From the NCBI RefSeq assembly GCF_017901135.1, contig NZ_CP072801.1:3996501-4060500 (forward strand): DNA of 64,000 nucleotides. The letters are read 5' to 3'. Made by a program: the position numbers and the translations under genes. Below are positions 1 to 64,000 of this stretch, piece after piece. How positions within the stretch are numbered: position 1 is the first letter of the stretch; each line of letters starts with the position of its first letter. This DNA comes from Thiothrix litoralis. Its GTDB lineage: Bacteria; Pseudomonadota; Gammaproteobacteria; Thiotrichales; Thiotrichaceae. The notes under the pieces were generated by a model. That model was not told the DNA's origin, ran no database searches, and worked only from the letters and a program-made list of their open reading frames with translations.

Positions 1-21
1 CTCCCCTTATCAGGGGAGGAG
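1..21. repeat. Short palindromic repeat, copy 1 (CTCCCC...GGGGAG type)
   Basis: The 21 bases are identical to 3122-3142 inside argS. The core is a CTCCCC / GGGGAG inverted repeat around TTATCA. It is translated here as part of the TPR protein. The element may extend upstream of the window. Confidence 0.7.
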
Positions 22-462
22 CAAGAGCACGCTGCCCGCTCCCTGAGCGAAGCCAAAGGGTGGCTGGAGCAGGCGGTGGCGGGTTTGAGGGCAGCGGGAG
101 CGCAACATCATTTACCACGCGGTCTGCTCGCCCGCGCTGCCTTTTTCCGCTACGCGCACGACGTTGCCCGCGCCCGGCAGGACTTGCAGGAAGTCTTCGA
201 GATCGCCGAACCCAGCGGGATGCGGCTGTTTTTGACGGATTATCATTTGGAGATGGCGCGGTTGATGCTGGCGGAGCAGGAAGAGGGCGTATGCAATACG
301 CCCCTACAGGGGACGGACGTAGGGGAGTATTGTATACGCCCTCTTGCTCTTCACGAACACATCGCCACAGCCGAACGTCTGATTACCGCCACCGGCTACC
401 ACCGCCGCGACCCTGAACTCGCCGAACTCCAACAACACCTTGCTACCGGAGCCACCCCATGA
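1..462 (+). CDS. C-terminal end of a TPR-rich (STAND NTPase-like) protein, 5' end outside the window
   Basis: The frame is open from base 1 to a TGA at 460-462, so only the last 153 residues are present. The sequence around LPRGLLARAAFFR, followed by an EIAEPSGM helix pair and ending near TGYHRRDPEL, resembles the C-terminal TPR repeats that I associate with large STAND/NACHT-type proteins. That family link is from memory and the N-terminal enzymatic or NTPase part is not visible. The stop overlaps the next start codon by four bases (ATGA), so it is probably cotranscribed with the thioesterase gene. A 65-bp palindromic repeat is inserted in frame at 281-345 and a second repeat type lies at the window edge. 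Confidence 0.6.
   Translation, partial: LPLSGEEQEHAARSLSEAKGWLEQAVAGLRAAGAQHHLPRGLLARAAFFRYAHDVARARQDLQEVFEIAEPSGMRLFLTDYHLEMARLMLAEQEEGVCNTPLQGTDVGEYCIRPLALHEHIATAERLITATGYHRRDPELAELQQHLATGATP
281..345. repeat. 65-bp palindromic element inside a coding region
   Basis: Two 27-base arms (281-307 and 319-345) are inverted copies with two mismatches, separated by 11 bases. The arm begins AAGAGGGCGTATGCAATACG. The TPR reading frame passes through the element without a stop. The left arm recurs for 27 identical bases inside argS (1986-2012). It looks like a REP-type mobile palindrome that tolerates insertion in genes. Confidence 0.85.
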
Positions 463-854
463 CCACCGACAACACCCACCCACGCGGAACCCTGATCCTG
501 CGCACCCTCGCGATGCCCAAGGACACCAACCCCAACGGCGACATCTTCGGCGGCTGGATCATGGCGCAAATGGACATCGCAGGCGGCATCCTTTCCAAAG
601 AAGTCGCTAAAGGCCGGGTGGTAACGGTGGCGGTCAATAGCATGAAATTCATCCGCCCCGTCAACGTGGGCGACGTAGTGTGCTGCTACGGTGACGTGCT
701 GAAAATCGGCACAACCTCCATCACCCTGCACCTGCAAGTGTGGGTCAAACCGCTGTGGCACGGCAGCGATACCGAACTGCGCTGGCAAGTGACCGAAGCC
801 GATTTCACCTACGTCGCCATCGACGAAAATGGCCACAAACGTCCGCTAGCGTAG
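459..854 (+). CDS. yciA: YciA-type acyl-CoA thioesterase (hotdog fold)
   Basis: The 131-residue protein has the length of E. coli YciA (about 132). It shows the hotdog signature PNGDIFGGWIMAQMDIAGG, with the Asn/Asp of the family active site, followed by the VNSMKFIRPVNVGD strand and central helix. Members hydrolyse a broad set of acyl-CoAs in the cytoplasm. The start overlaps the upstream TPR gene by ATGA, supporting translational coupling. No membrane segment is present. Substrate preference cannot be read from the sequence. Confidence 0.9.
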   Translation: MTTDNTHPRGTLILRTLAMPKDTNPNGDIFGGWIMAQMDIAGGILSKEVAKGRVVTVAVNSMKFIRPVNVGDVVCCYGDVLKIGTTSITLHLQVWVKPLWHGSDTELRWQVTEADFTYVAIDENGHKRPLA

Positions 855-857
855 GCA

Positions 858-1595
858 TCACGCCCCATTCACCCACCCCGGCAAGCGCCCCATCGCCCCT
901 TTCATCGCGGCATGAATCGCTTCGTAACCCGGCGAAAACTGCGTTACCAGTGCCCAGAACCGCTTGGAATGGTTCATCTCCACCGTATGGCACAGCTCGT
1001 GGATCAGCGTATAGCGCACCCATTCTGGCGGCAGCAGCATCAGCTTGTAATTCAGGTTGATATTGCCGCTGGAGGAACAGCTTCCCCAGCGGGTTTGCTG
1101 CCCCTTGACGCTGCAACGGGTGTAACGCAGCCCGGTTTCTTCCGCGAGTTGCTGTAACTGCTTGCCCAGATGGAGCTGCGCATAGCCGCGTAACCAATGG
1201 CGCAACGCAAATTGGCAATGTTCCGGGTCACTGATCGCCCCGGAAAGGGTCAGGGTGTGGTGTGCCACGTAATCCAGCCCAATATTCTTGCGGGCAGTCG
1301 GCGTATAAATAACCCGCAGACTTTCCCCGCTTGCCAGCAATTCTAGCCGTTCGGGCAAGGGGGAATCGGTAGTCGCGGGGGGCGTTTCGCGCTCGATTTT
1401 GCTCAGGGTAGTCGCCACCCACGCCAGTTGGCTGTTGACCCAATCGTGTACTTGGCGCGACCCGATGCCTGCTGGTTGCGTCACCACCAGACCCTTGTTG
1501 GGGTGCAATTGCATCCGTAAATACTTCGCCCGCGCCGATTGCCGTACCGTGTAATTCAGGGTGCGTCCGTCCGGCAAGGTCAGTGCTTTCATCAT
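858..1595 (-). CDS. YgjP-type zinc metallopeptidase (M48-related, DUF45)
   Basis: The 245-residue protein carries the HELCH zinc-binding motif followed by the downstream MNHSKRFW segment that supplies the third ligand in YgjP/DUF45 proteins. The N-terminal half has the family's [21 protein letters not shown] region. I start it at the ATG at 1595 because [12 protein letters not shown] begins the conserved part; a TTG seven codons upstream is possible. It is a soluble, cytoplasmic putative peptidase of unknown substrate. It is convergent with the thioesterase gene and divergent from argS, about 100 bp apart. Confidence 0.85.
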
Positions 1596-1693
1596 GCGAA
1601 TCCCATAATCCTGCAAATCAAGGTTCAGAATATTGGATTCTACAAGGCAAGCCGCCTAAAATCCCCCTTTTGCCCAAACCTGAAAAGAGCCTG

Positions 1694-3430
1694 ATGAATA
1701 TTCGCCAACTGCTTGATGACCGCATGACCGCCGCGCTGCACACCCTCGGCGCACCGGCTACCGTAACTGCCATTGTGAAACCTTCCGCCCGCCCCGAATT
1801 CGGCGATTATCAGGCCAACGGCGTGATGGCGGCCGCCAAGCAGTTGAAAGCCAACCCGCGTGAACTTGCCACCCGCTTGCTGGAAACGCTGGATTTGTCT
1901 GACCTCGCCGACAAGCTCGAAGTCGCGGGGCCGGGCTTTATCAATATCCACCTGAAAAACGAGTGGTTGAGTGGGGCGTTGGGGGGAGGGCGTATGCAAT
2001 ACGCCCCTACAGACCAAACCATCGTCGTGGATTATTCCGCACCCAACCTTGCCAAAGAAATGCACGTCGGCCACCTACGTTCCACCATCATCGGCGACGC
2101 TGTGGTACGGGTACTGGAATTCCAAGGCCACAAAGTCATTCGCCAAAACCACGTCGGTGATTGGGGCACGCAATTCGGGATGCTGATTGCGCACATGGTC
2201 AGCCTGCAAACGCAGGGCGGCGAGCTTTCCATGCAATTATCCGACCTCGAAACCTTTTACCGCGAAGCCAAGCAGCGCTTCGACGCTGAGCCTGATTTCG
2301 CCAATGCTGCGCGTGATTACGTGGTGAAACTGCAATCGGGTGATGCGGAATGCCTGCAACTGTGGCAGCAATTCATCGACATTTCCCTACACCATTGTGA
2401 GGCCATTTACGCGCGTCTGGGTGTGAGCCTGACCCGTGCGGATGTGATGCCGGAAAGTGCCTACAATGCCGACCTTGCCAACGTGGTCAGCGACTTGCAG
2501 GCCAAGGGCTTGTTGGTGGAAGATCAGGGCGCACAGTGCGCGTTCCTCGACGAATTCAAGAACAAGGATGGCAGCATTACCCCGATCATCGTGCAGAAAA
2601 CCGGCGGCGGCTACCTGTACGCCACCAGCGACCTTGCGGCAGTGCGTTACCGTAGCGGCACGTTGAAGGCCGATCGTGCGCTGTATTTCACCGATGCCCG
2701 TCAAGCGCTGCATTTCCAGCAAGTGTTCCTGTTGGCACGTAAAGCCGGGTTCGCGAGTGACACCATTTCCCTCGAACACATGCCATTCGGCAATATGCTC
2801 GGCGAAGACGGCAAGCCTTTCAAAACCCGCACTGGCGGTACGGTCAAGTTGGTAGATTTGCTGGCAGAAGCTGAAGAACGCGCCTTCACCCTCGTCACCG
2901 ATAAAAACCCGGAACTCGACGAAATCGAACGCCATGACATTGCCCGCACTGTCGGTATCGGCGCAGTTAAATACGCCGACCTCTCCAAAAACCGCAACTC
3001 GGATTACATCTTCAACTGGGAATCCATGCTCAGTTTCGAGGGCAATACCGCGCCGTATTTGCAGTACGCCTACGCTCGCATCAAAAGCATTTTCAGAAAG
3101 GCAGAAGAAACCCCTCCCGGCCTCCCCTTATCAGGGGAGGAGGCGAAGATTTCGCTGCATGAAGTGGCTGAACGTACCTTGGCGATGAAGCTGCTGCAAT
3201 TCACCGAAGCGACGGATAGCGTGGCGAAAGAAGGCTTGCCGAACCACCTGTGTACTTATTTGTACGAGCTGGCGGGCAATTTCATGAGCTTCTACGAAGC
3301 CTGCCCGATCCTCAAGGATGGCGTGGTGGAAGAGGTGCGTAATAGCCGTTTGCAACTGGCAAACCTGACCGCGCAAACCCTGCAAACCGGCTTGGGTTTG
3401 CTGGGGATTGGGGTGATGGAGCGGATGTAA
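1694..3430 (+). CDS. argS: Arginyl-tRNA synthetase
   Basis: This class I synthetase charges tRNA-Arg. At 578 residues it matches the usual length (E. coli 577). The N-terminal additional domain is followed by [19 protein letters not shown], with HVGH as the HIGH signature near residue 125, and by the [14 protein letters not shown] loop that replaces KMSKS in this family. The C-terminal anticodon-binding helices end at IGVMERM. The start at 1694 fits the conserved [11 protein letters not shown]. Two palindromic repeats are translated in variable linkers: [13 protein letters not shown] just before the catalytic domain and [13 protein letters not shown] before the C-terminal domain. Its stop lies one base from the convergent pilU stop. 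Confidence 0.97.
1986..2012. repeat. Half of the 65-bp palindromic element, inside argS
   Basis: The 27 bases are identical to 283-309, the left arm and edge of the palindrome in the TPR gene. In argS it encodes roughly GRMQYAPT at the junction between the N-terminal domain and the catalytic core, a place where length varies between homologues. The right arm is absent. Confidence 0.85.
3122..3142. repeat. Short palindromic repeat, copy 2 (CTCCCC...GGGGAG type), inside argS
   Basis: It is identical to 1-21 and is preceded by a C-rich stretch (CCCCTCCCGG). It is translated in frame as LPLSGEE in a linker between the catalytic and anticodon-binding regions. Confidence 0.85.
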
Positions 3431-3431
3431 C

Positions 3432-4610
3432 TTACGTCAGTTCCACCTCTGGTTTTGGTTCCAGCGACAAATTTGCCATGAAATCAGCACTTGCGGCCGT
3501 GGATTTGGCTTCAGGTGCTGCTGCCGCTGCTGTCGGACGTGGTTTCGCCAGATTCCCCGACAGGTTGATCTTGAGCTTGAGGTTGCTGGGGGAATCGGCG
3601 TTGCGCAAGGTTTCTGCCAGTGAGATTTGCCCTGCCAGATACAGCTTGTAGAGGTGACTGTCGAAGGTTTGCATTCCCTGTTCTTCGGACTTTTCCATGA
3701 TTTCTTTGATGGCGTGCACGTCGCCTTTCATGATCAGGTCGCGAATCATCGGTGTGCCGAGCAGGATTTCGATGGCGGCAACGCGCTTGCCGTCAATGGT
3801 GGGGATCAGGCGTTGCGAGACGAAGGCTTTGAGGTTGAGGGATAAATCCATCAGCAATTGGTGGCGGCGTTCTTCGGGGAAGAAGTTGATGATGCGGTCG
3901 AGCGCTTGGTTGGCGTTGTTAGCGTGCAGGGTGGACAGGCACAGGTGGCCTGTTTCGGCGAAGGCTAGGGCGTGTTCCATGGTTTCTTGGGCGCGGATTT
4001 CACCGATCAGGATCACATCGGGCGCTTGGCGCAGGGTATTTTTCAGCGCATCTTCGTAGCTGTCGGTGTCGACGCCGACTTCGCGCTGGTTGATGATACA
4101 TTTTTTGTGCGGATGCACGTATTCCACCGGGTCTTCGATGGTGATGATATGCCCGTCAGCCGAAGCATTGCGGTGGTCGATCAGTGCGGCGAGTGAAGTC
4201 GATTTGCCCGAACCTGTGCCGCCGACGAACAGGATCAGCCCGCGTTTTTCCATGATCACGTCTTTGAGCACTTGCGGCAGGCCGAGTTTGTCGGCGTTGG
4301 GAATGTCGGTTTTGATATTGCGGATGACCATCGCGATTTTGTGGCGCTGCTTGAAAATATTGACGCGGAAACGGCCAACGCCTTCTTCGCTGATGGCGAG
4401 GTTCATTTCGGGTTTGTGTTCAAACTGCTGCTGCTGTTCTTTGTTCATTAGCTCGTAAGCCATGTCCTTGAGCATTTCCGGGGTCATGACGACTTTATCG
4501 AGGGCTTTGAGTTTGCCTTGGAATTTGGCTTTGGGTTCGAGATCGGCGGTGAGGTACAGGTCGGAACCGTCGTAATGGGCGAGGATACGCAGATAGTCTT
4601 TGAGTTTCAT
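3432..4610 (-). CDS. pilU: Type IV pilus retraction ATPase PilU
   Basis: This 392-residue PilT/PilU-family hexameric ATPase drives pilus disassembly at the inner membrane and supports PilT in twitching. The Walker A motif GGTGSGKST lies near residue 133, the Asp box is ITIEDPVEYVH, the Walker B region is APDVILIGEIRAQETM, and the His box is HLCLSTLHANN. The C-terminal tail after the conserved core is long and Ala/Pro-rich, which favours PilU (about 380 residues) over PilT (about 345). It stands alone: pilT is not adjacent. It is divergent from rsuA across 55 bp. Confidence 0.93.
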   Translation of the reverse strand: MKLKDYLRILAHYDGSDLYLTADLEPKAKFQGKLKALDKVVMTPEMLKDMAYELMNKEQQQQFEHKPEMNLAISEEGVGRFRVNIFKQRHKIAMVIRNIKTDIPNADKLGLPQVLKDVIMEKRGLILFVGGTGSGKSTSLAALIDHRNASADGHIITIEDPVEYVHPHKKCIINQREVGVDTDSYEDALKNTLRQAPDVILIGEIRAQETMEHALAFAETGHLCLSTLHANNANQALDRIINFFPEERRHQLLMDLSLNLKAFVSQRLIPTIDGKRVAAIEILLGTPMIRDLIMKGDVHAIKEIMEKSEEQGMQTFDSHLYKLYLAGQISLAETLRNADSPSNLKLKINLSGNLAKPRPTAAAAAPEAKSTAASADFMANLSLEPKPEVELT

Positions 4611-4665
4611 GAGTACTTTCCTTTATTGTTATGGATTTTTTCCGCCATTATAGCAGTAAAATCCT

Positions 4666-5349
4666 ATGCGTTTAGATCAGTTCGTCAGTCAAGCCGCCGC
4701 CATTACGCGGGTGGATGCTCAACAAGCCATTCGTTGTGGTTGGGTGGATGTTGAGGGTAAAACCATCACCAAAACCTCTACGCACATTGACCCAACAGCG
4801 GCAGTGACGTTGGATGATGCGTTGATTACCTTGCCGGGTGATATTTATTTGATGTTACATAAACCGGCAGGTGTGGTGAGTGCCACGGAAGACCCTGAGC
4901 ATCAGACCGTGTTGGATTTGATTGATCATCCGCACCGCAAGACGCTGCGGATAGTGGGGCGTTTGGATAAGGATACGACAGGTTTGTTGCTGTTGACCAA
5001 TGATGGCGACTGGTTGCACCGCATTACTGCCCCGAAAAGCCATGTGCCGAAAACCTATCTGGCAACGCTGGCATGGGCGCTGACGGAAGAGGGCGCGGAA
5101 CAGTTACGCGCCGGGGTGCAATTGCATGGCGAAAAGGGGCTGACCAAGCCTGCGGAGGTGGAAATCCTGCCCGACCAGCAGGCGCGGATCACGATTTCCG
5201 AAGGCAAATACCATCAGGTGAAGCGTATGTTTGCGGCAGTGGGAAATCGGGTGGGGTCGCTGCATCGCGAGCGGATTGGTGAATGGGTGCTGGATGCGGC
5301 GCTAGCACCGGGAGAATGGAAGGTTCTGAACCTGGATTCGTCGGATTAA
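4666..5349 (+). CDS. rsuA: 16S rRNA pseudouridine-516 synthase RsuA
   Basis: The 227-residue protein has an N-terminal S4 RNA-binding domain (MRLDQFVSQAAAITRVDAQQ) and the catalytic motif GRLDKDTTGLLLLTNDG with the nucleophilic Asp. The C-terminal EGKYHQVKRMFAAVGNRV block is typical of RsuA/RluB/E/F enzymes. RsuA modifies U516 of 16S rRNA. RluE or RluF is a less likely alternative. It is monocistronic and followed by an imperfect hairpin. Confidence 0.85.
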   Translation: MRLDQFVSQAAAITRVDAQQAIRCGWVDVEGKTITKTSTHIDPTAAVTLDDALITLPGDIYLMLHKPAGVVSATEDPEHQTVLDLIDHPHRKTLRIVGRLDKDTTGLLLLTNDGDWLHRITAPKSHVPKTYLATLAWALTEEGAEQLRAGVQLHGEKGLTKPAEVEILPDQQARITISEGKYHQVKRMFAAVGNRVGSLHRERIGEWVLDAALAPGEWKVLNLDSSD

Positions 5350-5414
5350 GATGATTAACTATGATGCGAGCACACGCTGAATCACACTAATCATGCTAAT
5401 CCGATGAATCCCGG
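5331..5414. terminator. Long imperfect inverted repeat between rsuA and ilvA
   Basis: Arms of 18 bases (5331-5348 and 5397-5414) pair with two mismatches. The left arm includes the rsuA stop codon. The hairpin sits between two convergent genes and could end transcription from both sides. There is no long T-run, so the role is inferred. Confidence 0.45.
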
Positions 5415-5435
5415 TTCAGACAAATACAGATCAGA

Positions 5436-6950
5436 TTATCCGAGGAAGCGCTGGTAAGCGGGATTTTCGGTCTCATCCCAATACTCATACCCCAGCTTGT
5501 TGAGGAACTCGCAGAACTCGTCGCGTTCCTGTGGCGGGACTTGAATGCCGACCAACACGCGCCCAAAATCCGAGCCATGATTGCGGTAATGGAACAGGCT
5601 GATGTTCCAGCCCGCGCTCATGCTGGTGAGGAAGTGCAGTAACGCGCCGGGGCGTTCCGGGAACATGAAGCGGTACAGTACTTCGTTTTTCGCGCCGCTG
5701 GAATGCCCGCCGACCATGTAGCGCAAGTGTAGTTTGGCGACTTCGTTATCGGTCAGGTCAGTGAAGGAGTAGCCGCGTGTGTGTAAGTCCTGCAACAGGG
5801 TTTCGCGTTCTGGCTTGCCGCCGGAAATCTTCACTCCGGCAAAGACTTGAGCGTCGTGCGCATCCGAATAGCGGTAGTTGAATTCGCTGATGGTGCGGTT
5901 GCTGATGGCGTGGCAAAATTCGCGGAAACTGCCGGGGCGTTCGGGGATGGTCACTGCCAGCAACATTTCGCGGCCTTCGCCCAACTCGGCACGTTCGGCG
6001 ACGTGGCGCAGGCGGTCGAAGTTGATGTTCGCGCCGCTGGCAATGCCGATCAGGTGTTTACCTTGCACTTGCTCGCGGGCGACGTATTTTTTGATGCCTG
6101 CCACGGCTAATGCGCCAGCGGGTTCTAGCAGGGTACGGGTGTCTTCAAACACGTCCTTGATGGCGGCGCAGGTTTCGTCGGTGCTGACCAAGATTACTTC
6201 GTCGACAACGTGTCGGGCAATTTCAAAGGTGTTTTCGCCAACCAACTTTACCGCCGCGCCATCGGCAAACGTACCCACTTGTGCGAGTTGTACCCGTTCG
6301 CCTGCTGCCAAGGAGGTGTATAGGGTGGGCGCTTCTTCATGTTCTACACCGATGATTTTGATGTCGGGGTAAAGGTATTTGAGGTAACTGCCGACGCCTG
6401 CAATCAGGCCGCCGCCACCGACGCACAGGAATACCGCGTCAATCGGGTCGGAATGTTGGCGCAAGATTTCCATGCCAATCGTGCCTTGCCCGGCGATCAC
6501 GTCGAGATCGTCGAAGGGGTGCACGAAGGTCATGTGCTGTGCGCGTTCGAGTTCGCGGGCGTGGGCGTAGGCTTCGTCGTAGGAGTTGCCGTGCAATACC
6601 GCATTGCCACCAAAGGCTTTGACCGCGTTGACTTTGATTTCCGGGGTGGTCTTGGGCATGACGATGGTGGTCTTGATGCCGAGCTTGGAACCGGACAGCG
6701 CTACGCCTTGTGCATGGTTGCCTGCGGAGGCAGCGACTACGCCGTGAGCGCGTTCTTCCGGGGTTAGCAGGAACATTTTGTTGAATGCGCCGCGCAGCTT
6801 GAAGGAGAACACTGGCTGCAAGTCTTCGCGCTTCAGGAAGATTTCATTGCCCAGCCGTGAACTCAGGCTACGCGCCCGATCCAGTGGGGTTTCGATAGCC
6901 ACGTCGTAGACGCGGGCGGTGAGGATGCGTTTGATCAGCGATTTGTTCAT
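5436..6950 (-). CDS. ilvA: Biosynthetic threonine ammonia-lyase (threonine deaminase)
   Basis: This PLP enzyme converts threonine to 2-oxobutanoate, the first step toward isoleucine. The 504 residues match the long, allosteric form (E. coli 514). The PLP lysine is K51 in [11 protein letters not shown], and the phosphate-binding glycine loop is [15 protein letters not shown]. Two ACT-like regulatory domains fill the C-terminal third (RPGSFREFC and [13 protein letters not shown]), as expected for feedback control by isoleucine and valine. It is divergent from rpiA with 93 bp between the starts. No leader peptide was seen. Confidence 0.96.
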
Positions 6951-7043
6951 GGTTCCAACTTTTGCGGCTGTGCCTTTACGTGTGCGCTAGTATATTGCAA
7001 ACTCGGGCTTGAGAAAGATTTTTGCAACATCACAGGAAAGTTT

Positions 7044-7700
7044 ATGAGTCAGGATGCTATGAAAAAAGCGGCAGCAGAAGCCGCATTAGCCTATGTCCAG
7101 CCGGGCATGATCGTCGGGATTGGTACAGGTTCGACCGCCAACCATTTCATCGACCTGCTGGCGGGGATCAAGCATAAGGTGGAAGCCACGGTAGCCAGCT
7201 CCATCGCCAGCGCCCAGCGTCTGGAAAGCCACGGTATCCGCGTGCTGGATTTAAACGAAGCCGGGGAGCTGTCGCTGTACGTGGATGGCGCGGATGAGTC
7301 CGACGAAAACCTCAACCTGATCAAGGGCGGTGGCGGTGCTTTGACCCGCGAAAAGATCGTCGCGGGTGCGAGTGCGAAGTTTGTGTGCATCGCCGATGAC
7401 ACCAAGTTGGTGAAGGTGATGGGCAAGTTCCCGCTGCCGATCGAAGTCATTCCGATGGCAGAAGCGCTGGTGGCGCGTGAAATGATCAAGCTGGGCGGCA
7501 AGCCGGTGTTGCGTGCCGGTTTCACCACGGATAACGGCAATATTATCCTCGACATTCACGGGCTGGAAATCACCGATCCGGTGGCGCTGGAAAACCGTAT
7601 TAACCAGATTCCGGGTGTTGTGACTAACGGCCTGTTTGCGATCCGCCCTGCGGATGTGCTGATTCTGGGTGGTCCGAACGGTGTGCGCACGCTTGTCTAA
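7044..7700 (+). CDS. rpiA: Ribose-5-phosphate isomerase A
   Basis: It interconverts ribose-5-phosphate and ribulose-5-phosphate in the pentose phosphate and Calvin pathways. The 218 residues match the family (E. coli 219). It has the [15 protein letters not shown] phosphate loop, YVDGADE with the catalytic acid, and [12 protein letters not shown]. An AGGAAAG ribosome-binding site lies eight bases before the ATG. The 3' end overlaps the next membrane-protein gene. Confidence 0.97.
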
Positions 7701-8319
7701 AGCAGGCGTTGTCACCAATGCGTTGACATGGATGGCAAGCATCGTTTTGATGTTTGCCATTTTTTTGGGTGTTTGGGAGGCACTGTTGACGTTGTACCGC
7801 TGGTTGCCGGAGGCTGTGCCACAGCGGCAGGAAATCGTGGCGTATTTGCTGGGCGGTGTGACCGATGGCGTGCTGGAAGTCACCTACCTCAATTTTGTTG
7901 AGCGCTATCACCTGTTGGATGTGCGCCAATTGTTTACCCAGATTAGTTACCTGTTTTATGGGGTGTTGGCTGTCAGCGTGTTATTGCTGGGGTTGCAGCG
8001 GCGGTTTGCTCAAGGCCGGGTGTTAGTGCGCACGGGGTATTTGGGGTTGGCGGCTATCTTATTGCCGGGGGTAGTGATGCTGTTGGGTGGGTTTGTGCCG
8101 CTGTTTATTTTCTTGCATACGCTGTTGTTCCCGGAGGGGACGTGGGTCTTCCCGGATGATAGCCCGCTGATCCAGTTGTTTCCGCTGGCGTATTTCTTTC
8201 GCTTTGGCATGGTGTATGTGGGGGTGCTGGTGTTGAGCTTTGCTGGCTTGCTAGTATGGGGGAAACTCAGAAAGGAGGCTCACCATGCGTATCGGCATTC
8301 CCAAGGAAATCAAAAATAA
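7669..8319 (+). CDS. Integral membrane protein, DUF1461-like
   Basis: The protein has about four hydrophobic helices (roughly residues 18-40, 95-112, 120-145, 185-205) and a non-membrane loop [22 protein letters not shown]. That loop resembles the signature I remember for DUF1461/TIGR01906 proteins, which have no known function. The start is uncertain: a GTG at 7669 overlaps rpiA by 32 bases, and a TTG at the rpiA stop or the ATG at 7732 are alternatives. The 3' end overlaps the alanine dehydrogenase gene by 35 bases, so rpiA, this gene and ald probably form one transcript. Confidence 0.7.
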
Positions 8320-9271
8320 CGAGTACCGGGTTGCGTTGACACCGGATGCGGTGGCAGAACTGGTGCGGCAAGGTCACACGCTTGCTGTGCAATGTGGCGC
8401 GGGGGAGGGTGCGGGTTTCAGCGACAGCGACTATACGCAGGCGGGGGCGCAAGGCTTACCGGATGCGCAGTCGGTTTACCAGTTTGCTGAACTGGTTATC
8501 AAGGTGAAAGAGCCGCAGCCGGAAGAATATGCGCTGATCCGCGCTGACCATACCCTGTTTTGTTTCCTGCATCTGGCGGCGAATCCGGCGCTGGAAGATT
8601 TCCTCAATACCCAAGGTACGCGCTACATCCCGTTTGAACAGGTGCGTGATGCGCTGGGCGGTTTGCCCTTGCTGGCGCCTATGTCTGAAATTGCTGGGCG
8701 ACTGGCAATACAGGCGGGGGCGCATTGGCTGGAACGGGCGCAAGGCGGCGCAGGTATCTTGCTCGGCGGCATTCCGGGCGTAGAACCGGGCAAGGTGCTG
8801 ATCATCGGCGCAGGCAATGTGGGGTCGCAAGCGGCACTCATGGCGGTTGGGATGGGCGCACGCGTGGTGGTGCTTGACCGTAACCGGGCGGCGTTGCAGC
8901 GCATTCAGTCTTTGCTGGGGTTTCGGGTGGAAACCGCGTTGGCCTCGGCAGAGGTGATCCGGCGTCATTTGCCGGATGCTGATCTGGTGGTGGGTGCGGT
9001 GTTGATTCCCGGCAAGGCTGCACCCAAAGTCATTTCGCGTGCTGATCTGGATTTGCTGCGGCCGGGCAGGGTGCTGGTCGATGTGGCCATCGACGAGGGT
9101 GGGTGTTTCGAGACTTCACGCCCCACCACCCACGCTGACCCGGTGTTTGCGGTGGAAGGGCGCTTGCATTATTGCGTGGCAAATATGCCGGGAGTTGTGC
9201 CGCAAACCGCTTCGCGTGCCTTGAGTGCAATGGTGGTGCACTATCTGCCTGAAGTGCTTGACCGGGGTTAG
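8285..9271 (+). CDS. ald: Alanine dehydrogenase, C-terminally short
   Basis: It has the alanine dehydrogenase/PNT N-terminus [20 protein letters not shown], the VKVKEP-like substrate region (IKVKEPQPEEYALI) and the Rossmann motif VLIIGAGNVGSQAALMAVGMGA. The enzyme reversibly deaminates alanine to pyruvate with NAD. It is 328 residues long against about 370 for the family, ending at HYLPEVLDRG where homologues continue for roughly 40 residues. An AGGAGG-like site (AAAGGAGG) precedes the ATG. The stop overlaps the convergent lipoprotein stop. I saw no frameshift that would restore the tail. Confidence 0.85.
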   Translation: MRIGIPKEIKNNEYRVALTPDAVAELVRQGHTLAVQCGAGEGAGFSDSDYTQAGAQGLPDAQSVYQFAELVIKVKEPQPEEYALIRADHTLFCFLHLAANPALEDFLNTQGTRYIPFEQVRDALGGLPLLAPMSEIAGRLAIQAGAHWLERAQGGAGILLGGIPGVEPGKVLIIGAGNVGSQAALMAVGMGARVVVLDRNRAALQRIQSLLGFRVETALASAEVIRRHLPDADLVVGAVLIPGKAAPKVISRADLDLLRPGRVLVDVAIDEGGCFETSRPTTHADPVFAVEGRLHYCVANMPGVVPQTASRALSAMVVHYLPEVLDRG

Positions 9272-9696
9272 CGGCAAGCGTCCAGCATGACCTTGTTCCA
9301 CTTCGCGGAATAGTCCAGCGCTACGGTCAGGTAGCGGCGGTGGTTTTCGCCGTACAGCGCATCCGTTACCCCATCCAGACATTCGGTCGGGCAATTGCCT
9401 GTTAGGCTGGCGAAGACCGTTGGATCAACGCCGGGAACGCTGCTGCCACGCCCGGCATTACACAGGAAATAACGCTTGCCTTGGCTGATGGAGGCTTTTG
9501 CCTCGGCTTCCGGGTTGCGGGCTTGCAGGATGGGTAATTGCTCGGCGTAGTGCCGCTCTTTTTTGGCGCTGATTTCCGCAGCGGAGGGGATGTGAATACC
9601 GCCGCTGTTATTGCTGCTGCCGGTATCCGTGGCAACCGTTTCGTGACAGGCTATCAGGCCAGTGGCGCAGAGTAGTGCTAATAAGGTGTGTTTCAT
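9268..9696 (-). CDS. Small lipoprotein of unknown function
   Basis: The 142-residue protein starts MKHTLLALLCATGLIAC, a signal peptide with lipobox LIAC. The mature part holds four further cysteines (FLCNAG, NCPTECLDG, LDAC) that could form disulfides. I do not recognise the family. The start overlaps the end of the metalloprotease gene upstream by four bases (ATGA), so the two are translationally coupled and may work together outside the cytoplasm. Confidence 0.75.
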   Translation of the reverse strand: MKHTLLALLCATGLIACHETVATDTGSSNNSGGIHIPSAAEISAKKERHYAEQLPILQARNPEAEAKASISQGKRYFLCNAGRGSSVPGVDPTVFASLTGNCPTECLDGVTDALYGENHRRYLTVALDYSAKWNKVMLDACR

Positions 9697-11726
9697 GTTG
9701 ATCTTCCTTTGCGTAAGCGTAACAGGGCATAGATGCCTGCCAGTAATACCCATTCCAGCGGGGCAGAACCACCGCCGCCGCTGGTACTGCTGCTGGGTGC
9801 AGCGTTGAACGCGCTGCTGTTGTTGCTGTTGCGTGCTACTGCTGGGTTGGTGGCTGACAGGGCAAAGAAAATATTGTTGCTGCATTTCACTCGCACGTAG
9901 GTTTTGCTACCAATAGTGCTGGGCAAGGTGATAGTGGCGCTGCCATCGTTCGGGGTATTGCTTAACAGAGTGGTGAAGGTGTTGCCATTATCGCTGCTGT
10001 AGGCAATATCCACCGTGCTGCAATTGATTGGGGCTTGGGTCGTTTCTGCGACATTCCACCCTACGTTTTGCACGCTGCCGGGAAGCAATAGGGTGCTGCT
10101 GGGTTCTGTAATGGTGAAGGTGCTGCCAGTGTTGTGTACATTGATTAGCATCTCATCAATGCCAATGCCGCCATGCCCATCGCGTACCAGCAAGCGAAAA
10201 TTGAGGGAACGGGTAGTGACGGGCAGGAATTCGCCTGCTGATTGCACCCCTCCCGTCAGATCAGAGAGCTGGGGAATGGTGCGCACCGGCGTAGTCGTTG
10301 GTAAGTGGGTGCGAATCAGGGCATTGTCACCCAGATCGACATTCACGTTGGAAGCACTGCCAACATCGACCTGTTCCCACGAGTAACTCAGGGTGTTGCC
10401 ATCGGTATCCAGCCCTGCGCCAGTGAGGATGAAGGGCGTTCCAGCCGGAATGGTGTAATTGGCTCCCGCATTGGCGGTCGGGTTGGTATTGTTGAGGCTG
10501 ATTGCGGTGGCACAACTGGCTCCCGCACCGTTATGCAGGTAGTCCTGAATTTGTTGGATGGAGGCGGAATGCATCATGGCATCGCTATCCGCTTGCAGAT
10601 TATCCGTGTTGCACAAGCCGGTATACGCCATGATGGTGCTGCCGCTACCCGGTTCATACGCGGTATCCCCTTCCCGGTTATTGCCGGAACACGCACTCGT
10701 TACGCTGTTGAAGGTGTGGGTTGCCCCCAACTGGTGGCCTATTTCATGCGCTACGTAGTCGATGATGAAGGAATCGCCTTTGGGGTCTGTCAGGCCAGTA
10801 GAGCCTTCTGCTTTGAATGAACCACACGCAGTGGCAACACTGGCAAGCCCGCCGCCATCTGTGGCCAGTACATGCCCGATGTCGTAATTGGCATTACCGA
10901 TCACGCTATTGAGGGTTTTGGTATTCTCCGACAGCATGAGTGAGGGGGAACTGTTGGTGTAAGGGTCGGTTCTGGCATTGGTGTAAACCACATTGGTGTC
11001 GCTAACCAGTACCAGTCGTGTTGATAGATCACGCTCGTAAATCTGGTTGATACGGTTGATGGTGGTGACAATAGAGTCGTAGGCAGCGCTTTGACCACCG
11101 TAATAGGTGGTGTATTCGCCCGTAGCAGCCATCGCAATGCGGTAAGTATGCAAGGTTTCCCCTGCTCTGGCAGCAATACTGCGGGCAGCCGTAGTGGCAC
11201 TCAGGGTTGAGGCGAAGCTGGGGGCGCTATTGCCCTGTGAGTTGGCGCATGACCAATTACTTTGGTGGAAGGCTTCCCAGTTGGCGCTTTTGCGGAAACT
11301 GAGGTAGTGGCGTGACGTGCCGCTGGTGTGCGGGTCAATGAACAGGGTATCGCCATTTGCCATATCCAGCATGGCATGAAAGCCTTGCGGAGTGAGGTCG
11401 ATAACGCCGCTAATCACTTTGCCGTCAGTGCCGGACACTTTCCAGGTGTGGATGTCGGGGTGTTCTGCAGCAATTTCCGGGGCGAGGGTTTCGCTGGGTG
11501 TTACAGTAACGCTGGCAAAACCTCCATCTGGCAGGGGCAGGCTCAGGGTTGCTTCCGCCAATTGTGTTTGCAGTTGCGCCTCATCCAGACCCAGCAAACG
11601 GTAGTGTTGCAGGTGAGGGACATTGGCAGCATCCGCGCTCCGTGCCTGGATGTCTTGCCACAGGCTGTCGCTAGCATGTGTACTGCCGATAAACAACAGT
11701 GGTGGTATTGCCCATAAAATTTTCAT
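9693..11726 (-). CDS. Secreted reprolysin-like zinc metalloprotease with GlyGly-CTERM-like tail
   Basis: The 677-residue protein begins with a signal peptide (cleavage near STHA). The metzincin zinc motif HEIGHQLGATH sits in the middle, followed by a Met-turn-like region (GSGSTIMAYTGLC). After the protease come beta-sandwich regions. The C-terminus has a Ser/Gly run, SGGGGSAPLEW, a hydrophobic helix and the basic end RLRKGRST, the layout of a GlyGly-CTERM signal. In known systems that tail is cut by rhombosortase on type II secretion cargo. Neither partner is in the window. It is coupled to the downstream lipoprotein. Confidence 0.85.
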   Translation of the reverse strand: MKILWAIPPLLFIGSTHASDSLWQDIQARSADAANVPHLQHYRLLGLDEAQLQTQLAEATLSLPLPDGGFASVTVTPSETLAPEIAAEHPDIHTWKVSGTDGKVISGVIDLTPQGFHAMLDMANGDTLFIDPHTSGTSRHYLSFRKSANWEAFHQSNWSCANSQGNSAPSFASTLSATTAARSIAARAGETLHTYRIAMAATGEYTTYYGGQSAAYDSIVTTINRINQIYERDLSTRLVLVSDTNVVYTNARTDPYTNSSPSLMLSENTKTLNSVIGNANYDIGHVLATDGGGLASVATACGSFKAEGSTGLTDPKGDSFIIDYVAHEIGHQLGATHTFNSVTSACSGNNREGDTAYEPGSGSTIMAYTGLCNTDNLQADSDAMMHSASIQQIQDYLHNGAGASCATAISLNNTNPTANAGANYTIPAGTPFILTGAGLDTDGNTLSYSWEQVDVGSASNVNVDLGDNALIRTHLPTTTPVRTIPQLSDLTGGVQSAGEFLPVTTRSLNFRLLVRDGHGGIGIDEMLINVHNTGSTFTITEPSSTLLLPGSVQNVGWNVAETTQAPINCSTVDIAYSSDNGNTFTTLLSNTPNDGSATITLPSTIGSKTYVRVKCSNNIFFALSATNPAVARNSNNSSAFNAAPSSSTSGGGGSAPLEWVLLAGIYALLRLRKGRST

Positions 11727-11791
11727 TGAAAACTATTTCCGTAATTTATATGCCCGTAATTTAGGCGCAATCATAAACCATTAGGTTCACT

Positions 11792-12322
11792 TTAGCGACG
11801 TAACAGCACATAAATTGCCCCGGTTCCACCATCGACCGGGCGTGCTGAGTGGAAGGCTAGAATCCGTTCGTGTTGGCGTAACCAATTATTGATTTTGGTT
11901 TTGATGACTGGACCTTTATGGTTGGAGCGGTTGCCCTTGCCGTGGATAATTCGCACGCATTCCCCTTGACCGGGGTGGGCATCGTGTAGGAATTGCAGTA
12001 ATTGCAGCTTGGCATCCCGCGCATTCAGGCCGTGCAGGTCGAGTTCGCTGGCAATACGGTAATGCCCGGAACGTAATTTACGCACAATACGGGTCTGCAA
12101 GCCGGGTAGGTAGAAGCTCAGCATATCACCGGGTTGCAACTCCACCGGGTCGTAAGCATCCGAGAGCATATCACGCAGCACCTGACGCTCGTCTTCGAGG
12201 GTCTTGATGGGTATGGCTGGCGGTTTTGCGCTATGATGTACAACATGATGTTTGTGCCGCAGTGGCTTCACATCGGACATGGATTCACGGAATAAGGAAA
12301 ACTCTTCAGCACTCATGGACAT
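11792..12322 (-). CDS. Smr-domain protein (putative endonuclease/RNA-binding)
   Basis: The C-terminal Smr domain shows SELDLHGLNARDAKLQLLQF and VRIIHGKGN, the LDLHG and HGKG motifs of the family. I start it at 12322 (MSMSAEEFSLFRESMSDVKP) because small gammaproteobacterial Smr proteins begin with a similar acidic-LFRE segment; the ATG at 12316 is also possible. The start codon region overlaps the divergent surE start by up to eight bases, so each promoter must lie inside the other gene or further upstream. The exact cellular role is not known. Confidence 0.85.
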   Translation of the reverse strand: MSMSAEEFSLFRESMSDVKPLRHKHHVVHHSAKPPAIPIKTLEDERQVLRDMLSDAYDPVELQPGDMLSFYLPGLQTRIVRKLRSGHYRIASELDLHGLNARDAKLQLLQFLHDAHPGQGECVRIIHGKGNRSNHKGPVIKTKINNWLRQHERILAFHSARPVDGGTGAIYVLLRR

Positions 12323-13079
12323 ACTGCTCAGTAACGATGATGGCGTCAACGCTCCCGGTATTAACCGTCTGCGCGAAGCTTTGATAACAGTCGCCAATGT
12401 TATCACAGTTGCCCCCGATCAGGATTGCAGTGGTGCGAGTAATTCACTCACCCTGCGTAACCCTTTGCGGATGACCCGGCACGCGGAACAGGTTTACAGC
12501 GTTAATGGTACGCCGACCGATTGCGTGCATCTTGGTCTGGGATTATACGCGAATGACCCCGATATGGTGATTTCCGGTATCAATGCCGGGGCTAATATGG
12601 GGGATGATGTGCTGTATTCGGGCACAGTAGCAGCGGCGATGGAAGGGCGTTTTCTGGGCTATCCGGCACTGGCGGTCTCGCTGGCTTCGCTTGGAAATGG
12701 CTCACTGGTGCATTTCGACACGGCGGCACAAGTGGTGTTGCAGTTGTTGCCGCATATCAAGGCTTACCCGGATACGAGTAACATGATCCTCAATATCAAT
12801 GTGCCGGATGTGCCGTGGGAACAGGTGCAAGGTTTTTGCGTGACCCGTTTGGGCAATCGCCACCGTTCCGAGCCGGTTGTGCGCACCGCCGACCCGCGTG
12901 GTCGGGAAATTTTCTGGATAGGGCCACCGGGTGCGGCGGCGGATGCGGGCGAAGGCACGGATTTTCACGCGGTGCAGGCGGGTTTCGTGTCGATTACGCC
13001 GATTCATGCCGACCTGACCCGGCATCGGGCGTTGGCAGACACAGCTCGCTGGTTGGAGGCTTGCCATGTCCGCACGTAA
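12315..13079 (+). CDS. surE: 5'/3'-nucleotidase SurE
   Basis: The 254-residue protein begins MDILLSNDDGVNAPGI, with metal-binding D8 and D9, and continues with CSGASNSLTLRNPLR and GINAGANMGDDVLYSGTVAAA. SurE dephosphorylates nucleoside monophosphates and helps stationary-phase survival. It overlaps pcm by 14 bases, the classical surE-pcm pairing. Its start codon overlaps that of the divergent smr gene (sequence CATG). Confidence 0.96.
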   Translation: MDILLSNDDGVNAPGINRLREALITVANVITVAPDQDCSGASNSLTLRNPLRMTRHAEQVYSVNGTPTDCVHLGLGLYANDPDMVISGINAGANMGDDVLYSGTVAAAMEGRFLGYPALAVSLASLGNGSLVHFDTAAQVVLQLLPHIKAYPDTSNMILNINVPDVPWEQVQGFCVTRLGNRHRSEPVVRTADPRGREIFWIGPPGAAADAGEGTDFHAVQAGFVSITPIHADLTRHRALADTARWLEACHVRT

Positions 13080-13740
13080 GCTCGATATTCAGGGGATTGG
13101 CATGACTTCGCAGCGTACCCGTAACCGCTTGATTGAGCGCTTGCGTGAAAAGGGTATCAATAACGAGGCGGTATTGCAGGTGATGAGCAAAACGCCGCGC
13201 CACCTGTTTGTGGATGAAGCCTTGGCCAGCCGTGCGTATGAAGATACCGCCTTGCCGATTGGGTACGGTCAGACCATTTCCCAGCCTTACATCGTTGCCC
13301 GCATGACTGAATGGTTGCTGTCTGGCGAAAATCTACCCCGCAAGGTATTGGAAGTGGGTACAGGTTCCGGCTATCAGGCCGCCATTCTGTCGCCCTTGGT
13401 CGATAAGGTATTCACAGTGGAACGTATCGAATCGCTGTACCGCGCGACCAGTGAATTACTCCACGCGCTTGGGTATTGCAATATCCAGACGTACCTCAGT
13501 GATGGAAGTTGGGGGTTGGCAAAGGAAGCACCTTTCGATGCGATTATTGCCACTGCTGCCCCTGAAGAAACTCCGCCCGCTTTATTGGAACAGCTTGCCG
13601 TGGGTGGGAAATTAATTATTCCAGTCGGCAAACAGGGCGCAATGCAAAGGTTGCACGTCATCACCCGCGAGAGCGCAGAAAGTTATACAACCGTCGCGCA
13701 TGAGGCTGTACAGTTTGTGCCCATGATTAATGAAAAGTAG
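13066..13740 (+). CDS. pcm: Protein-L-isoaspartate O-methyltransferase
   Basis: It repairs isoaspartyl residues with S-adenosylmethionine. The 224-residue protein has IGMTSQRTRNRLIERL at the N-terminus, the family ALPIGYGQTISQPYIVA motif, and SAM motif I VLEVGTGSGYQAAIL. It is translationally coupled to surE. It probably starts at 13066, though the conserved part begins a little later at GIGMTSQRTR. Confidence 0.96.
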   Translation: MSARKLDIQGIGMTSQRTRNRLIERLREKGINNEAVLQVMSKTPRHLFVDEALASRAYEDTALPIGYGQTISQPYIVARMTEWLLSGENLPRKVLEVGTGSGYQAAILSPLVDKVFTVERIESLYRATSELLHALGYCNIQTYLSDGSWGLAKEAPFDAIIATAAPEETPPALLEQLAVGGKLIIPVGKQGAMQRLHVITRESAESYTTVAHEAVQFVPMINEK

Positions 13741-13871
13741 TCAATGAAGGCGAACGTTAGGGGAATATTGAGAAATTTTTTCTTAAATTTGGTATATATT
13801 CCAAAGTTATTCACGAATCATGTGAGTGTCTTCACATCCTTTAATCCCAAATAATAGAAGGTGTAACAATC

Positions 13872-14555
13872 ATGGATAGAAAAATCAAAGTGGCGGCTGC
13901 TACTTCTTTGCTGGCATTGACGACGGCAGCTTGCGCTCCTAATCCGTATTACGGCAATACGGGTTACAATAATTACGGCACTCGGGGTGTCAATACCACG
14001 GTTAACCGCAACGCTGGTAATAATTCAGGTGGTGTAACACATACCCACTGTGGTCGTACTCACAGCCATCCATTACCTGCGGAAGGTTTGGCTCACCAAC
14101 ACGGTGATGGTTGTGTAGCAGGTGCGGGTGGTGCGGCTACGAATACCAACACCAATACTTCTGCTTACAATTATAATACGCAACCCCAGCAACCGGCGGC
14201 TAATACTTATGGTTATACTGCCCCGGCTGCGACGCCGTATTACGATTACAGCGCGGCGAGCAGTAGCAGCAACACTTTTACAACGCCACCTGCCACCACT
14301 TACAATACCGGCACTAGCAGCGGTAGCTATTACGACTACGTCCAGCCGAAAGTAGCGGCTCCGGTCAATACTTACCCTACGTCTACTCCATCAGTAACAA
14401 CGGGGACAAGTGGTTCCTATACCGTGCAGAAAGGTGACACTGTATTTCAGGTCATGCGTAATACCGGTGTTTATTGGAAGGATATTATCCGCTTGAATAA
14501 CTTGCAAGCGCCTAATTATCCGATTAACCCTGGTCAGAGCTTGAGGCTCAAATAA
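13872..14555 (+). CDS. LysM-domain lipoprotein in the nlpD position
   Basis: The 227-residue protein has a signal peptide with lipobox TAAC. A His/Cys cluster (HTHCGRTHSHPLPAEG, then HQHGDGC) is followed by a low-complexity Asn/Thr/Tyr/Pro region. A LysM domain closes the protein (about residues 180-226: SYTVQKGDTVFQVMRNTGV ... NPGQSLRLK). In many gammaproteobacteria nlpD follows surE-pcm and has LysM plus an M23 domain; here the M23 domain is missing. It probably binds peptidoglycan from the outer membrane. A 131-bp AT-rich gap with its own promoter is likely. Confidence 0.85.
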   Translation: MDRKIKVAAATSLLALTTAACAPNPYYGNTGYNNYGTRGVNTTVNRNAGNNSGGVTHTHCGRTHSHPLPAEGLAHQHGDGCVAGAGGAATNTNTNTSAYNYNTQPQQPAANTYGYTAPAATPYYDYSAASSSSNTFTTPPATTYNTGTSSGSYYDYVQPKVAAPVNTYPTSTPSVTTGTSGSYTVQKGDTVFQVMRNTGVYWKDIIRLNNLQAPNYPINPGQSLRLK

Positions 14556-14596
14556 GCTTAGAGCTTAAGTCAGTGGCATGGTTTTTCTATGTCGCC

Positions 14597-14634
14597 CAAC
14601 AACAAGTCCGTTTCACTTAGCGGACTTGTTGTTG
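14597..14634. terminator. Perfect 14-bp hairpin after the LysM gene
   Basis: Arms 14597-14610 and 14621-14634 pair perfectly around a 10-base loop. It lies between two convergent genes. The arm's own TTGTTGTTG provides a U-rich side for the plus strand and CAACAACAA becomes U-rich for the minus strand, so it may act in both directions. Confidence 0.7.
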
Positions 14635-14660
14635 CTGATAACAGTAGCGCAGCTAGCTAA

Positions 14661-15194
14661 TCAGCAAACACCAGTGATGCAGTTTGCGTCTGTTTCTTTG
14701 GATGCAGTGGCGCTTTTGTCGTTTCGCAGGTAGTTCTGTAACATGACGGAGGTAATGGCTCCCATGTGGGTACCTTCAATCTCACCTTGTGGGTTGACAA
14801 CGAATGTTGTAGGAACGCCGTACAGCAAACCCAGTGCAAACATGGTGCTGTCTTGGGTTGGAATGACAGGGTAGGTGATTTTTTTCTGTGCAACAAATTG
14901 CTTCAGTTCTGCGGCGGGCGTTTCACCTGCTTCCATCCCCAGTACCACAACCTTGTCCTTGAAGCGCTTGGCTACGCTATTCAGGGCGGGTAGTTCCGCT
15001 ATGCATGGCCCGCAATAAGTGGCCCAGTAATTGACGATGACCCATTTTCCTCGGTATTCGGAAAACTGGTGGCTGTTACCATCCATGTCTTTAAATTTGA
15101 AATTTTCGACAGGTGTTGGCCTTTCAGCAGCTACTGCTGTGACAGACACCATAAATAATACAGCAAGGGCAAATGCCCGCTTGATCAGTTTCAT
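14661..15194 (-). CDS. Periplasmic TlpA/ResA-type thioredoxin-like protein
   Basis: The 177-residue protein has a signal peptide ending near VTAVAA and a thioredoxin fold with WATYCGPC (C61, C64), then a cis-Pro YGVPTTFVV. The C-terminus adds two cysteines (NCITGVC) that could serve as a second redox pair or metal site. It likely reduces or isomerises disulfides in the periplasm. A FNR-like palindrome lies about 240 bp upstream. Its substrate is not shown; the neighbouring secreted proteins contain conserved cysteine pairs and are candidates. Confidence 0.85.
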   Translation of the reverse strand: MKLIKRAFALAVLFMVSVTAVAAERPTPVENFKFKDMDGNSHQFSEYRGKWVIVNYWATYCGPCIAELPALNSVAKRFKDKVVVLGMEAGETPAAELKQFVAQKKITYPVIPTQDSTMFALGLLYGVPTTFVVNPQGEIEGTHMGAITSVMLQNYLRNDKSATASKETDANCITGVC

Positions 15195-15415
15195 GTTGAA
15201 CCCTCAACTTTTAATACTTATCACACACACTCGATAAACCGCTGTTGACTAATGCCATTATTGCGCGGCATAGGGGTTAACCCTTATTGTAGGAGGCATC
15301 TGCAAAAAATGCATGACATATTCCCCTATCAATTTATTTACCGTTTGCTAGAAACAAGTTCATAAGGCTATTCTTATGTGTTTTTCAGTGCAAGTTGTAT
15401 TTGTACGACAAACTC

Positions 15416-15453
15416 CCCCTAGTCAGCTTGATATAAATCAAATTGGCTAGGGG
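15416..15453. promoter_or_regulatory. Hairpin with a perfect FNR/ANR-type site
   Basis: Positions 15428-15441 read TTGATATAAATCAA, an exact match to the FNR consensus TTGAT-N4-ATCAA. It is nested in a larger inverted repeat (CCCCTAG at 15416-15422, CTAGGGG at 15447-15453). It lies upstream of the TlpA-like gene and 35 bases past the end of the surface-protein operon. It could be an anaerobic regulator site, a terminator stem, or both. Confidence 0.4.
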
Positions 15454-15487
15454 AATGCTAATAGTCACCTGTAATTAATTCAATTAA

Positions 15488-17758
15488 TTATTTGTTCAAG
15501 CACGTATATTTGCGTAAGGCGACAATACCCAATAACAGGCTAAGCAGTATCTGTGCCCATTGTGTCAGAGTGGGTACTGCCACATTTTTCACAGTTGTTG
15601 CTTTTGCAACTTCCAAGTAGTCAGGGATGCCGTTGTTGTTGGCATCCGCAGCATCATCCGGGGCGCCATCCGCGTTGCTGTCAGGTTTCTCCGCAGCCGT
15701 CGGGATGCCATCGTTGTCGTCGTCCTTGTCGAGATAGTCAGGTACGCCGTCCTTGTCGGTATCGGTGGTTTGTGGTGTACCCGCGTAATTTTCCTTACGG
15801 GTTAGCAAGCCATCACCGTCATCATCCGTGTCCAGCGCGTTAATTATACCATCCCCATCCGTATCAAGTGGCTGGCTGAGGTGGGCACCGATTTCATCCT
15901 TGTCATTTACGCCGTCACCGTCAGTATCAGGGTTGCTGGGGTCAGTGCCTAGTGTGGCTTCTTCGGCATCCGTCAGGCCATCCCCATCGGTATCTTTGGT
16001 GGTGTCGACGGGAGGGGGGGGGGCGGTGGTCGTACAGGTTGCGGGGCAACCGTAGTTACCGGCGTAATTATCGGTGTCCATTGAACCCCAGCCGAGGTTG
16101 ACGATGCTGTTGCCAGGGTTGGTTCCCACGGAATTGCTGGGTGCTGCTGGTGGCTGGTTGAAAGCATCACTGCTGTTTTCAATCAGGCTGACAGCGCCCA
16201 AACAAGCCCCTTTATTGGCAAAGCTGAATACTTCGACTTCTTTGCCTTCCTGCCACTGTATTGCTTTGGCACTGCTGATGGCGGGGGTGAATGACAGGTA
16301 AGAAGCGCTGGTGTCTTCCTCAGGGCCATTCACGCTGGAGTTGTTGCTCCAAGTGAGGCCGGTAAAGGCTGATTGCACCTCGCTCGGTGTGAAGGCTTCT
16401 GCATCAGCACCCAGCGGAGCCTTGATGGTGACTTGCGCACTGGTCAGGCTGTTAGGTGATGGGATGCTGCTAGCGTACATGTAAACATGGTAACGCTGGT
16501 CGGTGTCGTTCCAACCGATCCGGTAGTATGCCTTGTTGGCTGCCGGGTTGGCAGGTGGCATGGAGCAGGTGTCAACCGGGGCAGCCGCTTTGACTGTCAA
16601 GGTAATACTGGCCTCGGTGGTATTGCCTTTCCCATCCGTAATGCGGTATTTCAAGGTATCAGCGCCGCTGTAGCCTACTGTCGGTGTATACAGGATTTTG
16701 TTGTCTTGGATGGTAGCAGTACCGTGCTGCGGGTTTTCAATCACTTCGACCGTGACGGTTTCACCCGCCGGAATGATGTCGTTTGCCAGCACATCCAGCG
16801 AACTGCTCGGGTTGGTGGCATCCACGATGAAGGCATCCGTCGTCGCGACTATGACAGCCGGTGGCGGGGTGGCAGTGGTGATAGCAACAGTCACTGTACC
16901 CGTCGTTTGGGCACCTGTCGGGTCAGCGACGGCATAAGTGAACGTGTCACTGCCGCTAGTGCCTGTATTGGGCGTGTAAATCAGGGTATCGCCACTCTGG
17001 GTAACAGTGCCTTTGCTGCCCTGTGTGAAGCTGGCAATGCTCAGTACATCATCCTCGGCATCGCTGTCATTTGCCAGCACGCTGACCGTAACCGCTGTGT
17101 TGGCGGTGGTGGTTGCGGTGTCATTAGCCGCGACAGGGGCGGTATTGGTGGGCGTTGTGGTTATGCCACACTCTGCGGCAGTGCCGTAGTTGCCGGAATA
17201 ATCATTGTCATCGGTTGCACCCCAGCCTGCATTGGCGAACTGGTTGCCGGGGTTGGTTCCGGCGGAATTGTCCGGCGCATCCGGTGGTTGGTTGAACGGG
17301 TCGGTGTTGTTGTTCATCAACGTCACACTGCCCATACAAGGGCCAGTATTTTGGAAACTGAAGGCTTCCAGTTCCTCACCAGCCTTGAATTTAAAGGCGC
17401 GTACATCAATCGGGGTGAAACTAAACGAGAGGTAATCAACGGCTTTGTCTTCAACAGGGGCAAACACCTCAGAGCTCAGTGACCAGCTTGTACTGGTTTT
17501 TGGCTTGATGTCTGTCACCGTAAACTTGCTTGTACCTGTTGCATGAGGGACGCGCAAGGTAACTTGCCCAGTCATGCTCAAATCCGGTACTGGTGCGGTG
17601 GTTGGACGCATGTAAACATGGTAACGGCTATCGGTTTGATCCCACGCTACCCGGTATTCCACATTGCCCTCAACCCCTGCGAATGCCGTGTGGGCAGCCG
17701 GTAGTAATACCAGCAATGCTACCCCCTTAGAAACGGCTTGTCTGATCGATTTTTTCAT
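15488..17758 (-). CDS. Secreted surface protein: two copies of a ~160-residue domain, two cadherin-like domains, TSP3 repeats, IPTL-CTERM tail
   Basis: The 756-residue protein has a signal peptide (cleavage near HTAFA). It contains copy A of the shared domain (about 31-200), two beta-sandwich modules with VSVLANDSDAEDD and LDVLANDI (about 207-392), copy B (about 405-572), calcium-binding DTDGDG-type repeats (about 585-715), and a C-terminus VPTLTQWAQILLSLLLG followed by basic residues. That end matches the IPTL-CTERM sorting pattern thought to be handled by an exosortase/archaeosortase-like enzyme, which is not in the window. It is the last of four tandem paralogous genes. Domain limits are approximate. 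Confidence 0.85.
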   Translation of the reverse strand: MKKSIRQAVSKGVALLVLLPAAHTAFAGVEGNVEYRVAWDQTDSRYHVYMRPTTAPVPDLSMTGQVTLRVPHATGTSKFTVTDIKPKTSTSWSLSSEVFAPVEDKAVDYLSFSFTPIDVRAFKFKAGEELEAFSFQNTGPCMGSVTLMNNNTDPFNQPPDAPDNSAGTNPGNQFANAGWGATDDNDYSGNYGTAAECGITTTPTNTAPVAANDTATTTANTAVTVSVLANDSDAEDDVLSIASFTQGSKGTVTQSGDTLIYTPNTGTSGSDTFTYAVADPTGAQTTGTVTVAITTATPPPAVIVATTDAFIVDATNPSSSLDVLANDIIPAGETVTVEVIENPQHGTATIQDNKILYTPTVGYSGADTLKYRITDGKGNTTEASITLTVKAAAPVDTCSMPPANPAANKAYYRIGWNDTDQRYHVYMYASSIPSPNSLTSAQVTIKAPLGADAEAFTPSEVQSAFTGLTWSNNSSVNGPEEDTSASYLSFTPAISSAKAIQWQEGKEVEVFSFANKGACLGAVSLIENSSDAFNQPPAAPSNSVGTNPGNSIVNLGWGSMDTDNYAGNYGCPATCTTTAPPPPVDTTKDTDGDGLTDAEEATLGTDPSNPDTDGDGVNDKDEIGAHLSQPLDTDGDGIINALDTDDDGDGLLTRKENYAGTPQTTDTDKDGVPDYLDKDDDNDGIPTAAEKPDSNADGAPDDAADANNNGIPDYLEVAKATTVKNVAVPTLTQWAQILLSLLLGIVALRKYTCLNK

Positions 17759-17802
17759 TGTTACCGACTCTCTATTTTGTTTTTGATTAAAGTCTGTTGG
17801 TA

Positions 17803-19845
17803 TCAGGGCAACTGCTGCCTGACGATGTAATTTGCACTAAACGTGCTGTTAACCGGGTGCAGCAGGACATTGCCCAGCAGCAAGTCAACGTCATTAGCGG
17901 GCCCTGCGAAAATGCTCAGACCATCCATATTGGTATCAGTTGCCTGATAACCACTCAGCTTGTAATTGGTGGTGTATGCGCTATTTTCTTTCGCCAACAA
18001 TACATTGCTGAGTATTGACCCTGCATCGTTTGACGGGCCTTGTGCAATCAGGTACTCATCTGCATTGGTATTCCCCGCCCACAGCATGACTTTCTTGCCG
18101 GACAAGAAGCGGGCATGGTCGCCGTAAGTGCTGGTGGTTTCCTCGCTGAAATCCACCATGATCGGTGTTGCGCCCAACGCGATGGCTGCTGCACTCATTG
18201 CCCCTAAATGGTTACGGTGATGGGCGGACAGGTAATAATGACCCGGTTCCACACCCACCAACAGGAACGTCGTGCCACCTGTCTGCGCATCCATTATGTC
18301 ACCATCACGCTGAATCAAACCTGTCACACTGGCTTTGCGTATAGCAGGGTTGCTGGCGTCATGCAGTTCTAGCCTTACCCAGTCGACGGGCGCATCAGCG
18401 CCGCTGGTGTCCAGCAATGTGCTGGCTGCACGCTGGCTACCCGTATTTGGCAGGGTAGTGGTTGGGTAGGGCGCTGTTGTGGGGATCAGCTTTTTGGTAC
18501 GCAAGGTATCGCGCATTCGTTGGCTGTTGCTGTCATACGCCCCTTGCAACAGTAGCCGTGCTTGCAGACGGATGACGTCGGCTTTTAAGGGATTACCACC
18601 TCGAATGACTTCTTCACCGTCTTGCAAGGTGTCATTATCCGTATCCGGTTTATTGGGGTCAGTGCCGAGTTCGGCTTCCTGTGCATCCGTCAGGCCGTCG
18701 TTATCGGTGTCTTTATTGACATCGACGCAGACCGCTGGGCAGCCATAATTGCTGGCATAATTATTGTCACTGGATGAACCCCAACCTAAGTTGGAAAACT
18801 GGTTACCGGGGTTGGTATCCATAGAGTTGGGTTGGTTATTGAACGGGTCATGTGCATTATCCAGCAGTGAAATGGCTCCAGCACAGGCACCTGCATTGGC
18901 GAAGCTGAAAACCTCCAACTCATTACCCAGTTGCCACTTAAAGCCTTGTGGGTTGCTGGGAATCATGGTGAATGACAGGTAATCGGCACTGGTATCTTCG
19001 CTCGGGGCGTCGACCCGTGAGCTTTCTGTCCAAATAATGCCACTAATGGCCGAGGTAAGCCCCGTCACCTTAAAGCTATCACTGCCTGTGACGTGCGGCA
19101 TTTTGAGTGTTACCTGACTGGTCAGGCTCATATTGGGTGAGGGCACGCTGCCGGGATACAGGTAAACATGGTAACGCTGATCAACATTACTCCAGCCTAC
19201 CCGGTAGTACACGCTATTGGCGACGGGTGCTGGAGGAGATGCCGTGCAATCCAGCGCACAACTGGCCGCGCCACCGTAGTTGCCAAGGTAATCATTATCA
19301 TCAGTCGAACCCCAGCCTGTATTGGCAAACTGGTTGTTAGGGTTCGTATGGGTTGAATTCTTAGGGTTTGCCGGTGGCTGGTTAAACGGGTCGGTGGCGT
19401 TATCCATCAATTCGACGTTGCCAAGGCAAGAGCCTGCGTTTTTGAAACTGAAGGCTTCTTGCTCTTCACCTGCCTTGAACGCGAAGGCTTTAACATCCAC
19501 TGGGATGAAAACGAAAGAAAGGTAATCTATAGCTGGATTTTCGGATGGAGCCATCACATGAGACCCCAATGACCACGCAGTGCCGGGTTTTGATTGAATA
19601 TCCGTAATACGAAACTGGTTCGTACCTGTAGCATGAGGAACGCGCAGCGTCACTTGGGCTGTCAGGCTTAAATCTGGGCTGGGTGTGCTGCTAGGGCGCA
19701 GGTAAACGCGGTAACGTGCGGCATCAGCATCCCAAGCTACCCGGTAAGCCACCCCACCTTCGGCAGCCAATACCGTGGCACTTGCCTGCATAAGCAACAG
19801 GAAAGTCAGGGTGCGTAGCGCTGTTTGGCGAATGGTTACGAGCAT
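17803..19845 (-). CDS. Secreted surface protein: two copies of the shared domain, short TSP3, C-terminal repeat domain
   Basis: The 680-residue protein starts at the ATG at 19845, which gives a clean signal peptide (cleavage near ATVLAA). Two shared domains (roughly 30-195 and 205-370) show RYRVYLRPSS / RYHVYLYPGS and DYLSF; each ends in a GWG...NYG block followed by Cys. A short DTDNDGLTDAQE region follows. The last ~270 residues match those of the next upstream protein and the giant adhesin: a LLQGAYDS...LRTKKLIP segment, DAPVDWVRLELHD, RDGDIMDA, HHRNHLGAM, then three GPSND-type repeats ending NYIVRQQLP. It lies 44 bp upstream of the next gene, so likely the same operon. Confidence 0.85.
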   Translation of the reverse strand: MLVTIRQTALRTLTFLLLMQASATVLAAEGGVAYRVAWDADAARYRVYLRPSSTPSPDLSLTAQVTLRVPHATGTNQFRITDIQSKPGTAWSLGSHVMAPSENPAIDYLSFVFIPVDVKAFAFKAGEEQEAFSFKNAGSCLGNVELMDNATDPFNQPPANPKNSTHTNPNNQFANTGWGSTDDNDYLGNYGGAASCALDCTASPPAPVANSVYYRVGWSNVDQRYHVYLYPGSVPSPNMSLTSQVTLKMPHVTGSDSFKVTGLTSAISGIIWTESSRVDAPSEDTSADYLSFTMIPSNPQGFKWQLGNELEVFSFANAGACAGAISLLDNAHDPFNNQPNSMDTNPGNQFSNLGWGSSSDNNYASNYGCPAVCVDVNKDTDNDGLTDAQEAELGTDPNKPDTDNDTLQDGEEVIRGGNPLKADVIRLQARLLLQGAYDSNSQRMRDTLRTKKLIPTTAPYPTTTLPNTGSQRAASTLLDTSGADAPVDWVRLELHDASNPAIRKASVTGLIQRDGDIMDAQTGGTTFLLVGVEPGHYYLSAHHRNHLGAMSAAAIALGATPIMVDFSEETTSTYGDHARFLSGKKVMLWAGNTNADEYLIAQGPSNDAGSILSNVLLAKENSAYTTNYKLSGYQATDTNMDGLSIFAGPANDVDLLLGNVLLHPVNSTFSANYIVRQQLP

Positions 19846-19927
19846 TAGGGTGTCTTTGTTGTAAGTTTTAGGTAGATAGCCGAGGGGCAGGAAACCTGCC
19901 CCCAGACTGGTTGTCATCAAGGCAATA

Positions 19928-22900
19928 TCAAGGCAATTGCTGGTTGATGATGTAGTTGGCACTGAAGGTGCTGTTACCCGGATGCAACAGGACGTTACCC
20001 AGCAGCGTGTTCACATCGTTAGATGGGCCTGCAAAGATGGTAATGCCGTCCATATTGATGTCCGTAGGCTGATAACCGTTCATACGGAAGTTGGTACTGA
20101 CCGACAGGTTATCTTTCGCCAACAGGACATCACCGAGGATCACGCCCGTGTCGTTGGAAGGGCCGTTGGCAATCGCCCGGATATCCGTATTGGCATTACC
20201 TGCCCACAGCAAGGCAACCGTGCCGCTATTTGCCGTAATCCGTGCATCTTTCCCATAGACCGTGGTACTGGGTTTGGTGAAGTCCACTGTCGGCACGGAT
20301 GACGCTGAAATGGTCACAGGCGCAGCCGTCATCACACCCAAGTGGTTACGGTGACGTACCGACACATAGTAGTTACCCGGTAACAGGCCAGTCAGCATCA
20401 GGGATGTGCTGCCAGTGTTGGCATCCACAATGTCGCCATCCCGTTGCACCAACCCGGCAACCTGTGCCTTGATAATGCTGGGGGTAGTGGCATCACGGAG
20501 ATCAACCAGCATCCAGTCAACCGGGGCATCGTTACCTGTTTTGGCAAACTGGGTTGCTACTGCCAGTTCCTTACCTGCGTACTTGATACTGCCAAGGTTG
20601 TAGGGCTGCGTCAGCGGGAGCAAACTTTTCGAGCGCAAGTCATCTTGCATCAACTTGCTGGTGCTGTTGTAAGCGCCTTGCAGCATCGCCTTAACTTGCA
20701 CCTTGACCGCGTTGACGGTGGTATCCAAGTAGTCTGGAATGCCATCCATGTCACTGTCAGTTGCATCCGTCGGGCTGCCGTCTGCATTGGTGTCAGGTGT
20801 TTCATTCTTGGTTGGAATGCCGTCACCGTCATCGTCAGCGTCCAGGTAGTCCGGGGTGCCGTCTTTGTCGGAATCGTCATCAGCAGGCGTACCACCGTTG
20901 TAGTTTTCGTTCTTGGTCAGGATGCCATCACCGTCATCATCAGGATCCATGGCATTGATCATACCGTCGCCATCGGTGTTGAGGGGTTTGGTGGGGTCAG
21001 AGCCGACTTCGGTTTTGTCATCAATGCCATCACCGTCACTGTCTTTGTTCAGTGGGTTAGTGCCCAGCGTTTTTTCCACGCCGTCCGATAAACCATCGCC
21101 GTCCGAATCCGGGTTTTTCGGGTCAGTACCGGCTTTGACTTCATCGCCGTCTTTAATGCCATCGCCGTCAGAGTCGGGGTTTTTCGGGTCGGTACCGGCT
21201 TTGACTTCATCGCCGTCTGTAATACCATCACCGTCAGAGTCGGGGTTTTTCGGGTCAGTACCTTTGGTGGCTTCTTCTGCGTTGGTCAGGCCATCACCAT
21301 CCGGGTCGCCTTTCGGGCCATCGGTGTCATCCTTGTCCAGATAGTCAGGGATTTTGTCGCCATCGGTATCCACTGCATCAGCCGGTGAGCCGTCTTTATT
21401 CGGGTCGTTGTTTTCAGCCGCTGACAGTTTGCCGTCACCGTCATCGTCGGTATCCAGATAGTCAGGGACTTTGTCGCCGTCGGTGTCGTCATCCAGCGGT
21501 GTGCCGCCGTTGTAGTTTTCGTTCTTGGTCAGAACGCCGTCATTGTCATCGTCGGTATCCAGCGCATTGGGCTTGCTGTCACCATCGGTATTGATAGGCT
21601 TGCTGGGGTCAGCGCCGACTTCAATTTTGTCATTGATGCCGTCACCGTCGGAGTCGGGGTTTTTCGGGTCAGTACCGGCTTTGGCTTCGTCTTCATTGCT
21701 CAGGCCGTCACCATCCAGATCACCTTTAGAGCCGTCATTGTCGTTGGCGTCGAGGTAATCAGGGATTTTGTCACCATCAGTGTCGATTGCATCAGCCGGT
21801 GAGCCGTCTTTGTTGGGGTCATTGCCTTCAGAAGCGGAAGGCTTGCTGTCGCCATCGTCATCGCTGTCCAGATAGTTAGGTTTGCCGTCACTATCGGTAT
21901 CGTCGTTGCCGGGTTTGCCGTCAGCATTAATGTCTTCGTTTTTGGTGAGGATGCCGTCACCGTCATCGTCAGCGTCTTGGAAGTCAGGCTTGTTGTCTTT
22001 GTCCAAGTCTTGTTTGACGACAGGCTTGCCACCGTTATCCGGGTCGAAAGCGTCGTCCAAGCCGTCTTTGTCGGTATCTTTGCCCAGTGGTGCTACGTCG
22101 GCTTTGCCGTCACCGTTGGCATCGTTGCCTTCGATGCTGTCTGCAACGCCATCACCATCGCTGTCGCTGTCTAAGCTGTCAGGGATTTTGTCACCATCGG
22201 TGTCGGTAACGCCATTGCCTTCGTCAGTGTCCAGAATGCCGTCGTTGTCATCGTCGATGTCGTCGGCGTCTTTGATACCGTCTTTGTCGGTGTCAGGGCG
22301 GTCGTCAGTTTTATCCAGATAGTCAGGAATTTTGTCACCGTCGGTGTCTTTGGCATCCGCAGGAGAGCCGTCTTTGTTCGGGTCATTGTTTTCCGCAGCG
22401 GACAGGATGCCATCGCCGTCATCGTCGGTGTCGAGGTAGTCGGGGATTTTGTCGCCGTCGGTGTCGTCGTCAGTTGGCAAGCCGCCGTTGTAGTTTTCAA
22501 ACTTGGTCAGGACGCCATCGTTATCGTCGTCAGGATCCAGCGCGTTGATTTTAGTATCGCCATCGGTGTCAGTGGTGACCCCGCCGGGGGCTTCTACACC
22601 GTCGGGAATACCATCGAAGTCGCTGTCAGGGTTGAGCGGATCGGTACCGATGAGTTTTTCCAGACCGTTTTTGAGCCCATCCTTGTCGGTGTCGAGGCTG
22701 TCGCTACAATCGGCGGTCGTACCGTAGTTTTGCAGGTAGTTGTTTTCATCAGCACCACCCCAACCCAGGTTGGTGAACTGGTTGCCTGGGTTAGTGCCTG
22801 CGGAGTTGTTGCCGCCACTCAACAGTGGTTGATTGAAGGGGTCAGTTTGGTTGTCGATCAGGGAAACCGGACCAAGACAGGCTCCGCTGTTAGCGAAGTT

Positions 22901-23296
22901 ATAAACTTCTTGTTCTACACCCGCTTTCCATTGAAAGGCATCAGACTTGATCATGCTTAGGCTGAATGACAGGTAGTCCACGCTGGGGTTTTCAGTCGGT
23001 GCATCGACGCGTGAGTCATTCGACCAAATGGTATTGGTGACGGGAATGGCAAACGTGTCAACGGTAAAGGCATCAGCTCCCGTTGCATGGGGTGCGCGGA
23101 TGGTGAACTGCCCCGTCATGCTCATGTCTTTAGGCGTTGGTGTCGCATTAGGTTTCATGAAGACGTGGTAACGGTCATCCTTGGTATCCCAACGGATGCT
23201 GAATTCGAGTGTTTGGGCTGCCCAGGCACTATTGCCTGCCAGCAATAGCACCGAGGCGCTCAAGCCAAGGTATTTGCTAAGTTTTGTGGAATGCAT
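19928..23296 (-). CDS. Secreted calcium-binding surface protein: shared domain, ~650 residues of TSP3 repeats, C-terminal repeat domain
   Basis: The 1122-residue protein has a signal peptide (cleavage near NSAWA), one shared domain (about 26-200), then a very acidic array of thrombospondin type 3-like repeats ([19 protein letters not shown]) to about residue 865. The C-terminal module has [50 protein letters not shown] and three GPSND repeats. The acidic repeats should bind many calcium ions and form a rigid stalk. The underlying DNA is highly repetitive, so assembly and repeat number deserve caution. It is second in the four-gene row. Confidence 0.85.
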
Positions 23297-23377
23297 GGTC
23301 GGACTCTCTCGCTAATCGCTAATTTTTATAATTGATGATGCTGGGAACCTAAAGCGGGGCAAGGGTTCTTGCCGGTA

Positions 23378-24010
23378 TTACTTTTTGCAGGCGATGGCAT
23401 CACCGTAATTGCCTGCGTAATGGTTCTCGTTGACCGAACCCCAACCAAGGTTGGTGAACTGGTTGCCAGGATTGGTGTTGGCAGAGTTGGCGTTGATATT
23501 GAAAGCATCATCGTTAGCCATCAACGTGACACCATCCACGCAGCCGCCTTCGTTCTGGAAGCTGAAAATCACTTGTTCCTTGCCTGCCTCCCAGTTGTAG
23601 TTACGGGCGCTGGCACCTTGCAGGCCAACAAACGAGAAGGAAATGTAATCGTGCTTGGCATCTTCCGTGGGCGCATCGACACGGGAGGCTTCTACCCAGT
23701 TGGAGCCATCAATGGCGCTGCTCAGGTCTATTACCTTGAAGGCGCTGTCATGTGGTGTTTTCAAGGTAACTTGCCCGGTCAGACTGATGTCTGGCTTGGG
23801 GGTCGCGGAAGGTTTCATGACGACTTGGTAGGTTTTTCCGTCTTCTGCCAACGCGATTTTGTAGGCAAGGACTTGTGCAGAGGCGATTTCAGCGTCAGCG
23901 TTTGCCGTGCTGGTGGCTTTGTCTTTAGCTGCAACGTTGCCTGCTGCAATAGCCAAGGCAACAGCGCCAGTCAAGGCGATAAGTTGACGGAAGGACTTAT
24001 TTGTTTTCAT
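23378..24010 (-). CDS. Secreted protein made of a single copy of the shared ~160-residue domain
   Basis: The 210-residue protein has a signal peptide (cleavage near GNVAA) and only the shared domain: [62 protein letters not shown]-like core, [21 protein letters not shown] and a final Cys. It shows that the domain can exist alone. It is first in the row of four minus-strand genes, 81 bp before the next. Its function is unknown; secretion and two conserved cysteines are what the sequence shows. Confidence 0.85.
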   Translation of the reverse strand: MKTNKSFRQLIALTGAVALAIAAGNVAAKDKATSTANADAEIASAQVLAYKIALAEDGKTYQVVMKPSATPKPDISLTGQVTLKTPHDSAFKVIDLSSAIDGSNWVEASRVDAPTEDAKHDYISFSFVGLQGASARNYNWEAGKEQVIFSFQNEGGCVDGVTLMANDDAFNINANSANTNPGNQFTNLGWGSVNENHYAGNYGDAIACKK

Positions 24011-24121
24011 TGATTGTCTCCTGTTTGGGTTAGCCCAGTGTTATGGTTGCCATGATGATAAATGTTTTTTGATAAAAGAAAATATTTTACTGATAAGTGG
24101 GTGGGTTCTATATTGTTGGTA

Positions 24122-24380
24122 TTAATTTGGCATTGATCCGTTAATGATGTAGTTAGCCGCGCCCGCCGTATTGGCAGGATACTGCGCGATATTACCCAAT
24201 AACAGATTGGTGTCATTGCCGGGGCCACTGTAAACGCTTAGGCCATCCATATTCAGGTCTGCGGCGTAGTAACCGGGCAAGCGGAAGTTATTGCTTGCCG
24301 TGGTATTGCTGGGGCTAGCCATGATCGTGCCCAAGAGCGGGTTGGCATCATTGCTGGGGACTATGCTCACCACTTTATCA
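24122..24380 (-). pseudogene. C-terminal tail of a surface protein, cut off by a TnpB element
   Basis: About 85 codons encode VPSNDANPLLG, FRLPGYYAADLNMDGLSVYSG, GPGNDTNLLLGN and the ending NYIINGSMPN. These match the last repeats of the neighbouring surface proteins. The frame is open up to the insertion point and reads DKVVSIVPSND there, with no start codon or signal peptide. The rest of the gene is not found on the far side of the two IS elements, so it was deleted rather than just interrupted. Confidence 0.85.
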
Positions 24381-25455
24381 GTAATCGCGTAAAACCTCGT
24401 CCTTCAGGGCGAGGATATAAGCGTCTTCGGCTTTCTCTGATGAAGTATCGTCCACCCAGTGGTTTTTTGCCATAATACCGCTACACTCTACCCCATGAAC
24501 CCTATCACCACCACCTTGAAAACGCTCAAAGTTCGCATCCGCGACAAACACGCGCCGGTGTTGCGTCAGTGGGCGTTTGAGTGCAATCAGGTGTGGAATT
24601 TCGCCAATGCTTACACAGCAGAATACAGCACCATGCCCATTCCCGGTGTAGGTTGGGTGCGCAGCAACATCACCGCCTTCGACCTCGCCAAACAGCAGGC
24701 AGCGTACAAAAAAGAGCGCGGCTTCACCCTGCATTCGCAAACCGTGCAAGAAGTCACTGAGGCACACGCGAAAGCCCGAAAACAGTTCAAAAAAGACAAA
24801 TTGCGCTGGCGGATTTCTGGTGGTTCCCAACGTTCGCTGGGCTGGATTCCCTTCAAGTCGGGTGCGGCGGTTTGGAAGGACGGACAAGTTCGCTATAACA
24901 AGCATTTTTTCAAAGTGTGGGACAGTCTGTAGCGATGGCACGGTGCTGGAACGCCAGCAGCGTTACCGCAACCTTGAAGTGAAGCTCGGCAAAGCCCAAC
25001 GCGCCCATCAAAAGCAGCGCGTCAAGGCTATTCATGCCAAAATCAAACACCAACGCCAAGACGACACTCACAAATTCACCACCGCACTGGTGCAATAGCA
25101 CGGTGTCATATTCGTTGGCAACGTCAGCAGTGCTGGCCTCGCAAAAACCACGATGGCTAAAAGCGTCTTGGATGCAGGCTGGTTCATGTTGAAAACACAA
25201 CTGAAATACAAAGCGATAGCGCGGTCAGTGGTGTTTGCAGAAGTCAACGAAGCGTACAGTACCCAGACGTGTTCGTGTTGCGGGAGCCTTTCCGCCAACA
25301 GTCCGAAAGGTAGGACAGGGCTTGGAATAAGGGAATGGATGTGTGCCGACTGTGGCACGCTGCACGACAGAGATGTCAATGCAGCCCGCAACATTCTCGC
25401 GGCTGGGCATAGCCGTCTCGCAGGAGGAATCCTCGCCCTTTAGGGCGGGATGTCA
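24381..25455 (+). mobile_element. IS200/IS605-group element with decayed tnpB (copy 1, family B)
   Basis: The left flank is TTATCA, the same as copy 3. The left-end hairpin (CCTCGTCC, TTCA, GGGCGAGG) and right-end hairpin (CCTCGCCC, TTTA, GGGCGGG) resemble those of the other copies. The element ends at GATGTCA. It encodes no TnpA. It inserted in the surface-protein gene whose tail remains at 24122-24380, and a second element follows at once. Confidence 0.8.
24495..25443 (+). pseudogene. Degenerate tnpB (family B) lacking RuvC-I
   Basis: It aligns with the intact 366-residue protein at 50737-51837 from its start to FKVWDS (24921-24938). There about 50 codons are lost and the frame shifts; the lost part includes the VGIDLGL motif with the first catalytic Asp. 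The frame resumes at CSDGTVLERQQ, then meets TAG at 25096-25098, and continues to the zinc-finger and DRDVNAARN region. It can make neither a full nuclease nor one domain of it. Confidence 0.9.
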
Positions 25456-26859
25456 ACAGGTTGCGCGGCAAACCCCGTCCTTCAGGTCGGGGAGGATAGC
25501 GCGGGAGGCAACGCCTCCCTCTGTTCGGTAGCTTGGTCGGATAATCAGCCCCGTTAACAGCATAATGCCCCTGCGACTTTCTCCATTTTTGGCTATGCTC
25601 TGAGGATGCAACGACTCCAAGCCTTCAAATACGAACTCATACCCAACGGTGAAATACAGCGTCAACTGCGCCGTTTTGTGGGGTCATGCCGCTTCGTTTA
25701 CAACAGGGCGTTAGCGTTGCAGCAAGCCAACCATGAAGCGGGTGAAAAATTCATCGGTTACGTGGCAATGGCAAAACACCTGACGGCATGGCGCAATGGG
25801 GAAGAAACGCCGTGGCTGAAAGATGCCCCGGTTCATCCCCTGCAACACGCCCTCAAAGATCTCGACAAGGCTTACCAAAACTTCTTCGCCAAACGTGCCG
25901 ACTTCCCCCGCTTCAAGCGCAAGGGCAGCGGTGACAGCTTCCGTTATCCTGACCCCAAACAAATCAAGCTCGACCCAGGCAATAGCCGACTTTTCTTGCC
26001 GAAACTGGGCTGGATACGCTACCGCAACAGCCGCGATGTGTTGGGTGAACTGCGCAATGTCACGGTTTCCAGCAAAGGCGGGAAATGGTTTGTCAGCATC
26101 CAAACCCAGCGCGAAGTGGAATTGCCAGCCACACTCGCAACCACTGCTATCGGTATTGACCTTGGGATAGCGCGTTTTGCGACGCTCTCCGACGGCACAT
26201 GGATGGAATCGCGTAACAGCTTCAAGAGCAAACAAGCCACACTCGCCAAATATCAACGGCGCATGGCGCACAAACAAAAATTCAGCAACAACTGGAAAAA
26301 AGCGAAAGCCAACGTCCAAAAAATTCACACGCAAATTGCCAACGCCCGCCGCGATTTCCTGCACAAGGCGACGACCACGCTCAGCCAAAACCACGCGCTC
26401 GTGTTCATCGAAGATTTGCAGGTACGGAATATGTCCAAGTCAGCAGCAGGCACAGCAGAAAACCCCGGCAAGAACGTTGCCCAAAAGTCCGGCTTAAACA
26501 AAGCCATTCTCGACCAAGGCTGGGGTGAATTTCGACGGCAACTCGACTACAAGATGGCATGGAAAGGCGGCATGTTGTTCACTGTGCCACCGCATTATAC
26601 CAGTCAAGAGTGCCCAGAATGTCATCATGTAGCGGCGGATAATCGTCAGACGCAAGCACGGTTTGTGTGCGTGAAATGCCACTATGAAAATCATGCCGAT
26701 CATGTCGGCGCGATCAATGTCAAAGAGCGGAGATACCGCTTGTTAGCTTGTGGAGATGCGGCCTTAAGCCGCTCTGTGAAGCAGGAACCCGCCGAAGTCA
26801 GTCAGCTATCTAGCTGAATGCAGTAGGAATCCCCTTCCTTCAGGGAGGGGAGGATGTCA
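25456..26859 (+). mobile_element. IS200/IS605-group element with intact tnpB (copy 2, family A)
   Basis: It directly follows copy 1. The left end starts near CAGGTTGCG and has a hairpin CCCCGTCC, TTCA, GGTCGGGG. The right-end hairpin CCCCTTCC, TTCA, GGGAGGGG is followed by AGGATGTCA. The left-end sequence recurs in inverted orientation at 32887-32941. No TnpA is encoded, so movement would need a transposase elsewhere. Confidence 0.8.
25606..26817 (+). CDS. tnpB: TnpB RNA-guided nuclease, family A
   Basis: The 403-residue protein has the TnpB N-terminus (AFKYELIPNGE ... GSCRFVYNRALALQ), RuvC-I IGIDLGIARF with D185, RuvC-II VFIEDLQV with E269, a zinc finger (C336, C339, C355, C358) and RuvC-III ENHADHVGAINV with D365. 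All three catalytic acids are present, so it may be active. The omega-RNA would be expected to cover the 3' end and right-end hairpin to 26859. It is a close paralogue of the copy at 44333. Confidence 0.93.
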   Translation: MQRLQAFKYELIPNGEIQRQLRRFVGSCRFVYNRALALQQANHEAGEKFIGYVAMAKHLTAWRNGEETPWLKDAPVHPLQHALKDLDKAYQNFFAKRADFPRFKRKGSGDSFRYPDPKQIKLDPGNSRLFLPKLGWIRYRNSRDVLGELRNVTVSSKGGKWFVSIQTQREVELPATLATTAIGIDLGIARFATLSDGTWMESRNSFKSKQATLAKYQRRMAHKQKFSNNWKKAKANVQKIHTQIANARRDFLHKATTTLSQNHALVFIEDLQVRNMSKSAAGTAENPGKNVAQKSGLNKAILDQGWGEFRRQLDYKMAWKGGMLFTVPPHYTSQECPECHHVAADNRQTQARFVCVKCHYENHADHVGAINVKERRYRLLACGDAALSRSVKQEPAEVSQLSS

Positions 26860-26898
26860 ATGCCATAGTGATTAACCTGTTTCATTATTTTTTTATGA

Positions 26899-26930
26899 AA
26901 ACGGCTCGAACCTTGCGATCCGAGCCGTTT
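26899..26930. terminator. Hairpin downstream of the giant adhesin gene
   Basis: Ten-base arms (26899-26908, 26921-26930, sequence AAACGGCTCG and its complement) enclose 12 bases. It lies 27 bases past the adhesin stop on the minus strand and is followed there by TTTT. A rho-independent terminator is the simplest reading. Confidence 0.7.
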
Positions 26931-26956
26931 GTACTGTCCTCAAGGTCAACGTATTG

Positions 26957-29900
26957 TTACTTTGGAAGCGACCCCGCCATGATGTAGTTCGCCGCGAACA
27001 AACTGTTAGCCGGATGCAGCAACACATTGCCCAACAGCAGGTTAATGTCATTGCTTGGCCCTGAGTAGATGGTTGTGCCATCCAGACTCAGATCAGTGAC
27101 ATAGTAGCCTTTCAAACGGAAGTTACTGTTGGTCAATAGGTTGGTCGGGTGCATCAGCACCGTACCCAGCACCACGTTGGTGTCGTTACCGGGGCCGTTG
27201 GCAATGATACTGTCACTGTTGTTGGCTTCACCCGCCCACATCAGGCTGACATCCGTGCCTTGCAGACGGGCGTTAGTGCCGCTGACTGTTTGGCTCGGCA
27301 AGCCGAAGTCAATGGCTGCCAGTGTTGGTGACAGCAATACTGCGTCTTTGGTCATCACCCCCAGATGGTTGCGGTGACGCAGGGTCACGTAGTACTGGCC
27401 TTCCACCACGTTCGGGATCAACAGCTTGACCTCATTGGTCTGCGGGTTGGCAACATCTCCGTCGCGCTGGAGCAGAGCGGCAACGCGTGTCACCACCGTT
27501 TTTGGTGTCGTCTTGTCGCGGATTTCCACCACCACCCAGTCGACAGGTGCATTATTGTCTGCTGTTGCCAGCACTGCCGGTGCAGCGGTTTCAGTTCCCA
27601 CGTAACCCAGCGAGGTTACTGCATCAGTGTATGGCTGTACGCTTGGGATAAGCCCCAGCTTGCGCAAGTCATCGCGCATCAGGCCATCCGCCGTGTTGTA
27701 AGCGCCTTGCAGGAAGCCCCGCACATGCAGCACCACGGTAGGGATTTCATCCGGGTCGAGGTAGCTCGGAATACCATCCGCATCCATGTCATAGGCATCC
27801 AGCGGATTGCCATCCTTGTTCTTGTCGGCCTTTTCGTCAACCGTCAGCTTACCGTCGTTGTCGTCATCATTATCGAGGAAGTCTGGTTTGCCATCTTTGT
27901 CGGAATCCTGTGCATCCGCCGGATTGCCGTCCTTGTTCGGGTCAGGGTTCTCGTATTTGGTGAGGATACCGTCATTGTCGTCGTCCACATCCAGCCAGTT
28001 GAACTTGCCATCGCCGTCGGTATCGGTGGCATCCGTCGGGTTGCCGTTGCCGTCCTTGTCAGCCATTTCGTACTTCGTCAGCACGCCATCGCCGTCATCG
28101 TCGTTGTCCAGATAGTCGGGCAAGCCATCCTTGTCGGTGTCACGGGTATCCGCCGGGTTGCCGTCGCCATTCGGGTCTGCTTGCTCGTATTCGGTCAGCA
28201 GGCCGTCACCGTCATCGTCTTCATCCAGATAGTCGAGGATGCCATCCTTGTCAGTATCACGTTTGCCAGCCGGGTCTTCGTACTGGGTCAGCACGCCGTC
28301 ACCATCGTCCTCCTTGTCGAGGTAGTTGGGAATACCATCCTTGTCGGTATCCAGCGCATCGTCGGGGCTCAGGTCGCCGTTGGCATCCGGTGCTTCATCC
28401 TTGGTCAGGACACCATCATTGTCATCATCAGTATCGAACGCATCCGCCGTACCGTCGCCATCGGTATCCACCGGCTTAGTCGGGTCAGCGCCGACTTCGG
28501 CCTTGTCGTTTACACCGTCATCGTCGGTGTCTTTTTTCAGCGGGTCGGTTTTGGATTTCAGCACCTCATCGCCGTCGGACAAACCGTCGCCATCGCTGTC
28601 AGCCTTGAGCGGGTCGGTCTTGAGAGTATTCACTTCCTCACCGTCTTTCAGGCCATCGCCATCGGAATCGGGGTTCCACGGGTCAGTACCCAGGAGCTTT
28701 TCCTTGGAATCCATCAGGCCGTCGTTGTCATTGTCCTCATCCACGTCGATCACGTTGATGGTGATAGTCTGGTTGGAACAGCCGCCCTCCATGTCACAGG
28801 CTTTCACTGTGAGGATGTAGGAGTTGCTCTTGTCCTTGTCGATCGGTTTCTCATAGTCTGGCACCAGTTTGAACTTGATGTCGCCGGTTTTCGGGTCAAT
28901 GGTGAAACGCGCATCGTCATCCGAACCCACAATGCTGTAACCGATGGTGAAATCTGACTCCTTGTTTTTATCGTCGGTGACTTCCACGTTCAGTGCCACA
29001 GCGGTGCTGTTTTCATCAAGCGTTGCAGCCGTTGGTGAGGTGAATACCGGCGGGGTATTCGGAATCCGCCAGTTCACTTCCGCGCCAGTTTTCGGGTAAG
29101 CCGCCAGCACATCGGTGATGCCTGCATTGGCCGGGCCGAAACTGGTGGGGTCAGTATCAATGGTGTCATCCAGACCATCGTGGTCAGCATCTAGGCCGGA
29201 AAGTACCGGTACGTCGGATTCGGTATTGTCATCGCCGCCGGTATTTTCGGAATCAAGGTCGAGGTAGTCTTGCTTGCCGTCGCCTTCGGTATCTACCGGG
29301 GTCAGGCCAGCGCCGTAAGCATCATCAATACCGTTCTTGTCCGCATCCACACCGGATGGGGCTTTAAAGCCTGCGGTGGTTTGCGCTTCGATATTGTCGG
29401 GGATACCGTCACCGTCGGAGTCCAGATCCCACTGGTTCTGGATGCTGTCGCCGTCTATATCGCCTGTGCCTTCCACGCTGTTGGGGATGCCGTCACCGTC
29501 TACGTCGAGGTCGTTTTTGTCACCAATGCCATCATGGTCGGTATCTTTCAGCACGGTAATGGTCAACAGTTTTTTGGTGATCGCGCCTTCCGCATCAGCA
29601 GCGGCTACTTCCACCAAGTAGGTGTTGTTGCCGTCTTTATCAGCAGGGACTGCAAAGTTTGGGGTGGTCTTGAAGGTCAGTTCACCTGTTGCCGGGTCAA
29701 TGGCAAACAGTGCCATATCATCCCCACCTGTCATGCTGTAAACCATCCCTTTGCCTTCACTGTTAGTGTCATCGGTGGCAGCAAGGTCAACCGCTGGAGC
29801 CGTGGTTTTTTCCACGTAGTCGATAGCAGCAGGGTTGGGGATGACCGGAGCAGCATTCACTAAACGCCAGTAAACGTTGCTGCCGTTGCCGGGGTAGGTC

Positions 29901-32476
29901 GCCAGTACATCGGTAATGCCCGCGTTGGCAGAGCCAAAACCTGCATCATCACTGTCGATAGCATCATCCAGACCGTCTTTGTCTGCATCGTTGCCAGACA
30001 GGGTAATGCCCGCTTCTGCGGTGTCGTTTGAGCCGCTGTTGTCGGAATCGGTATCCAGATAGTCCGGTGTATCGGTGCCGTCGGTATTGACAGGCGTCAG
30101 GCCAGCGCCATAGGCGGTATCAACCCCATTGGCAGCGACCGTGCCAGAAGGTGCTTGATAGCCTGTGGTGGTTTGCGCTTCGATATTGTCAGGGATGCCG
30201 TCACCGTCGGAGTCGAGGTCATACTGGTTCTGGATGTTGTCACCATCGGTATCAGCCGTGCCTTCCACGCTATTGGGGATGCCATCACCGTCAATGTCGT
30301 TGTCTTTTGAATTACCAATACCATCACCGTCGGTGTCGATTTCGGTCACTGTTATGCCCAACGTTTGTTGGTCGATTTCGCCGGTAGCATCGGTAACGGT
30401 GATGATAACGTCATAGACGTTGTTTGCGCCTGCGTCTTTGGGTGTACCCCAGCCTGGCGCAGCTTTGAATGCGATTTTCCCTGTATTCGAGTCAATATCA
30501 AATAAAGCAGCATCCGTGCCGCTGATTAACCAGGTTAGGCCAGAGCCTTCGGTTTCACCATCCGTATCTGTAGCGTCATAATCCACCGCTGTACCGGTTT
30601 TGCCTTCAGGATAATTGATGCTGTATGTGTCGCTGCCGCTGCCTGTGGAAATGATCGGTGCATGGTTGCCGAGTATCCGCCAGTTAACCTCTGAGCCATT
30701 TTTTGGGTAAGCATTCAGGACATCGGTAATACCTGCATTGGGAGGGCCATAGTTATTGTCATCCGTGTCTACGGCATCATCCAGCCCGTCATTATCCGCA
30801 TCATTGTTTGCCAATGTAATGCTAGCTTCAATGGTGTCACTGGTTCCTGCCCCATCAGAATCCTGATCAAGGTAATCGGGAATGCCATCGCCGTCAGTAT
30901 CCACTGGGGTTAAGCCTGTACCATAGGCGCTATCTAAACCTGATGGGGATATGTTGCCAGATGGGGGAATGTAAGCACTGGTGGATTGGGCTTCGATGTT
31001 GTCGGGGATGCCGTCATTGTCGCTGTCCAAGTCCAGTTCATCCACGAGACCATCGCCATCTGAGTCGCCATTCGTGCCCGGTAAAGCATTGGTTTTTTCC
31101 ACGGAGTTGAGGATGCCGTCACCGTCTGCGTCACAGTCCTGTGGGTCGCGGATGTTATCAAGGTCGAAGTCACCCAAGCCCATATTGCCTGGTAACATGT
31201 AGGATTCATACTCTTTACCGCCGAATACGGTAATTCCAATCTCGACATCATTGGTGATGGTGTACATAGCGCCCGCTGCCACCACAATTTTTGTCCATGA
31301 TAAATCAGTGCCGGGTACGGTTATCCAAGTAGGAGCCGTAGCGGGTGCTGCGCCATTGATTTTTAAATTACCCGTATTGGCCGTTGGTGAGACAATCAAC
31401 AAGGTATTGGCGAAGTTGGGTTGTGCTTTAAATACATGGCGGGTTAGCCAGATTTCGCGAGAAGGCACAATTCCCATCGCTGGGTCAACATCGGTTGTAC
31501 CACTGAATTGTGCGCCCACTGCATATTGGGCAACTTGAATCTTTTTACCGTTAGTGGTGAAGCGGTGCACCGTGTCATTATTGGTTGCATTGCCTGTCCA
31601 AATGCCACCTGCACCTAATGTTGCAACGAGAGTGCCGTCTTTATAGACTTCAGTACCTGCTTCAGCCGCCACTACCCGCAACATTTGCCCGTAGGGAATA
31701 GGGGGAACGACATACTCCACACCCCAGTCTTTCACCGACAACATTTGCTCTACTAATGTGTCACAGGATGTCACGCCAACAGGGACATTCGCGCAAGCTG
31801 CGCCGCCGAAGACCGACACAGGTTTATCGGCAGTGACATGTGACCCAGTAATGTCGTTGACACCATTTTCAAAAGAATAGACTTGCCCTTCATTCAGGGT
31901 GATGTTGACTGGGGAGCCACCCGGTTTTGTCACTGTCAAACTGGTATTGTCTTGTGAAGCAACAACCATGCCGCGTGAAGGTGCTGTGGCATTGAGGCCG
32001 TTATAACCAATAACGTAGTATTCCTTGCCTAAGGCAGTTGTTGGGTAGCCTAGAAAACCGTCTGTCGTATAGGTTTGTTCGTTGATAATATAGGCTGAAA
32101 CATCATTGCTGCCGGTAATTTTCAAGCCGTTGTTGAGTATGACCCCATCGCCACTGACCTGAAAAATATTGGGTAAGTCTGTTTCAAAAAAGCCAGAAGC
32201 AGGGACGGTGTAGTTCAACGACCAACTGCCATCTTTGCTGCTGAGTGTGCCAGTTGTGCCCTCTTTGCCAACCAGGTTAAGGTGGATTGTGCCTGCATTG
32301 CTATAGTTGCCCAGCACGCCCAGCCAGAACTGTCGGCCTCCTGAGCCGCCAGCACCCTCACAGCTTCCCGCAGCAAAGACGGGTGATGCCGCCAAAACTA
32401 GTGTAGCCGATAGGATTAATGTGGTTAAGGCGGATTTTTGGTGTGTTATATTCCGCCGATTGTGCGAATCCTTCAT
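26957..32476 (-). CDS. Giant secreted adhesin: IgGFc-binding-like head, three TSP3/cadherin modules, long TSP3 stalk, C-terminal repeat domain
   Basis: The 1839-residue protein has a signal peptide (cleavage near SPVFA). Residues about 40-430 resemble the IgGFc-binding N-terminal domain ([53 protein letters not shown]). Three related modules of roughly 250 residues follow, each with [14 protein letters not shown] repeats, an NAGITDVL segment and a cadherin-like domain with FxIDPxTGxIxFK. Then comes an acidic TSP3 stalk and the same C-terminal module as in the two neighbouring surface proteins ([24 protein letters not shown] repeats). It is probably a calcium-stabilised adhesin. The IgG link is only by family name. 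Confidence 0.87.
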
Positions 32477-32629
32477 CAGTAAGTCCCCCAGTTATGGTGT
32501 ATTTGTTATTAATTTATTATTGCCAAGCATTGTGCATGAGCCATGTGGTTGGGTGGCTGGGCATTATTACTTGTTCATATTCCATAAGATTTATATGGGT
32601 GGCAATAGAAAACAGACTAGCGGGGCGAG

Positions 32630-32737
32630 GTAACGCTATTTCAATACCACTGTCGCGTCCACCCTAAAGACCACTACTGCATTGCCCCCATGTGGCGGCT
32701 GGATTGGGAAGAAATCCAGCGCTTGGTCAAGAAGTGA
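32630..32737 (+). pseudogene. Short orphan coding-like fragment of unknown origin
   Basis: A frame ending at TGA (32735-32737) encodes CRVHPKDHYCIAPMWRLDW and ends QRLVKK, a composition that looks like a protein C-terminus. No start codon with a ribosome-binding site precedes it and I do not recognise the family. It sits in a 677-bp stretch of debris between the adhesin and the thioredoxin gene. Confidence 0.25.
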
Positions 32738-32886
32738 TCCCGCGTGAGCTGATGTCGGTGGCACTTAAACCAAATAGGCTGATTGGTGGAACAGGCCGTA
32801 TTTTGTCTATATCCGGTTCCAAGTTAGGATGCCCAGTGCTTATGCTATGCTTACCCTAAAGTCATTCACGAGCATCCACCATGCAA

Positions 32887-32941
32887 CGCCACCCGTGCTA
32901 TCCTCCCCGACCTGAAGGACGGGGTTTGCCACGCAACCTGA
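32887..32941 (-). mobile_element. Solo left end of a family A TnpB element
   Basis: About 55 bases match, in inverted orientation, the left end of copy 2 (about 25459-25512) with few differences, including the whole hairpin. No tnpB and no right end follow. It abuts a truncated gene fragment at 32942. Confidence 0.8.
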
Positions 32942-33066
32942 TCAAAAACCGTGGCTATGCCGACAAGTATTATGAGGATGAACGCCCGAAACGCTTGCTG
33001 GGCATCCACTTCAGCAGTGAGAGCAAAACCGTGGATGACTGGAAGCTGGGAAAGTACGCCCCATGA
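32942..33066 (+). pseudogene. C-terminal fragment of a PD-(D/E)XK-type (PDDEXK_9) protein
   Basis: The 40 or so codons read IKNRGYADKYYEDERPK, then LLGIHFSSESKTVDDW. This resembles the C-terminal end that I remember from AAA-ATPase/PDDEXK_9 proteins (RGYAxKY ... GxxFSxExRxxxxW). The frame continues into the solo IS end upstream, which supplies a spurious start. The rest of the gene is gone. The family call is from memory. Confidence 0.6.
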
Positions 33067-33153
33067 AAAACGGCTCGAATCTGGGTCAGTATCGTAGTGC
33101 GGGGTATGTGCTGTGCTACAATCCCCGCATTGAATGACACGCACATAGATTGC

Positions 33154-33690
33154 ATGGAGACTCGTACTTTGGGGAATGCTAAACAGCCCAGCAAGCGGCG
33201 TTGGCTGCGCTGGTTGGTTGAGATTGTCGTTATCGTTGCTTTGATTGGTGGCGTTCGCGCCTGGCAACATCGCGGGATGCTGGAAGGCGAAGCCCCGGAC
33301 TTTGAACGCACCGCCCTCAATGGCGAGGTGATCCACTTAGATAATTACCGTGGCAAACCCGTGCTCCTGCACTTCTGGGCAAGTTGGTGTCCGATATGCG
33401 AGCTGGGGCAAGGCACTATCACCGGGCTTGGCAAGGACTGGAAGGTGATTACGGTTGCTTTTCAGTCTGGCGGTAAAGAAGAAGTGCAGCGTTACATGGA
33501 GCGCAAAGGCATTACCGATTGGGTCACGATTGTCGATGAAGATGGTTCACTGACCGGGAAGTACGGTATTCATGCCGTGCCGACCGATTACATACTGGAT
33601 GGCGAAGGCACAATCCAGTTTCGCGAGTCCGGGGTGACAACGGGGTGGGGTTTGCGTCTGCGCTTGTGGTTGGCGGGGTGGTTGGTGTAG
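33154..33690 (+). CDS. Membrane-anchored thioredoxin-like protein (TlpA/ScsD type)
   Basis: The 178-residue protein has one N-terminal membrane helix (about 19-35) after a basic segment, then a thioredoxin fold with FWASWCPIC (C79, C82) and the cis-Pro HAVPTDYIL. The CPIC active site and single anchor resemble ScsD and DsbE-type periplasmic reductases. It is convergent with a SafE-type exporter gene three bases away. The ATG at 33154 is chosen because it starts a short basic leader; upstream in-frame codons look non-coding. Confidence 0.85.
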   Translation: METRTLGNAKQPSKRRWLRWLVEIVVIVALIGGVRAWQHRGMLEGEAPDFERTALNGEVIHLDNYRGKPVLLHFWASWCPICELGQGTITGLGKDWKVITVAFQSGGKEEVQRYMERKGITDWVTIVDEDGSLTGKYGIHAVPTDYILDGEGTIQFRESGVTTGWGLRLRLWLAGWLV

Positions 33691-33692
33691 CT

Positions 33693-34388
33693 TTAGCCTA
33701 GCGCCCGCCATAGTAGCAGTAAGCCCAGTGCGACCACCAGCAATCCCGCCACCTGCTTGACGGTTTGGTTACGGGTGAATTTGGCAAGTTTCGCCGCTGC
33801 TGCGCCCATCAGCAACAGGTTCGGCAAAGTTCCCAGCCCGAATGCCAGCATCAGCAACGCGCCGTTGGCGACACTGCCCGCTGATAACGTCCAGATCAGC
33901 ACGCTGTATACCAGCCCGCAAGGCAACCAGCCCCATATAAACCCCAGCGGTAAGGCTTTCGCGGGGGAATCGACCGGCATAAAACGCCGTCCCAGTGGTT
34001 CTATGCGCCGCCACAGCACGCGCCCGGCATTTTCAACGTTGGCAACACCTGCCCAGATGCCCGCCAGATACAAGCCAAGTGCCACCATGAACAGCGCCGC
34101 GAAAATTTGCAAACCGTGCCGCACGCTTTCCAGTTCGCCCAATGACAAAAAGGCTGCGCCCAAACCGCCTGCCAATGCCCCAGCTAAAGTATAGCCGCCG
34201 ATGCGTCCGCTATTATAAGCCAGCAGTATGGGAAACAGGTTGGCAGGGTTATTACGCTGTGCAGCGGGCAGGCTGAACGTCAGGGCGCTGACAATACCGC
34301 CACACATGCCAAGGCAATGTACTCCCCCCAATAACCCGACCAGAAAAGCCGCTAGGTAATTGGAATGGCTCAGCCAACTCCACTCCAT
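33693..34388 (-). CDS. TauE/SafE-family (DsbD_2-like) membrane protein
   Basis: The 231-residue protein has six hydrophobic segments and the motifs GGVHCLGMCGGIVSAL near the N-terminus and GFIWGWLPCGLVYSVL in the second half. The paired GxxxCxGMCGG and LPCGLVY motifs mark the sulfite-exporter/cytochrome-biogenesis family often found near cbb3 oxidase genes. Transported substrate or redox role is unknown. Its ATG overlaps the hspQ stop (TGATG), so the two are cotranscribed. Confidence 0.85.
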   Translation of the reverse strand: MEWSWLSHSNYLAAFLVGLLGGVHCLGMCGGIVSALTFSLPAAQRNNPANLFPILLAYNSGRIGGYTLAGALAGGLGAAFLSLGELESVRHGLQIFAALFMVALGLYLAGIWAGVANVENAGRVLWRRIEPLGRRFMPVDSPAKALPLGFIWGWLPCGLVYSVLIWTLSAGSVANGALLMLAFGLGTLPNLLLMGAAAAKLAKFTRNQTVKQVAGLLVVALGLLLLWRALG

Positions 34389-34708
34389 CAGTTAAGGGTC
34401 TGCCGTACCTGATAATGGTCGCCAACAAAGCCGCTGAAAAAGTTTTCCAGCAAGGGGTGTTCGACCGGTTCGACGGTTTCCACGGCTTCCAGATTGCGCT
34501 CGGCAACGTAAGCTACTCGCCCATCCTGATCAATCAGCACGTGATACCACGGCTCTTCCTTGGTGGGGCTACCGGCTTCCACGTTTTTCTCGAACCATTC
34601 TTCCGTGCCCTTGAAGTCGGGGTCAACGTCAAAAATGACGCCACGGTAGTTGAACAGGCGGTGGTGAATGACCTGACCAAGGCCGAAAGAAGCGGTTTTC
34701 TCTTCCAT
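34388..34708 (-). CDS. hspQ: Heat-shock protein HspQ (YccV-like hemimethylated-DNA-binding fold)
   Basis: The 106-residue protein starts at 34708 (MEEKTASFGLGQVIHHRLF). It contains YRGVIFDVDPDF and the WYHVLIDQDGRVAYVAERNLE core of HspQ; E. coli HspQ has 105 residues. In enterobacteria HspQ influences Lon specificity and DnaA levels. It is followed by the coupled exporter gene and preceded by cca, 52 bp away, all on the minus strand. Confidence 0.92.
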   Translation of the reverse strand: MEEKTASFGLGQVIHHRLFNYRGVIFDVDPDFKGTEEWFEKNVEAGSPTKEEPWYHVLIDQDGRVAYVAERNLEAVETVEPVEHPLLENFFSGFVGDHYQVRQTLN

Positions 34709-34760
34709 TGTGATAATTCCTCTATGCTTTTCATAGTAATGCTCTATCCCTAATATGCGG

Positions 34761-36008
34761 CTACTCGCCCTCAATATCAAGATGTCCTAATATTTCACGG
34801 GTAGCCTCGACCCGTCGCCGATGTACTTCTTCCTTGATCTGTACGCCCTGAAAACCTGCCTGGATAACGGCTTGCACATCGACTTGCTGACAGGTTGCCA
34901 ACACCTCACGAAAGCGTTCCGCTTGCGGGTAAGGGCGTTCTTCAAACCCGGTGCGGCCTTTCGCGTCGGCTTCGCACGCCAGCAGCAATTGTTCAAAGCG
35001 TTCCGGCTTGCGGAAGGCGTCGGTGGTTTCCAGCACCTTCAGGAACGTTTTGGGGCGTAATTCCAGCGCTTTATGAATTCGACCGTGTTGTTCCGCCACA
35101 TGTTCCGCCAATTCACGAAAGCGGGTGGGAATTTTCAGGCGTTCACACAGTTGTGTCGTCAATTGGCGGCTAACAAGTTCATGCCCGTGATGGCTGGGCA
35201 GGATGTCTGCCGGGGTCAGCCCTTTGCCGAGGTCGTGGGTAAGCGCGGCGAAACGCACTTCGGGCGCTGCGCTCAGCTTCACCGCCTGTTGCAGCACTAA
35301 CAGGGTGTGGATGCCGCAATCAATTTCCGGGTGATAGTGGGCAGGTTGCGGCACACCGAATAGCCGGTCGACTTCCGGGAACAGCACGCGCAAGGCACCG
35401 CAGTCACGCAATACCTCAAAGAAACGTTCCGGCGCAGGCTCTGAGAGTGCCCGCACGGTTTCCTGCCAGACCCGTTCGGGAACCAGTGCGTCGACTTCGC
35501 CCGCTGCGACCATGTTTTGCATCAGTTGCCGGGTTTCTTCTGCCACCTGAAAACCCAGTGGTGCGAAACGTGCGGCAAAACGGGCTACCCGCAGGATGCG
35601 TACCGGGTCTTCGGCAAAGGCTGCTGATACATGCCGCAGCAAGCGTTGCTGCAAATCGCTTTGCCCACCGTAAGGGTCGATGAGAGTGCCTTGCTCATCT
35701 TGCGCCATCGCATTGATGGTGAGGTCGCGGCGGGCAAGGTCTTGTTCCAGGGTGACATCGGTCGCCGCATGAAACTGGAAGCCGTGGTAGCCTTTGGCTG
35801 TTTTGCGCTCGGTGCGTGCCAAAGCGTATTCCTCACCCGTCTTGGGGTGCAAAAATACCGGGAAATCATTGCCCACGGGTTTAAAACCCTGTTGCAGCAA
35901 ATCAGCGGGTGTTGCGCCTGTTACGACCCAATCGCGATCCTTGAGAGACAGCCCCAGTAAGGGGTCACGGACAGCGCCGCCGACCAAGTAAGTTTTTATT
36001 TCGTTCAT
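34761..36008 (-). CDS. cca: CCA-adding tRNA nucleotidyltransferase with HD domain
   Basis: It adds or repairs the 3' CCA of tRNAs. The nucleotidyltransferase motif [13 protein letters not shown] and catalytic DRDWVV acid pair open the protein, with [10 protein letters not shown] and the [15 protein letters not shown] block following. A C-terminal HD domain (LTHDLGKG) adds the phosphatase/phosphodiesterase activity known from E. coli Cca. The 415 residues match that form (412). It is divergent from sqr across about 200 bp. Confidence 0.96.
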
Positions 36009-36198
36009 AGGGGGATTATGGCTGCCTGTTTAGGGGGAAGTATATCTTTTTTCTACTATATTAGAGAACACTAATCTATTGATAAATAAGGCCAACATTG
36101 ACCTAGAACGTGATTTGTGATGTTATCCTTGTTGCTAGGGAAAAATTCTGTAACAGTGTTTATCTTATAATTAAAGCAATACCCACATTAATAGTTAG

Positions 36199-37482
<1,284 letters not shown>

Positions 37483-37513
37483 CGAGAATCTGACGAGGAG
37501 TCAGGGGCACTTG

Positions 37514-37540
37514 ATGGGAGGCATTGCGCCTCCCATTTTT
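37514..37540 (+). terminator. Rho-independent terminator after sqr
   Basis: ATGGGAGGC (37514-37522) and GCCTCCCAT (37528-37536) form a perfect 9-bp stem with a 5-base loop. The right arm runs into a TTTTT tract. Confidence 0.92.
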
Positions 37541-37553
37541 ATTTGAGGTTCCG

Positions 37554-38384
37554 ATGCAATTACCTAACGATATTCAAACAACTGTTGCACGTGCTTTGGC
37601 CGAAGACATTGGCACAGGCGATGTCACTGCTGGGCTGATTCCAGCCGATAAGCAAGCCAGCGCAACGGTCATTTCTCGCGAAGACGCGACGTTATGCGGC
37701 GTGGCGTGGTTTAACGAAGTGTTTCGCCAACTTGACCCAGCCGTGCAGATTGACTGGCAGTACCAGGATGGCGACCGGGTGGAAGCCAATGCCCTGCTGT
37801 GTAGCTTGCGGGGCAGTGCGCGTTCTATCCTGAGTGGCGAGCGTGCCGCGCTGAATTTCCTGCAAACCTTATCAGCAACGGCGACGGCTACACGCCGTTA
37901 TGTGGAGTTGGTTGCGCATACCCAATGCCGAATTCTGGATACGCGCAAGACCCTGCCCGGTTTACGTACTGCGCAGAAATACGCGGTATTGTGCGGTGGC
38001 GGAACCAATCACCGTATCGGTTTGTATGACCGGGTGTTGATTAAGGAAAATCACATCATGGCCGCCGGGTCGATTACGGCAGCGATTCAGCAAGCACGGC
38101 AGTTGCACCCCGGCATTCTGGTCGAAGTGGAAACCGAAAATTTGCAGGAGTTGGCAGAAGCCAGTGCCGCGCAGGCAGACATTATCATGCTGGATGAATA
38201 CAGCCTCGCCGATATGCGCGAGGCAGTGCGAGTGACGGCAGGGAGTATTCCGTTGGAAGCCTCGGGTGGGGTTAGCCCGGAAACCTTGGTGGCGATTGCT
38301 GAAACGGGGGTGGATTTCGTGTCGATTGGCGGGATTACCAAGCATGTGCGGGCGGTGGATTTGTCGATGAGGTTTAATGCATGA
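37554..38384 (+). CDS. nadC: Nicotinate-nucleotide pyrophosphorylase (carboxylating)
   Basis: It converts quinolinate and PRPP to nicotinate mononucleotide in NAD synthesis. The 276-residue protein carries [50 protein letters not shown] and KENHI, all family signatures. The ATG at 37554 matches MQLPNDIQ and the usual length. Its stop overlaps the lptM start (ATGA). Confidence 0.96.
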
Positions 38385-38500
38385 AAAAATACCTAGGATT
38401 CGCTATCGTACTGGCCTTGCTGGCAGGCTGCGGTAACAAGGGAGCGCTCTATATGCCAGATGATGCGCAGCATAAACCAAAACAGGAACAGGCGAAGTAA
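38381..38500 (+). CDS. lptM: LptM-type small lipoprotein
   Basis: The 39-residue protein starts [17 protein letters not shown], with lipobox LAGC, followed by GNKGALYMP, the conserved motif of YifL/LptM. LptM helps LptD oxidative maturation in the LPS translocon of E. coli. It lies between nadC (4-base overlap) and lysA (3-base gap), matching the common lptM-lysA order. Confidence 0.9.
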
Positions 38501-38503
38501 CTC

Positions 38504-39760
38504 ATGGATCATTTTGAATACCGTAACGGGCAGTTGTACGCCGAAAACGTCGCTGTTGCCGATATTGCCCGTGCTCATGGCACACCATGCTACATTTATT
38601 CCCGTGCTACGCTGGAACGGCATTGGCACGCTTTCAACGATGCTTTTGGTTCGCAGGCGCATTTGGTGTGTTATGCGGTAAAGGCTAATTCCAACCTTGC
38701 CCTGCTTAATTTGTTTGCACGCTTAGGGTCGGGGTTCGATATCGTATCGGGTGGCGAGCTGGAGCGTGTGTTACGCGCCGGTGGCGACCCTAGCAAAGTG
38801 GTGTTTTCCGGCCTTGGCAAAAAAGTACCTGAAATCCGCCGTGCGCTGGAAGTAGGTATCCGTTGCTTCAATATCGAATCCGAATCCGAACTCGACCGCA
38901 TCAACGCGGTGGCGGGTGAAATGGGCAAAGTGGCGTCGATTTCCTTGCGCGTCAACCCGGATGTGGATGCGCAAACCCACCCCTACATTTCCACCGGCTT
39001 GAAAGAAAACAAGTTCGGCATCGAGATTGGTCGCGCTGAAGCCGTGTACCTGAAAGCCGCTGCCATGCCACACCTGAAAGTGGTGGGGATCGACTGCCAC
39101 ATCGGTTCGCAATTGCTGACGCTGACGCCGTTCATGGATGCCTTGCAACGCTTGCTGGCCTTGGCGGAACGCTTGGCGGCACAGGGTGTGCAGATTCACC
39201 ACCTCGATGTTGGCGGTGGTTTGGGTGTGCGTTATCAGGAAGGGCAGGCCGCGCCATCCCCCGCAGACTACATGGCGCAATTGTTCACCGATGAACGTTT
39301 ACGTCAGTATGAAATCTTTGTCGAGCCGGGCAGGGCAATTGCCGCGAATGCCGGGATTCTGGTGACGGAAGTCGAATTCCTGAAACCGTCGGAATACAAA
39401 AATTTCGCGATCGTGGATGCGGCGATGAATGACCTGATCCGCCCCGCCTTGTACAGCGCTTGGCAAGAAATCATTCCGGTGGTGCCGCGCTCGACGGGTG
39501 AAACCGTGACTTACGATGTGGTGGGGCCAGTGTGCGAAACCGGTGATTTTTTAGGTAAAGAACGCGACCTCAATATCCAGCCGGGTGATTTTCTGGCGGT
39601 GCGTTCGTCGGGTGCTTATGGCTTTACCATGTCATCCAATTACAACACCCGCCCGCGTGCGGTAGAAGTGATGGTCGATGGCGATGCGGTGCATGTGGTG
39701 CGTCAGCGGGAAACGCTGGATGACTTACTGCGTGGTGAAAATATTTTACCCATTAAGTGA
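38504..39760 (+). CDS. lysA: Diaminopimelate decarboxylase
   Basis: It makes lysine from meso-diaminopimelate with PLP. The 418-residue protein has the PLP lysine in VCYAVKANSNLALLN, the HIGSQL and DVGGGLGVRY motifs and the C-terminal GPVCETGDFLGKER cysteine motif. It is the last gene of nadC-lptM-lysA and is followed by a terminator. Confidence 0.97.
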   Translation: MDHFEYRNGQLYAENVAVADIARAHGTPCYIYSRATLERHWHAFNDAFGSQAHLVCYAVKANSNLALLNLFARLGSGFDIVSGGELERVLRAGGDPSKVVFSGLGKKVPEIRRALEVGIRCFNIESESELDRINAVAGEMGKVASISLRVNPDVDAQTHPYISTGLKENKFGIEIGRAEAVYLKAAAMPHLKVVGIDCHIGSQLLTLTPFMDALQRLLALAERLAAQGVQIHHLDVGGGLGVRYQEGQAAPSPADYMAQLFTDERLRQYEIFVEPGRAIAANAGILVTEVEFLKPSEYKNFAIVDAAMNDLIRPALYSAWQEIIPVVPRSTGETVTYDVVGPVCETGDFLGKERDLNIQPGDFLAVRSSGAYGFTMSSNYNTRPRAVEVMVDGDAVHVVRQRETLDDLLRGENILPIK

Positions 39761-39770
39761 TAAATAAAAC

Positions 39771-39801
39771 ATCTGCCTTGACCGTTTGGCGGATTTTTTT
39801 T
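39771..39801 (+). terminator. Rho-independent terminator after lysA
   Basis: ATCTGCC (39771-39777) pairs with GGCGGAT (with one G-T pair) and runs into eight T residues. It lies 11 bases past the lysA stop. Confidence 0.8.
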
Positions 39802-39921
39802 GCACTTTAGCCTTTTTGTTGTATGAAATAGGTATTTGGTCGTTAGGCTAGTCTATCCTTAGACATGCAAGCCGTTGAGTCAACGCGAGTCGAGTCAATC
39901 ACCCATCGGATGGAGTAGTTT

Positions 39922-40269
39922 ATGCCAGTACCCAGTACCACAATCGAACGTCAGGAAGCCGGAGCCGTGCTTTCCAAGCGTGGCAAGGTGACGGCAAAAA
40001 GTGCCTTGACGGGCGAGATGCGGATTCTCAAGCGCGGCGACATCCTGTATGCCGACGATATGGTGCACACGGTGCGCGGCGCGAATGCGCAACTGAAAAT
40101 GCATGACCACAATATCGTGATGTTACGGGGTGGTTGTATGTTTCGGGTCAACCTTTACCGCCCACAAGCCGAGGTGCAAGGCAAGGGGCAGCGCTACGAA
40201 TACATTGGTGGAGCCTTGCGCGAAAGCCGTCGCGAGCAAGTCCCCTTGATGGACTTGGGTATTTATTGA
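39922..40269 (+). CDS. Small FecR-domain-like protein of unknown function
   Basis: The 115-residue protein contains GKVTAKSALTGEMRILKRGD, then MVHTVRGANAQLKMHDHN and VMLRGGCMFRVNLYR, which resembles the FecR-type domain that begins with a GxV...G.x.L..GD segment. No signal peptide or membrane helix is seen, unlike most FecR proteins. It has a GGATGGAG ribosome-binding site. Its end overlaps the convergent znuA end by seven bases. The role is unknown. Confidence 0.65.
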   Translation: MPVPSTTIERQEAGAVLSKRGKVTAKSALTGEMRILKRGDILYADDMVHTVRGANAQLKMHDHNIVMLRGGCMFRVNLYRPQAEVQGKGQRYEYIGGALRESRREQVPLMDLGIY

Positions 40270-41165
40270 AGGCAGTGCTGGAAACTGTCGGCAGCGTTTT
40301 GCAATAGTGTCGTGTAAGTATTCTTGTCCAACGGCAAGGACATCCCCAATGGGTCAAGCTCGCCGAGATGGATATTACTGCCTTCTACCAGCGTTTTGAC
40401 CATCGCAGGTGAGAACTGTGGCTCCCGAAACAGGCAGGTTGCCTGCTTTTCCTCAATAATATGGCGGATGTCCTTCACATGGCGGGCTCCCGGCAGGCGT
40501 GACACATCCAGTGTTACCGCTCCCGCAAAATTCAAACCGTAATGCGTATCAAAATGTTGCCAGGCATCGTGAAAGCTCAGGTAAGGCTTGCCACTGAGTG
40601 GTGCTAACTGCTGGCGGATCTGTGCGTCGGTGGCGCTGATGTTCTGGATAAGCTGTTCAGCGTTGGCAAGGTAGTCGGCCTTGTGTGTAGGGTCAGCCTC
40701 GCCTAGCGCAGTGGCAATCGCCCGGCTCATCACAATGGCATTCTCCGGGTTCAGCCAAAGGTGCAAGTCTTCGCTGTGGGCATCAGCATGGTTTTGTGCC
40801 GCCCGTGCGTGCAGGTGCTGAATACCAGTGGCCTCGGCAAGGGTCATCACCCGCTGCTGGGCTGACAGGTTTGAGAGTGGTTTATCCAGAAACGTTTCCA
40901 GCCCGCTACCGATGCGGAACACGACTTTGGCATTCTCAAGCAGCCGCATATCCGACGGTTTGAGGGCGTAATGGTGGGGGGACGCGCCATCCGGCAGCAG
41001 TTGCTTTACCTCCAGCGGGCTATCTTTGCCCCCGGCAACGGCATACACCAGCGCTTGAACTGGCTTGATGGTGCTGACTACCAAAGGCTTGGTGGGGGCA
41101 TCTTGCTGGCAAGCGGTTAAAACGCCTACGCACAACAGCAGGAAAATCGTTAGAATACGGAACAT
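40263..41165 (-). CDS. znuA: Zinc ABC transporter substrate-binding lipoprotein
   Basis: The 300-residue protein has signal and lipobox (VLTAC) and the ZnuA/TroA (SBP9) fold: [15 protein letters not shown], the His ligand in [33 protein letters not shown] and the C-terminal [10 protein letters not shown] histidine-rich loop ([19 protein letters not shown]) is typical of zinc binders. It is divergent from znuCB with only 27 bp between the starts. No clear Zur box was seen. Confidence 0.92.
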
Positions 41166-41192
41166 TTTTTCACTCTTTATACGTTGGCAAGG

Positions 41193-41963
41193 ATGTCCAC
41201 CACATTATTGGCAAAACTGGAACATATTGGCCTGAACTTTGGGCAGCGCGTGATTTTGCACGATGTTAGCCTCGAAGTGTACCCGCAAAGCATTCTGACT
41301 TTGATTGGGCCAAACGGTGCAGGCAAATCGACTGTACTGAAAATCTTGCTGGGTTTACAAAAACCGGACAGCGGTAGTGTATGGCGTATGCCTGCTTTAC
41401 GGGTGGGTTATGTGCCGCAAAAATTCCATCTCGACCGCTTATTGCCGTTGACGGTGGAGCGTTTCATGGGCTTGAACCTGCGGCGGCATGATGCGGTGGC
41501 GGTACGCCAGAGTGCCGAGGAAGTGGGCGTGCTGGATTTGCTGCCACAGGCGGTGCAATCCTTGTCGGGTGGCGAGTTGCAACGGGTGTTGCTGGCGCGA
41601 GCCTTACTCAACCATCCGCAAGTATTGGTGCTGGATGAACCGGGGCAGGGGGTCGATGTCACTGGCTTGAGTGAATTGTATCAACTGATCAACCGCTTGA
41701 AGCAGGCGCATGGCTATGGAGTGGTAATGGTGTCGCATGACTTGCATCTGGTCATGGAAGCGACGGATCAAGTGTTGTGCTTGAATCAGCATATCTGTTG
41801 TTCCGGGCAGCCGGAAGCGGTATCGCGCCACCCTGAGTATTTGCGCCTGTTTGGTGACGTGCGTGCCGCCGGGCTGGCGGTTTACACCCATCACCATGAT
41901 CATCAGCATGATATGCACGGTTGTATCGTGCCATTGGCCGATGAGGAGCATCAGCATGGATGA
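41193..41963 (+). CDS. znuC: Zinc ABC transporter ATP-binding protein
   Basis: The ATPase has Walker [10 protein letters not shown], the signature [16 protein letters not shown] and Walker [14 protein letters not shown]. The protein is 256 residues from the ATG at 41193, with a His-rich C-terminus ([11 protein letters not shown] ... EEHQHG) common in zinc systems. It overlaps znuB by eight bases. An AAGG run directly abuts the ATG, so the initiation signal is unusual; a TTG at 41184 is the alternative. Confidence 0.93.
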
Positions 41964-42744
41964 TTTTATCCTGCGTGCCTTGCTGGCAGGTTTAGCGGTG
42001 GTGCTGATGAGTGGTTTGCTGGGCGTATTCCTGTTGTGGCGGCGCATGGCTTATTTTGGTGATACCTTGTCACATTCGGCTTTGCTGGGCGTGGCGCTGG
42101 GCTTAATGACGGGTACGAGCATGAACCTTTGGGTCATGGGTGTGTGTGTTACCGTGGCTTTGCTGATGCTGTATGTGCAACACAATCCGGCGTTGGGCAG
42201 TGATACCTTGTTGAGCATTATCGGGCACAGCGCCTTGGCCTTGGGGACGGTGGCGTTGACCTTCCTACCCAATGTCAGGGTTGATCTGATGGCTTACCTG
42301 TTCGGTGATATTTTGGCGGTAACACGCTTCGATATTGCCCTGACGTGGGGCATGGCGGTCATTGTTGCGGTGATCATGGTGTGGATTTGGCGACCCTTGC
42401 TGTCTTTGAGCGTACACGCTGAACTGGCACAAGTCGAGGGCATCAAGGTGTGGCGCATCAGTGCCATTTACATGCTGTTGGTGGCGTTGATGGTGGCAGT
42501 GGCGATGAAGGTGGTCGGGGTGTTGCTGCTGACGGCGTTGCTGATTATTCCTGCTGCGACGGCGCGGCGTTTTGCCAAGACACCTGAGCAAATGGCAGTT
42601 TTTGCCGTAGTGGTGGGGGGGCTGGCATTATTGGCAGGAATGGGGCTTTCTTTGCAACTGGATACCCCCACCGGCCCCAGTATTGTGGTGGCTGCCAGTG
42701 CATTGTTCCTGTTGGTGCAGCTCGTCCCACAGCGTAGCCCTTAA
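41956..42744 (+). CDS. znuB: Zinc ABC transporter permease
   Basis: The 262-residue protein is an ABC-3 family permease with about eight hydrophobic helices, beginning [12 protein letters not shown] and with [23 protein letters not shown], the conserved family segment. It forms the membrane channel for ZnuA and ZnuC. The start overlaps the znuC end. Confidence 0.94.
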
Positions 42745-42835
42745 AGGGTGCAAGTCGGCAAAAAGAGATTGTGCGTCGCACCATAAGGTGTTACAACATA
42801 ATGATTGTGGGTGTTTTTAAGCATTTTGTCATTAA

Positions 42836-43372
<537 letters not shown>

Positions 43373-43434
43373 AAAAAGTCTTAGTATTGTTATTTTGATA
43401 GAAGTTAATGTTATCTTTTCAGGTAGATTGCTAA

Positions 43435-43722
<288 letters not shown>

Positions 43723-43755
43723 ACCGAAGCCAACGGCTTACTGGATACACCATGA

Positions 43756-43780
43756 AATGCCCGCGATAGCGGGCATTTTT
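43756..43780 (+). terminator. Rho-independent terminator after the ferredoxin gene
   Basis: AATGCCCGC (43756-43764) and GCGGGCATT (43769-43777) form a perfect 9-bp stem with a GATA loop and then a T tract. Confidence 0.93.
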
Positions 43781-43790
43781 GTGGGTGGTG

Positions 43791-44160
43791 TTACAACATT
43801 TTCAAAAAAGCGATCAAGTCCTGTTGTTCCGTATCCGTCAGTTGGATGGCGGGTAAGTCATTGTCTTTTTTGGGCTGCTGCGAAGTTTTTGCGCAGTAAT
43901 CAATCACTGCCTCCAGCGTTGCTATGCGCCCATCATGAAAATAGGGGGCGGTTTGCGCCACGTTGCGCAAGCCCGGAACCTTGAATGCCCCGCTCATGCT
44001 GTGGCTGCTGCGCGTCAAAAACTGCAATTCGGTGCAAGTATCTAGCGTGGTGTCGCTGTATTGCCCTTGGCCAAGCCTTCGGCGACAGGCTTGATCACTG
44101 AAGGCTTTTTCCGGTCGGTGGCAGGTGGCGCAACACGGGAAGCAAGGTCGGCGAATTTTT
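43791..44160 (-). pseudogene. Broken di-haem cytochrome c peroxidase/MauG-family gene
   Basis: The minus strand encodes a haem motif CATCH in CCATCHRPEKAFSD (codons around 44118-44132). The homologous continuation KPVAEGLAKG lies in another frame near 44065-44095, so a frameshift has occurred. The family C-terminus GAFKVPGLRNVAQTAPYFHDGR then reads to the stop at 43791. The middle region between them is much too short and the N-terminal part is missing at the boundary of the TnpB element at about 44188. Confidence 0.8.
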
Positions 44161-44187
44161 CATGACTGAAACCGTTTTATTTTTATC

Positions 44188-45586
44188 CGTCTTTCGCGTA
44201 AAACCTCGTCTTTCAGGGCGAGGATGCAGAGCGAGGGCAGCATCGCTGCGCCTCTTCCGTTTGTCGGCTGAAACCCGCATTTACGGTGGATTCAGGCGCA
44301 CAAGGCAGAGATTTTAACCTATCCTTCATCTCATGCAACGACGCCAAGCCTTTAAATACGAACTGAAGCCCACCGGCGAGCAACAGTGCAACCTACGCCG
44401 TTACGCGGGATCGTGCCGCTTTGTTTACAACAAAGCGTTAGCGTTGCAGCAAGCCAACCATGCTGCGGGTGAAAAGTTCATCGGTTACGTGGCCATGGCA
44501 GCCAACCTGCCCGTTTGGAAACGCGAAGCGGGGCAGACGTGGCTAAAGGATTCCCCCTCACAGGCGTTGCAGCACGCCCTGAAGGACTTGGACAAGGCCT
44601 ACCAAAACTTCTTCGCCAAACGTGCCGATTTTCCTCGCTTCAAGCGCAAAGGCAGCGGCAACAATTTCCGCTATCCCGACCCTAAACAAATCAAACTCGA
44701 TCAGCGTAACAATCGCCTTTTCCTGCCCAAACTGGGCTGGATACGCTACCGTAACAGTCGCGAGGTGTTGGGTGAATTACGCAATGTCACCGTGTCCGGC
44801 AAGGGCGGTAAATGGTTTGTCAGCATCCAAACCCAACGGGAAGTGGAGCAGCCAACCCCCACCGCCACCACGAGCATCGGCATCGACTTGGGCATCGCCC
44901 GTTTTGCCACGTTCTCGGATGGCAGCTACATTGCCCCGCTCAACAGCTTCAAGACAACACAAGCCAAGCTTGCCAAATACCAACGGCGCATGGCGCATAA
45001 ACAAAAGTTCAGCAATAATTGGAAAAAGGCGAAAGCCCGCGTCCAAAAACTTCACGCGAAAATCGCCTATACCCGCTGCGATTTCCTGCACAAAGCCACG
45101 AATACAATCAGCCAAAACCACGCGGTAGTGTTCGTCGAAGACTTGCAGGTAGGCAATATGTCAAAATCAGCGGCAGGCACGGCAGAAAACCCCGGCAAGA
45201 ACGTGGCGGCAAAGTCGGGCTTAAACAAAGCCATCCTTGACCAAGGTTGGGGGGAATTCCGTCGGCAGTTGGACTACAAGACGGCATGGAAGGGCGGAAT
45301 GCTGTTTGCGGTGCCGCCGCAGTACACCAGCCAAACCTGCCCCGGTTGCGGGCATGTGTCGGCGGATAACCGCCAGAGCCAAGCGGTATTTGCGTGTGTG
45401 GAATGTGGCTACGAAAATAACGCCGATGTGGTCGGCGCGATCAATGTCAAAGAGCGGGGACACCGCTTGTTAGCCTGTGGAGATGGGGCATTACGCCTCT
45501 CGATGAAGCAGGAACTCGCCGAAGCAAGTCAGCTATCTAGCTGAATGCAGTAGGAATCCCCTTCCTTCGGGGAGGGGAGGATGTCA
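44188..45586 (+). mobile_element. IS200/IS605-group element with intact tnpB (copy 4, family A)
   Basis: The left-end hairpin (CCTCGTCT, TTCA, GGGCGAGG) lies at about 44202-44221 and the right-end hairpin (CCCCTTCC, TTCG, GGGAGGGG) at about 45558-45577, followed by AGGATGTCA. The left limit is uncertain by some ten bases. It interrupts or abuts the peroxidase pseudogene. No TnpA is encoded. Confidence 0.8.
44333..45544 (+). CDS. tnpB: TnpB RNA-guided nuclease, family A (second copy)
   Basis: The 403-residue protein is a close paralogue of the one at 25606, with RuvC-I IGIDLGIARF, RuvC-II VFVEDLQV, zinc finger (CPGC ... CVEC) and RuvC-III ENNADVVGAINV. All catalytic acids are present. Differences between the copies are spread along the gene, so they are not a very recent duplication. 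The 3' end and the right-end hairpin would give the guide RNA. Confidence 0.93.
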   Translation: MQRRQAFKYELKPTGEQQCNLRRYAGSCRFVYNKALALQQANHAAGEKFIGYVAMAANLPVWKREAGQTWLKDSPSQALQHALKDLDKAYQNFFAKRADFPRFKRKGSGNNFRYPDPKQIKLDQRNNRLFLPKLGWIRYRNSREVLGELRNVTVSGKGGKWFVSIQTQREVEQPTPTATTSIGIDLGIARFATFSDGSYIAPLNSFKTTQAKLAKYQRRMAHKQKFSNNWKKAKARVQKLHAKIAYTRCDFLHKATNTISQNHAVVFVEDLQVGNMSKSAAGTAENPGKNVAAKSGLNKAILDQGWGEFRRQLDYKTAWKGGMLFAVPPQYTSQTCPGCGHVSADNRQSQAVFACVECGYENNADVVGAINVKERGHRLLACGDGALRLSMKQELAEASQLSS

Positions 45587-45606
45587 AGATAAGCTGCGTG
45601 AAATAC

Positions 45607-46086
45607 TTACTTCGTTTTGTTGGCAGCAGGTTTGCCTGCTGGTTTTGCCGCCGCAAAAATCATCAGGATATTGCGCTTGTTATCCAGCAAATGCAGTTGC
45701 TCACGGGTAACGGCGTATTGACTGGCCTGTTTCAGTTGTGCGAAAAACTGCTGTTCCAGTTGGCCTTTATCGCCAATGCAGGCCATTTTGGTAGCACCTA
45801 CGCCACTGCTGGTGAAAACACCGTCGTTGCTGGCGGTGTAATTGCCAAAAAACTGGTTACAGCCTGAGAAACCGTTCATGCGGCTGGTGTCGAACTGGAT
45901 GGTGGGTAATCTTTCAGCGGTGACTGCTTGACCACTCAGTGTTTTCAGGTTCCATTGAGTCTCGGCCAGCGTCATTGGCGGCGGCGTTGTTGTCCGGGTA
46001 TCAAAGCTACAGGCAGAAACGATGGCGAGGAATGCCAATACCCCAATAATTTGTCCCGAAAATGAGGAAAAGAATGCTTTGAGCAT
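45607..46086 (-). CDS. META-domain (HslJ-like) lipoprotein
   Basis: The 159-residue protein has a membrane/signal segment with lipobox VSAC, then a META domain: WNLKTLSGQAV, MNGFSGCNQFFGNYTAS and ATKMACIGDKGQLEQQFF. HslJ-type proteins are linked to heat and novobiocin tolerance in E. coli; the biochemical role is not known. It ends just beside the right end of the TnpB element, with the coding region intact. Confidence 0.87.
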   Translation of the reverse strand: MLKAFFSSFSGQIIGVLAFLAIVSACSFDTRTTTPPPMTLAETQWNLKTLSGQAVTAERLPTIQFDTSRMNGFSGCNQFFGNYTASNDGVFTSSGVGATKMACIGDKGQLEQQFFAQLKQASQYAVTREQLHLLDNKRNILMIFAAAKPAGKPAANKTK

Positions 46087-46237
46087 TGTGTAACTCCCTA
46101 TGGTTTGTTGTTATTTTCTATAGATTACAGAAATGGCAAAAAGTTGCGAACTTATTCGCCTAATCATGCACTTTTGTGGCGCTATCCGCAAACTGAGCAG
46201 ACAAACTGTATGATCACGTTATTTGAGGAAAAATGTT

Positions 46238-46738
46238 ATGAGCAAAAACCCTGAAGAAACGCTAGGGCAACTACTGGAACAGGCACAGACCCTACAACTG
46301 GCAACCCTAGATGCTGGGGGCGAACCGTCGATCAGTTACGCGCCGTTCGTGCAGGATGAGGCGGGAAATTTCTACATTTTCGTGAGCGGACTGGCGAGCC
46401 ATACGCAGGAAATCTTGCACCATCCGCAAGTGGCGGTGCTGTTAATCGCGGATGAGCAAGACGCCCGCCAGATTTTTGCGCGTACCCGTGCAACCTATCG
46501 TTGTGTGGCAGCGGTGGTAGAGCGGGAAGCAGCGGTGTATCCGCTGATGTTGGATAAGATGGAAGAGCGGTTTGGTAATGTAGTTGGCGTGTTGCGTGGC
46601 TTGGGCGACTTTGTGATGTTTCGCTTGCAACCGCAATCGGGGCGGTTTGTGATGGGTTTTGGGCAAGCGTTTGTGCTGGTGGGGGAGGGGCTGCGGGAGG
46701 TGCAGCACATTGGTGCAGATCAATTGGAAAAAGGATAG
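46238..46738 (+). CDS. Pyridoxamine 5'-phosphate oxidase-fold protein (HugZ-like)
   Basis: The 166-residue protein has a split-barrel FMN-binding fold: LQLATLDAGGEPSISYAPFV, FYIFVSGLASHTQEILHHP and VAVLLIADEQDARQIFARTR. This order resembles HugZ-type haem-utilisation proteins but lacks the C-terminal haem-binding extension, so flavin-dependent reductase or haem-related activity stays open. The following gene starts four bases after the stop, so they are cotranscribed. Confidence 0.8.
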   Translation: MSKNPEETLGQLLEQAQTLQLATLDAGGEPSISYAPFVQDEAGNFYIFVSGLASHTQEILHHPQVAVLLIADEQDARQIFARTRATYRCVAAVVEREAAVYPLMLDKMEERFGNVVGVLRGLGDFVMFRLQPQSGRFVMGFGQAFVLVGEGLREVQHIGADQLEKG

Positions 46739-46741
46739 GGG

Positions 46742-47509
46742 ATGTTTTTTCTCAAGAAGTTATTGTCAATAATGCTGATGCCGTTATCGCTGACGCTGCT
46801 GGTGTTACTGTTCGGGCTATTGTTCTTATGGTTCACGCGCAGGCAGAAGCTCGGTAAGGTGCTGGTGACGGCAGGAGTTACGTTGCTGTTGGCGCAGTCT
46901 TACGGCTGGGGGTTTAAGCCAGCACTTCAGTCGCTGGAGCGGGAATATCCGCCGCTAACCGTCGTGCCAACGGCGGTGAAGTATCGTTGGATTGTGGTAT
47001 TGGGTGGTGGTACGTATTCGGATGAGGCCATTCCGCTGCATTCGCGCCTGAGCCAAGATTCACTGGCGCGATTGGTGGAAGGTGTGCGCCTATATAGGCA
47101 AGTGTTGGGGGCGAAGTTGGTGCTGTCAGGTGGTGAGGTGTTTGGTTCTGGTGCGGATGCGGTAGCCATGCGAGAATTGGCGGTGCAATTGGGTGTGAAT
47201 CCGGCTGATATTGTGACCGATGCTGTGTCGCAGGATACCGAAACACAGGCCGTGATTGTCCAGCAGTTGGTGGGCAATGAACCGGTATTATTGGTGACGT
47301 CGGCTTCGCACATGAGCCGTTCGGTGGGTCTGTTCCGCAAGGCGGGTGTGGTGTTGTTGCCCGCTCCGGCACATTATTTGGTGCAGCGTAATGCAGGATT
47401 CCGCCCCGCAGATGCATTTCCTGATAGCAATGCTTTTACCGTGGCGCAACGGGCGGCGTATGAATACATGGGGATTCTTTGGGCGAAACTGCGTGGGTTA
47501 TTGTCATGA
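46742..47509 (+). CDS. ElyC/YdcF-family (DUF218) membrane protein
   Basis: The 255-residue protein has two N-terminal hydrophobic helices (about 5-30 and 38-55) and a DUF218 domain beginning YRWIVVLGGGTYSD, with KLVLSGGEVFGSGADAVAMRE and VLLVTSASHMSRSVGLFRKAG. The layout matches ElyC, which affects peptidoglycan and lipid carrier metabolism in E. coli. Its end overlaps trmO by four bases. Confidence 0.87.
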   Translation: MFFLKKLLSIMLMPLSLTLLVLLFGLLFLWFTRRQKLGKVLVTAGVTLLLAQSYGWGFKPALQSLEREYPPLTVVPTAVKYRWIVVLGGGTYSDEAIPLHSRLSQDSLARLVEGVRLYRQVLGAKLVLSGGEVFGSGADAVAMRELAVQLGVNPADIVTDAVSQDTETQAVIVQQLVGNEPVLLVTSASHMSRSVGLFRKAGVVLLPAPAHYLVQRNAGFRPADAFPDSNAFTVAQRAAYEYMGILWAKLRGLLS

Positions 47510-48225
47510 GTCATGTTTTTAAACCCATCGGCACAATCGCTTCCCCCTACAAAGAAAAATTCGGCATCCCCCGTCAACCCGGTCTGGTCACGGAAGCGCG
47601 TTCCACCCTCACGCTGCTAGCGCCCTACAATCTGCCGGAAACCGTGCGCGGCCTCGAAGGTTTTTCCCACGTTTGGCTCATTTTCATCTTCCACGGCACG
47701 CAAGACCAAGGCTGGAAACCCACCGTGCGCCCACCGCGTCTTGGCGGTAACACTCGTATGGGCGTCTTCGCCACCCGCTCGACCTTCCGCCCCAACCCCA
47801 TTGGCCTCACCGTAGCCGAGTTGCGCGGTATTCAGATACAGGGGAATAACATCAGCCTCGAACTCGCGGGCGCAGATTTGCTGGATGGCACGCCGGTGCT
47901 GGATATAAAGCCGTATCTTCCGTATGCTGATGCGCTGGCGCAGGCGACAGCGGGGTTTGCCCCGACAGCGCCTGATGCACAGCAAAGGGTGATTTTTTCT
48001 GCCGCCGCCAGTCGCCAGTGCGAACAGAAACAACTGCAATGGAACACCCATGTGCGTTTGCTGGTCGAACAGATTTTGAGTCAGGATCCACGTCCTTCCT
48101 ACCAACAAGGGCAGCAGGCAGGAAGGGTATACGCCATGCGCCTGTACGATTTCGATCTGCGCTGGCATTACACCGCCACGGGCATTGAAGTGCTGGAATT
48201 GACTGACGTTGAGCAACACACTTAA
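47506..48225 (+). CDS. trmO: tRNA (N6-threonylcarbamoyladenosine-37) methyltransferase TrmO
   Basis: The 239-residue protein has the TsaA/TrmO beta-barrel motifs FKPIGTIASPYKEKFGIPRQ, EGFSHVWLIFIFH, TRMGVFATRSTFRPNPIGL and DLLDGTPVLDIKPYLPYAD. It methylates t6A37 of tRNA-Thr using SAM. The start at 47506 overlaps the ElyC-like gene by ATGA. Confidence 0.94.
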   Translation: MSHVFKPIGTIASPYKEKFGIPRQPGLVTEARSTLTLLAPYNLPETVRGLEGFSHVWLIFIFHGTQDQGWKPTVRPPRLGGNTRMGVFATRSTFRPNPIGLTVAELRGIQIQGNNISLELAGADLLDGTPVLDIKPYLPYADALAQATAGFAPTAPDAQQRVIFSAAASRQCEQKQLQWNTHVRLLVEQILSQDPRPSYQQGQQAGRVYAMRLYDFDLRWHYTATGIEVLELTDVEQHT

Positions 48226-48244
48226 AAACCACAACGAAGCTATT

Positions 48245-49720
48245 ATGTTGAAGAAATTTATTATCGCATTTGGGCTATGCGTCACTCTCGGAAGCGCTGT
48301 TGCGAAAGATGCAACGCAGTCTGCCCGCTCCGCTCCCCAGCCTGCCGAGCTTACTCTGATTCGCCACGCGCAGACGGCTGATTTGCCCGATGAAATCAAG
48401 ACGCTGATGCAGCAATACAAAATTCCGGCGGATAACTTGAGTGTTTACATCCGCGACCTTAACGCGGATGTGCCGATGGTGGTACATCACGACAAGGTGC
48501 CGCGCAACCCTGCGTCGGTGATGAAGCTGCTGACGACTTGGACGGCACTCAAGTTGCTTGGCCCCAGTTATACTTGGAAAACCGAAGCGTGGACACGCGG
48601 CGAATTCAAGGATGGTGTCCTCAACGGTGATTTAATTCTCAAGGGTTTCGGCGACCCGTTTCTCACCGATGAGGCTTTTTGGCAATTGCTGCACGATTTG
48701 CAACTCAAGGGCTTGAAGGAAATTCGCGGCAATTTGATTGTCGATAATAGCTATTTCAGTCTTCCCGATTACGATCCGGCAGCCTTCGATAACGAGCCAA
48801 CCCGTGTCTACAATGCCCAGCCGTCGGCGTTGATGTTTAACTTTCAGGCGAATCGTTTTCTGTTTGAGGCTGATAAAAGCAATGGCAAGGTGGGGATTAC
48901 GCCGTTCCCACTGATTCCCGGTTTGCAGTTGGAAAACAGCATGACCCTAAGCAAAGGTGGGTGCAGCAAACAGCATTACCGCCCAGACTTTGAGCAGGAA
49001 AGCACGGGTCTCAAAGTGTCAGGCGCTTATTCGGCAGATTGCGGTAAAAACTTTATCCTGCGGGTCATGTCCACGCCAGAACAGCATGTCTTTAATGCTT
49101 TTCAGGATGTCTGGCATTCTCAGGGCGGCGTCTTTAACGGTAAATTGCAAACCGGGCAGGTGCAAGCTAGCGATGTCTTGTTGCATACGCATGAGTCGCG
49201 TACCTTGGGCGAACAAATCCGCTTCGTTAACAAGTGGAGTAATAACGTGATGGCGCGGAATATTTTCCTCACCCTCGGCGCTGAGATGCTGGGAGCGCCC
49301 GCGACGTTGGACAAGAGCCGCATGGCAACCGCCGAACTGTTGCAAAAGTCAGGCATTGAATACACCGGAATGGTGGTGGAAAACGGTTCTGGTTTGTCAC
49401 GTGTTGCCCGTCTGAGCGCCCGTCAGTTGGGGCAGTTGCTGGAAGTGGCGTGGCGTGACCCGTATATGCCGGAGTTTATGGCCTCAATGCCGTTGCTGGG
49501 TGAGGATGGTACGTTGGCGACACGCTTCAAAAATGCTGATTTGCGCGGGCGCAGTCACATGAAAACCGGCACGCTCAACGATGCCACCGCGATTGCCGGG
49601 TATATGATTACCCGCAGTGGTAAGCGTCTGGTGATTGTGTTGCAGCATAATGGTCGGGAAGCGCAAGGGAGCGGACGTCGGTTGCAAGATGCTATTTTGA
49701 CGTGGGCATTCGAGCAATAG
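48245..49720 (+). CDS. dacB: D-alanyl-D-alanine carboxypeptidase/endopeptidase (PBP4 type)
   Basis: The 491-residue protein has a signal peptide (about 1-20) and the S13 penicillin-binding motifs SVMK (S91, K94), SNN in KWSNNVMARN and KTG in HMKTGTLNDA. PBP4 trims and cleaves peptidoglycan crosslinks in the periplasm. The start at 48245 gives a normal signal peptide. It follows trmO by 19 bp. Confidence 0.94.
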   Translation: MLKKFIIAFGLCVTLGSAVAKDATQSARSAPQPAELTLIRHAQTADLPDEIKTLMQQYKIPADNLSVYIRDLNADVPMVVHHDKVPRNPASVMKLLTTWTALKLLGPSYTWKTEAWTRGEFKDGVLNGDLILKGFGDPFLTDEAFWQLLHDLQLKGLKEIRGNLIVDNSYFSLPDYDPAAFDNEPTRVYNAQPSALMFNFQANRFLFEADKSNGKVGITPFPLIPGLQLENSMTLSKGGCSKQHYRPDFEQESTGLKVSGAYSADCGKNFILRVMSTPEQHVFNAFQDVWHSQGGVFNGKLQTGQVQASDVLLHTHESRTLGEQIRFVNKWSNNVMARNIFLTLGAEMLGAPATLDKSRMATAELLQKSGIEYTGMVVENGSGLSRVARLSARQLGQLLEVAWRDPYMPEFMASMPLLGEDGTLATRFKNADLRGRSHMKTGTLNDATAIAGYMITRSGKRLVIVLQHNGREAQGSGRRLQDAILTWAFEQ

Positions 49721-49758
49721 CACCCGCTGAGTGGTGTAACAGTTGAGGGACTGAAGTG

Positions 49759-50385
49759 ATGAATATTCTACTGGCTGATGATCATGCCTTGTTTCGTGAG
49801 GGTATGGCTTTGTTGCTGAATCAGCTCTTTCCACAAGCGACGATCATTCACGCCAATAGTTGGGTAGAGGTTCATCAGGTCATACACCAATATACGCTTA
49901 GTCTGGCTCTGTTGGATTTGTCGATGCCGGGGCAGCAGGCATGGGAGGAAGAGTTAACCGATGTGATGAGTGTTGTTACGGGTGTCGCGTGTATCGTGTC
50001 TGGTAGTAGCTCACAAGAACACATTAAAACAGCCTTTGGCATGGGGGTTAAGGGGTACATCCCTAAAACCATGGCGATGGCGGATATGGTATCGGCCTTA
50101 CAGTGCTTAATGGCTGGCGGTATTTATTTGCCGGATAATGTCTGGCTTCAAACCACGGATCCTGGTGCGTCAACGTCATCTGTACTGACCTGGCGGCAAC
50201 GCGAGTTACTGACGCTGTTGGCAAAAGGTAACAGTAATAAGCAAATGGCAGCATTATTGACGCTGACCGAGGGTACGGTAAAACGTCATTTGCATAATAT
50301 TTTCAGAATTCTTGATGCCAATAATCGCGTGGAAGCGGTGAATATTGCCCGTGAACGCAATTTGCTGCTTAACCTTGGAGCGTGA
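49759..50385 (+). CDS. NarL/LuxR-type response regulator
   Basis: The 208-residue protein has a receiver domain (acidic DD at 7-8, phospho-acceptor D53 in LALLDLSMPG) and a C-terminal LuxR helix-turn-helix (LTWRQRELLTLLAKGNSNKQ ... EGTVKRHLHNIFRIL). GAGGGA lies upstream of the ATG at 49759; a GTG three bases earlier is possible. Its 3' end overlaps the end of the receiver fragment of the split hybrid kinase by 17 bases. Its close relative at 56185 shares the ANSWxEVHxV stretch. Confidence 0.93.
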   Translation: MNILLADDHALFREGMALLLNQLFPQATIIHANSWVEVHQVIHQYTLSLALLDLSMPGQQAWEEELTDVMSVVTGVACIVSGSSSQEHIKTAFGMGVKGYIPKTMAMADMVSALQCLMAGGIYLPDNVWLQTTDPGASTSSVLTWRQRELLTLLAKGNSNKQMAALLTLTEGTVKRHLHNIFRILDANNRVEAVNIARERNLLLNLGA

Positions 50386-50719
50386 AATGCGTATGAATCG
50401 CGTGTTTCAAGGTTTCAATGTGGATCGGTTTATACAAGGTCGGTAATTGGCGCTGTTGCAACTCACGGATAATTACTGGGTTGGTGTTGCCGGTTAAGAT
50501 GAGCGTGGGTACGGGGTGCGGCATGTGTGCGCTAATGGCGCTAATCGCTGTGGTGGCAATGTCGCCCCCTTCTAGTTGGTAGTCTGAAATCAGCATATTC
50601 GGGAGCCAATCGTGTAAGTGCTGTAATGCCTTCTGGGTATTGCTGGCAGTTCTGACGTCTAATCCCCATGCGCTGAGTGCCGCCGATAAGGCTTCGGCAA
50701 CTTCACGGTCATCTTCTAT
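50369..50719 (-). pseudogene. Receiver domain severed from its hybrid histidine kinase
   Basis: It encodes IEDDREVAEALSAALSAWG, the phospho-acceptor Asp in NMLISDYQLEGG and the Lys of TLYKPIHIE. There is no start codon: the frame enters from the TnpB element at 50720. Joining HTLLLS (kinase end at 52066) to IEDDR restores one continuous protein. An accidental start inside the IS (MGRMS) might still give a free receiver. Confidence 0.9.
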
Positions 50720-50736
50720 TGACATCCTCCCCACGG

Positions 50737-51837
50737 CTAAAGCCGGGGGATTCCTCCTGCGAGACGGTAATGTCCTACCGCGAGAATGTTCCGGGCTGCA
50801 TTGACATCTCTGTCAAGTAGTGCCCCACAGTCGGGGCAAGTCCATTCTCTTATTCCAAGTCCTGCTCTACCTTTCGGACTGTTGACAGAAATACTTCCGC
50901 AACACGAACAGGCTTGGGTACTGTACGCTTCGTTGACTTCGAGAAACACGCCTTGCATCGCTTTCGATTTTGCATCAAGTTGTGTTTTCAGCATTGACCA
51001 CCCGGCATCCAATACGGACTTAGCCATATTGGTTTTGACGAGTGCCTTACTGCTGACGTTGCCGACAACGATTAATGAATTTTCACGCACCAGCTTGGTG
51101 GTGAACTTGTGCAGGTGGTCAGCCCTGCGGTTTTTAACCTTGGCGTGGATAGCCTTGACGCGCTTCTTTTTGTTGGCGCGTTGGGCTACCGCCAGTTGCT
51201 GTTCAGCATTGCGGTAGAACTGCTTTGATTCCAGTTTTAAACCGTTGCTACAAGTGGCGGTATCTTTCAGACCAAGATCAATCCCGACTTCACCGCGCCC
51301 TGCGACTTCAACAACGGGCACTTGCACCACGACATTGAAATACCAACGTCCACGGGAATCCTCGGTGAAAGAGCCGGAACGGAAGTCGTACTGCGACAAG
51401 CCGTAGCTATCCCACACTTTGAAAAAGTGCTTGTTGTAGCGAACTTGTCCGTCCTTCCACACGGCTGCACCTGATTTGAAGGGAATCCAGCCCAGTGAAC
51501 GACGGCTACCGCCAGACACACGCCAGCGTAGCTTATCTTTTTTGAACTGTTTGCGAGCTTTAGCGTGTGCCTCCGTTACTTCCTGCACCGTCTGCGAGTG
51601 AATGGTGAAACCGCGTGCCTTCTTGAAAATGGCTTGGCTTTTGGCTAGGTCAAATGCTGTGAAGGTGTTACGAATCCAGCCAACACCCGGAACAGGAACA
51701 TAGCTGTAGTCTGCGGTAGTCGCATTGGCTTCATTCCAAATTTGGTTACACTCGAACGCCCACTGCTTTAGGACAGCAGCGTGCTTGTCCTTGACGCGGA
51801 CTTTGAGTGTTTTCAGGATGGTGGCTTCTGTATTCAT
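50737..51837 (-). CDS. tnpB: TnpB-family protein, family B, with non-canonical RuvC-II
   Basis: The 366-residue protein has RuvC-I VGIDLGLKD with D187, a zinc finger (CSCCG ... CPDCG) and RuvC-III DRDVNAARN. At the RuvC-II position it reads SLIVVGNVSS, where canonical proteins have IEDL; the Glu is absent (G259). Nearby E300 and E303 in FLEVNEAYSTQ are conserved in the decayed copy and could substitute. Its TAG stop lies in the loop of the right-end hairpin. It starts 37 bp from the divergent RHH gene. Confidence 0.9.
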   Translation of the reverse strand: MNTEATILKTLKVRVKDKHAAVLKQWAFECNQIWNEANATTADYSYVPVPGVGWIRNTFTAFDLAKSQAIFKKARGFTIHSQTVQEVTEAHAKARKQFKKDKLRWRVSGGSRRSLGWIPFKSGAAVWKDGQVRYNKHFFKVWDSYGLSQYDFRSGSFTEDSRGRWYFNVVVQVPVVEVAGRGEVGIDLGLKDTATCSNGLKLESKQFYRNAEQQLAVAQRANKKKRVKAIHAKVKNRRADHLHKFTTKLVRENSLIVVGNVSSKALVKTNMAKSVLDAGWSMLKTQLDAKSKAMQGVFLEVNEAYSTQACSCCGSISVNSPKGRAGLGIREWTCPDCGALLDRDVNAARNILAVGHYRLAGGIPRL

Positions 51838-51874
51838 GTGGTATATTCTACACTCAGTTAACTAGGAGAACAAC

Positions 51875-52042
51875 ATGGAAAGCACAAAATACGCATCAGT
51901 CAGGGTGAAAGTTGAAACCTATCGTGACTTGAAAAAAGCCGCGATAGATGAAGGCATTCCATTCACACAGTTGATTGACAAGCTGCTTGCTCTTTACCAA
52001 GAAAGAGAAGTTAGCCAAAGACGCTTATATCCCCATGCCTAA
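51875..52042 (+). CDS. Small ribbon-helix-helix-like protein inside the TnpB element
   Basis: The 55-residue protein starts at an ATG seven bases after AGGAG. It begins MESTKYASVRVKVETYRDLK, followed by a KAAIDEGIPFTQLIDKLLAL helix pair, the strand-helix-helix layout of Arc/CopG proteins. It is divergent from tnpB and occupies the place where IS605 elements carry tnpA. Its TAA stop lies in the loop of the left-end hairpin. It may repress tnpB from the shared 37-bp gap, which is an inference. Confidence 0.75.
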   Translation: MESTKYASVRVKVETYRDLKKAAIDEGIPFTQLIDKLLALYQEREVSQRRLYPHA

Positions 52043-52053
52043 AGGCAGGGGTA

Positions 52054-53496
52054 TTACGCGATTTGTGATAACAGTAAGGTATGCAAGTTTTGCGGTGGTG
52101 ACTGCGCGAGTTGTGTATCGTGAGTGTGTGGGGTCAGTGCTGTGGGCGAGCCTTCTGTCAATCGGATGCGTGCAGGAATATCCAGCATAAAACGGCAACC
52201 GAGGTTCGGCGTAGAGACCAGACGTAGTTCGCAGCCAAGTAAATCGGTCAGGCGTTTGACGATGGATAAACCCAGCCCAACACCTTTAGTGCGATTTCGT
52301 TCAGGGTTATCCAGTTGATAAAAGGCTTCAAAAATACGCTGTTGCTCGTGTTGAGGGATACCTTTGCCGTTATCCCAGATTTCCAGCCGTAAGTCGTTGC
52401 CGTGGCGGCGGATACCCAAGAGAATTTTACCGGGTCGCCCCATGTGTTTGATGGCATTGTCCAACAAGTTACTCAGAATGCGGTTCAGTTGTTCAGGGTC
52501 GGTGAAGAGGTACTGACGGGTTTCTACATAATGTAACTCAATGTCTTGGGTGTCGGCGATGTCGGCATAGCGTTGATAGAGCTGCCGAAACAGTTGGTTA
52601 AGTGCAACGGGTTGCGGTTGGGTTTGGATAGCTCCTGCGTCCAGTTTGGCGACATCCAGCAGGGCTTCCAATAAACTGGCAAGGTTTTTGGAAGATTGGC
52701 TGAGCTTGTTAAGCAGGGTTTGCTGTTTGCTGTCAGTGAGTCGTTCGGCAAGTAGACCTTCAAATAAACGCATCGCTTGCATGGGTTGGCGTAAGTCATG
52801 GCTGGCGGCAGCGAGAATACGGGTTTTTTCTCGGCTGATGGTTTCTACTTGTTGTTTTTCCTTGGATAGCGCATCCAGCAGACGCTGGTTCTCCTCGCGT
52901 TGATACAGTACCTCCATGTAAATTTGGTTCAACTTGAGGCCGTAGACACAGCCGACTATGGCAAAAATGGTAGCAGCCGCTGCAATCCAGTAAAACAAGA
53001 GGCCACCTAACCACAAGGCCATGAGAATGACGGGGATGAGGCACGCGAGAACCCCGGTTATGGTGACTGCTTTGTGTAAAGGCGTGGAGACTACATAGCC
53101 TAGTACGACTGCGCAAATGGTGATGCTCAGGAAAAAAGCACTGGTGATATTTTCAGGCTCAATGAGCACTGCCCAGCCAATGCCCCACGTTGCCCCTGTT
53201 AAAAGGCTCAAGGGTAGTTCCAGACCATATTCCCACATGTGGCGGATAGATTGGTGATTGTGGCGGTAACGCCAATAGAGGAACAGCAGAATGCTGCTCC
53301 AGAACGCTTGAAAGCCTAACCAGACCAATACCTTGGTGGTAAGCTTCGCGTCCAGTGAGATGAGTGCTATTGCCAGTAGTAACGAGGTAATCAGCACGGC
53401 AAGCGCAGAATTGAAGTAATTGCTAATGGCAGCCCGTATCTTTTCATCAAGAAAGTCGGTTGTTGGCCTGGATGGAATATGGGTAAGCTCTGTCAT
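52054..53496 (-). CDS. Histidine kinase part of a hybrid kinase truncated by a TnpB element
   Basis: It has several N-terminal membrane helices (about residues 35-195), a coiled-coil linker and a HisKA domain with AASHDLRQPMQAMRLFEG. The ATPase boxes follow: LLDNAIKH (N), DNGKGIP (G1), GVGLGLSIVKRL (G2). The last codons before the stop come from the IS end; host sequence ends at 52066. The original protein would have 593 residues with the receiver at 50369-50719. The kinase core is whole, so it may still work without its receiver. Confidence 0.9.
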   Translation of the reverse strand: MTELTHIPSRPTTDFLDEKIRAAISNYFNSALAVLITSLLLAIALISLDAKLTTKVLVWLGFQAFWSSILLFLYWRYRHNHQSIRHMWEYGLELPLSLLTGATWGIGWAVLIEPENITSAFFLSITICAVVLGYVVSTPLHKAVTITGVLACLIPVILMALWLGGLLFYWIAAAATIFAIVGCVYGLKLNQIYMEVLYQREENQRLLDALSKEKQQVETISREKTRILAAASHDLRQPMQAMRLFEGLLAERLTDSKQQTLLNKLSQSSKNLASLLEALLDVAKLDAGAIQTQPQPVALNQLFRQLYQRYADIADTQDIELHYVETRQYLFTDPEQLNRILSNLLDNAIKHMGRPGKILLGIRRHGNDLRLEIWDNGKGIPQHEQQRIFEAFYQLDNPERNRTKGVGLGLSIVKRLTDLLGCELRLVSTPNLGCRFMLDIPARIRLTEGSPTALTPHTHDTQLAQSPPQNLHTLLLSQIA

Positions 53497-53538
53497 GTTC
53501 GTATTATCCTGTGCCTGTATGTCTAATGGAAGGCGGTT

Positions 53539-55863
53539 GTGTTGAAGTTGTGGTATTTACTGCTGGTGGGTCTATGGGTGTTGAGCGCCCCGGTGCAAGC
53601 AGGCCAGTCGCCGTTGATATTACCTCTTGACGCGGGACAAATAGCCGTTACGCCTCAGGTGGCCTTGCTTGAGGATGCTACCCACCAGCTTGATTTGGCT
53701 GCGGTGATGGCAGCCGCTGATGCTTTTCGTATAGTTGAGGGAGGGTCTGTGCCGAATCTTGGGCGTACCCGTTCTGCTTGGTGGTTGCACTTTACGGTGA
53801 CGAATCCTTCCGGTGAGCCTTGGTATTTATTACTGGATACCTTGTTGGGGGATGAGTTTACTTTGTACCTGTTTCCTGATGGTGCTGACATCCAGCAGCT
53901 TACAGCGGCAAGTGGGGCACAATATGCCGAGCCGTTGCACGATTTCCCGCGCCGGGCGTGGCAGGTACATTTGCCACCTGCTCAAACGTTTCAGGTGTAC
54001 ATGCGCGTTACCAATGGTGCTTCCATTTTGCGCTTGCCGGTGGCGTTCTTGTCTGCCAATGCGATGCTGGAACGTAGCAATGAGCAGTATTGGTTACTGA
54101 GCAGTTTGTATGTGGCCATGTTGTTGCTGGCGACCTATCAGATGCTAATGTTTGTCAGTTTACGGGAATCCAGCTACCTGTTTTTGTCCATTCATATTGT
54201 GGCGATGTTTGCCACCCTGCACCGTACCAACCCATTATTTCCCGCTTTAGCGTTTTTGAGTGACACCGGGTCGTATTTTTTCACCGCGCCCGTGTTTGTT
54301 GCCATTGCCGCCTTTTTGTTGTTTAGTCGCCAGATTCTGGATTTACCCCAACATTATCCCAGATTGAGCCGCCTTTACCTGTGGGCGGCGGGGATGACTT
54401 TAGCCCTAATTGTGATCGCAGGTGGGATGCCGGATGGGACGGTCATACCCAGTTGGTTAGGCTTGGGTTTGTACTTGCTGGAAATTCCAGTGAGTTTGCT
54501 GCTGGCTTCGCGGGGCAACAAGATTGCGCTCTATTTCGGCGGATTGCACATCATTGCACTGATGACGCAATCCTTGAACTGGTGGCATTTGGCGCTGAAT
54601 GCCCAGTCTTGGGAGCCTTCCCAAGACCTTTACATGGGGCTGATCAGTGTGCAGTTGATTTTCCCCGTGACGTGGCTTCAGGCGATGCGCGTGCGTGTCC
54701 AGCGCGAGCAAATCCAGAAAACGGAAGCAGAACATAAAGCCAAAGACGAGTTTCTGGCGGTGATGAGCCATGAATTGCGTACCCCCTTACACGCGATTGT
54801 GGGCTTGACGGGGTTGTTGCGGATGGATTCGCAAGCCGATAAGCAAAGCGAGTACCTTGAGCGCTTGCATACCGCCGCCCAGCACCAGTTGCATTTGGTG
54901 GGCAATATCCTCGACATGGCGAAAGCTGCCAGTCATACCGTGCAACTGGATAAGCAGCCGTTCCGCTTGGCTATTGCGATCCATGCGGTGACGGGGCTGG
55001 TAATACCGCTCGCCAGACAAAAAGGGCTGGAGTTGTTGGTGCAGGTAAACGGGGTGATTGAGGATGTGACGGTGGTGGGTGACAGGCTGCGTTTGACGCA
55101 GGTGTTGATGAATTTGTTGGGCAATGCCATCAAGTACACCCGCTACGGCTACATTACCTTTGGGGTCACTGTCCAACAATCAGCCAATGGTAGCTTCCAG
55201 ATAGGTTTCGCGGTTACTGATACGGGTATCGGTATCCCGGCTGATAAGCTGGCGTATCTGTTTGAGCCGTTTTCACAAATGGCTGGGCAGGCTTCCCTGC
55301 AACAAGGCGGGGTGGGCTTGGGGCTAGCCATCAGTAAACGTCTGGTGGCGGCAATGGGGGGCGAGCTGAGTGTGAAAAGCCAGCTTGGTGAAGGCAGCAC
55401 GTTTGCTTTTGGCCTGGCATTGGAGGCAGCGGCATTACTGGCTGTGGATGACACAGCGGTGACGCAGCATACCTTGCCGCCGGGCTTACGGGTTTTGTTG
55501 GTAGATGATGCGGAACTTAACCGTTTTGTGGGGGCGGAAATGTTGCACAACATGGGGGTGAATGACGTGGTGCTGACCCCGGATGGGGAGTCTGCCATCT
55601 TGCAACTCCAGCAACAGGATTTTGATGTGGTGCTGCTGGACATCAGTATGCCGGGGATGGATGGCTTTGAGGTAACACGTTGGGTACGTCATCATGGGCA
55701 TAACCCGCAAATGCCGATCATTGCTTTGAGTGCTCATGCGCTGTCACAGGTGCAACAGGAGGGGGAAGCGGCGGGGATGGATGCTTTCTTGCCCAAACCG
55801 TTTGAATATGCCGGTTTGGTGGAGGTGATTCAACAGGTGCTGTCAGCCGGGCGCAGTGCTTAA
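53539..55863 (+). CDS. Hybrid sensor histidine kinase with 7TMR-DISM sensor
   Basis: The 774-residue protein starts with GTG (AAGG site upstream) and a signal peptide. A periplasmic 7TMR-DISM extracellular domain (about 30-180) is followed by seven hydrophobic helices (about 190-395), HisKA with MSHELRTPLHAIVG (His near 411), an ATPase domain (LLGNAIKYT, DTGIGIP, GVGLGLAISKRL) and a C-terminal receiver (LVDDAELNRF, Asp near 701 in VVLLDISMPGMDG, LPKPF). It is divergent from the other kinase. Phosphate would pass to an HPt protein, encoded next door. The ligand is unknown. Confidence 0.93.
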   Translation: MLKLWYLLLVGLWVLSAPVQAGQSPLILPLDAGQIAVTPQVALLEDATHQLDLAAVMAAADAFRIVEGGSVPNLGRTRSAWWLHFTVTNPSGEPWYLLLDTLLGDEFTLYLFPDGADIQQLTAASGAQYAEPLHDFPRRAWQVHLPPAQTFQVYMRVTNGASILRLPVAFLSANAMLERSNEQYWLLSSLYVAMLLLATYQMLMFVSLRESSYLFLSIHIVAMFATLHRTNPLFPALAFLSDTGSYFFTAPVFVAIAAFLLFSRQILDLPQHYPRLSRLYLWAAGMTLALIVIAGGMPDGTVIPSWLGLGLYLLEIPVSLLLASRGNKIALYFGGLHIIALMTQSLNWWHLALNAQSWEPSQDLYMGLISVQLIFPVTWLQAMRVRVQREQIQKTEAEHKAKDEFLAVMSHELRTPLHAIVGLTGLLRMDSQADKQSEYLERLHTAAQHQLHLVGNILDMAKAASHTVQLDKQPFRLAIAIHAVTGLVIPLARQKGLELLVQVNGVIEDVTVVGDRLRLTQVLMNLLGNAIKYTRYGYITFGVTVQQSANGSFQIGFAVTDTGIGIPADKLAYLFEPFSQMAGQASLQQGGVGLGLAISKRLVAAMGGELSVKSQLGEGSTFAFGLALEAAALLAVDDTAVTQHTLPPGLRVLLVDDAELNRFVGAEMLHNMGVNDVVLTPDGESAILQLQQQDFDVVLLDISMPGMDGFEVTRWVRHHGHNPQMPIIALSAHALSQVQQEGEAAGMDAFLPKPFEYAGLVEVIQQVLSAGRSA

Positions 55864-56178
55864 GGCGGAGAGTGCCGCCAACTGTTCTTGATACGTGTGG
55901 TGCAGGGTTTGCCTGAAAGGCTCAGTTCTGGAGCTTGGGGTGTCTGCTTGTATTTGCAGTAGCAGGGGAAGCAGCGCGTCCAGCCCCAGTAATTTGATCA
56001 TGGATAATAGTTTGTGTGCTTGTTGGGAGGCTTCTGCCCATTGCTGGTGTTGCAGGTGTGCTTCCAGCATGGCGTAGTCCTTACTCAATTCTGGTAGTGC
56101 TTTGCGCAGGAAGAGGGTTAGTTGCTGCTGGCTTAGTTTGTTGCTTAAGGGCATGAGGGGTGGGTGGGTATTATGCAT
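55843..56178 (-). CDS. Histidine phosphotransfer (HPt) protein
   Basis: The 111-residue helical protein has the HPt motif around H55 (ASQQAHKLLSMIKLLGLDAL). It shuttles phosphate between a hybrid kinase receiver and a response regulator. It overlaps the end of the convergent hybrid-kinase gene by 21 bases and lies six bases after the start-side neighbour's stop, the response regulator gene. The ATG at 56154 is an alternative start. Confidence 0.85.
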   Translation of the reverse strand: MHNTHPPLMPLSNKLSQQQLTLFLRKALPELSKDYAMLEAHLQHQQWAEASQQAHKLLSMIKLLGLDALLPLLLQIQADTPSSRTEPFRQTLHHTYQEQLAALSALSTAPG

Positions 56179-56184
56179 GACTTT

Positions 56185-56799
56185 TTAGGCGATTAGCCCG
56201 CGTTGACGGGCGTGTTTAATGGCTTCGACCCGGTTGCTGACGGCCAATATCTGAAAAATATTGTAGACATGGCGTTTTACCGTGCCTTCAGTCAGCTCAA
56301 GCATGGCAGCAATTTGTTTATTGCTGTGGCCTTGCGCCAGCAGCCGAATGATGGCGCACTGGCGTTGGGTCAGTACTGCTTTATCGTAGTCGTTTGCGGT
56401 GGGTGTTTCCCAGATCTGGTTAGGCAAGTAGGTTTTCCCCGACAGGATCAGGGCGATGGCATATTGCAGTTCTTCGGTATCTACCAGTTTGGGAATGTAG
56501 CCTTTGATACCGAGCTGGAAGGCTGACTGGATCACTTCTGGTGCGGTGGTGGCCGACAGGATGCACAAGGGCAATGCCGGGAATTGTTGCGATACTTGTC
56601 GAATTTCATCAGGCCAAGGCATTTGACCGGGCATATTGAGATCGACCAGCGCTAATGCGATGGTATTTCTTGCCAAGACACGGTGGACTTCATACCAGCT
56701 ATTGGCTTGATACCATTCAATGTGAGGAAATTGATTCCTCATCAGCAGCATCAAGCCTTCCCGAAACATGGCGTGGTCATCTGCCAGTAACACTTTCAT
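56185..56799 (-). CDS. NarL/LuxR-type response regulator
   Basis: The 204-residue protein has a receiver (DDHAMFREG, D53 in LALVDLNMPGQ) and LuxR helix-turn-helix (LTQRQCAIIRLLAQGHSNKQ ... EGTVKRHVYNIFQIL). It is closely related to the regulator at 49759, so both ends of the cluster carry duplicated outputs. It is transcribed together with the HPt gene. Confidence 0.93.
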   Translation of the reverse strand: MKVLLADDHAMFREGLMLLMRNQFPHIEWYQANSWYEVHRVLARNTIALALVDLNMPGQMPWPDEIRQVSQQFPALPLCILSATTAPEVIQSAFQLGIKGYIPKLVDTEELQYAIALILSGKTYLPNQIWETPTANDYDKAVLTQRQCAIIRLLAQGHSNKQIAAMLELTEGTVKRHVYNIFQILAVSNRVEAIKHARQRGLIA

Positions 56800-56920
56800 A
56801 AAACAGCCTCGAAACTGGTGATCTTGGGGTGAGTATTGTTAATCATATCATGTGGATGCTGTGAGTTAAGTATTTTGTTTTCCGATGAGGTGAGATTCCA
56901 ATACGTGAGTTTCTTGTTTA

Positions 56921-57053
56921 TGTGCAAAATTTACTCTGCACTCATGTGTGTCTAAAGTTGTATTTTTACAACTTTAGATGTATTTCATGTGTCTTTGGTT
57001 GAATTGCTGAAGCGCATATGAATGGTTAATCTTTACATGTAGAAATTAATCAC
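56921..57053 (+). promoter_or_regulatory. Duplicated 133-bp upstream region with palindrome (copy 1)
   Basis: The region aligns gap-free over 133 bp with 63458-63590. It holds a perfect 12-bp palindrome (56951-56962 with 56967-56978, TCTAAAGTTGTA) around a 4-base loop, then the shared ATATGAATGGTTAAT and AGAAATTAATCAC blocks. It ends 24 bases before the double-cystatin gene. It is probably a shared operator, promoter or RNA leader. Confidence 0.75.
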
Positions 57054-57076
57054 CTGCAACTGTTTGGAGAGCGGAG

Positions 57077-57757
57077 ATGACTCGATACGGGCTTACGTTG
57101 TTATTGGGTGTGCTTGCCTTGTCGGCCTGTACGGACGAGAGTGTCAAACCTTCACCTACGACTCCACCAGCGACAATGGTTGGTGGATATTCCAAAATCG
57201 CCAACCCCGATGCTGATCAGGGGTTGTTTCAGGTGACTCAATTCCTCGGGTCTAAGATTGGTTTGCAAGAAGGCAACCCTTCTATGAGGCTGGATAAGGT
57301 TCTCGAAGCCTACAGGCAGGTTGTGGCTGGCTATAACTACCAAGTAAAGCTACAGATGACCGATGGCTCACAGTATGAGGCGGTGGTGTATGTTGGCTTG
57401 GATGATGAAATGCAGTTGACCCGTTTGAAAAAGTTGCGTCCTTCCTCCCCGACGGCTGGCAAGCATTCAGTGCCTCGCCCGGTCGCAGGTGGCTATAACA
57501 AAATTGCTGACCCTGATCAGAACCGTTATTCAGACCAAGGTTTGTTTGAAGCAACCAAATTCTTGAGTTACGAAATTGGTGAGCAAGAAGGCGATCACTC
57601 TATAGGTATTGATAAGGTTCTCGAAGCCTACAAGCAGGTTGTTGCGGGCAATAATTACCGTGTGACAGTACAAATGACCAATGGCTCACGGTATGAGGCT
57701 GTTGTCTACATCAGTTTACAACATGAAGTAAGTCTGACCAGTTTGAAAAAATTGTAA
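57077..57757 (+). CDS. Lipoprotein with two tandem cystatin-like domains
   Basis: The 226-residue protein has a lipobox (LSAC). Two repeats follow (about 33-115 and 137-226), each with an N-terminal Gly pair (VGGYSKI, AGGYNKI), a helix, and the QVVAG motif (QVVAGYNY, QVVAGNNY) that forms the first inhibitory hairpin of cystatins. The DNA around both QVVAG motifs is nearly identical, so the duplication is young. If functional it would inhibit papain-type cysteine proteases from the outer membrane or periplasm. Target proteases are unknown. It follows the duplicated regulatory region. Confidence 0.82.
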   Translation: MTRYGLTLLLGVLALSACTDESVKPSPTTPPATMVGGYSKIANPDADQGLFQVTQFLGSKIGLQEGNPSMRLDKVLEAYRQVVAGYNYQVKLQMTDGSQYEAVVYVGLDDEMQLTRLKKLRPSSPTAGKHSVPRPVAGGYNKIADPDQNRYSDQGLFEATKFLSYEIGEQEGDHSIGIDKVLEAYKQVVAGNNYRVTVQMTNGSRYEAVVYISLQHEVSLTSLKKL

Positions 57758-57795
57758 GGCTGGTTTTTTAATAGTGTGTTACTCAGGAGTTTTTT

Positions 57796-58155
57796 ATGAA
57801 AAAGATGTTTTTTGCTTCAGCTTTATTGGCATTTTCCAGTATCGCTACTGCTGGTACAGGTTTGAATTGTTCAGATGACAATGTATTGGCTGATATTAAT
57901 AGACTGGAGGCTTGCTATACACAGGTTGATAGTGAGTTGAATGGTACGTTTAAAGAATTGCAAGCCCGGCATAAAGATGTCAAGGAAAAAATGGCGGCTT
58001 TGAAACAAATGCAGCTTGGCTGGATTAAAATGCGGGACGCTCAATGTGATTTTCAAAGTATGAACTCTGCTGGTGGCGGCGGTGTTGCGCAAACGGCTAT
58101 GCGTTGCATTGTTGAAATGACTATTCAGCGTGATAAAGAATTGCAGGACTTGTAA
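57796..58155 (+). CDS. LprI-type (DUF1311) secreted protein
   Basis: The 119-residue protein has a signal peptide (cleavage near TATA) and four cysteines: NCSDDN, EACYTQVDSELN, RDAQCDF and RCIVEMT. The QVDSELNxTFxEL helix and W-x-K-M-R-D-x-Q-C segment match LprI/DUF1311, a family that includes a lysozyme inhibitor. It lies 38 bp after the cystatin gene. It may protect the cell wall or serve another envelope role. Confidence 0.78.
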   Translation: MKKMFFASALLAFSSIATAGTGLNCSDDNVLADINRLEACYTQVDSELNGTFKELQARHKDVKEKMAALKQMQLGWIKMRDAQCDFQSMNSAGGGGVAQTAMRCIVEMTIQRDKELQDL

Positions 58156-58257
58156 TTTTACTGTTCTTGGCGATTATCTTTTAAAGGATAATCACCTAGG
58201 TATGAATTGACTCTCTAGGTAAGCATAAGATTTTTTTCTCTCACTGACCCTCCTTGT

Positions 58258-58286
58258 GGCCGCCTGTTAACAGGTGGCCGCCTTTT
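58258..58286 (+). terminator. Terminator after the LprI-like gene
   Basis: The stretch GGCCGCCTG ... CAGGTGGCC forms a stem around TTAA, followed by CCTTTT. It would end the cystatin-LprI transcript. The remaining ~150 bp before the next gene is AT-rich with no feature I can name. Confidence 0.7.
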
Positions 58287-58442
58287 ATAAAAGGTGTTGT
58301 CTATTGATGAACTGCCTTAGAGAGCTTATATTTCTATAATGGCTGCTATGGATTTTTCGGGCAATATTGAATTAGGTGGGGTGAATACGCTCAGCATTCC
58401 CTGAGGGTAGTGTGTATTTTTTAAGTAATTATAAGGGTGTAT

Positions 58443-58880
58443 ATGCAAGTTAAATTTTTAAGCATTTTCGTCGCCGCCATTATGGTGTTGGCTATTCCAG
58501 TACAGTCCATGGCAAAAGATGGCCTGTTTATTGTTCGTCAGATAGATAAGATGCCAGAGGTTTTTGTTCAGTCCGTAGAGGACTATGCAAAGAAAAAGGA
58601 TTGGAATTATCTGGGCGCTAGCAAGGTGAAAAAAGGCGAAATCACGCTAGTGAAGTTTTGTATTACTGAAGTTGGCAAGCAGCTTTGGCAGCAAGGGTTG
58701 TATCTGAGCGCTATGGCACCATGCGGTAATATCGGCGTTTATCGAAAAGAGGGGGAAACAGAAATTTCTGTATTGAACCCACGTTATATGAATATCTTGG
58801 CTCCCAGCCCAGAAATGGAAAAAATCAGTGTGTTAGCTGAGACGCAGATGCTGGAAATGCTGGATGAAATTGCCAAGTAA
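58443..58880 (+). CDS. Secreted DUF302-like protein
   Basis: The 145-residue protein has a signal peptide (cleavage near SMA). The core VKFCITEVGKQLWQQG, MAPCGNIGVYRKEGE and NPRYMNIL matches the DUF302 pattern of a Cys-containing strand, PCxxxVYxxxG, then NPxxM. The function of DUF302 is unknown. The ATG at 58443 is preferred because AAGGG lies five bases upstream. Confidence 0.7.
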   Translation: MQVKFLSIFVAAIMVLAIPVQSMAKDGLFIVRQIDKMPEVFVQSVEDYAKKKDWNYLGASKVKKGEITLVKFCITEVGKQLWQQGLYLSAMAPCGNIGVYRKEGETEISVLNPRYMNILAPSPEMEKISVLAETQMLEMLDEIAK

Positions 58881-58944
58881 TGTAGTGAGCTTGTATTGAT
58901 GGGCATGATTTTAAGAAATTATTATTGGTAATATGAGGCTTGGT

Positions 58945-59610
58945 ATGAAATTTTTTTTTGGGAAAAAAAGCGTTAGTGCTTTTGTAGTGGTTTCCGTATT
59001 GATGGGTGCTGAAACGGCATACGCTGGTGGTATTGGGGAACGTTATCTGGCAGTGGATGTTGGTACCACTGAAAACAGCGATAATACCGATCTGTATTAT
59101 TACGATGCTGGCTCTGGGGATTATTTGGCAGAACGTGCTGATCAGGCAGTCGGGGTTCGCGCCGGTTACAGGGTAACGGATAAGGTGGCGATTGAAGCCG
59201 GGTATGTGGATTTGGGGAGAACTTTTGACGCTGTAGAATATCCAGATGGCCTATATGGCATGGGTGAACAAAAAACCAGAGCCTTGACATTAGGTGTGGT
59301 TGGTTCTGCGGCGTTAGGTCATCAGGTGAATGCTTATGCTAAAGCAGGGGTTGCCTATTATCAATCTAAAGCCACTTATGATGATGTGTTGTTACCTGCT
59401 GAACTCAAAGTATCCGATACCGGGTTTACACCGACTGTAGGTTTGGGAGTGAGTTATCGTTTGTCGAATCACTTGGCTGTGAATACGGGATTTGATTATT
59501 ACCATGAGTTAGGTCAGCGGGAAGACCTGTTTGATAATACTGATAATAGCATTGAAACAGTTAAAAGCAGTACGGGCGTATTATCTTTAGGGCTGGGGTA
59601 CAGTTTCTAA
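58945..59610 (+). CDS. Outer-membrane beta-barrel protein (OmpA/OmpW-type)
   Basis: The 221-residue protein has a signal peptide (cleavage near TAYA), then alternating beta-strands of an eight-stranded barrel: GVRAGYRVTDKVAIEAGYVD, ALTLGVVGSAAL and a terminal LSLGLGYSF with C-terminal Phe, the BAM signal. The ATG at 58945 is preceded by GAGG, while an upstream ATG at 58933 is also possible. Ligand and role are unknown. Confidence 0.8.
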   Translation: MKFFFGKKSVSAFVVVSVLMGAETAYAGGIGERYLAVDVGTTENSDNTDLYYYDAGSGDYLAERADQAVGVRAGYRVTDKVAIEAGYVDLGRTFDAVEYPDGLYGMGEQKTRALTLGVVGSAALGHQVNAYAKAGVAYYQSKATYDDVLLPAELKVSDTGFTPTVGLGVSYRLSNHLAVNTGFDYYHELGQREDLFDNTDNSIETVKSSTGVLSLGLGYSF

Positions 59611-59682
59611 TGTTAATAATTGAGGGTGGCAGTGCCACTGTCGGCGTATTGGTTAAGGGCTTTTGTAAACAGGAAAATAGAT

Positions 59683-61608
59683 ATGTATACGATAAAACAT
59701 TTAAAACGGACAATATTAGTGACACAGGTAGCGGCAGCGCTATTATTAACAGCTTGCGGCGGTGGCAGTAACAATACTAGTGCTACAGCGAGTGGGCGTT
59801 TGGTTGCTCCTATTGTACAGGGTGTTAGTTTTAGTACGGCCACGACTTCAGGCGTGACAACAGCAGAAGGGGGCTTCAGTTGTCAAAGTGGAGAAACGGT
59901 CACCTTGAAAGTCGGTAGTGTCATATTGGGGACATTACCATGTACCGCTACTGATAAAGATTTGCTGGATACTGTTAGCGGTATAAGTGCCGATACACTG
60001 ATTCCACTTATGCAACAAGCGGCAACCAATCCGACACCGAATGCTTATGATAAATTGCTTAACCGTTTGGCTTTTCTAATCAGGATGGATAGCGACCAGA
60101 ACATCAGTAATGGTGTTAGTTTGCCATCAGGCTTGGCGAATTTGTCGCATATGCAGTCCGGGGCGCTGAATTTTAATTTGGATTACGCCGTTTTTGTGCC
60201 ACGCCTAGAACAACTTGTCGGGCAGGCTATGCGAGCGGGTTTGTATACGCAGCGCCCACAGCCATTGCTGGGCTGCAATTGTGCAGTGGAAATGCAGCAA
60301 GCTTATTTGGTGAAACTGTTGGAAAAAACCACTGGTAAGGCATTCCCCGGTTATGCGGCACAGGATATCTTCTCCAGCAAGGTTGATGGCAGTGGTTTCA
60401 GTACTAGTTTGCGTTACGATGCCGCAGGCAAGCTGATTAGCTCGTCCGAAACCCCACACAGTGCTACGAAGCCACAGGTGAATTATACGTTTCAATACGA
60501 TAGCGCCGAAAGATTGGTGGGCAAACTTGGGGTGGAGGCAACCACTGGCCTGAAAGACATCGAACAAGCATGGGGTTATAATGCCGCCAATTATATCCTT
60601 TCCTATCAATATAATGGGTATGTTGATGGTGCTTTGAGCACACGCTTTAGTTCAACTGATAATGTGGATGCTCAAGGGCAGATCATTAAGCGAACGGAGA
60701 CGGATGAAACCCTGAGCGGGGTAAATATTGGGTCGAGTAATAGGGTGGTCGATTTCAGCTACAACACCTACGGTGAAGTAGAAAAGATTTTGGAAGCGGT
60801 GACGGCAGCAGGCGTTACCACACTCAAGACGACGACCATCAGCCATGACAGTTCCGGCAACCGGACGCAGAAGGAAGTTGTTGAAAGTAATGCTACTGGT
60901 GCGACTTTGGCGACGTTACGTTACGGTTATACTTACGATGCCATGGGCAATCTGACCAAGCGCACCTACAGTAAGTTGAATGCGGCGGGTGTAGAAACTG
61001 AGTCCAATACCGGGGAGTTCCGTTTCAATAACGAAGCGAATGCCGTTCTGGGTGGAGCGACACGTACTTATAGCATGAATGGGAGTGTCGTTGGCAGTGT
61101 GCAGGATATTCTGACCTACGGCAGTCTTGACCTCAGTGATATTACCCTGGCCACTAGTAATAACCTTGCTCGCTTGTTGCGTATTTATAAACGGGGCACG
61201 ACGAATGCTCAATCGGAAGATTTCCGCTATACATGGAACACGGCTGGTTATCTTGACGCAGTGAAAGTCGATACAACCAAGCTTGCAGGGGATGGTGCAA
61301 CGGTTGTCTCTCGTAATAGTGACAGTTATCGCTACGGTTATGATGGCAACCGCTTAGTATCAAAAACTTATGATGCGGCGACTGATGGTACCTTCGACGA
61401 AAATAACACATACACATGGGTAGCATTGTCACGTTTGGGTGAGTATACCCTTGAGGATATGTTGTTCTTTTTAAGTGAACAGCAATCATATGCCGCTGTT
61501 AATACGAGTGACGATACCTTGCCAGTGCTATTTGCACCTGCCCAACGCGCAGCCACCAGTAGTACATCCAGTGTTCCATTATTACGCAGTAACCCTGCGT
61601 TGTGGTAA
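59683..61608 (+). CDS. Lipoprotein with YD/RHS-like repeats
   Basis: The 641-residue protein has a signal and lipobox (LTAC, then GGGSNN). After an N-terminal region of about 200 residues come irregular YD-like repeats: LRYDAAGKLISS, FQYDSAERLVGK, YTYDAMGNLTKR and YRYGYDGNRLVSK. These resemble RHS repeats but no RHS core motif, toxin tip or partner is visible. It is more likely a surface or periplasmic binding protein than a polymorphic toxin. A terminator follows. Confidence 0.78.
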   Translation: MYTIKHLKRTILVTQVAAALLLTACGGGSNNTSATASGRLVAPIVQGVSFSTATTSGVTTAEGGFSCQSGETVTLKVGSVILGTLPCTATDKDLLDTVSGISADTLIPLMQQAATNPTPNAYDKLLNRLAFLIRMDSDQNISNGVSLPSGLANLSHMQSGALNFNLDYAVFVPRLEQLVGQAMRAGLYTQRPQPLLGCNCAVEMQQAYLVKLLEKTTGKAFPGYAAQDIFSSKVDGSGFSTSLRYDAAGKLISSSETPHSATKPQVNYTFQYDSAERLVGKLGVEATTGLKDIEQAWGYNAANYILSYQYNGYVDGALSTRFSSTDNVDAQGQIIKRTETDETLSGVNIGSSNRVVDFSYNTYGEVEKILEAVTAAGVTTLKTTTISHDSSGNRTQKEVVESNATGATLATLRYGYTYDAMGNLTKRTYSKLNAAGVETESNTGEFRFNNEANAVLGGATRTYSMNGSVVGSVQDILTYGSLDLSDITLATSNNLARLLRIYKRGTTNAQSEDFRYTWNTAGYLDAVKVDTTKLAGDGATVVSRNSDSYRYGYDGNRLVSKTYDAATDGTFDENNTYTWVALSRLGEYTLEDMLFFLSEQQSYAAVNTSDDTLPVLFAPAQRAATSSTSSVPLLRSNPALW

Positions 61609-61659
61609 TGCCTCGGGTATGCGATGACGTGAAATAAAGTAGTAAGACCCTCAACATTA

Positions 61660-61686
61660 CCGCCTGTGAAAGCAGGCGGACTTTTT
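61660..61686 (+). terminator. Rho-independent terminator after the YD-repeat gene
   Basis: CCGCCTG (61660-61666) and CAGGCGG (61673-61679) form a 7-bp stem with a 6-base loop, followed by ACTTTTTT. Confidence 0.9.
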
Positions 61687-61698
61687 TCAAGAAAGGTC

Positions 61699-62827
61699 AT
61701 GATGATGAATAAATCGCTGACAATGACGATGTTACCTGCCAACGAAGGTGATTGCCTGCTGATCACTTACGGTGCAGACGACGACAAAAATGATTGATGG
61801 TGGGCTTGCCTCGACCTATCAAAAGGCTATTAAGCCGTGTCTTGCTGAGCATGGCATTCAGGAATTGGAACTCTTGGTGGTGACGCATGTTGACCGTGAC
61901 CATATTGAGGGTGTGCTGTCCCTCATGAAGGACGATTCCCAGCAGTTAAAGGTCAATAACATCTGGTTTAACGGTTGGTATCATTTGATTGGTACGACAC
62001 CCGCCCCACCTGCACCCGTAGAGCCGGTGACAGCACTTGATCCTGATGAACCCGCACCCGTGTTCGGGGCAGTTATGGGGGAGGAACTCAGCCCGTTGAT
62101 TCAGCAAAAAGGCTGGGCGTGGAATCAGCAATTTGGTGGTGGGGCAGTCGAGCTATCGGCTGTGCCGAACAACGTCATAAACTTCGGTGAGGTACAACTG
62201 ACGTTACTGTCACCCAGCCGGAAAAAGCTGGAGGAAATGATCCCGGTTTGGGGAAAGGAATGCGCTGAGGCGGGCATGATTCCCGGCGTCCCGATTATTC
62301 CAACGCCTATGGCCAGAGTGAGTTTGAGTGAGGCCGAAAAAATGCAGATCAACGTTGATGCGTTGGCAGCAGAAAAAACCAAAGGCGATCATTCCAAAGC
62401 CAATGGTTGCAGTATTGCGTTTATGCTTGAATATCAGGGTAAGAAATTTTTGTTATCGGGCGATGCCCATGTTGATGTATTGGAAGCTGAACTGAAACGT
62501 TTGGGGGCATCAAAAGCTAAGCCGCTCCGTGTCGATTTATTCAAAATTCCGCATCACGGTAGCCAAAACAATTTGTCCAAAACGTTGCTTGAACTGTTGG
62601 ATTGTAAACATTACTTGATTTCAACCAACGGGAATCATTTTCAGCATCCCGATGATGCAGCCATCGCAAAAATTGTCAAGTTTGGCACGGCTGAATCAAC
62701 GTTGCACTTTAACTACAAAACAAGATTCAACCGACACTGGGAAAAAGCCGAGTGGCGGGAAACGTACCACTACCGTATTGAGTTCCCCAAAGAGGGTGAA
62801 GATGGGTATAAATTTTTAAGCTTTTAA
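61699..62827 (+). pseudogene. ComEC-type metallo-beta-lactamase-fold gene with a frameshift
   Basis: A frame from the ATG at 61699 (AAAGG upstream) encodes MLPANEGDCLLITYGADDDK and stops at 61795-61797. The next frame takes over at an A5 run (61786-61790) and reads MIDGGLASTYQK, VVTHVDRDHIEG, KFLLSGDAH and FKIPHHGSQNN to 62827. Both parts match one MBL-fold family (EGDCLL...IDGG...TH-x-D-x-DH...HHGS). One extra A would explain the break. A sequencing error, a real mutation or slippage at the A-run are all possible. Confidence 0.8.
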
Positions 62828-62870
62828 TTTTTGACGTAAATGATGTTTATTTAAGAGGGAGATACAGACG

Positions 62871-63404
62871 ATGAAATCTGCGTGGTTAGTGATGGGGGTC
62901 AGTGTTTTGCTGACATCATGCGCGACATTAGAACCGGAAGAGTGCAAAACGGCTGATTGGGTGAAACTTGGTTACTCGGATGCTATGAGCGGCAGCAGTG
63001 TTATGCTCAGCGATTACAGCAAAGATTGCGCCAAGGCAGGCGTGACACCTGACCAGACAGCCTATATGGGCGGTTACAACAATGGTGCTAAGGCATTTTG
63101 TACTTACGACAAAGGTGTGGAAGTCGGCGAAAAAGGTAAGTCTGTCTCCGGTCTGTGTAACAAACCAGGGCTGGCAGAAGATTTCAATCGAGGTCTGGCA
63201 AAAGGTAAGGAGTTAAACAAAAAGCAAAAGGCCGTTAGCGGCAAAGAAGATGAACGCAACAAAATTGAGCAAAAATTGAGTGACATCAAGAGCGGCAAAG
63301 TTCAATCCACGGCACAGGATGTGGATATGCTTTATCGGGAAAAGAGTCTGATCGAAAAAGAAATTGACGTGCTCAAGCGCGAAAAAGACGCATTAGGTCG
63401 CTAA
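62871..63404 (+). CDS. DUF2799-type lipoprotein
   Basis: The 177-residue protein has a lipobox (LTSC). It shows CKTADWVKLGYSDAMSG, a Cys-containing KDCAKAGVTPDQTAYMGGYN and KGVEVGEKGKSVSGLC, which matches DUF2799. The last third is a charged coiled coil (EERNKIEQKLSD..., YREKSLIEKEIDVLKRE). Function is unknown. It follows the MBL-fold pseudogene by 43 bp. Confidence 0.8.
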   Translation: MKSAWLVMGVSVLLTSCATLEPEECKTADWVKLGYSDAMSGSSVMLSDYSKDCAKAGVTPDQTAYMGGYNNGAKAFCTYDKGVEVGEKGKSVSGLCNKPGLAEDFNRGLAKGKELNKKQKAVSGKEDERNKIEQKLSDIKSGKVQSTAQDVDMLYREKSLIEKEIDVLKREKDALGR

Positions 63405-63457
63405 GCTCACGCTTGTTGGAAACACTGTATGGTGCTGTGATAGCATTTTTTTCAGTT

Positions 63458-63590
63458 TGTGCAAAATTCATTCTATATCAATGTACGACTAAAGTTGTAG
63501 TTTTACAACTTTAGTCGTATTTCATGTATCTTTAGTTGAGTTGCGGGACGCCATATGAATGGTTAATATTTGCATATAGAAATTAATCAC
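63458..63590 (+). promoter_or_regulatory. Duplicated 133-bp upstream region with palindrome (copy 2)
   Basis: It aligns without gaps to 56921-57053. The palindrome here is longer, with perfect 16-base arms TACGACTAAAGTTGTA at 63484-63499 and its complement at 63504-63519. Where it differs from copy 1, both arms change together. Between 63590 and the next start (125 bp) lies a short GCC/GGC T-rich hairpin and an inverted repeat AAACATTC (63640-63647, 63670-63677). Confidence 0.75.
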
Positions 63591-63714
63591 ATGCGATTGT
63601 TATAAGTTAATATTATTGGCTTATATGGATGGTGATGTCAAACATTCGCCTGCGGCTTTTTTTTAGTGTGAATGTTTATGCTGGTGAGTGTTTAGATTAA
63701 AGGAGTCCTGTGGA

Positions 63715-64000
63715 ATGCGTTATTCATTTTTGTTTACGTTCTTGAAAACAAAATTTAGTTTCTGTGAATGTCATTTTCTAACATTTCCTTTGCTCAGGAG
63801 TGTTTTGGTTTTTGCATTAGCAGGTTTGTTGATGACCAGTTGTGGTGATTTTCAGAGGTCTATTAAAGAGCCTGAGATAAAAGCCAAACCCGAAGCCAAA
63901 CCCGAAGCCAAACCCGAAGCCAAACCCGAAGCCAAACCCGAAGCCAAACCCGAAGCCAAACCCGAAGCCAAACCCGAAGCCAAACCCGAAGCTAAACCAA
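63715..64000 (+). CDS. Lipoprotein with AKPE tandem repeats, 3' end outside the window
   Basis: The frame begins at the ATG at 63715 and stays open to the window end (95 codons). A long signal region ends in lipobox MTSC (FALAGLLMTSC), followed by DFQRSIKEPEIK and then AKPE repeats. The repeat forms an extended charged spacer, as in TonB-like or envelope-spanning linkers; what follows is unknown. The coding DNA before the repeats is AT-rich. Upstream is the duplicated palindromic region that also precedes the cystatin gene. Confidence 0.75.
   Translation, partial: MRYSFLFTFLKTKFSFCECHFLTFPLLRSVLVFALAGLLMTSCGDFQRSIKEPEIKAKPEAKPEAKPEAKPEAKPEAKPEAKPEAKPEAKPEAKP
63883..63990 (+). repeat. Nine exact 12-bp tandem repeats (GCCAAACCCGAA)
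   Basis: Nine identical copies encode AKPE; a variant copy (GCTAAACCA) begins at 63991. The exact identity predicts slippage and length variation. The 12-bp unit keeps the frame. Confidence 0.97.

What the first reader, a model, noticed from the sequence alone, without database searches (positions are those of the whole stretch)
50720..52065. TnpB element with a divergent RHH-like mini-gene, both stops in the terminal hairpin loops
The 1346-bp element holds tnpB (minus) and a 55-codon RHH-like gene (plus) back to back with 37 bp between the starts. The tnpB TAG lies in the TTTA/CTTTAG loop of the right-end hairpin, and the RHH TAA lies in the equivalent loop of the left-end hairpin. IS605 elements usually have tnpA in this position. 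Seen directly: sequence, coding frames, hairpins. Inferred: the RHH protein represses tnpB or helps recognise the ends.
Basis: partly seen in the sequence, partly recalled or inferred. Interest (0 to 1): 0.68.

Follow-up and report, generated by a model that had tools for sequence, protein, structure and literature searches.

The report
TnpB transposon with divergent repressor-like partner
A small jumping gene that carries an RNA-guided DNA-cutting enzyme (TnpB) also carries, back to back with it, a tiny DNA-binding protein that most likely switches the enzyme off, and the same kind of pair turns up in many related elements with quite different versions of the small protein, so these ancestors of CRISPR enzymes may often come with their own off-switch.

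Summary
A 1349-bp IS200/IS605-type element (window 50719-52067) without tnpA carries tnpB on the minus strand and a divergent 55-codon gene 37 bp away, and both stop codons lie in the terminal hairpin loops. An uninterrupted relative confirms both ends to the base: insertion 3' of TTAT with no target duplication, splitting a hybrid histidine kinase. The small gene is real: dN/dS is about 0.14 against a congener, and profile and fold searches return ribbon-helix-helix (RHH) proteins. It is not a one-off. Of 97 distinct loci encoding TnpB at least 50% identical, 16 have an RHH-type gene (14 readable, two decayed) starting within about 70 bp on the opposite strand; the RHH proteins fall into about six dissimilar groups. 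Two further loci have RHH and tnpB in one operon. tnpB looks leaderless, with its -10 box inside the gap, where several pairs have palindromes or helically spaced repeats. Best reading: an autorepressor of itself and of the tnpB/guide-RNA transcript. No binding or expression data exist, the window's own palindrome is imperfect, and many relatives lack or have lost the gene. 'End recognition' is not supported. No held paper describes the pairing.

The parts
50719..52067 (-). whole element, 1349 bp, in tnpB orientation LE (52067) to RE (50719)
   Evidence: RE boundary ...GGATGTCAA| shared by about 30 copies; both ends base-exact against the empty site in L111
50719..50722 (-). RE terminus TCAA
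   Evidence: same as the IS608 RE cleavage motif (own knowledge)
50728..50750 (-). RE hairpin with TTTA loop; also the expected 3' part of the guide (omega) RNA
   Evidence: omegaRNA role inferred from PMC8612924 and PMC10278001
50737..51837 (-). tnpB, RNA-guided endonuclease TnpB, 366 aa, stop TAG in the RE hairpin loop; RuvC aspartates and the alternative glutamate present, canonical glutamate replaced by G
   Evidence: (NF040570 E 1.3e-66)
51836..51853 (.). candidate RHH operator ATGTGGTATATTCTACAC (6 of 9 symmetric pairs here, 8 of 9 in L084/L085); overlaps both -10 boxes and the tnpB start
   Evidence: inference
51845..51850 (-). tnpB -10 box TAGAAT, 7 nt before ATG (leaderless arrangement)
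   Evidence: TAnnnT at this offset in 28 of 87 related loci against 0-5 at most other offsets
51842..51847 (+). candidate RHH-gene -10 box TATATT
   Evidence: sequence reading; no full sigma-70 match found by the scan
51864..51868 (+). RHH-gene ribosome binding site AGGAG
   Evidence: sequence; conserved in L084/L085
51875..52042 (+). RHH (Arc/CopG-like) gene, 55 codons; the last codons are transposon left-end DNA, TAA in the LE hairpin loop
52031..52051 (.). LE hairpin with TAAA/TTTA loop
52052..52055 (-). LE guide AATA at the foot of the LE hairpin
   Evidence: last base of guide covaries with last base of target in 22 of 23 LE sequences
52068..52071 (-). target TTAT flanking the LE (outside the element)
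52054..53496 (-). histidine kinase part of the interrupted hybrid kinase; its last 14 bases, including the stop, come from the element's LE
50369..50734 (-). receiver domain part of the same interrupted gene; its predicted GTG start lies in the element's RE

Best explanation
The element is a non-autonomous IS200/IS605-type transposon (ends mobilised in trans by a Y1 TnpA) that carries TnpB together with a dedicated RHH repressor. The RHH dimer most likely binds the 37-bp divergent promoter region, where both -10 boxes overlap a palindromic site, and shuts down its own gene and the tnpB transcript. The 3' end of that transcript is the guide RNA, so one repressor would hold back both protein and guide. 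The pair would behave like an autoregulated brake: quiet in an established host, derepressed when the element enters a cell without repressor or when repressor runs low. Shown: gene reality, RHH fold, recurrence, element ends, trans-mobilisation setting. Inferred: binding, repression, timing.
For: RHH frame: dN/dS 0.137 against L085, 15 of 24 changes at third codon positions; 0.08 and 0.25 in two other RHH groups. RHH fold: PHROG 3180 Arc-like repressor E 2.7e-5 (window) and 1.1e-6 (L085); AlphaFold2 with 13 rows gives an unpaired N-terminal segment plus helices 13-26 and 30-49, pLDDT about 90 over residues 11-40, and Foldseek's top PDB hits are RHH proteins, probability up to 0.99; family profile finds StnY, 56B, AvtR, CopG, Mnt, Arc. 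Recurrence: divergent RHH gene or remnant in 16 of 97 distinct loci with TnpB >=50% identity, against one RHH frame elsewhere among 5152 ORFs; L156 and L212 partners pass Pfam gathering cut-offs; co-directional, start/stop-overlapping RHH-tnpB operons in L275 and L318. Operator anatomy: tnpB -10 exactly 7 nt before ATG across the clade; 18-bp perfect palindrome in L131, 8 of 9 in L084/L085, direct repeats of 13 bp (22 bp apart) in L149, 10 bp (21 bp apart) in L256, 9 bp (11 bp apart) in L156 and L270. tnpB mRNA is processed into omegaRNA (PMC10278001).
Against: No binding, transcription or phenotype data. The window copy's palindrome alone is not significant (6 of 9, matched in about 30% of shuffles), and excess repeats in RHH gaps over controls are only suggestive (direct repeats p 0.056, inverted repeats p 0.71). 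RHH is dispensable: decayed in L005, L031, L034 and L094 and absent from most related elements. The sigma-70 scan finds no full promoter. The small survey profile was seeded with hits picked by eye, though Pfam, PHROG, PDB and fold searches confirm them independently.
Confidence: 0.68

Rival explanations
1. The RHH protein is an antitoxin-like inhibitor that binds the TnpB protein directly (type II TA logic).
For: Small RHH proteins are common antitoxins; weak Pfam hits to CopG_antitoxin and VAPB_antitox models; TnpB is a DNA-cleaving enzyme that could be harmful.
Against: The C-terminal tail, where RHH antitoxins bind toxins, is transposon-end DNA read in different frames in close relatives (window, L085, L031, L005) and almost absent in L149 and L156. 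Many close TnpB copies exist without any RHH gene.
Confidence: 0.08
2. The RHH protein is a transposition factor that recognises the element ends or loads a trans-acting TnpA.
For: It occupies the place of tnpA, no RHH element surveyed carries tnpA, and the ends are intact and mobile (second identical copy at another site).
Against: The operator-like motif is found once in the window, in the gap, not at the ends; elements with and without RHH share ends, guide rules and targets; TnpA alone performs the reaction in characterised elements (PMC8612924).
Confidence: 0.06
3. The RHH protein mainly acts in trans on other elements: copy-number control or exclusion of incoming sister copies.
For: The genome holds two identical RHH copies and many related elements; RHH autorepressors of mobile elements commonly give such immunity (own knowledge).
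Against: RHH-lacking relatives have no palindrome at the tnpB start, so would escape. This overlaps with the main explanation rather than excluding it.
Confidence: 0.1
4. The RHH gene is passenger DNA or a captured host gene with no role for the element.
For: It is lost or decayed in several copies; most related TnpB elements lack it.
Against: Purifying selection; recurrence at one position in about six dissimilar RHH groups; promoter and operator layout.
Confidence: 0.08

Closest known systems
IS200/IS605 family, tnpB-only (IS1341-like) elements
   Same: LE/RE hairpins, guide at the foot of the hairpin, insertion 3' of a fixed tetranucleotide without target duplication, TnpB next to RE
   Different: carries a divergent RHH gene where tnpA would be; target TTAT
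IS608 (TTAC target) and ISDra2 (TTGAT target)
   Same: RE ending TCAA and GAAT/AAAG-type guides resemble IS608; tnpA and tnpB arrangement in sister elements L003, L087 and L096
   Different: no tnpA in the element; RHH partner; target last base T instead of C with matching guide change
Arc/CopG/Mnt-type RHH autorepressors of phages and plasmids
   Same: about 50 residues, RHH fold, gene next to a palindromic promoter region, divergent or leader position
   Different: partner gene is an RNA-guided nuclease of a transposon
Ealt TnpB / Fanzor-like RuvC (PMC10711439)
   Same: glutamate about six residues before the first zinc-finger Cys instead of the canonical place
   Different: DLG rather than DPG at RuvC-I; gammaproteobacterial IS elements

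Membership tests
IS200/IS605 transposon | subterminal hairpins at both ends | tested here: met
   conserved across copies
IS200/IS605 transposon | insertion 3' of a short fixed target without target duplication | tested here: met
   base-exact empty site in L111, TTAT|TAGAAG
IS200/IS605 transposon | target recognised by a guide at the hairpin foot | tested here: met
   guide/target last-base covariation in 22 of 23 LE sequences
IS200/IS605 transposon | own Y1 TnpA | tested here: not met
   no tnpA in the element; an intact sister tnpA with the same LE and RE hairpin sequences lies at G000:C1:4190134-4190517; so a non-autonomous member
TnpB nuclease | TnpB family profile | tested here: met
   NF040570 225 bits against cut-off 100
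TnpB nuclease | canonical RuvC D-E-D | tested here: not met
   both D present, canonical E is G; alternative E present throughout the clade
TnpB nuclease | RNA-guided cleavage activity | not testable with these tools
   -
Ribbon-helix-helix superfamily | sequence profile match | tested here: met
   PHROG 3180 E 2.7e-5; Pfam matches of the window protein below cut-off; related partners above cut-off; PDB profile hits
Ribbon-helix-helix superfamily | strand-helix-helix fold, dimer with intertwined ribbon | tested here: inconclusive
   monomer model and Foldseek agree, no E below 0.001; dimer not modelled
Ribbon-helix-helix superfamily | sequence-specific DNA binding | not testable with these tools
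   candidate operators only
Type II toxin-antitoxin system | antitoxin with a conserved toxin-binding tail next to its toxin gene | tested here: not met
   tail frame not conserved; no PADLOC hit for the RHH protein
TldR (nuclease-dead TnpB repressor) | RuvC catalytic residues lost | tested here: not met
   both aspartates and the alternative glutamate conserved

The most novel reading that the evidence does not exclude
RHH (and possibly other small) repressors are a general, repeatedly acquired regulatory partner of TnpB: compact transposons run their RNA-guided nuclease as a repressor-controlled module that is silent in established hosts and fires on entry into repressor-free cells.
Probability: 0.4. 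Interest if true: 0.78.

Novelty: new variant of a known kind. Interest (0 to 1): 0.62.

Why it matters
TnpB is the ancestor of Cas12, but how transposons control it is largely unexplored; the known layer found here is a cis effect of its mRNA (PMC10278001 abstract). A recurrent, dedicated DNA-binding partner next to leaderless tnpB gives a directly testable answer, offers natural off-switches for TnpB tools, and shows that the slot beside tnpB is modular (tnpA on either strand, RHH divergent, RHH in operon, or nothing).

Tried and rejected
Depth-2 AlphaFold model gave helix over the ribbon region and no usable fold call; solved with a 13-row alignment. PDB sequence search with single or five-row queries found nothing. 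Class-wide and viral searches with the window RHH protein found no relatives beyond the genus; plasmid search gave only one weak, unrelated-looking hit. Fourteen TnpB plasmid loci had tnpA or nothing, no RHH. Rfam has no match. The genome's 384-aa TnpB copies shown (six) have short left ends and no clear partner gene. A TnpB tree could not resolve whether RHH was gained once or several times; it does show RHH and tnpA forms interleaved in one well-supported clade (100/97). A general excess of inverted repeats in RHH gaps was tested and not found. The PNAS TnpB classification paper is not held.

Full report
Observation. The sequence is as described. tnpB is 50737-51837 on the minus strand, the small gene is 51875-52042 on the plus strand, and 37 bp lie between the starts. 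Both terminal hairpins fold better than shuffles, and both stops lie in their loops. The ends can be fixed exactly. About 30 copies share the right end ...GAGGATGTCAA and then diverge. A congener (G425, locus L111) has the uninterrupted 612-aa hybrid histidine kinase, and its DNA aligns across the joined flanks without gap at the insertion point. The element is therefore 50719-52067, inserted after TTAT without target duplication. It truncates the kinase (52054-53496) and leaves an orphan receiver domain (50369-50734).

Kind of element. Guides at the foot of the LE hairpin end in G where the target is TTAC and in A where it is TTAT, in 22 of 23 distinct LE sequences, as expected for the IS608-type mechanism. 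The window element has no tnpA. A sister in the same genome (L003) with 93% identical TnpB has an intact Y1 tnpA (L123) and the same LE and RE hairpin sequences, so mobilisation in trans is plausible. A second, identical copy of the window pair exists at G000:C1:1041376-1042675.

The small gene is real. Between the window and L085 the first 41 codons differ at 24 sites, 15 of them third positions, dN/dS 0.137. The start region, ribosome site and 37-bp gap are conserved in L084 and L085. Decayed versions occur in L005 (start lost), L031 (ATA in place of ATG), L034/L035 (frame broken) and L094 (remnant). The window protein matches PHROG 3180, Arc-like repressor, at 2.7e-5 and L085 at 1.1e-6. Single-protein Pfam matches stay below cut-off.

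Recurrence. I read the divergent strand upstream of TnpB genes in genome, viral-contig and plasmid loci. Different RHH-like genes sit divergently at the same place: L149/L256, L131, L132/L152/L263, L155/L156/L270, L258 (window type), L295, L212, and L053 (Dokdonella MAG). Two of these partners pass Pfam cut-offs by themselves: L212 for Arc (38.3 against 20.4) and L156 for RHH_1 (27.1 against 20.5) and RHH_5. In 158 distinct loci, 16 have a divergent RHH gene within about 70 bp of the tnpB start, all among the 97 loci with TnpB at least 50% identical; these 16 include the decayed L005 and L031. In those 97 loci tnpA is found in 15. Only one RHH frame lies elsewhere in the 5152 ORFs scanned. L275 and L318 instead have an RHH gene upstream on the same strand, overlapping the tnpB start. 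RHH groups are mutually dissimilar (for example 7 of 42 identical residues, window against L131), although TnpB is 56-69% identical. This is either repeated acquisition or fast divergence; the tree does not decide. A caveat: the small survey profile was seeded with hits chosen by eye, so it recovers its own seeds by construction and is weak for distant types.

Fold. An alignment of 13 partners shows the RHH pattern. Its profile pulls out PDB RHH proteins: StnY 4.4e-7, 56B 3.6e-6, AvtR 5.9e-5, CopG 2.8e-4, Mnt, Arc, omega; two designed repeat proteins score above them through one short stretch. The model of the window protein has an unpaired N-terminal segment, then helices 13-26 and 30-49. Foldseek's PDB list is almost wholly RHH proteins with probabilities up to 0.99, although E-values stay above 0.1 as expected for 55 residues.

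Mechanism. Across the clade a -10-like TAnnnT lies exactly 7 nt before the tnpB ATG in 28 of 87 loci (background mostly 0-5 per offset), so tnpB is probably leaderless. In the window this is TAGAAT at 51845-51850, which overlaps a plausible -10 of the RHH gene (51842-51847) and a palindrome-like site (51836-51853). The site is 8 of 9 symmetric in L084/L085 (reached by fewer than 1% of shuffles) but only 6 of 9 in the window (reached by about 30%). L131 has a perfect 18-bp palindrome one base away from the same position. L149, L256, L156 and L270 have 9-13-bp direct repeats spaced 11, 21 or 22 bp, that is one or two helical turns. Pooled, direct repeats are suggestive (p 0.056) and inverted repeats not enriched. 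The motif is found nowhere else in the window, which speaks against binding at the transposon ends. I therefore favour an autorepressor of the divergent promoters. Since TnpB makes its guide from its own mRNA (PMC10278001), this would control protein and guide together.

Stop codons in the loops. tnpB's TAG in the RE loop is general in the copies read. The RHH gene simply runs into the left end: its last codons are LE DNA, read in different frames in close relatives. In the window, L131, L132 and L152 the stop falls in the LE hairpin loop; by reading the sequence it also does in L031 and L212. In L084 and L085 it falls in the arm, and in L005 it falls past the hairpin. This is compaction rather than a conserved device.

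TnpB itself. The clade lacks the canonical RuvC-II glutamate (G at the ISDra2 E278 position) and has instead a conserved glutamate six residues before the first zinc-finger cysteine, the 'alternative E' described for Fanzor-like enzymes (PMC10711439), here with DLG rather than DPG.

Literature. Searches of the held library for TnpB with ribbon-helix-helix, CopG, Arc or RHH found no description of the pairing. Subscription papers are not held, so prior description cannot be excluded.

Verdict. A real, recurrent arrangement in a known transposon family; new variant, with a testable and probable regulatory role.

Noticed in passing
50369-50734 and 52054-53496: The element splits a hybrid histidine kinase gene; the kinase half takes its stop codon from the transposon left end, and an intact 612-aa homologue exists in a congener (L111).
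   Followed up: yes
window 52052-52071 and other left ends (L001-L090): The last base of the LE guide covaries with the last base of the target (G with TTAC, A with TTAT) in 22 of 23 sequences, and the tnpA-bearing sister L003 uses TTAC while the RHH elements use TTAT.
   Followed up: yes
50737-51837: TnpB clade with the alternative RuvC-II glutamate (VNEAYSTQACSCC) but DLG at RuvC-I, in gammaproteobacteria.
   Followed up: partly
G000 whole genome: 114 TnpB-like matches in one 4.28-Mb genome, including many near-identical copies of a 384-aa TnpB.
   Followed up: no
L275:1385-1513, L318:1382-1510: RHH gene on the same strand as tnpB with overlapping stop/start (ATGA or TTGA), an operon version of the pair.
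   Followed up: partly
G423 loci L087, L091, L094, L096-L103: One congener genome holds close TnpB elements with all partner types: RHH, RHH remnant, tnpA on the same strand and tnpA divergent.
   Followed up: partly
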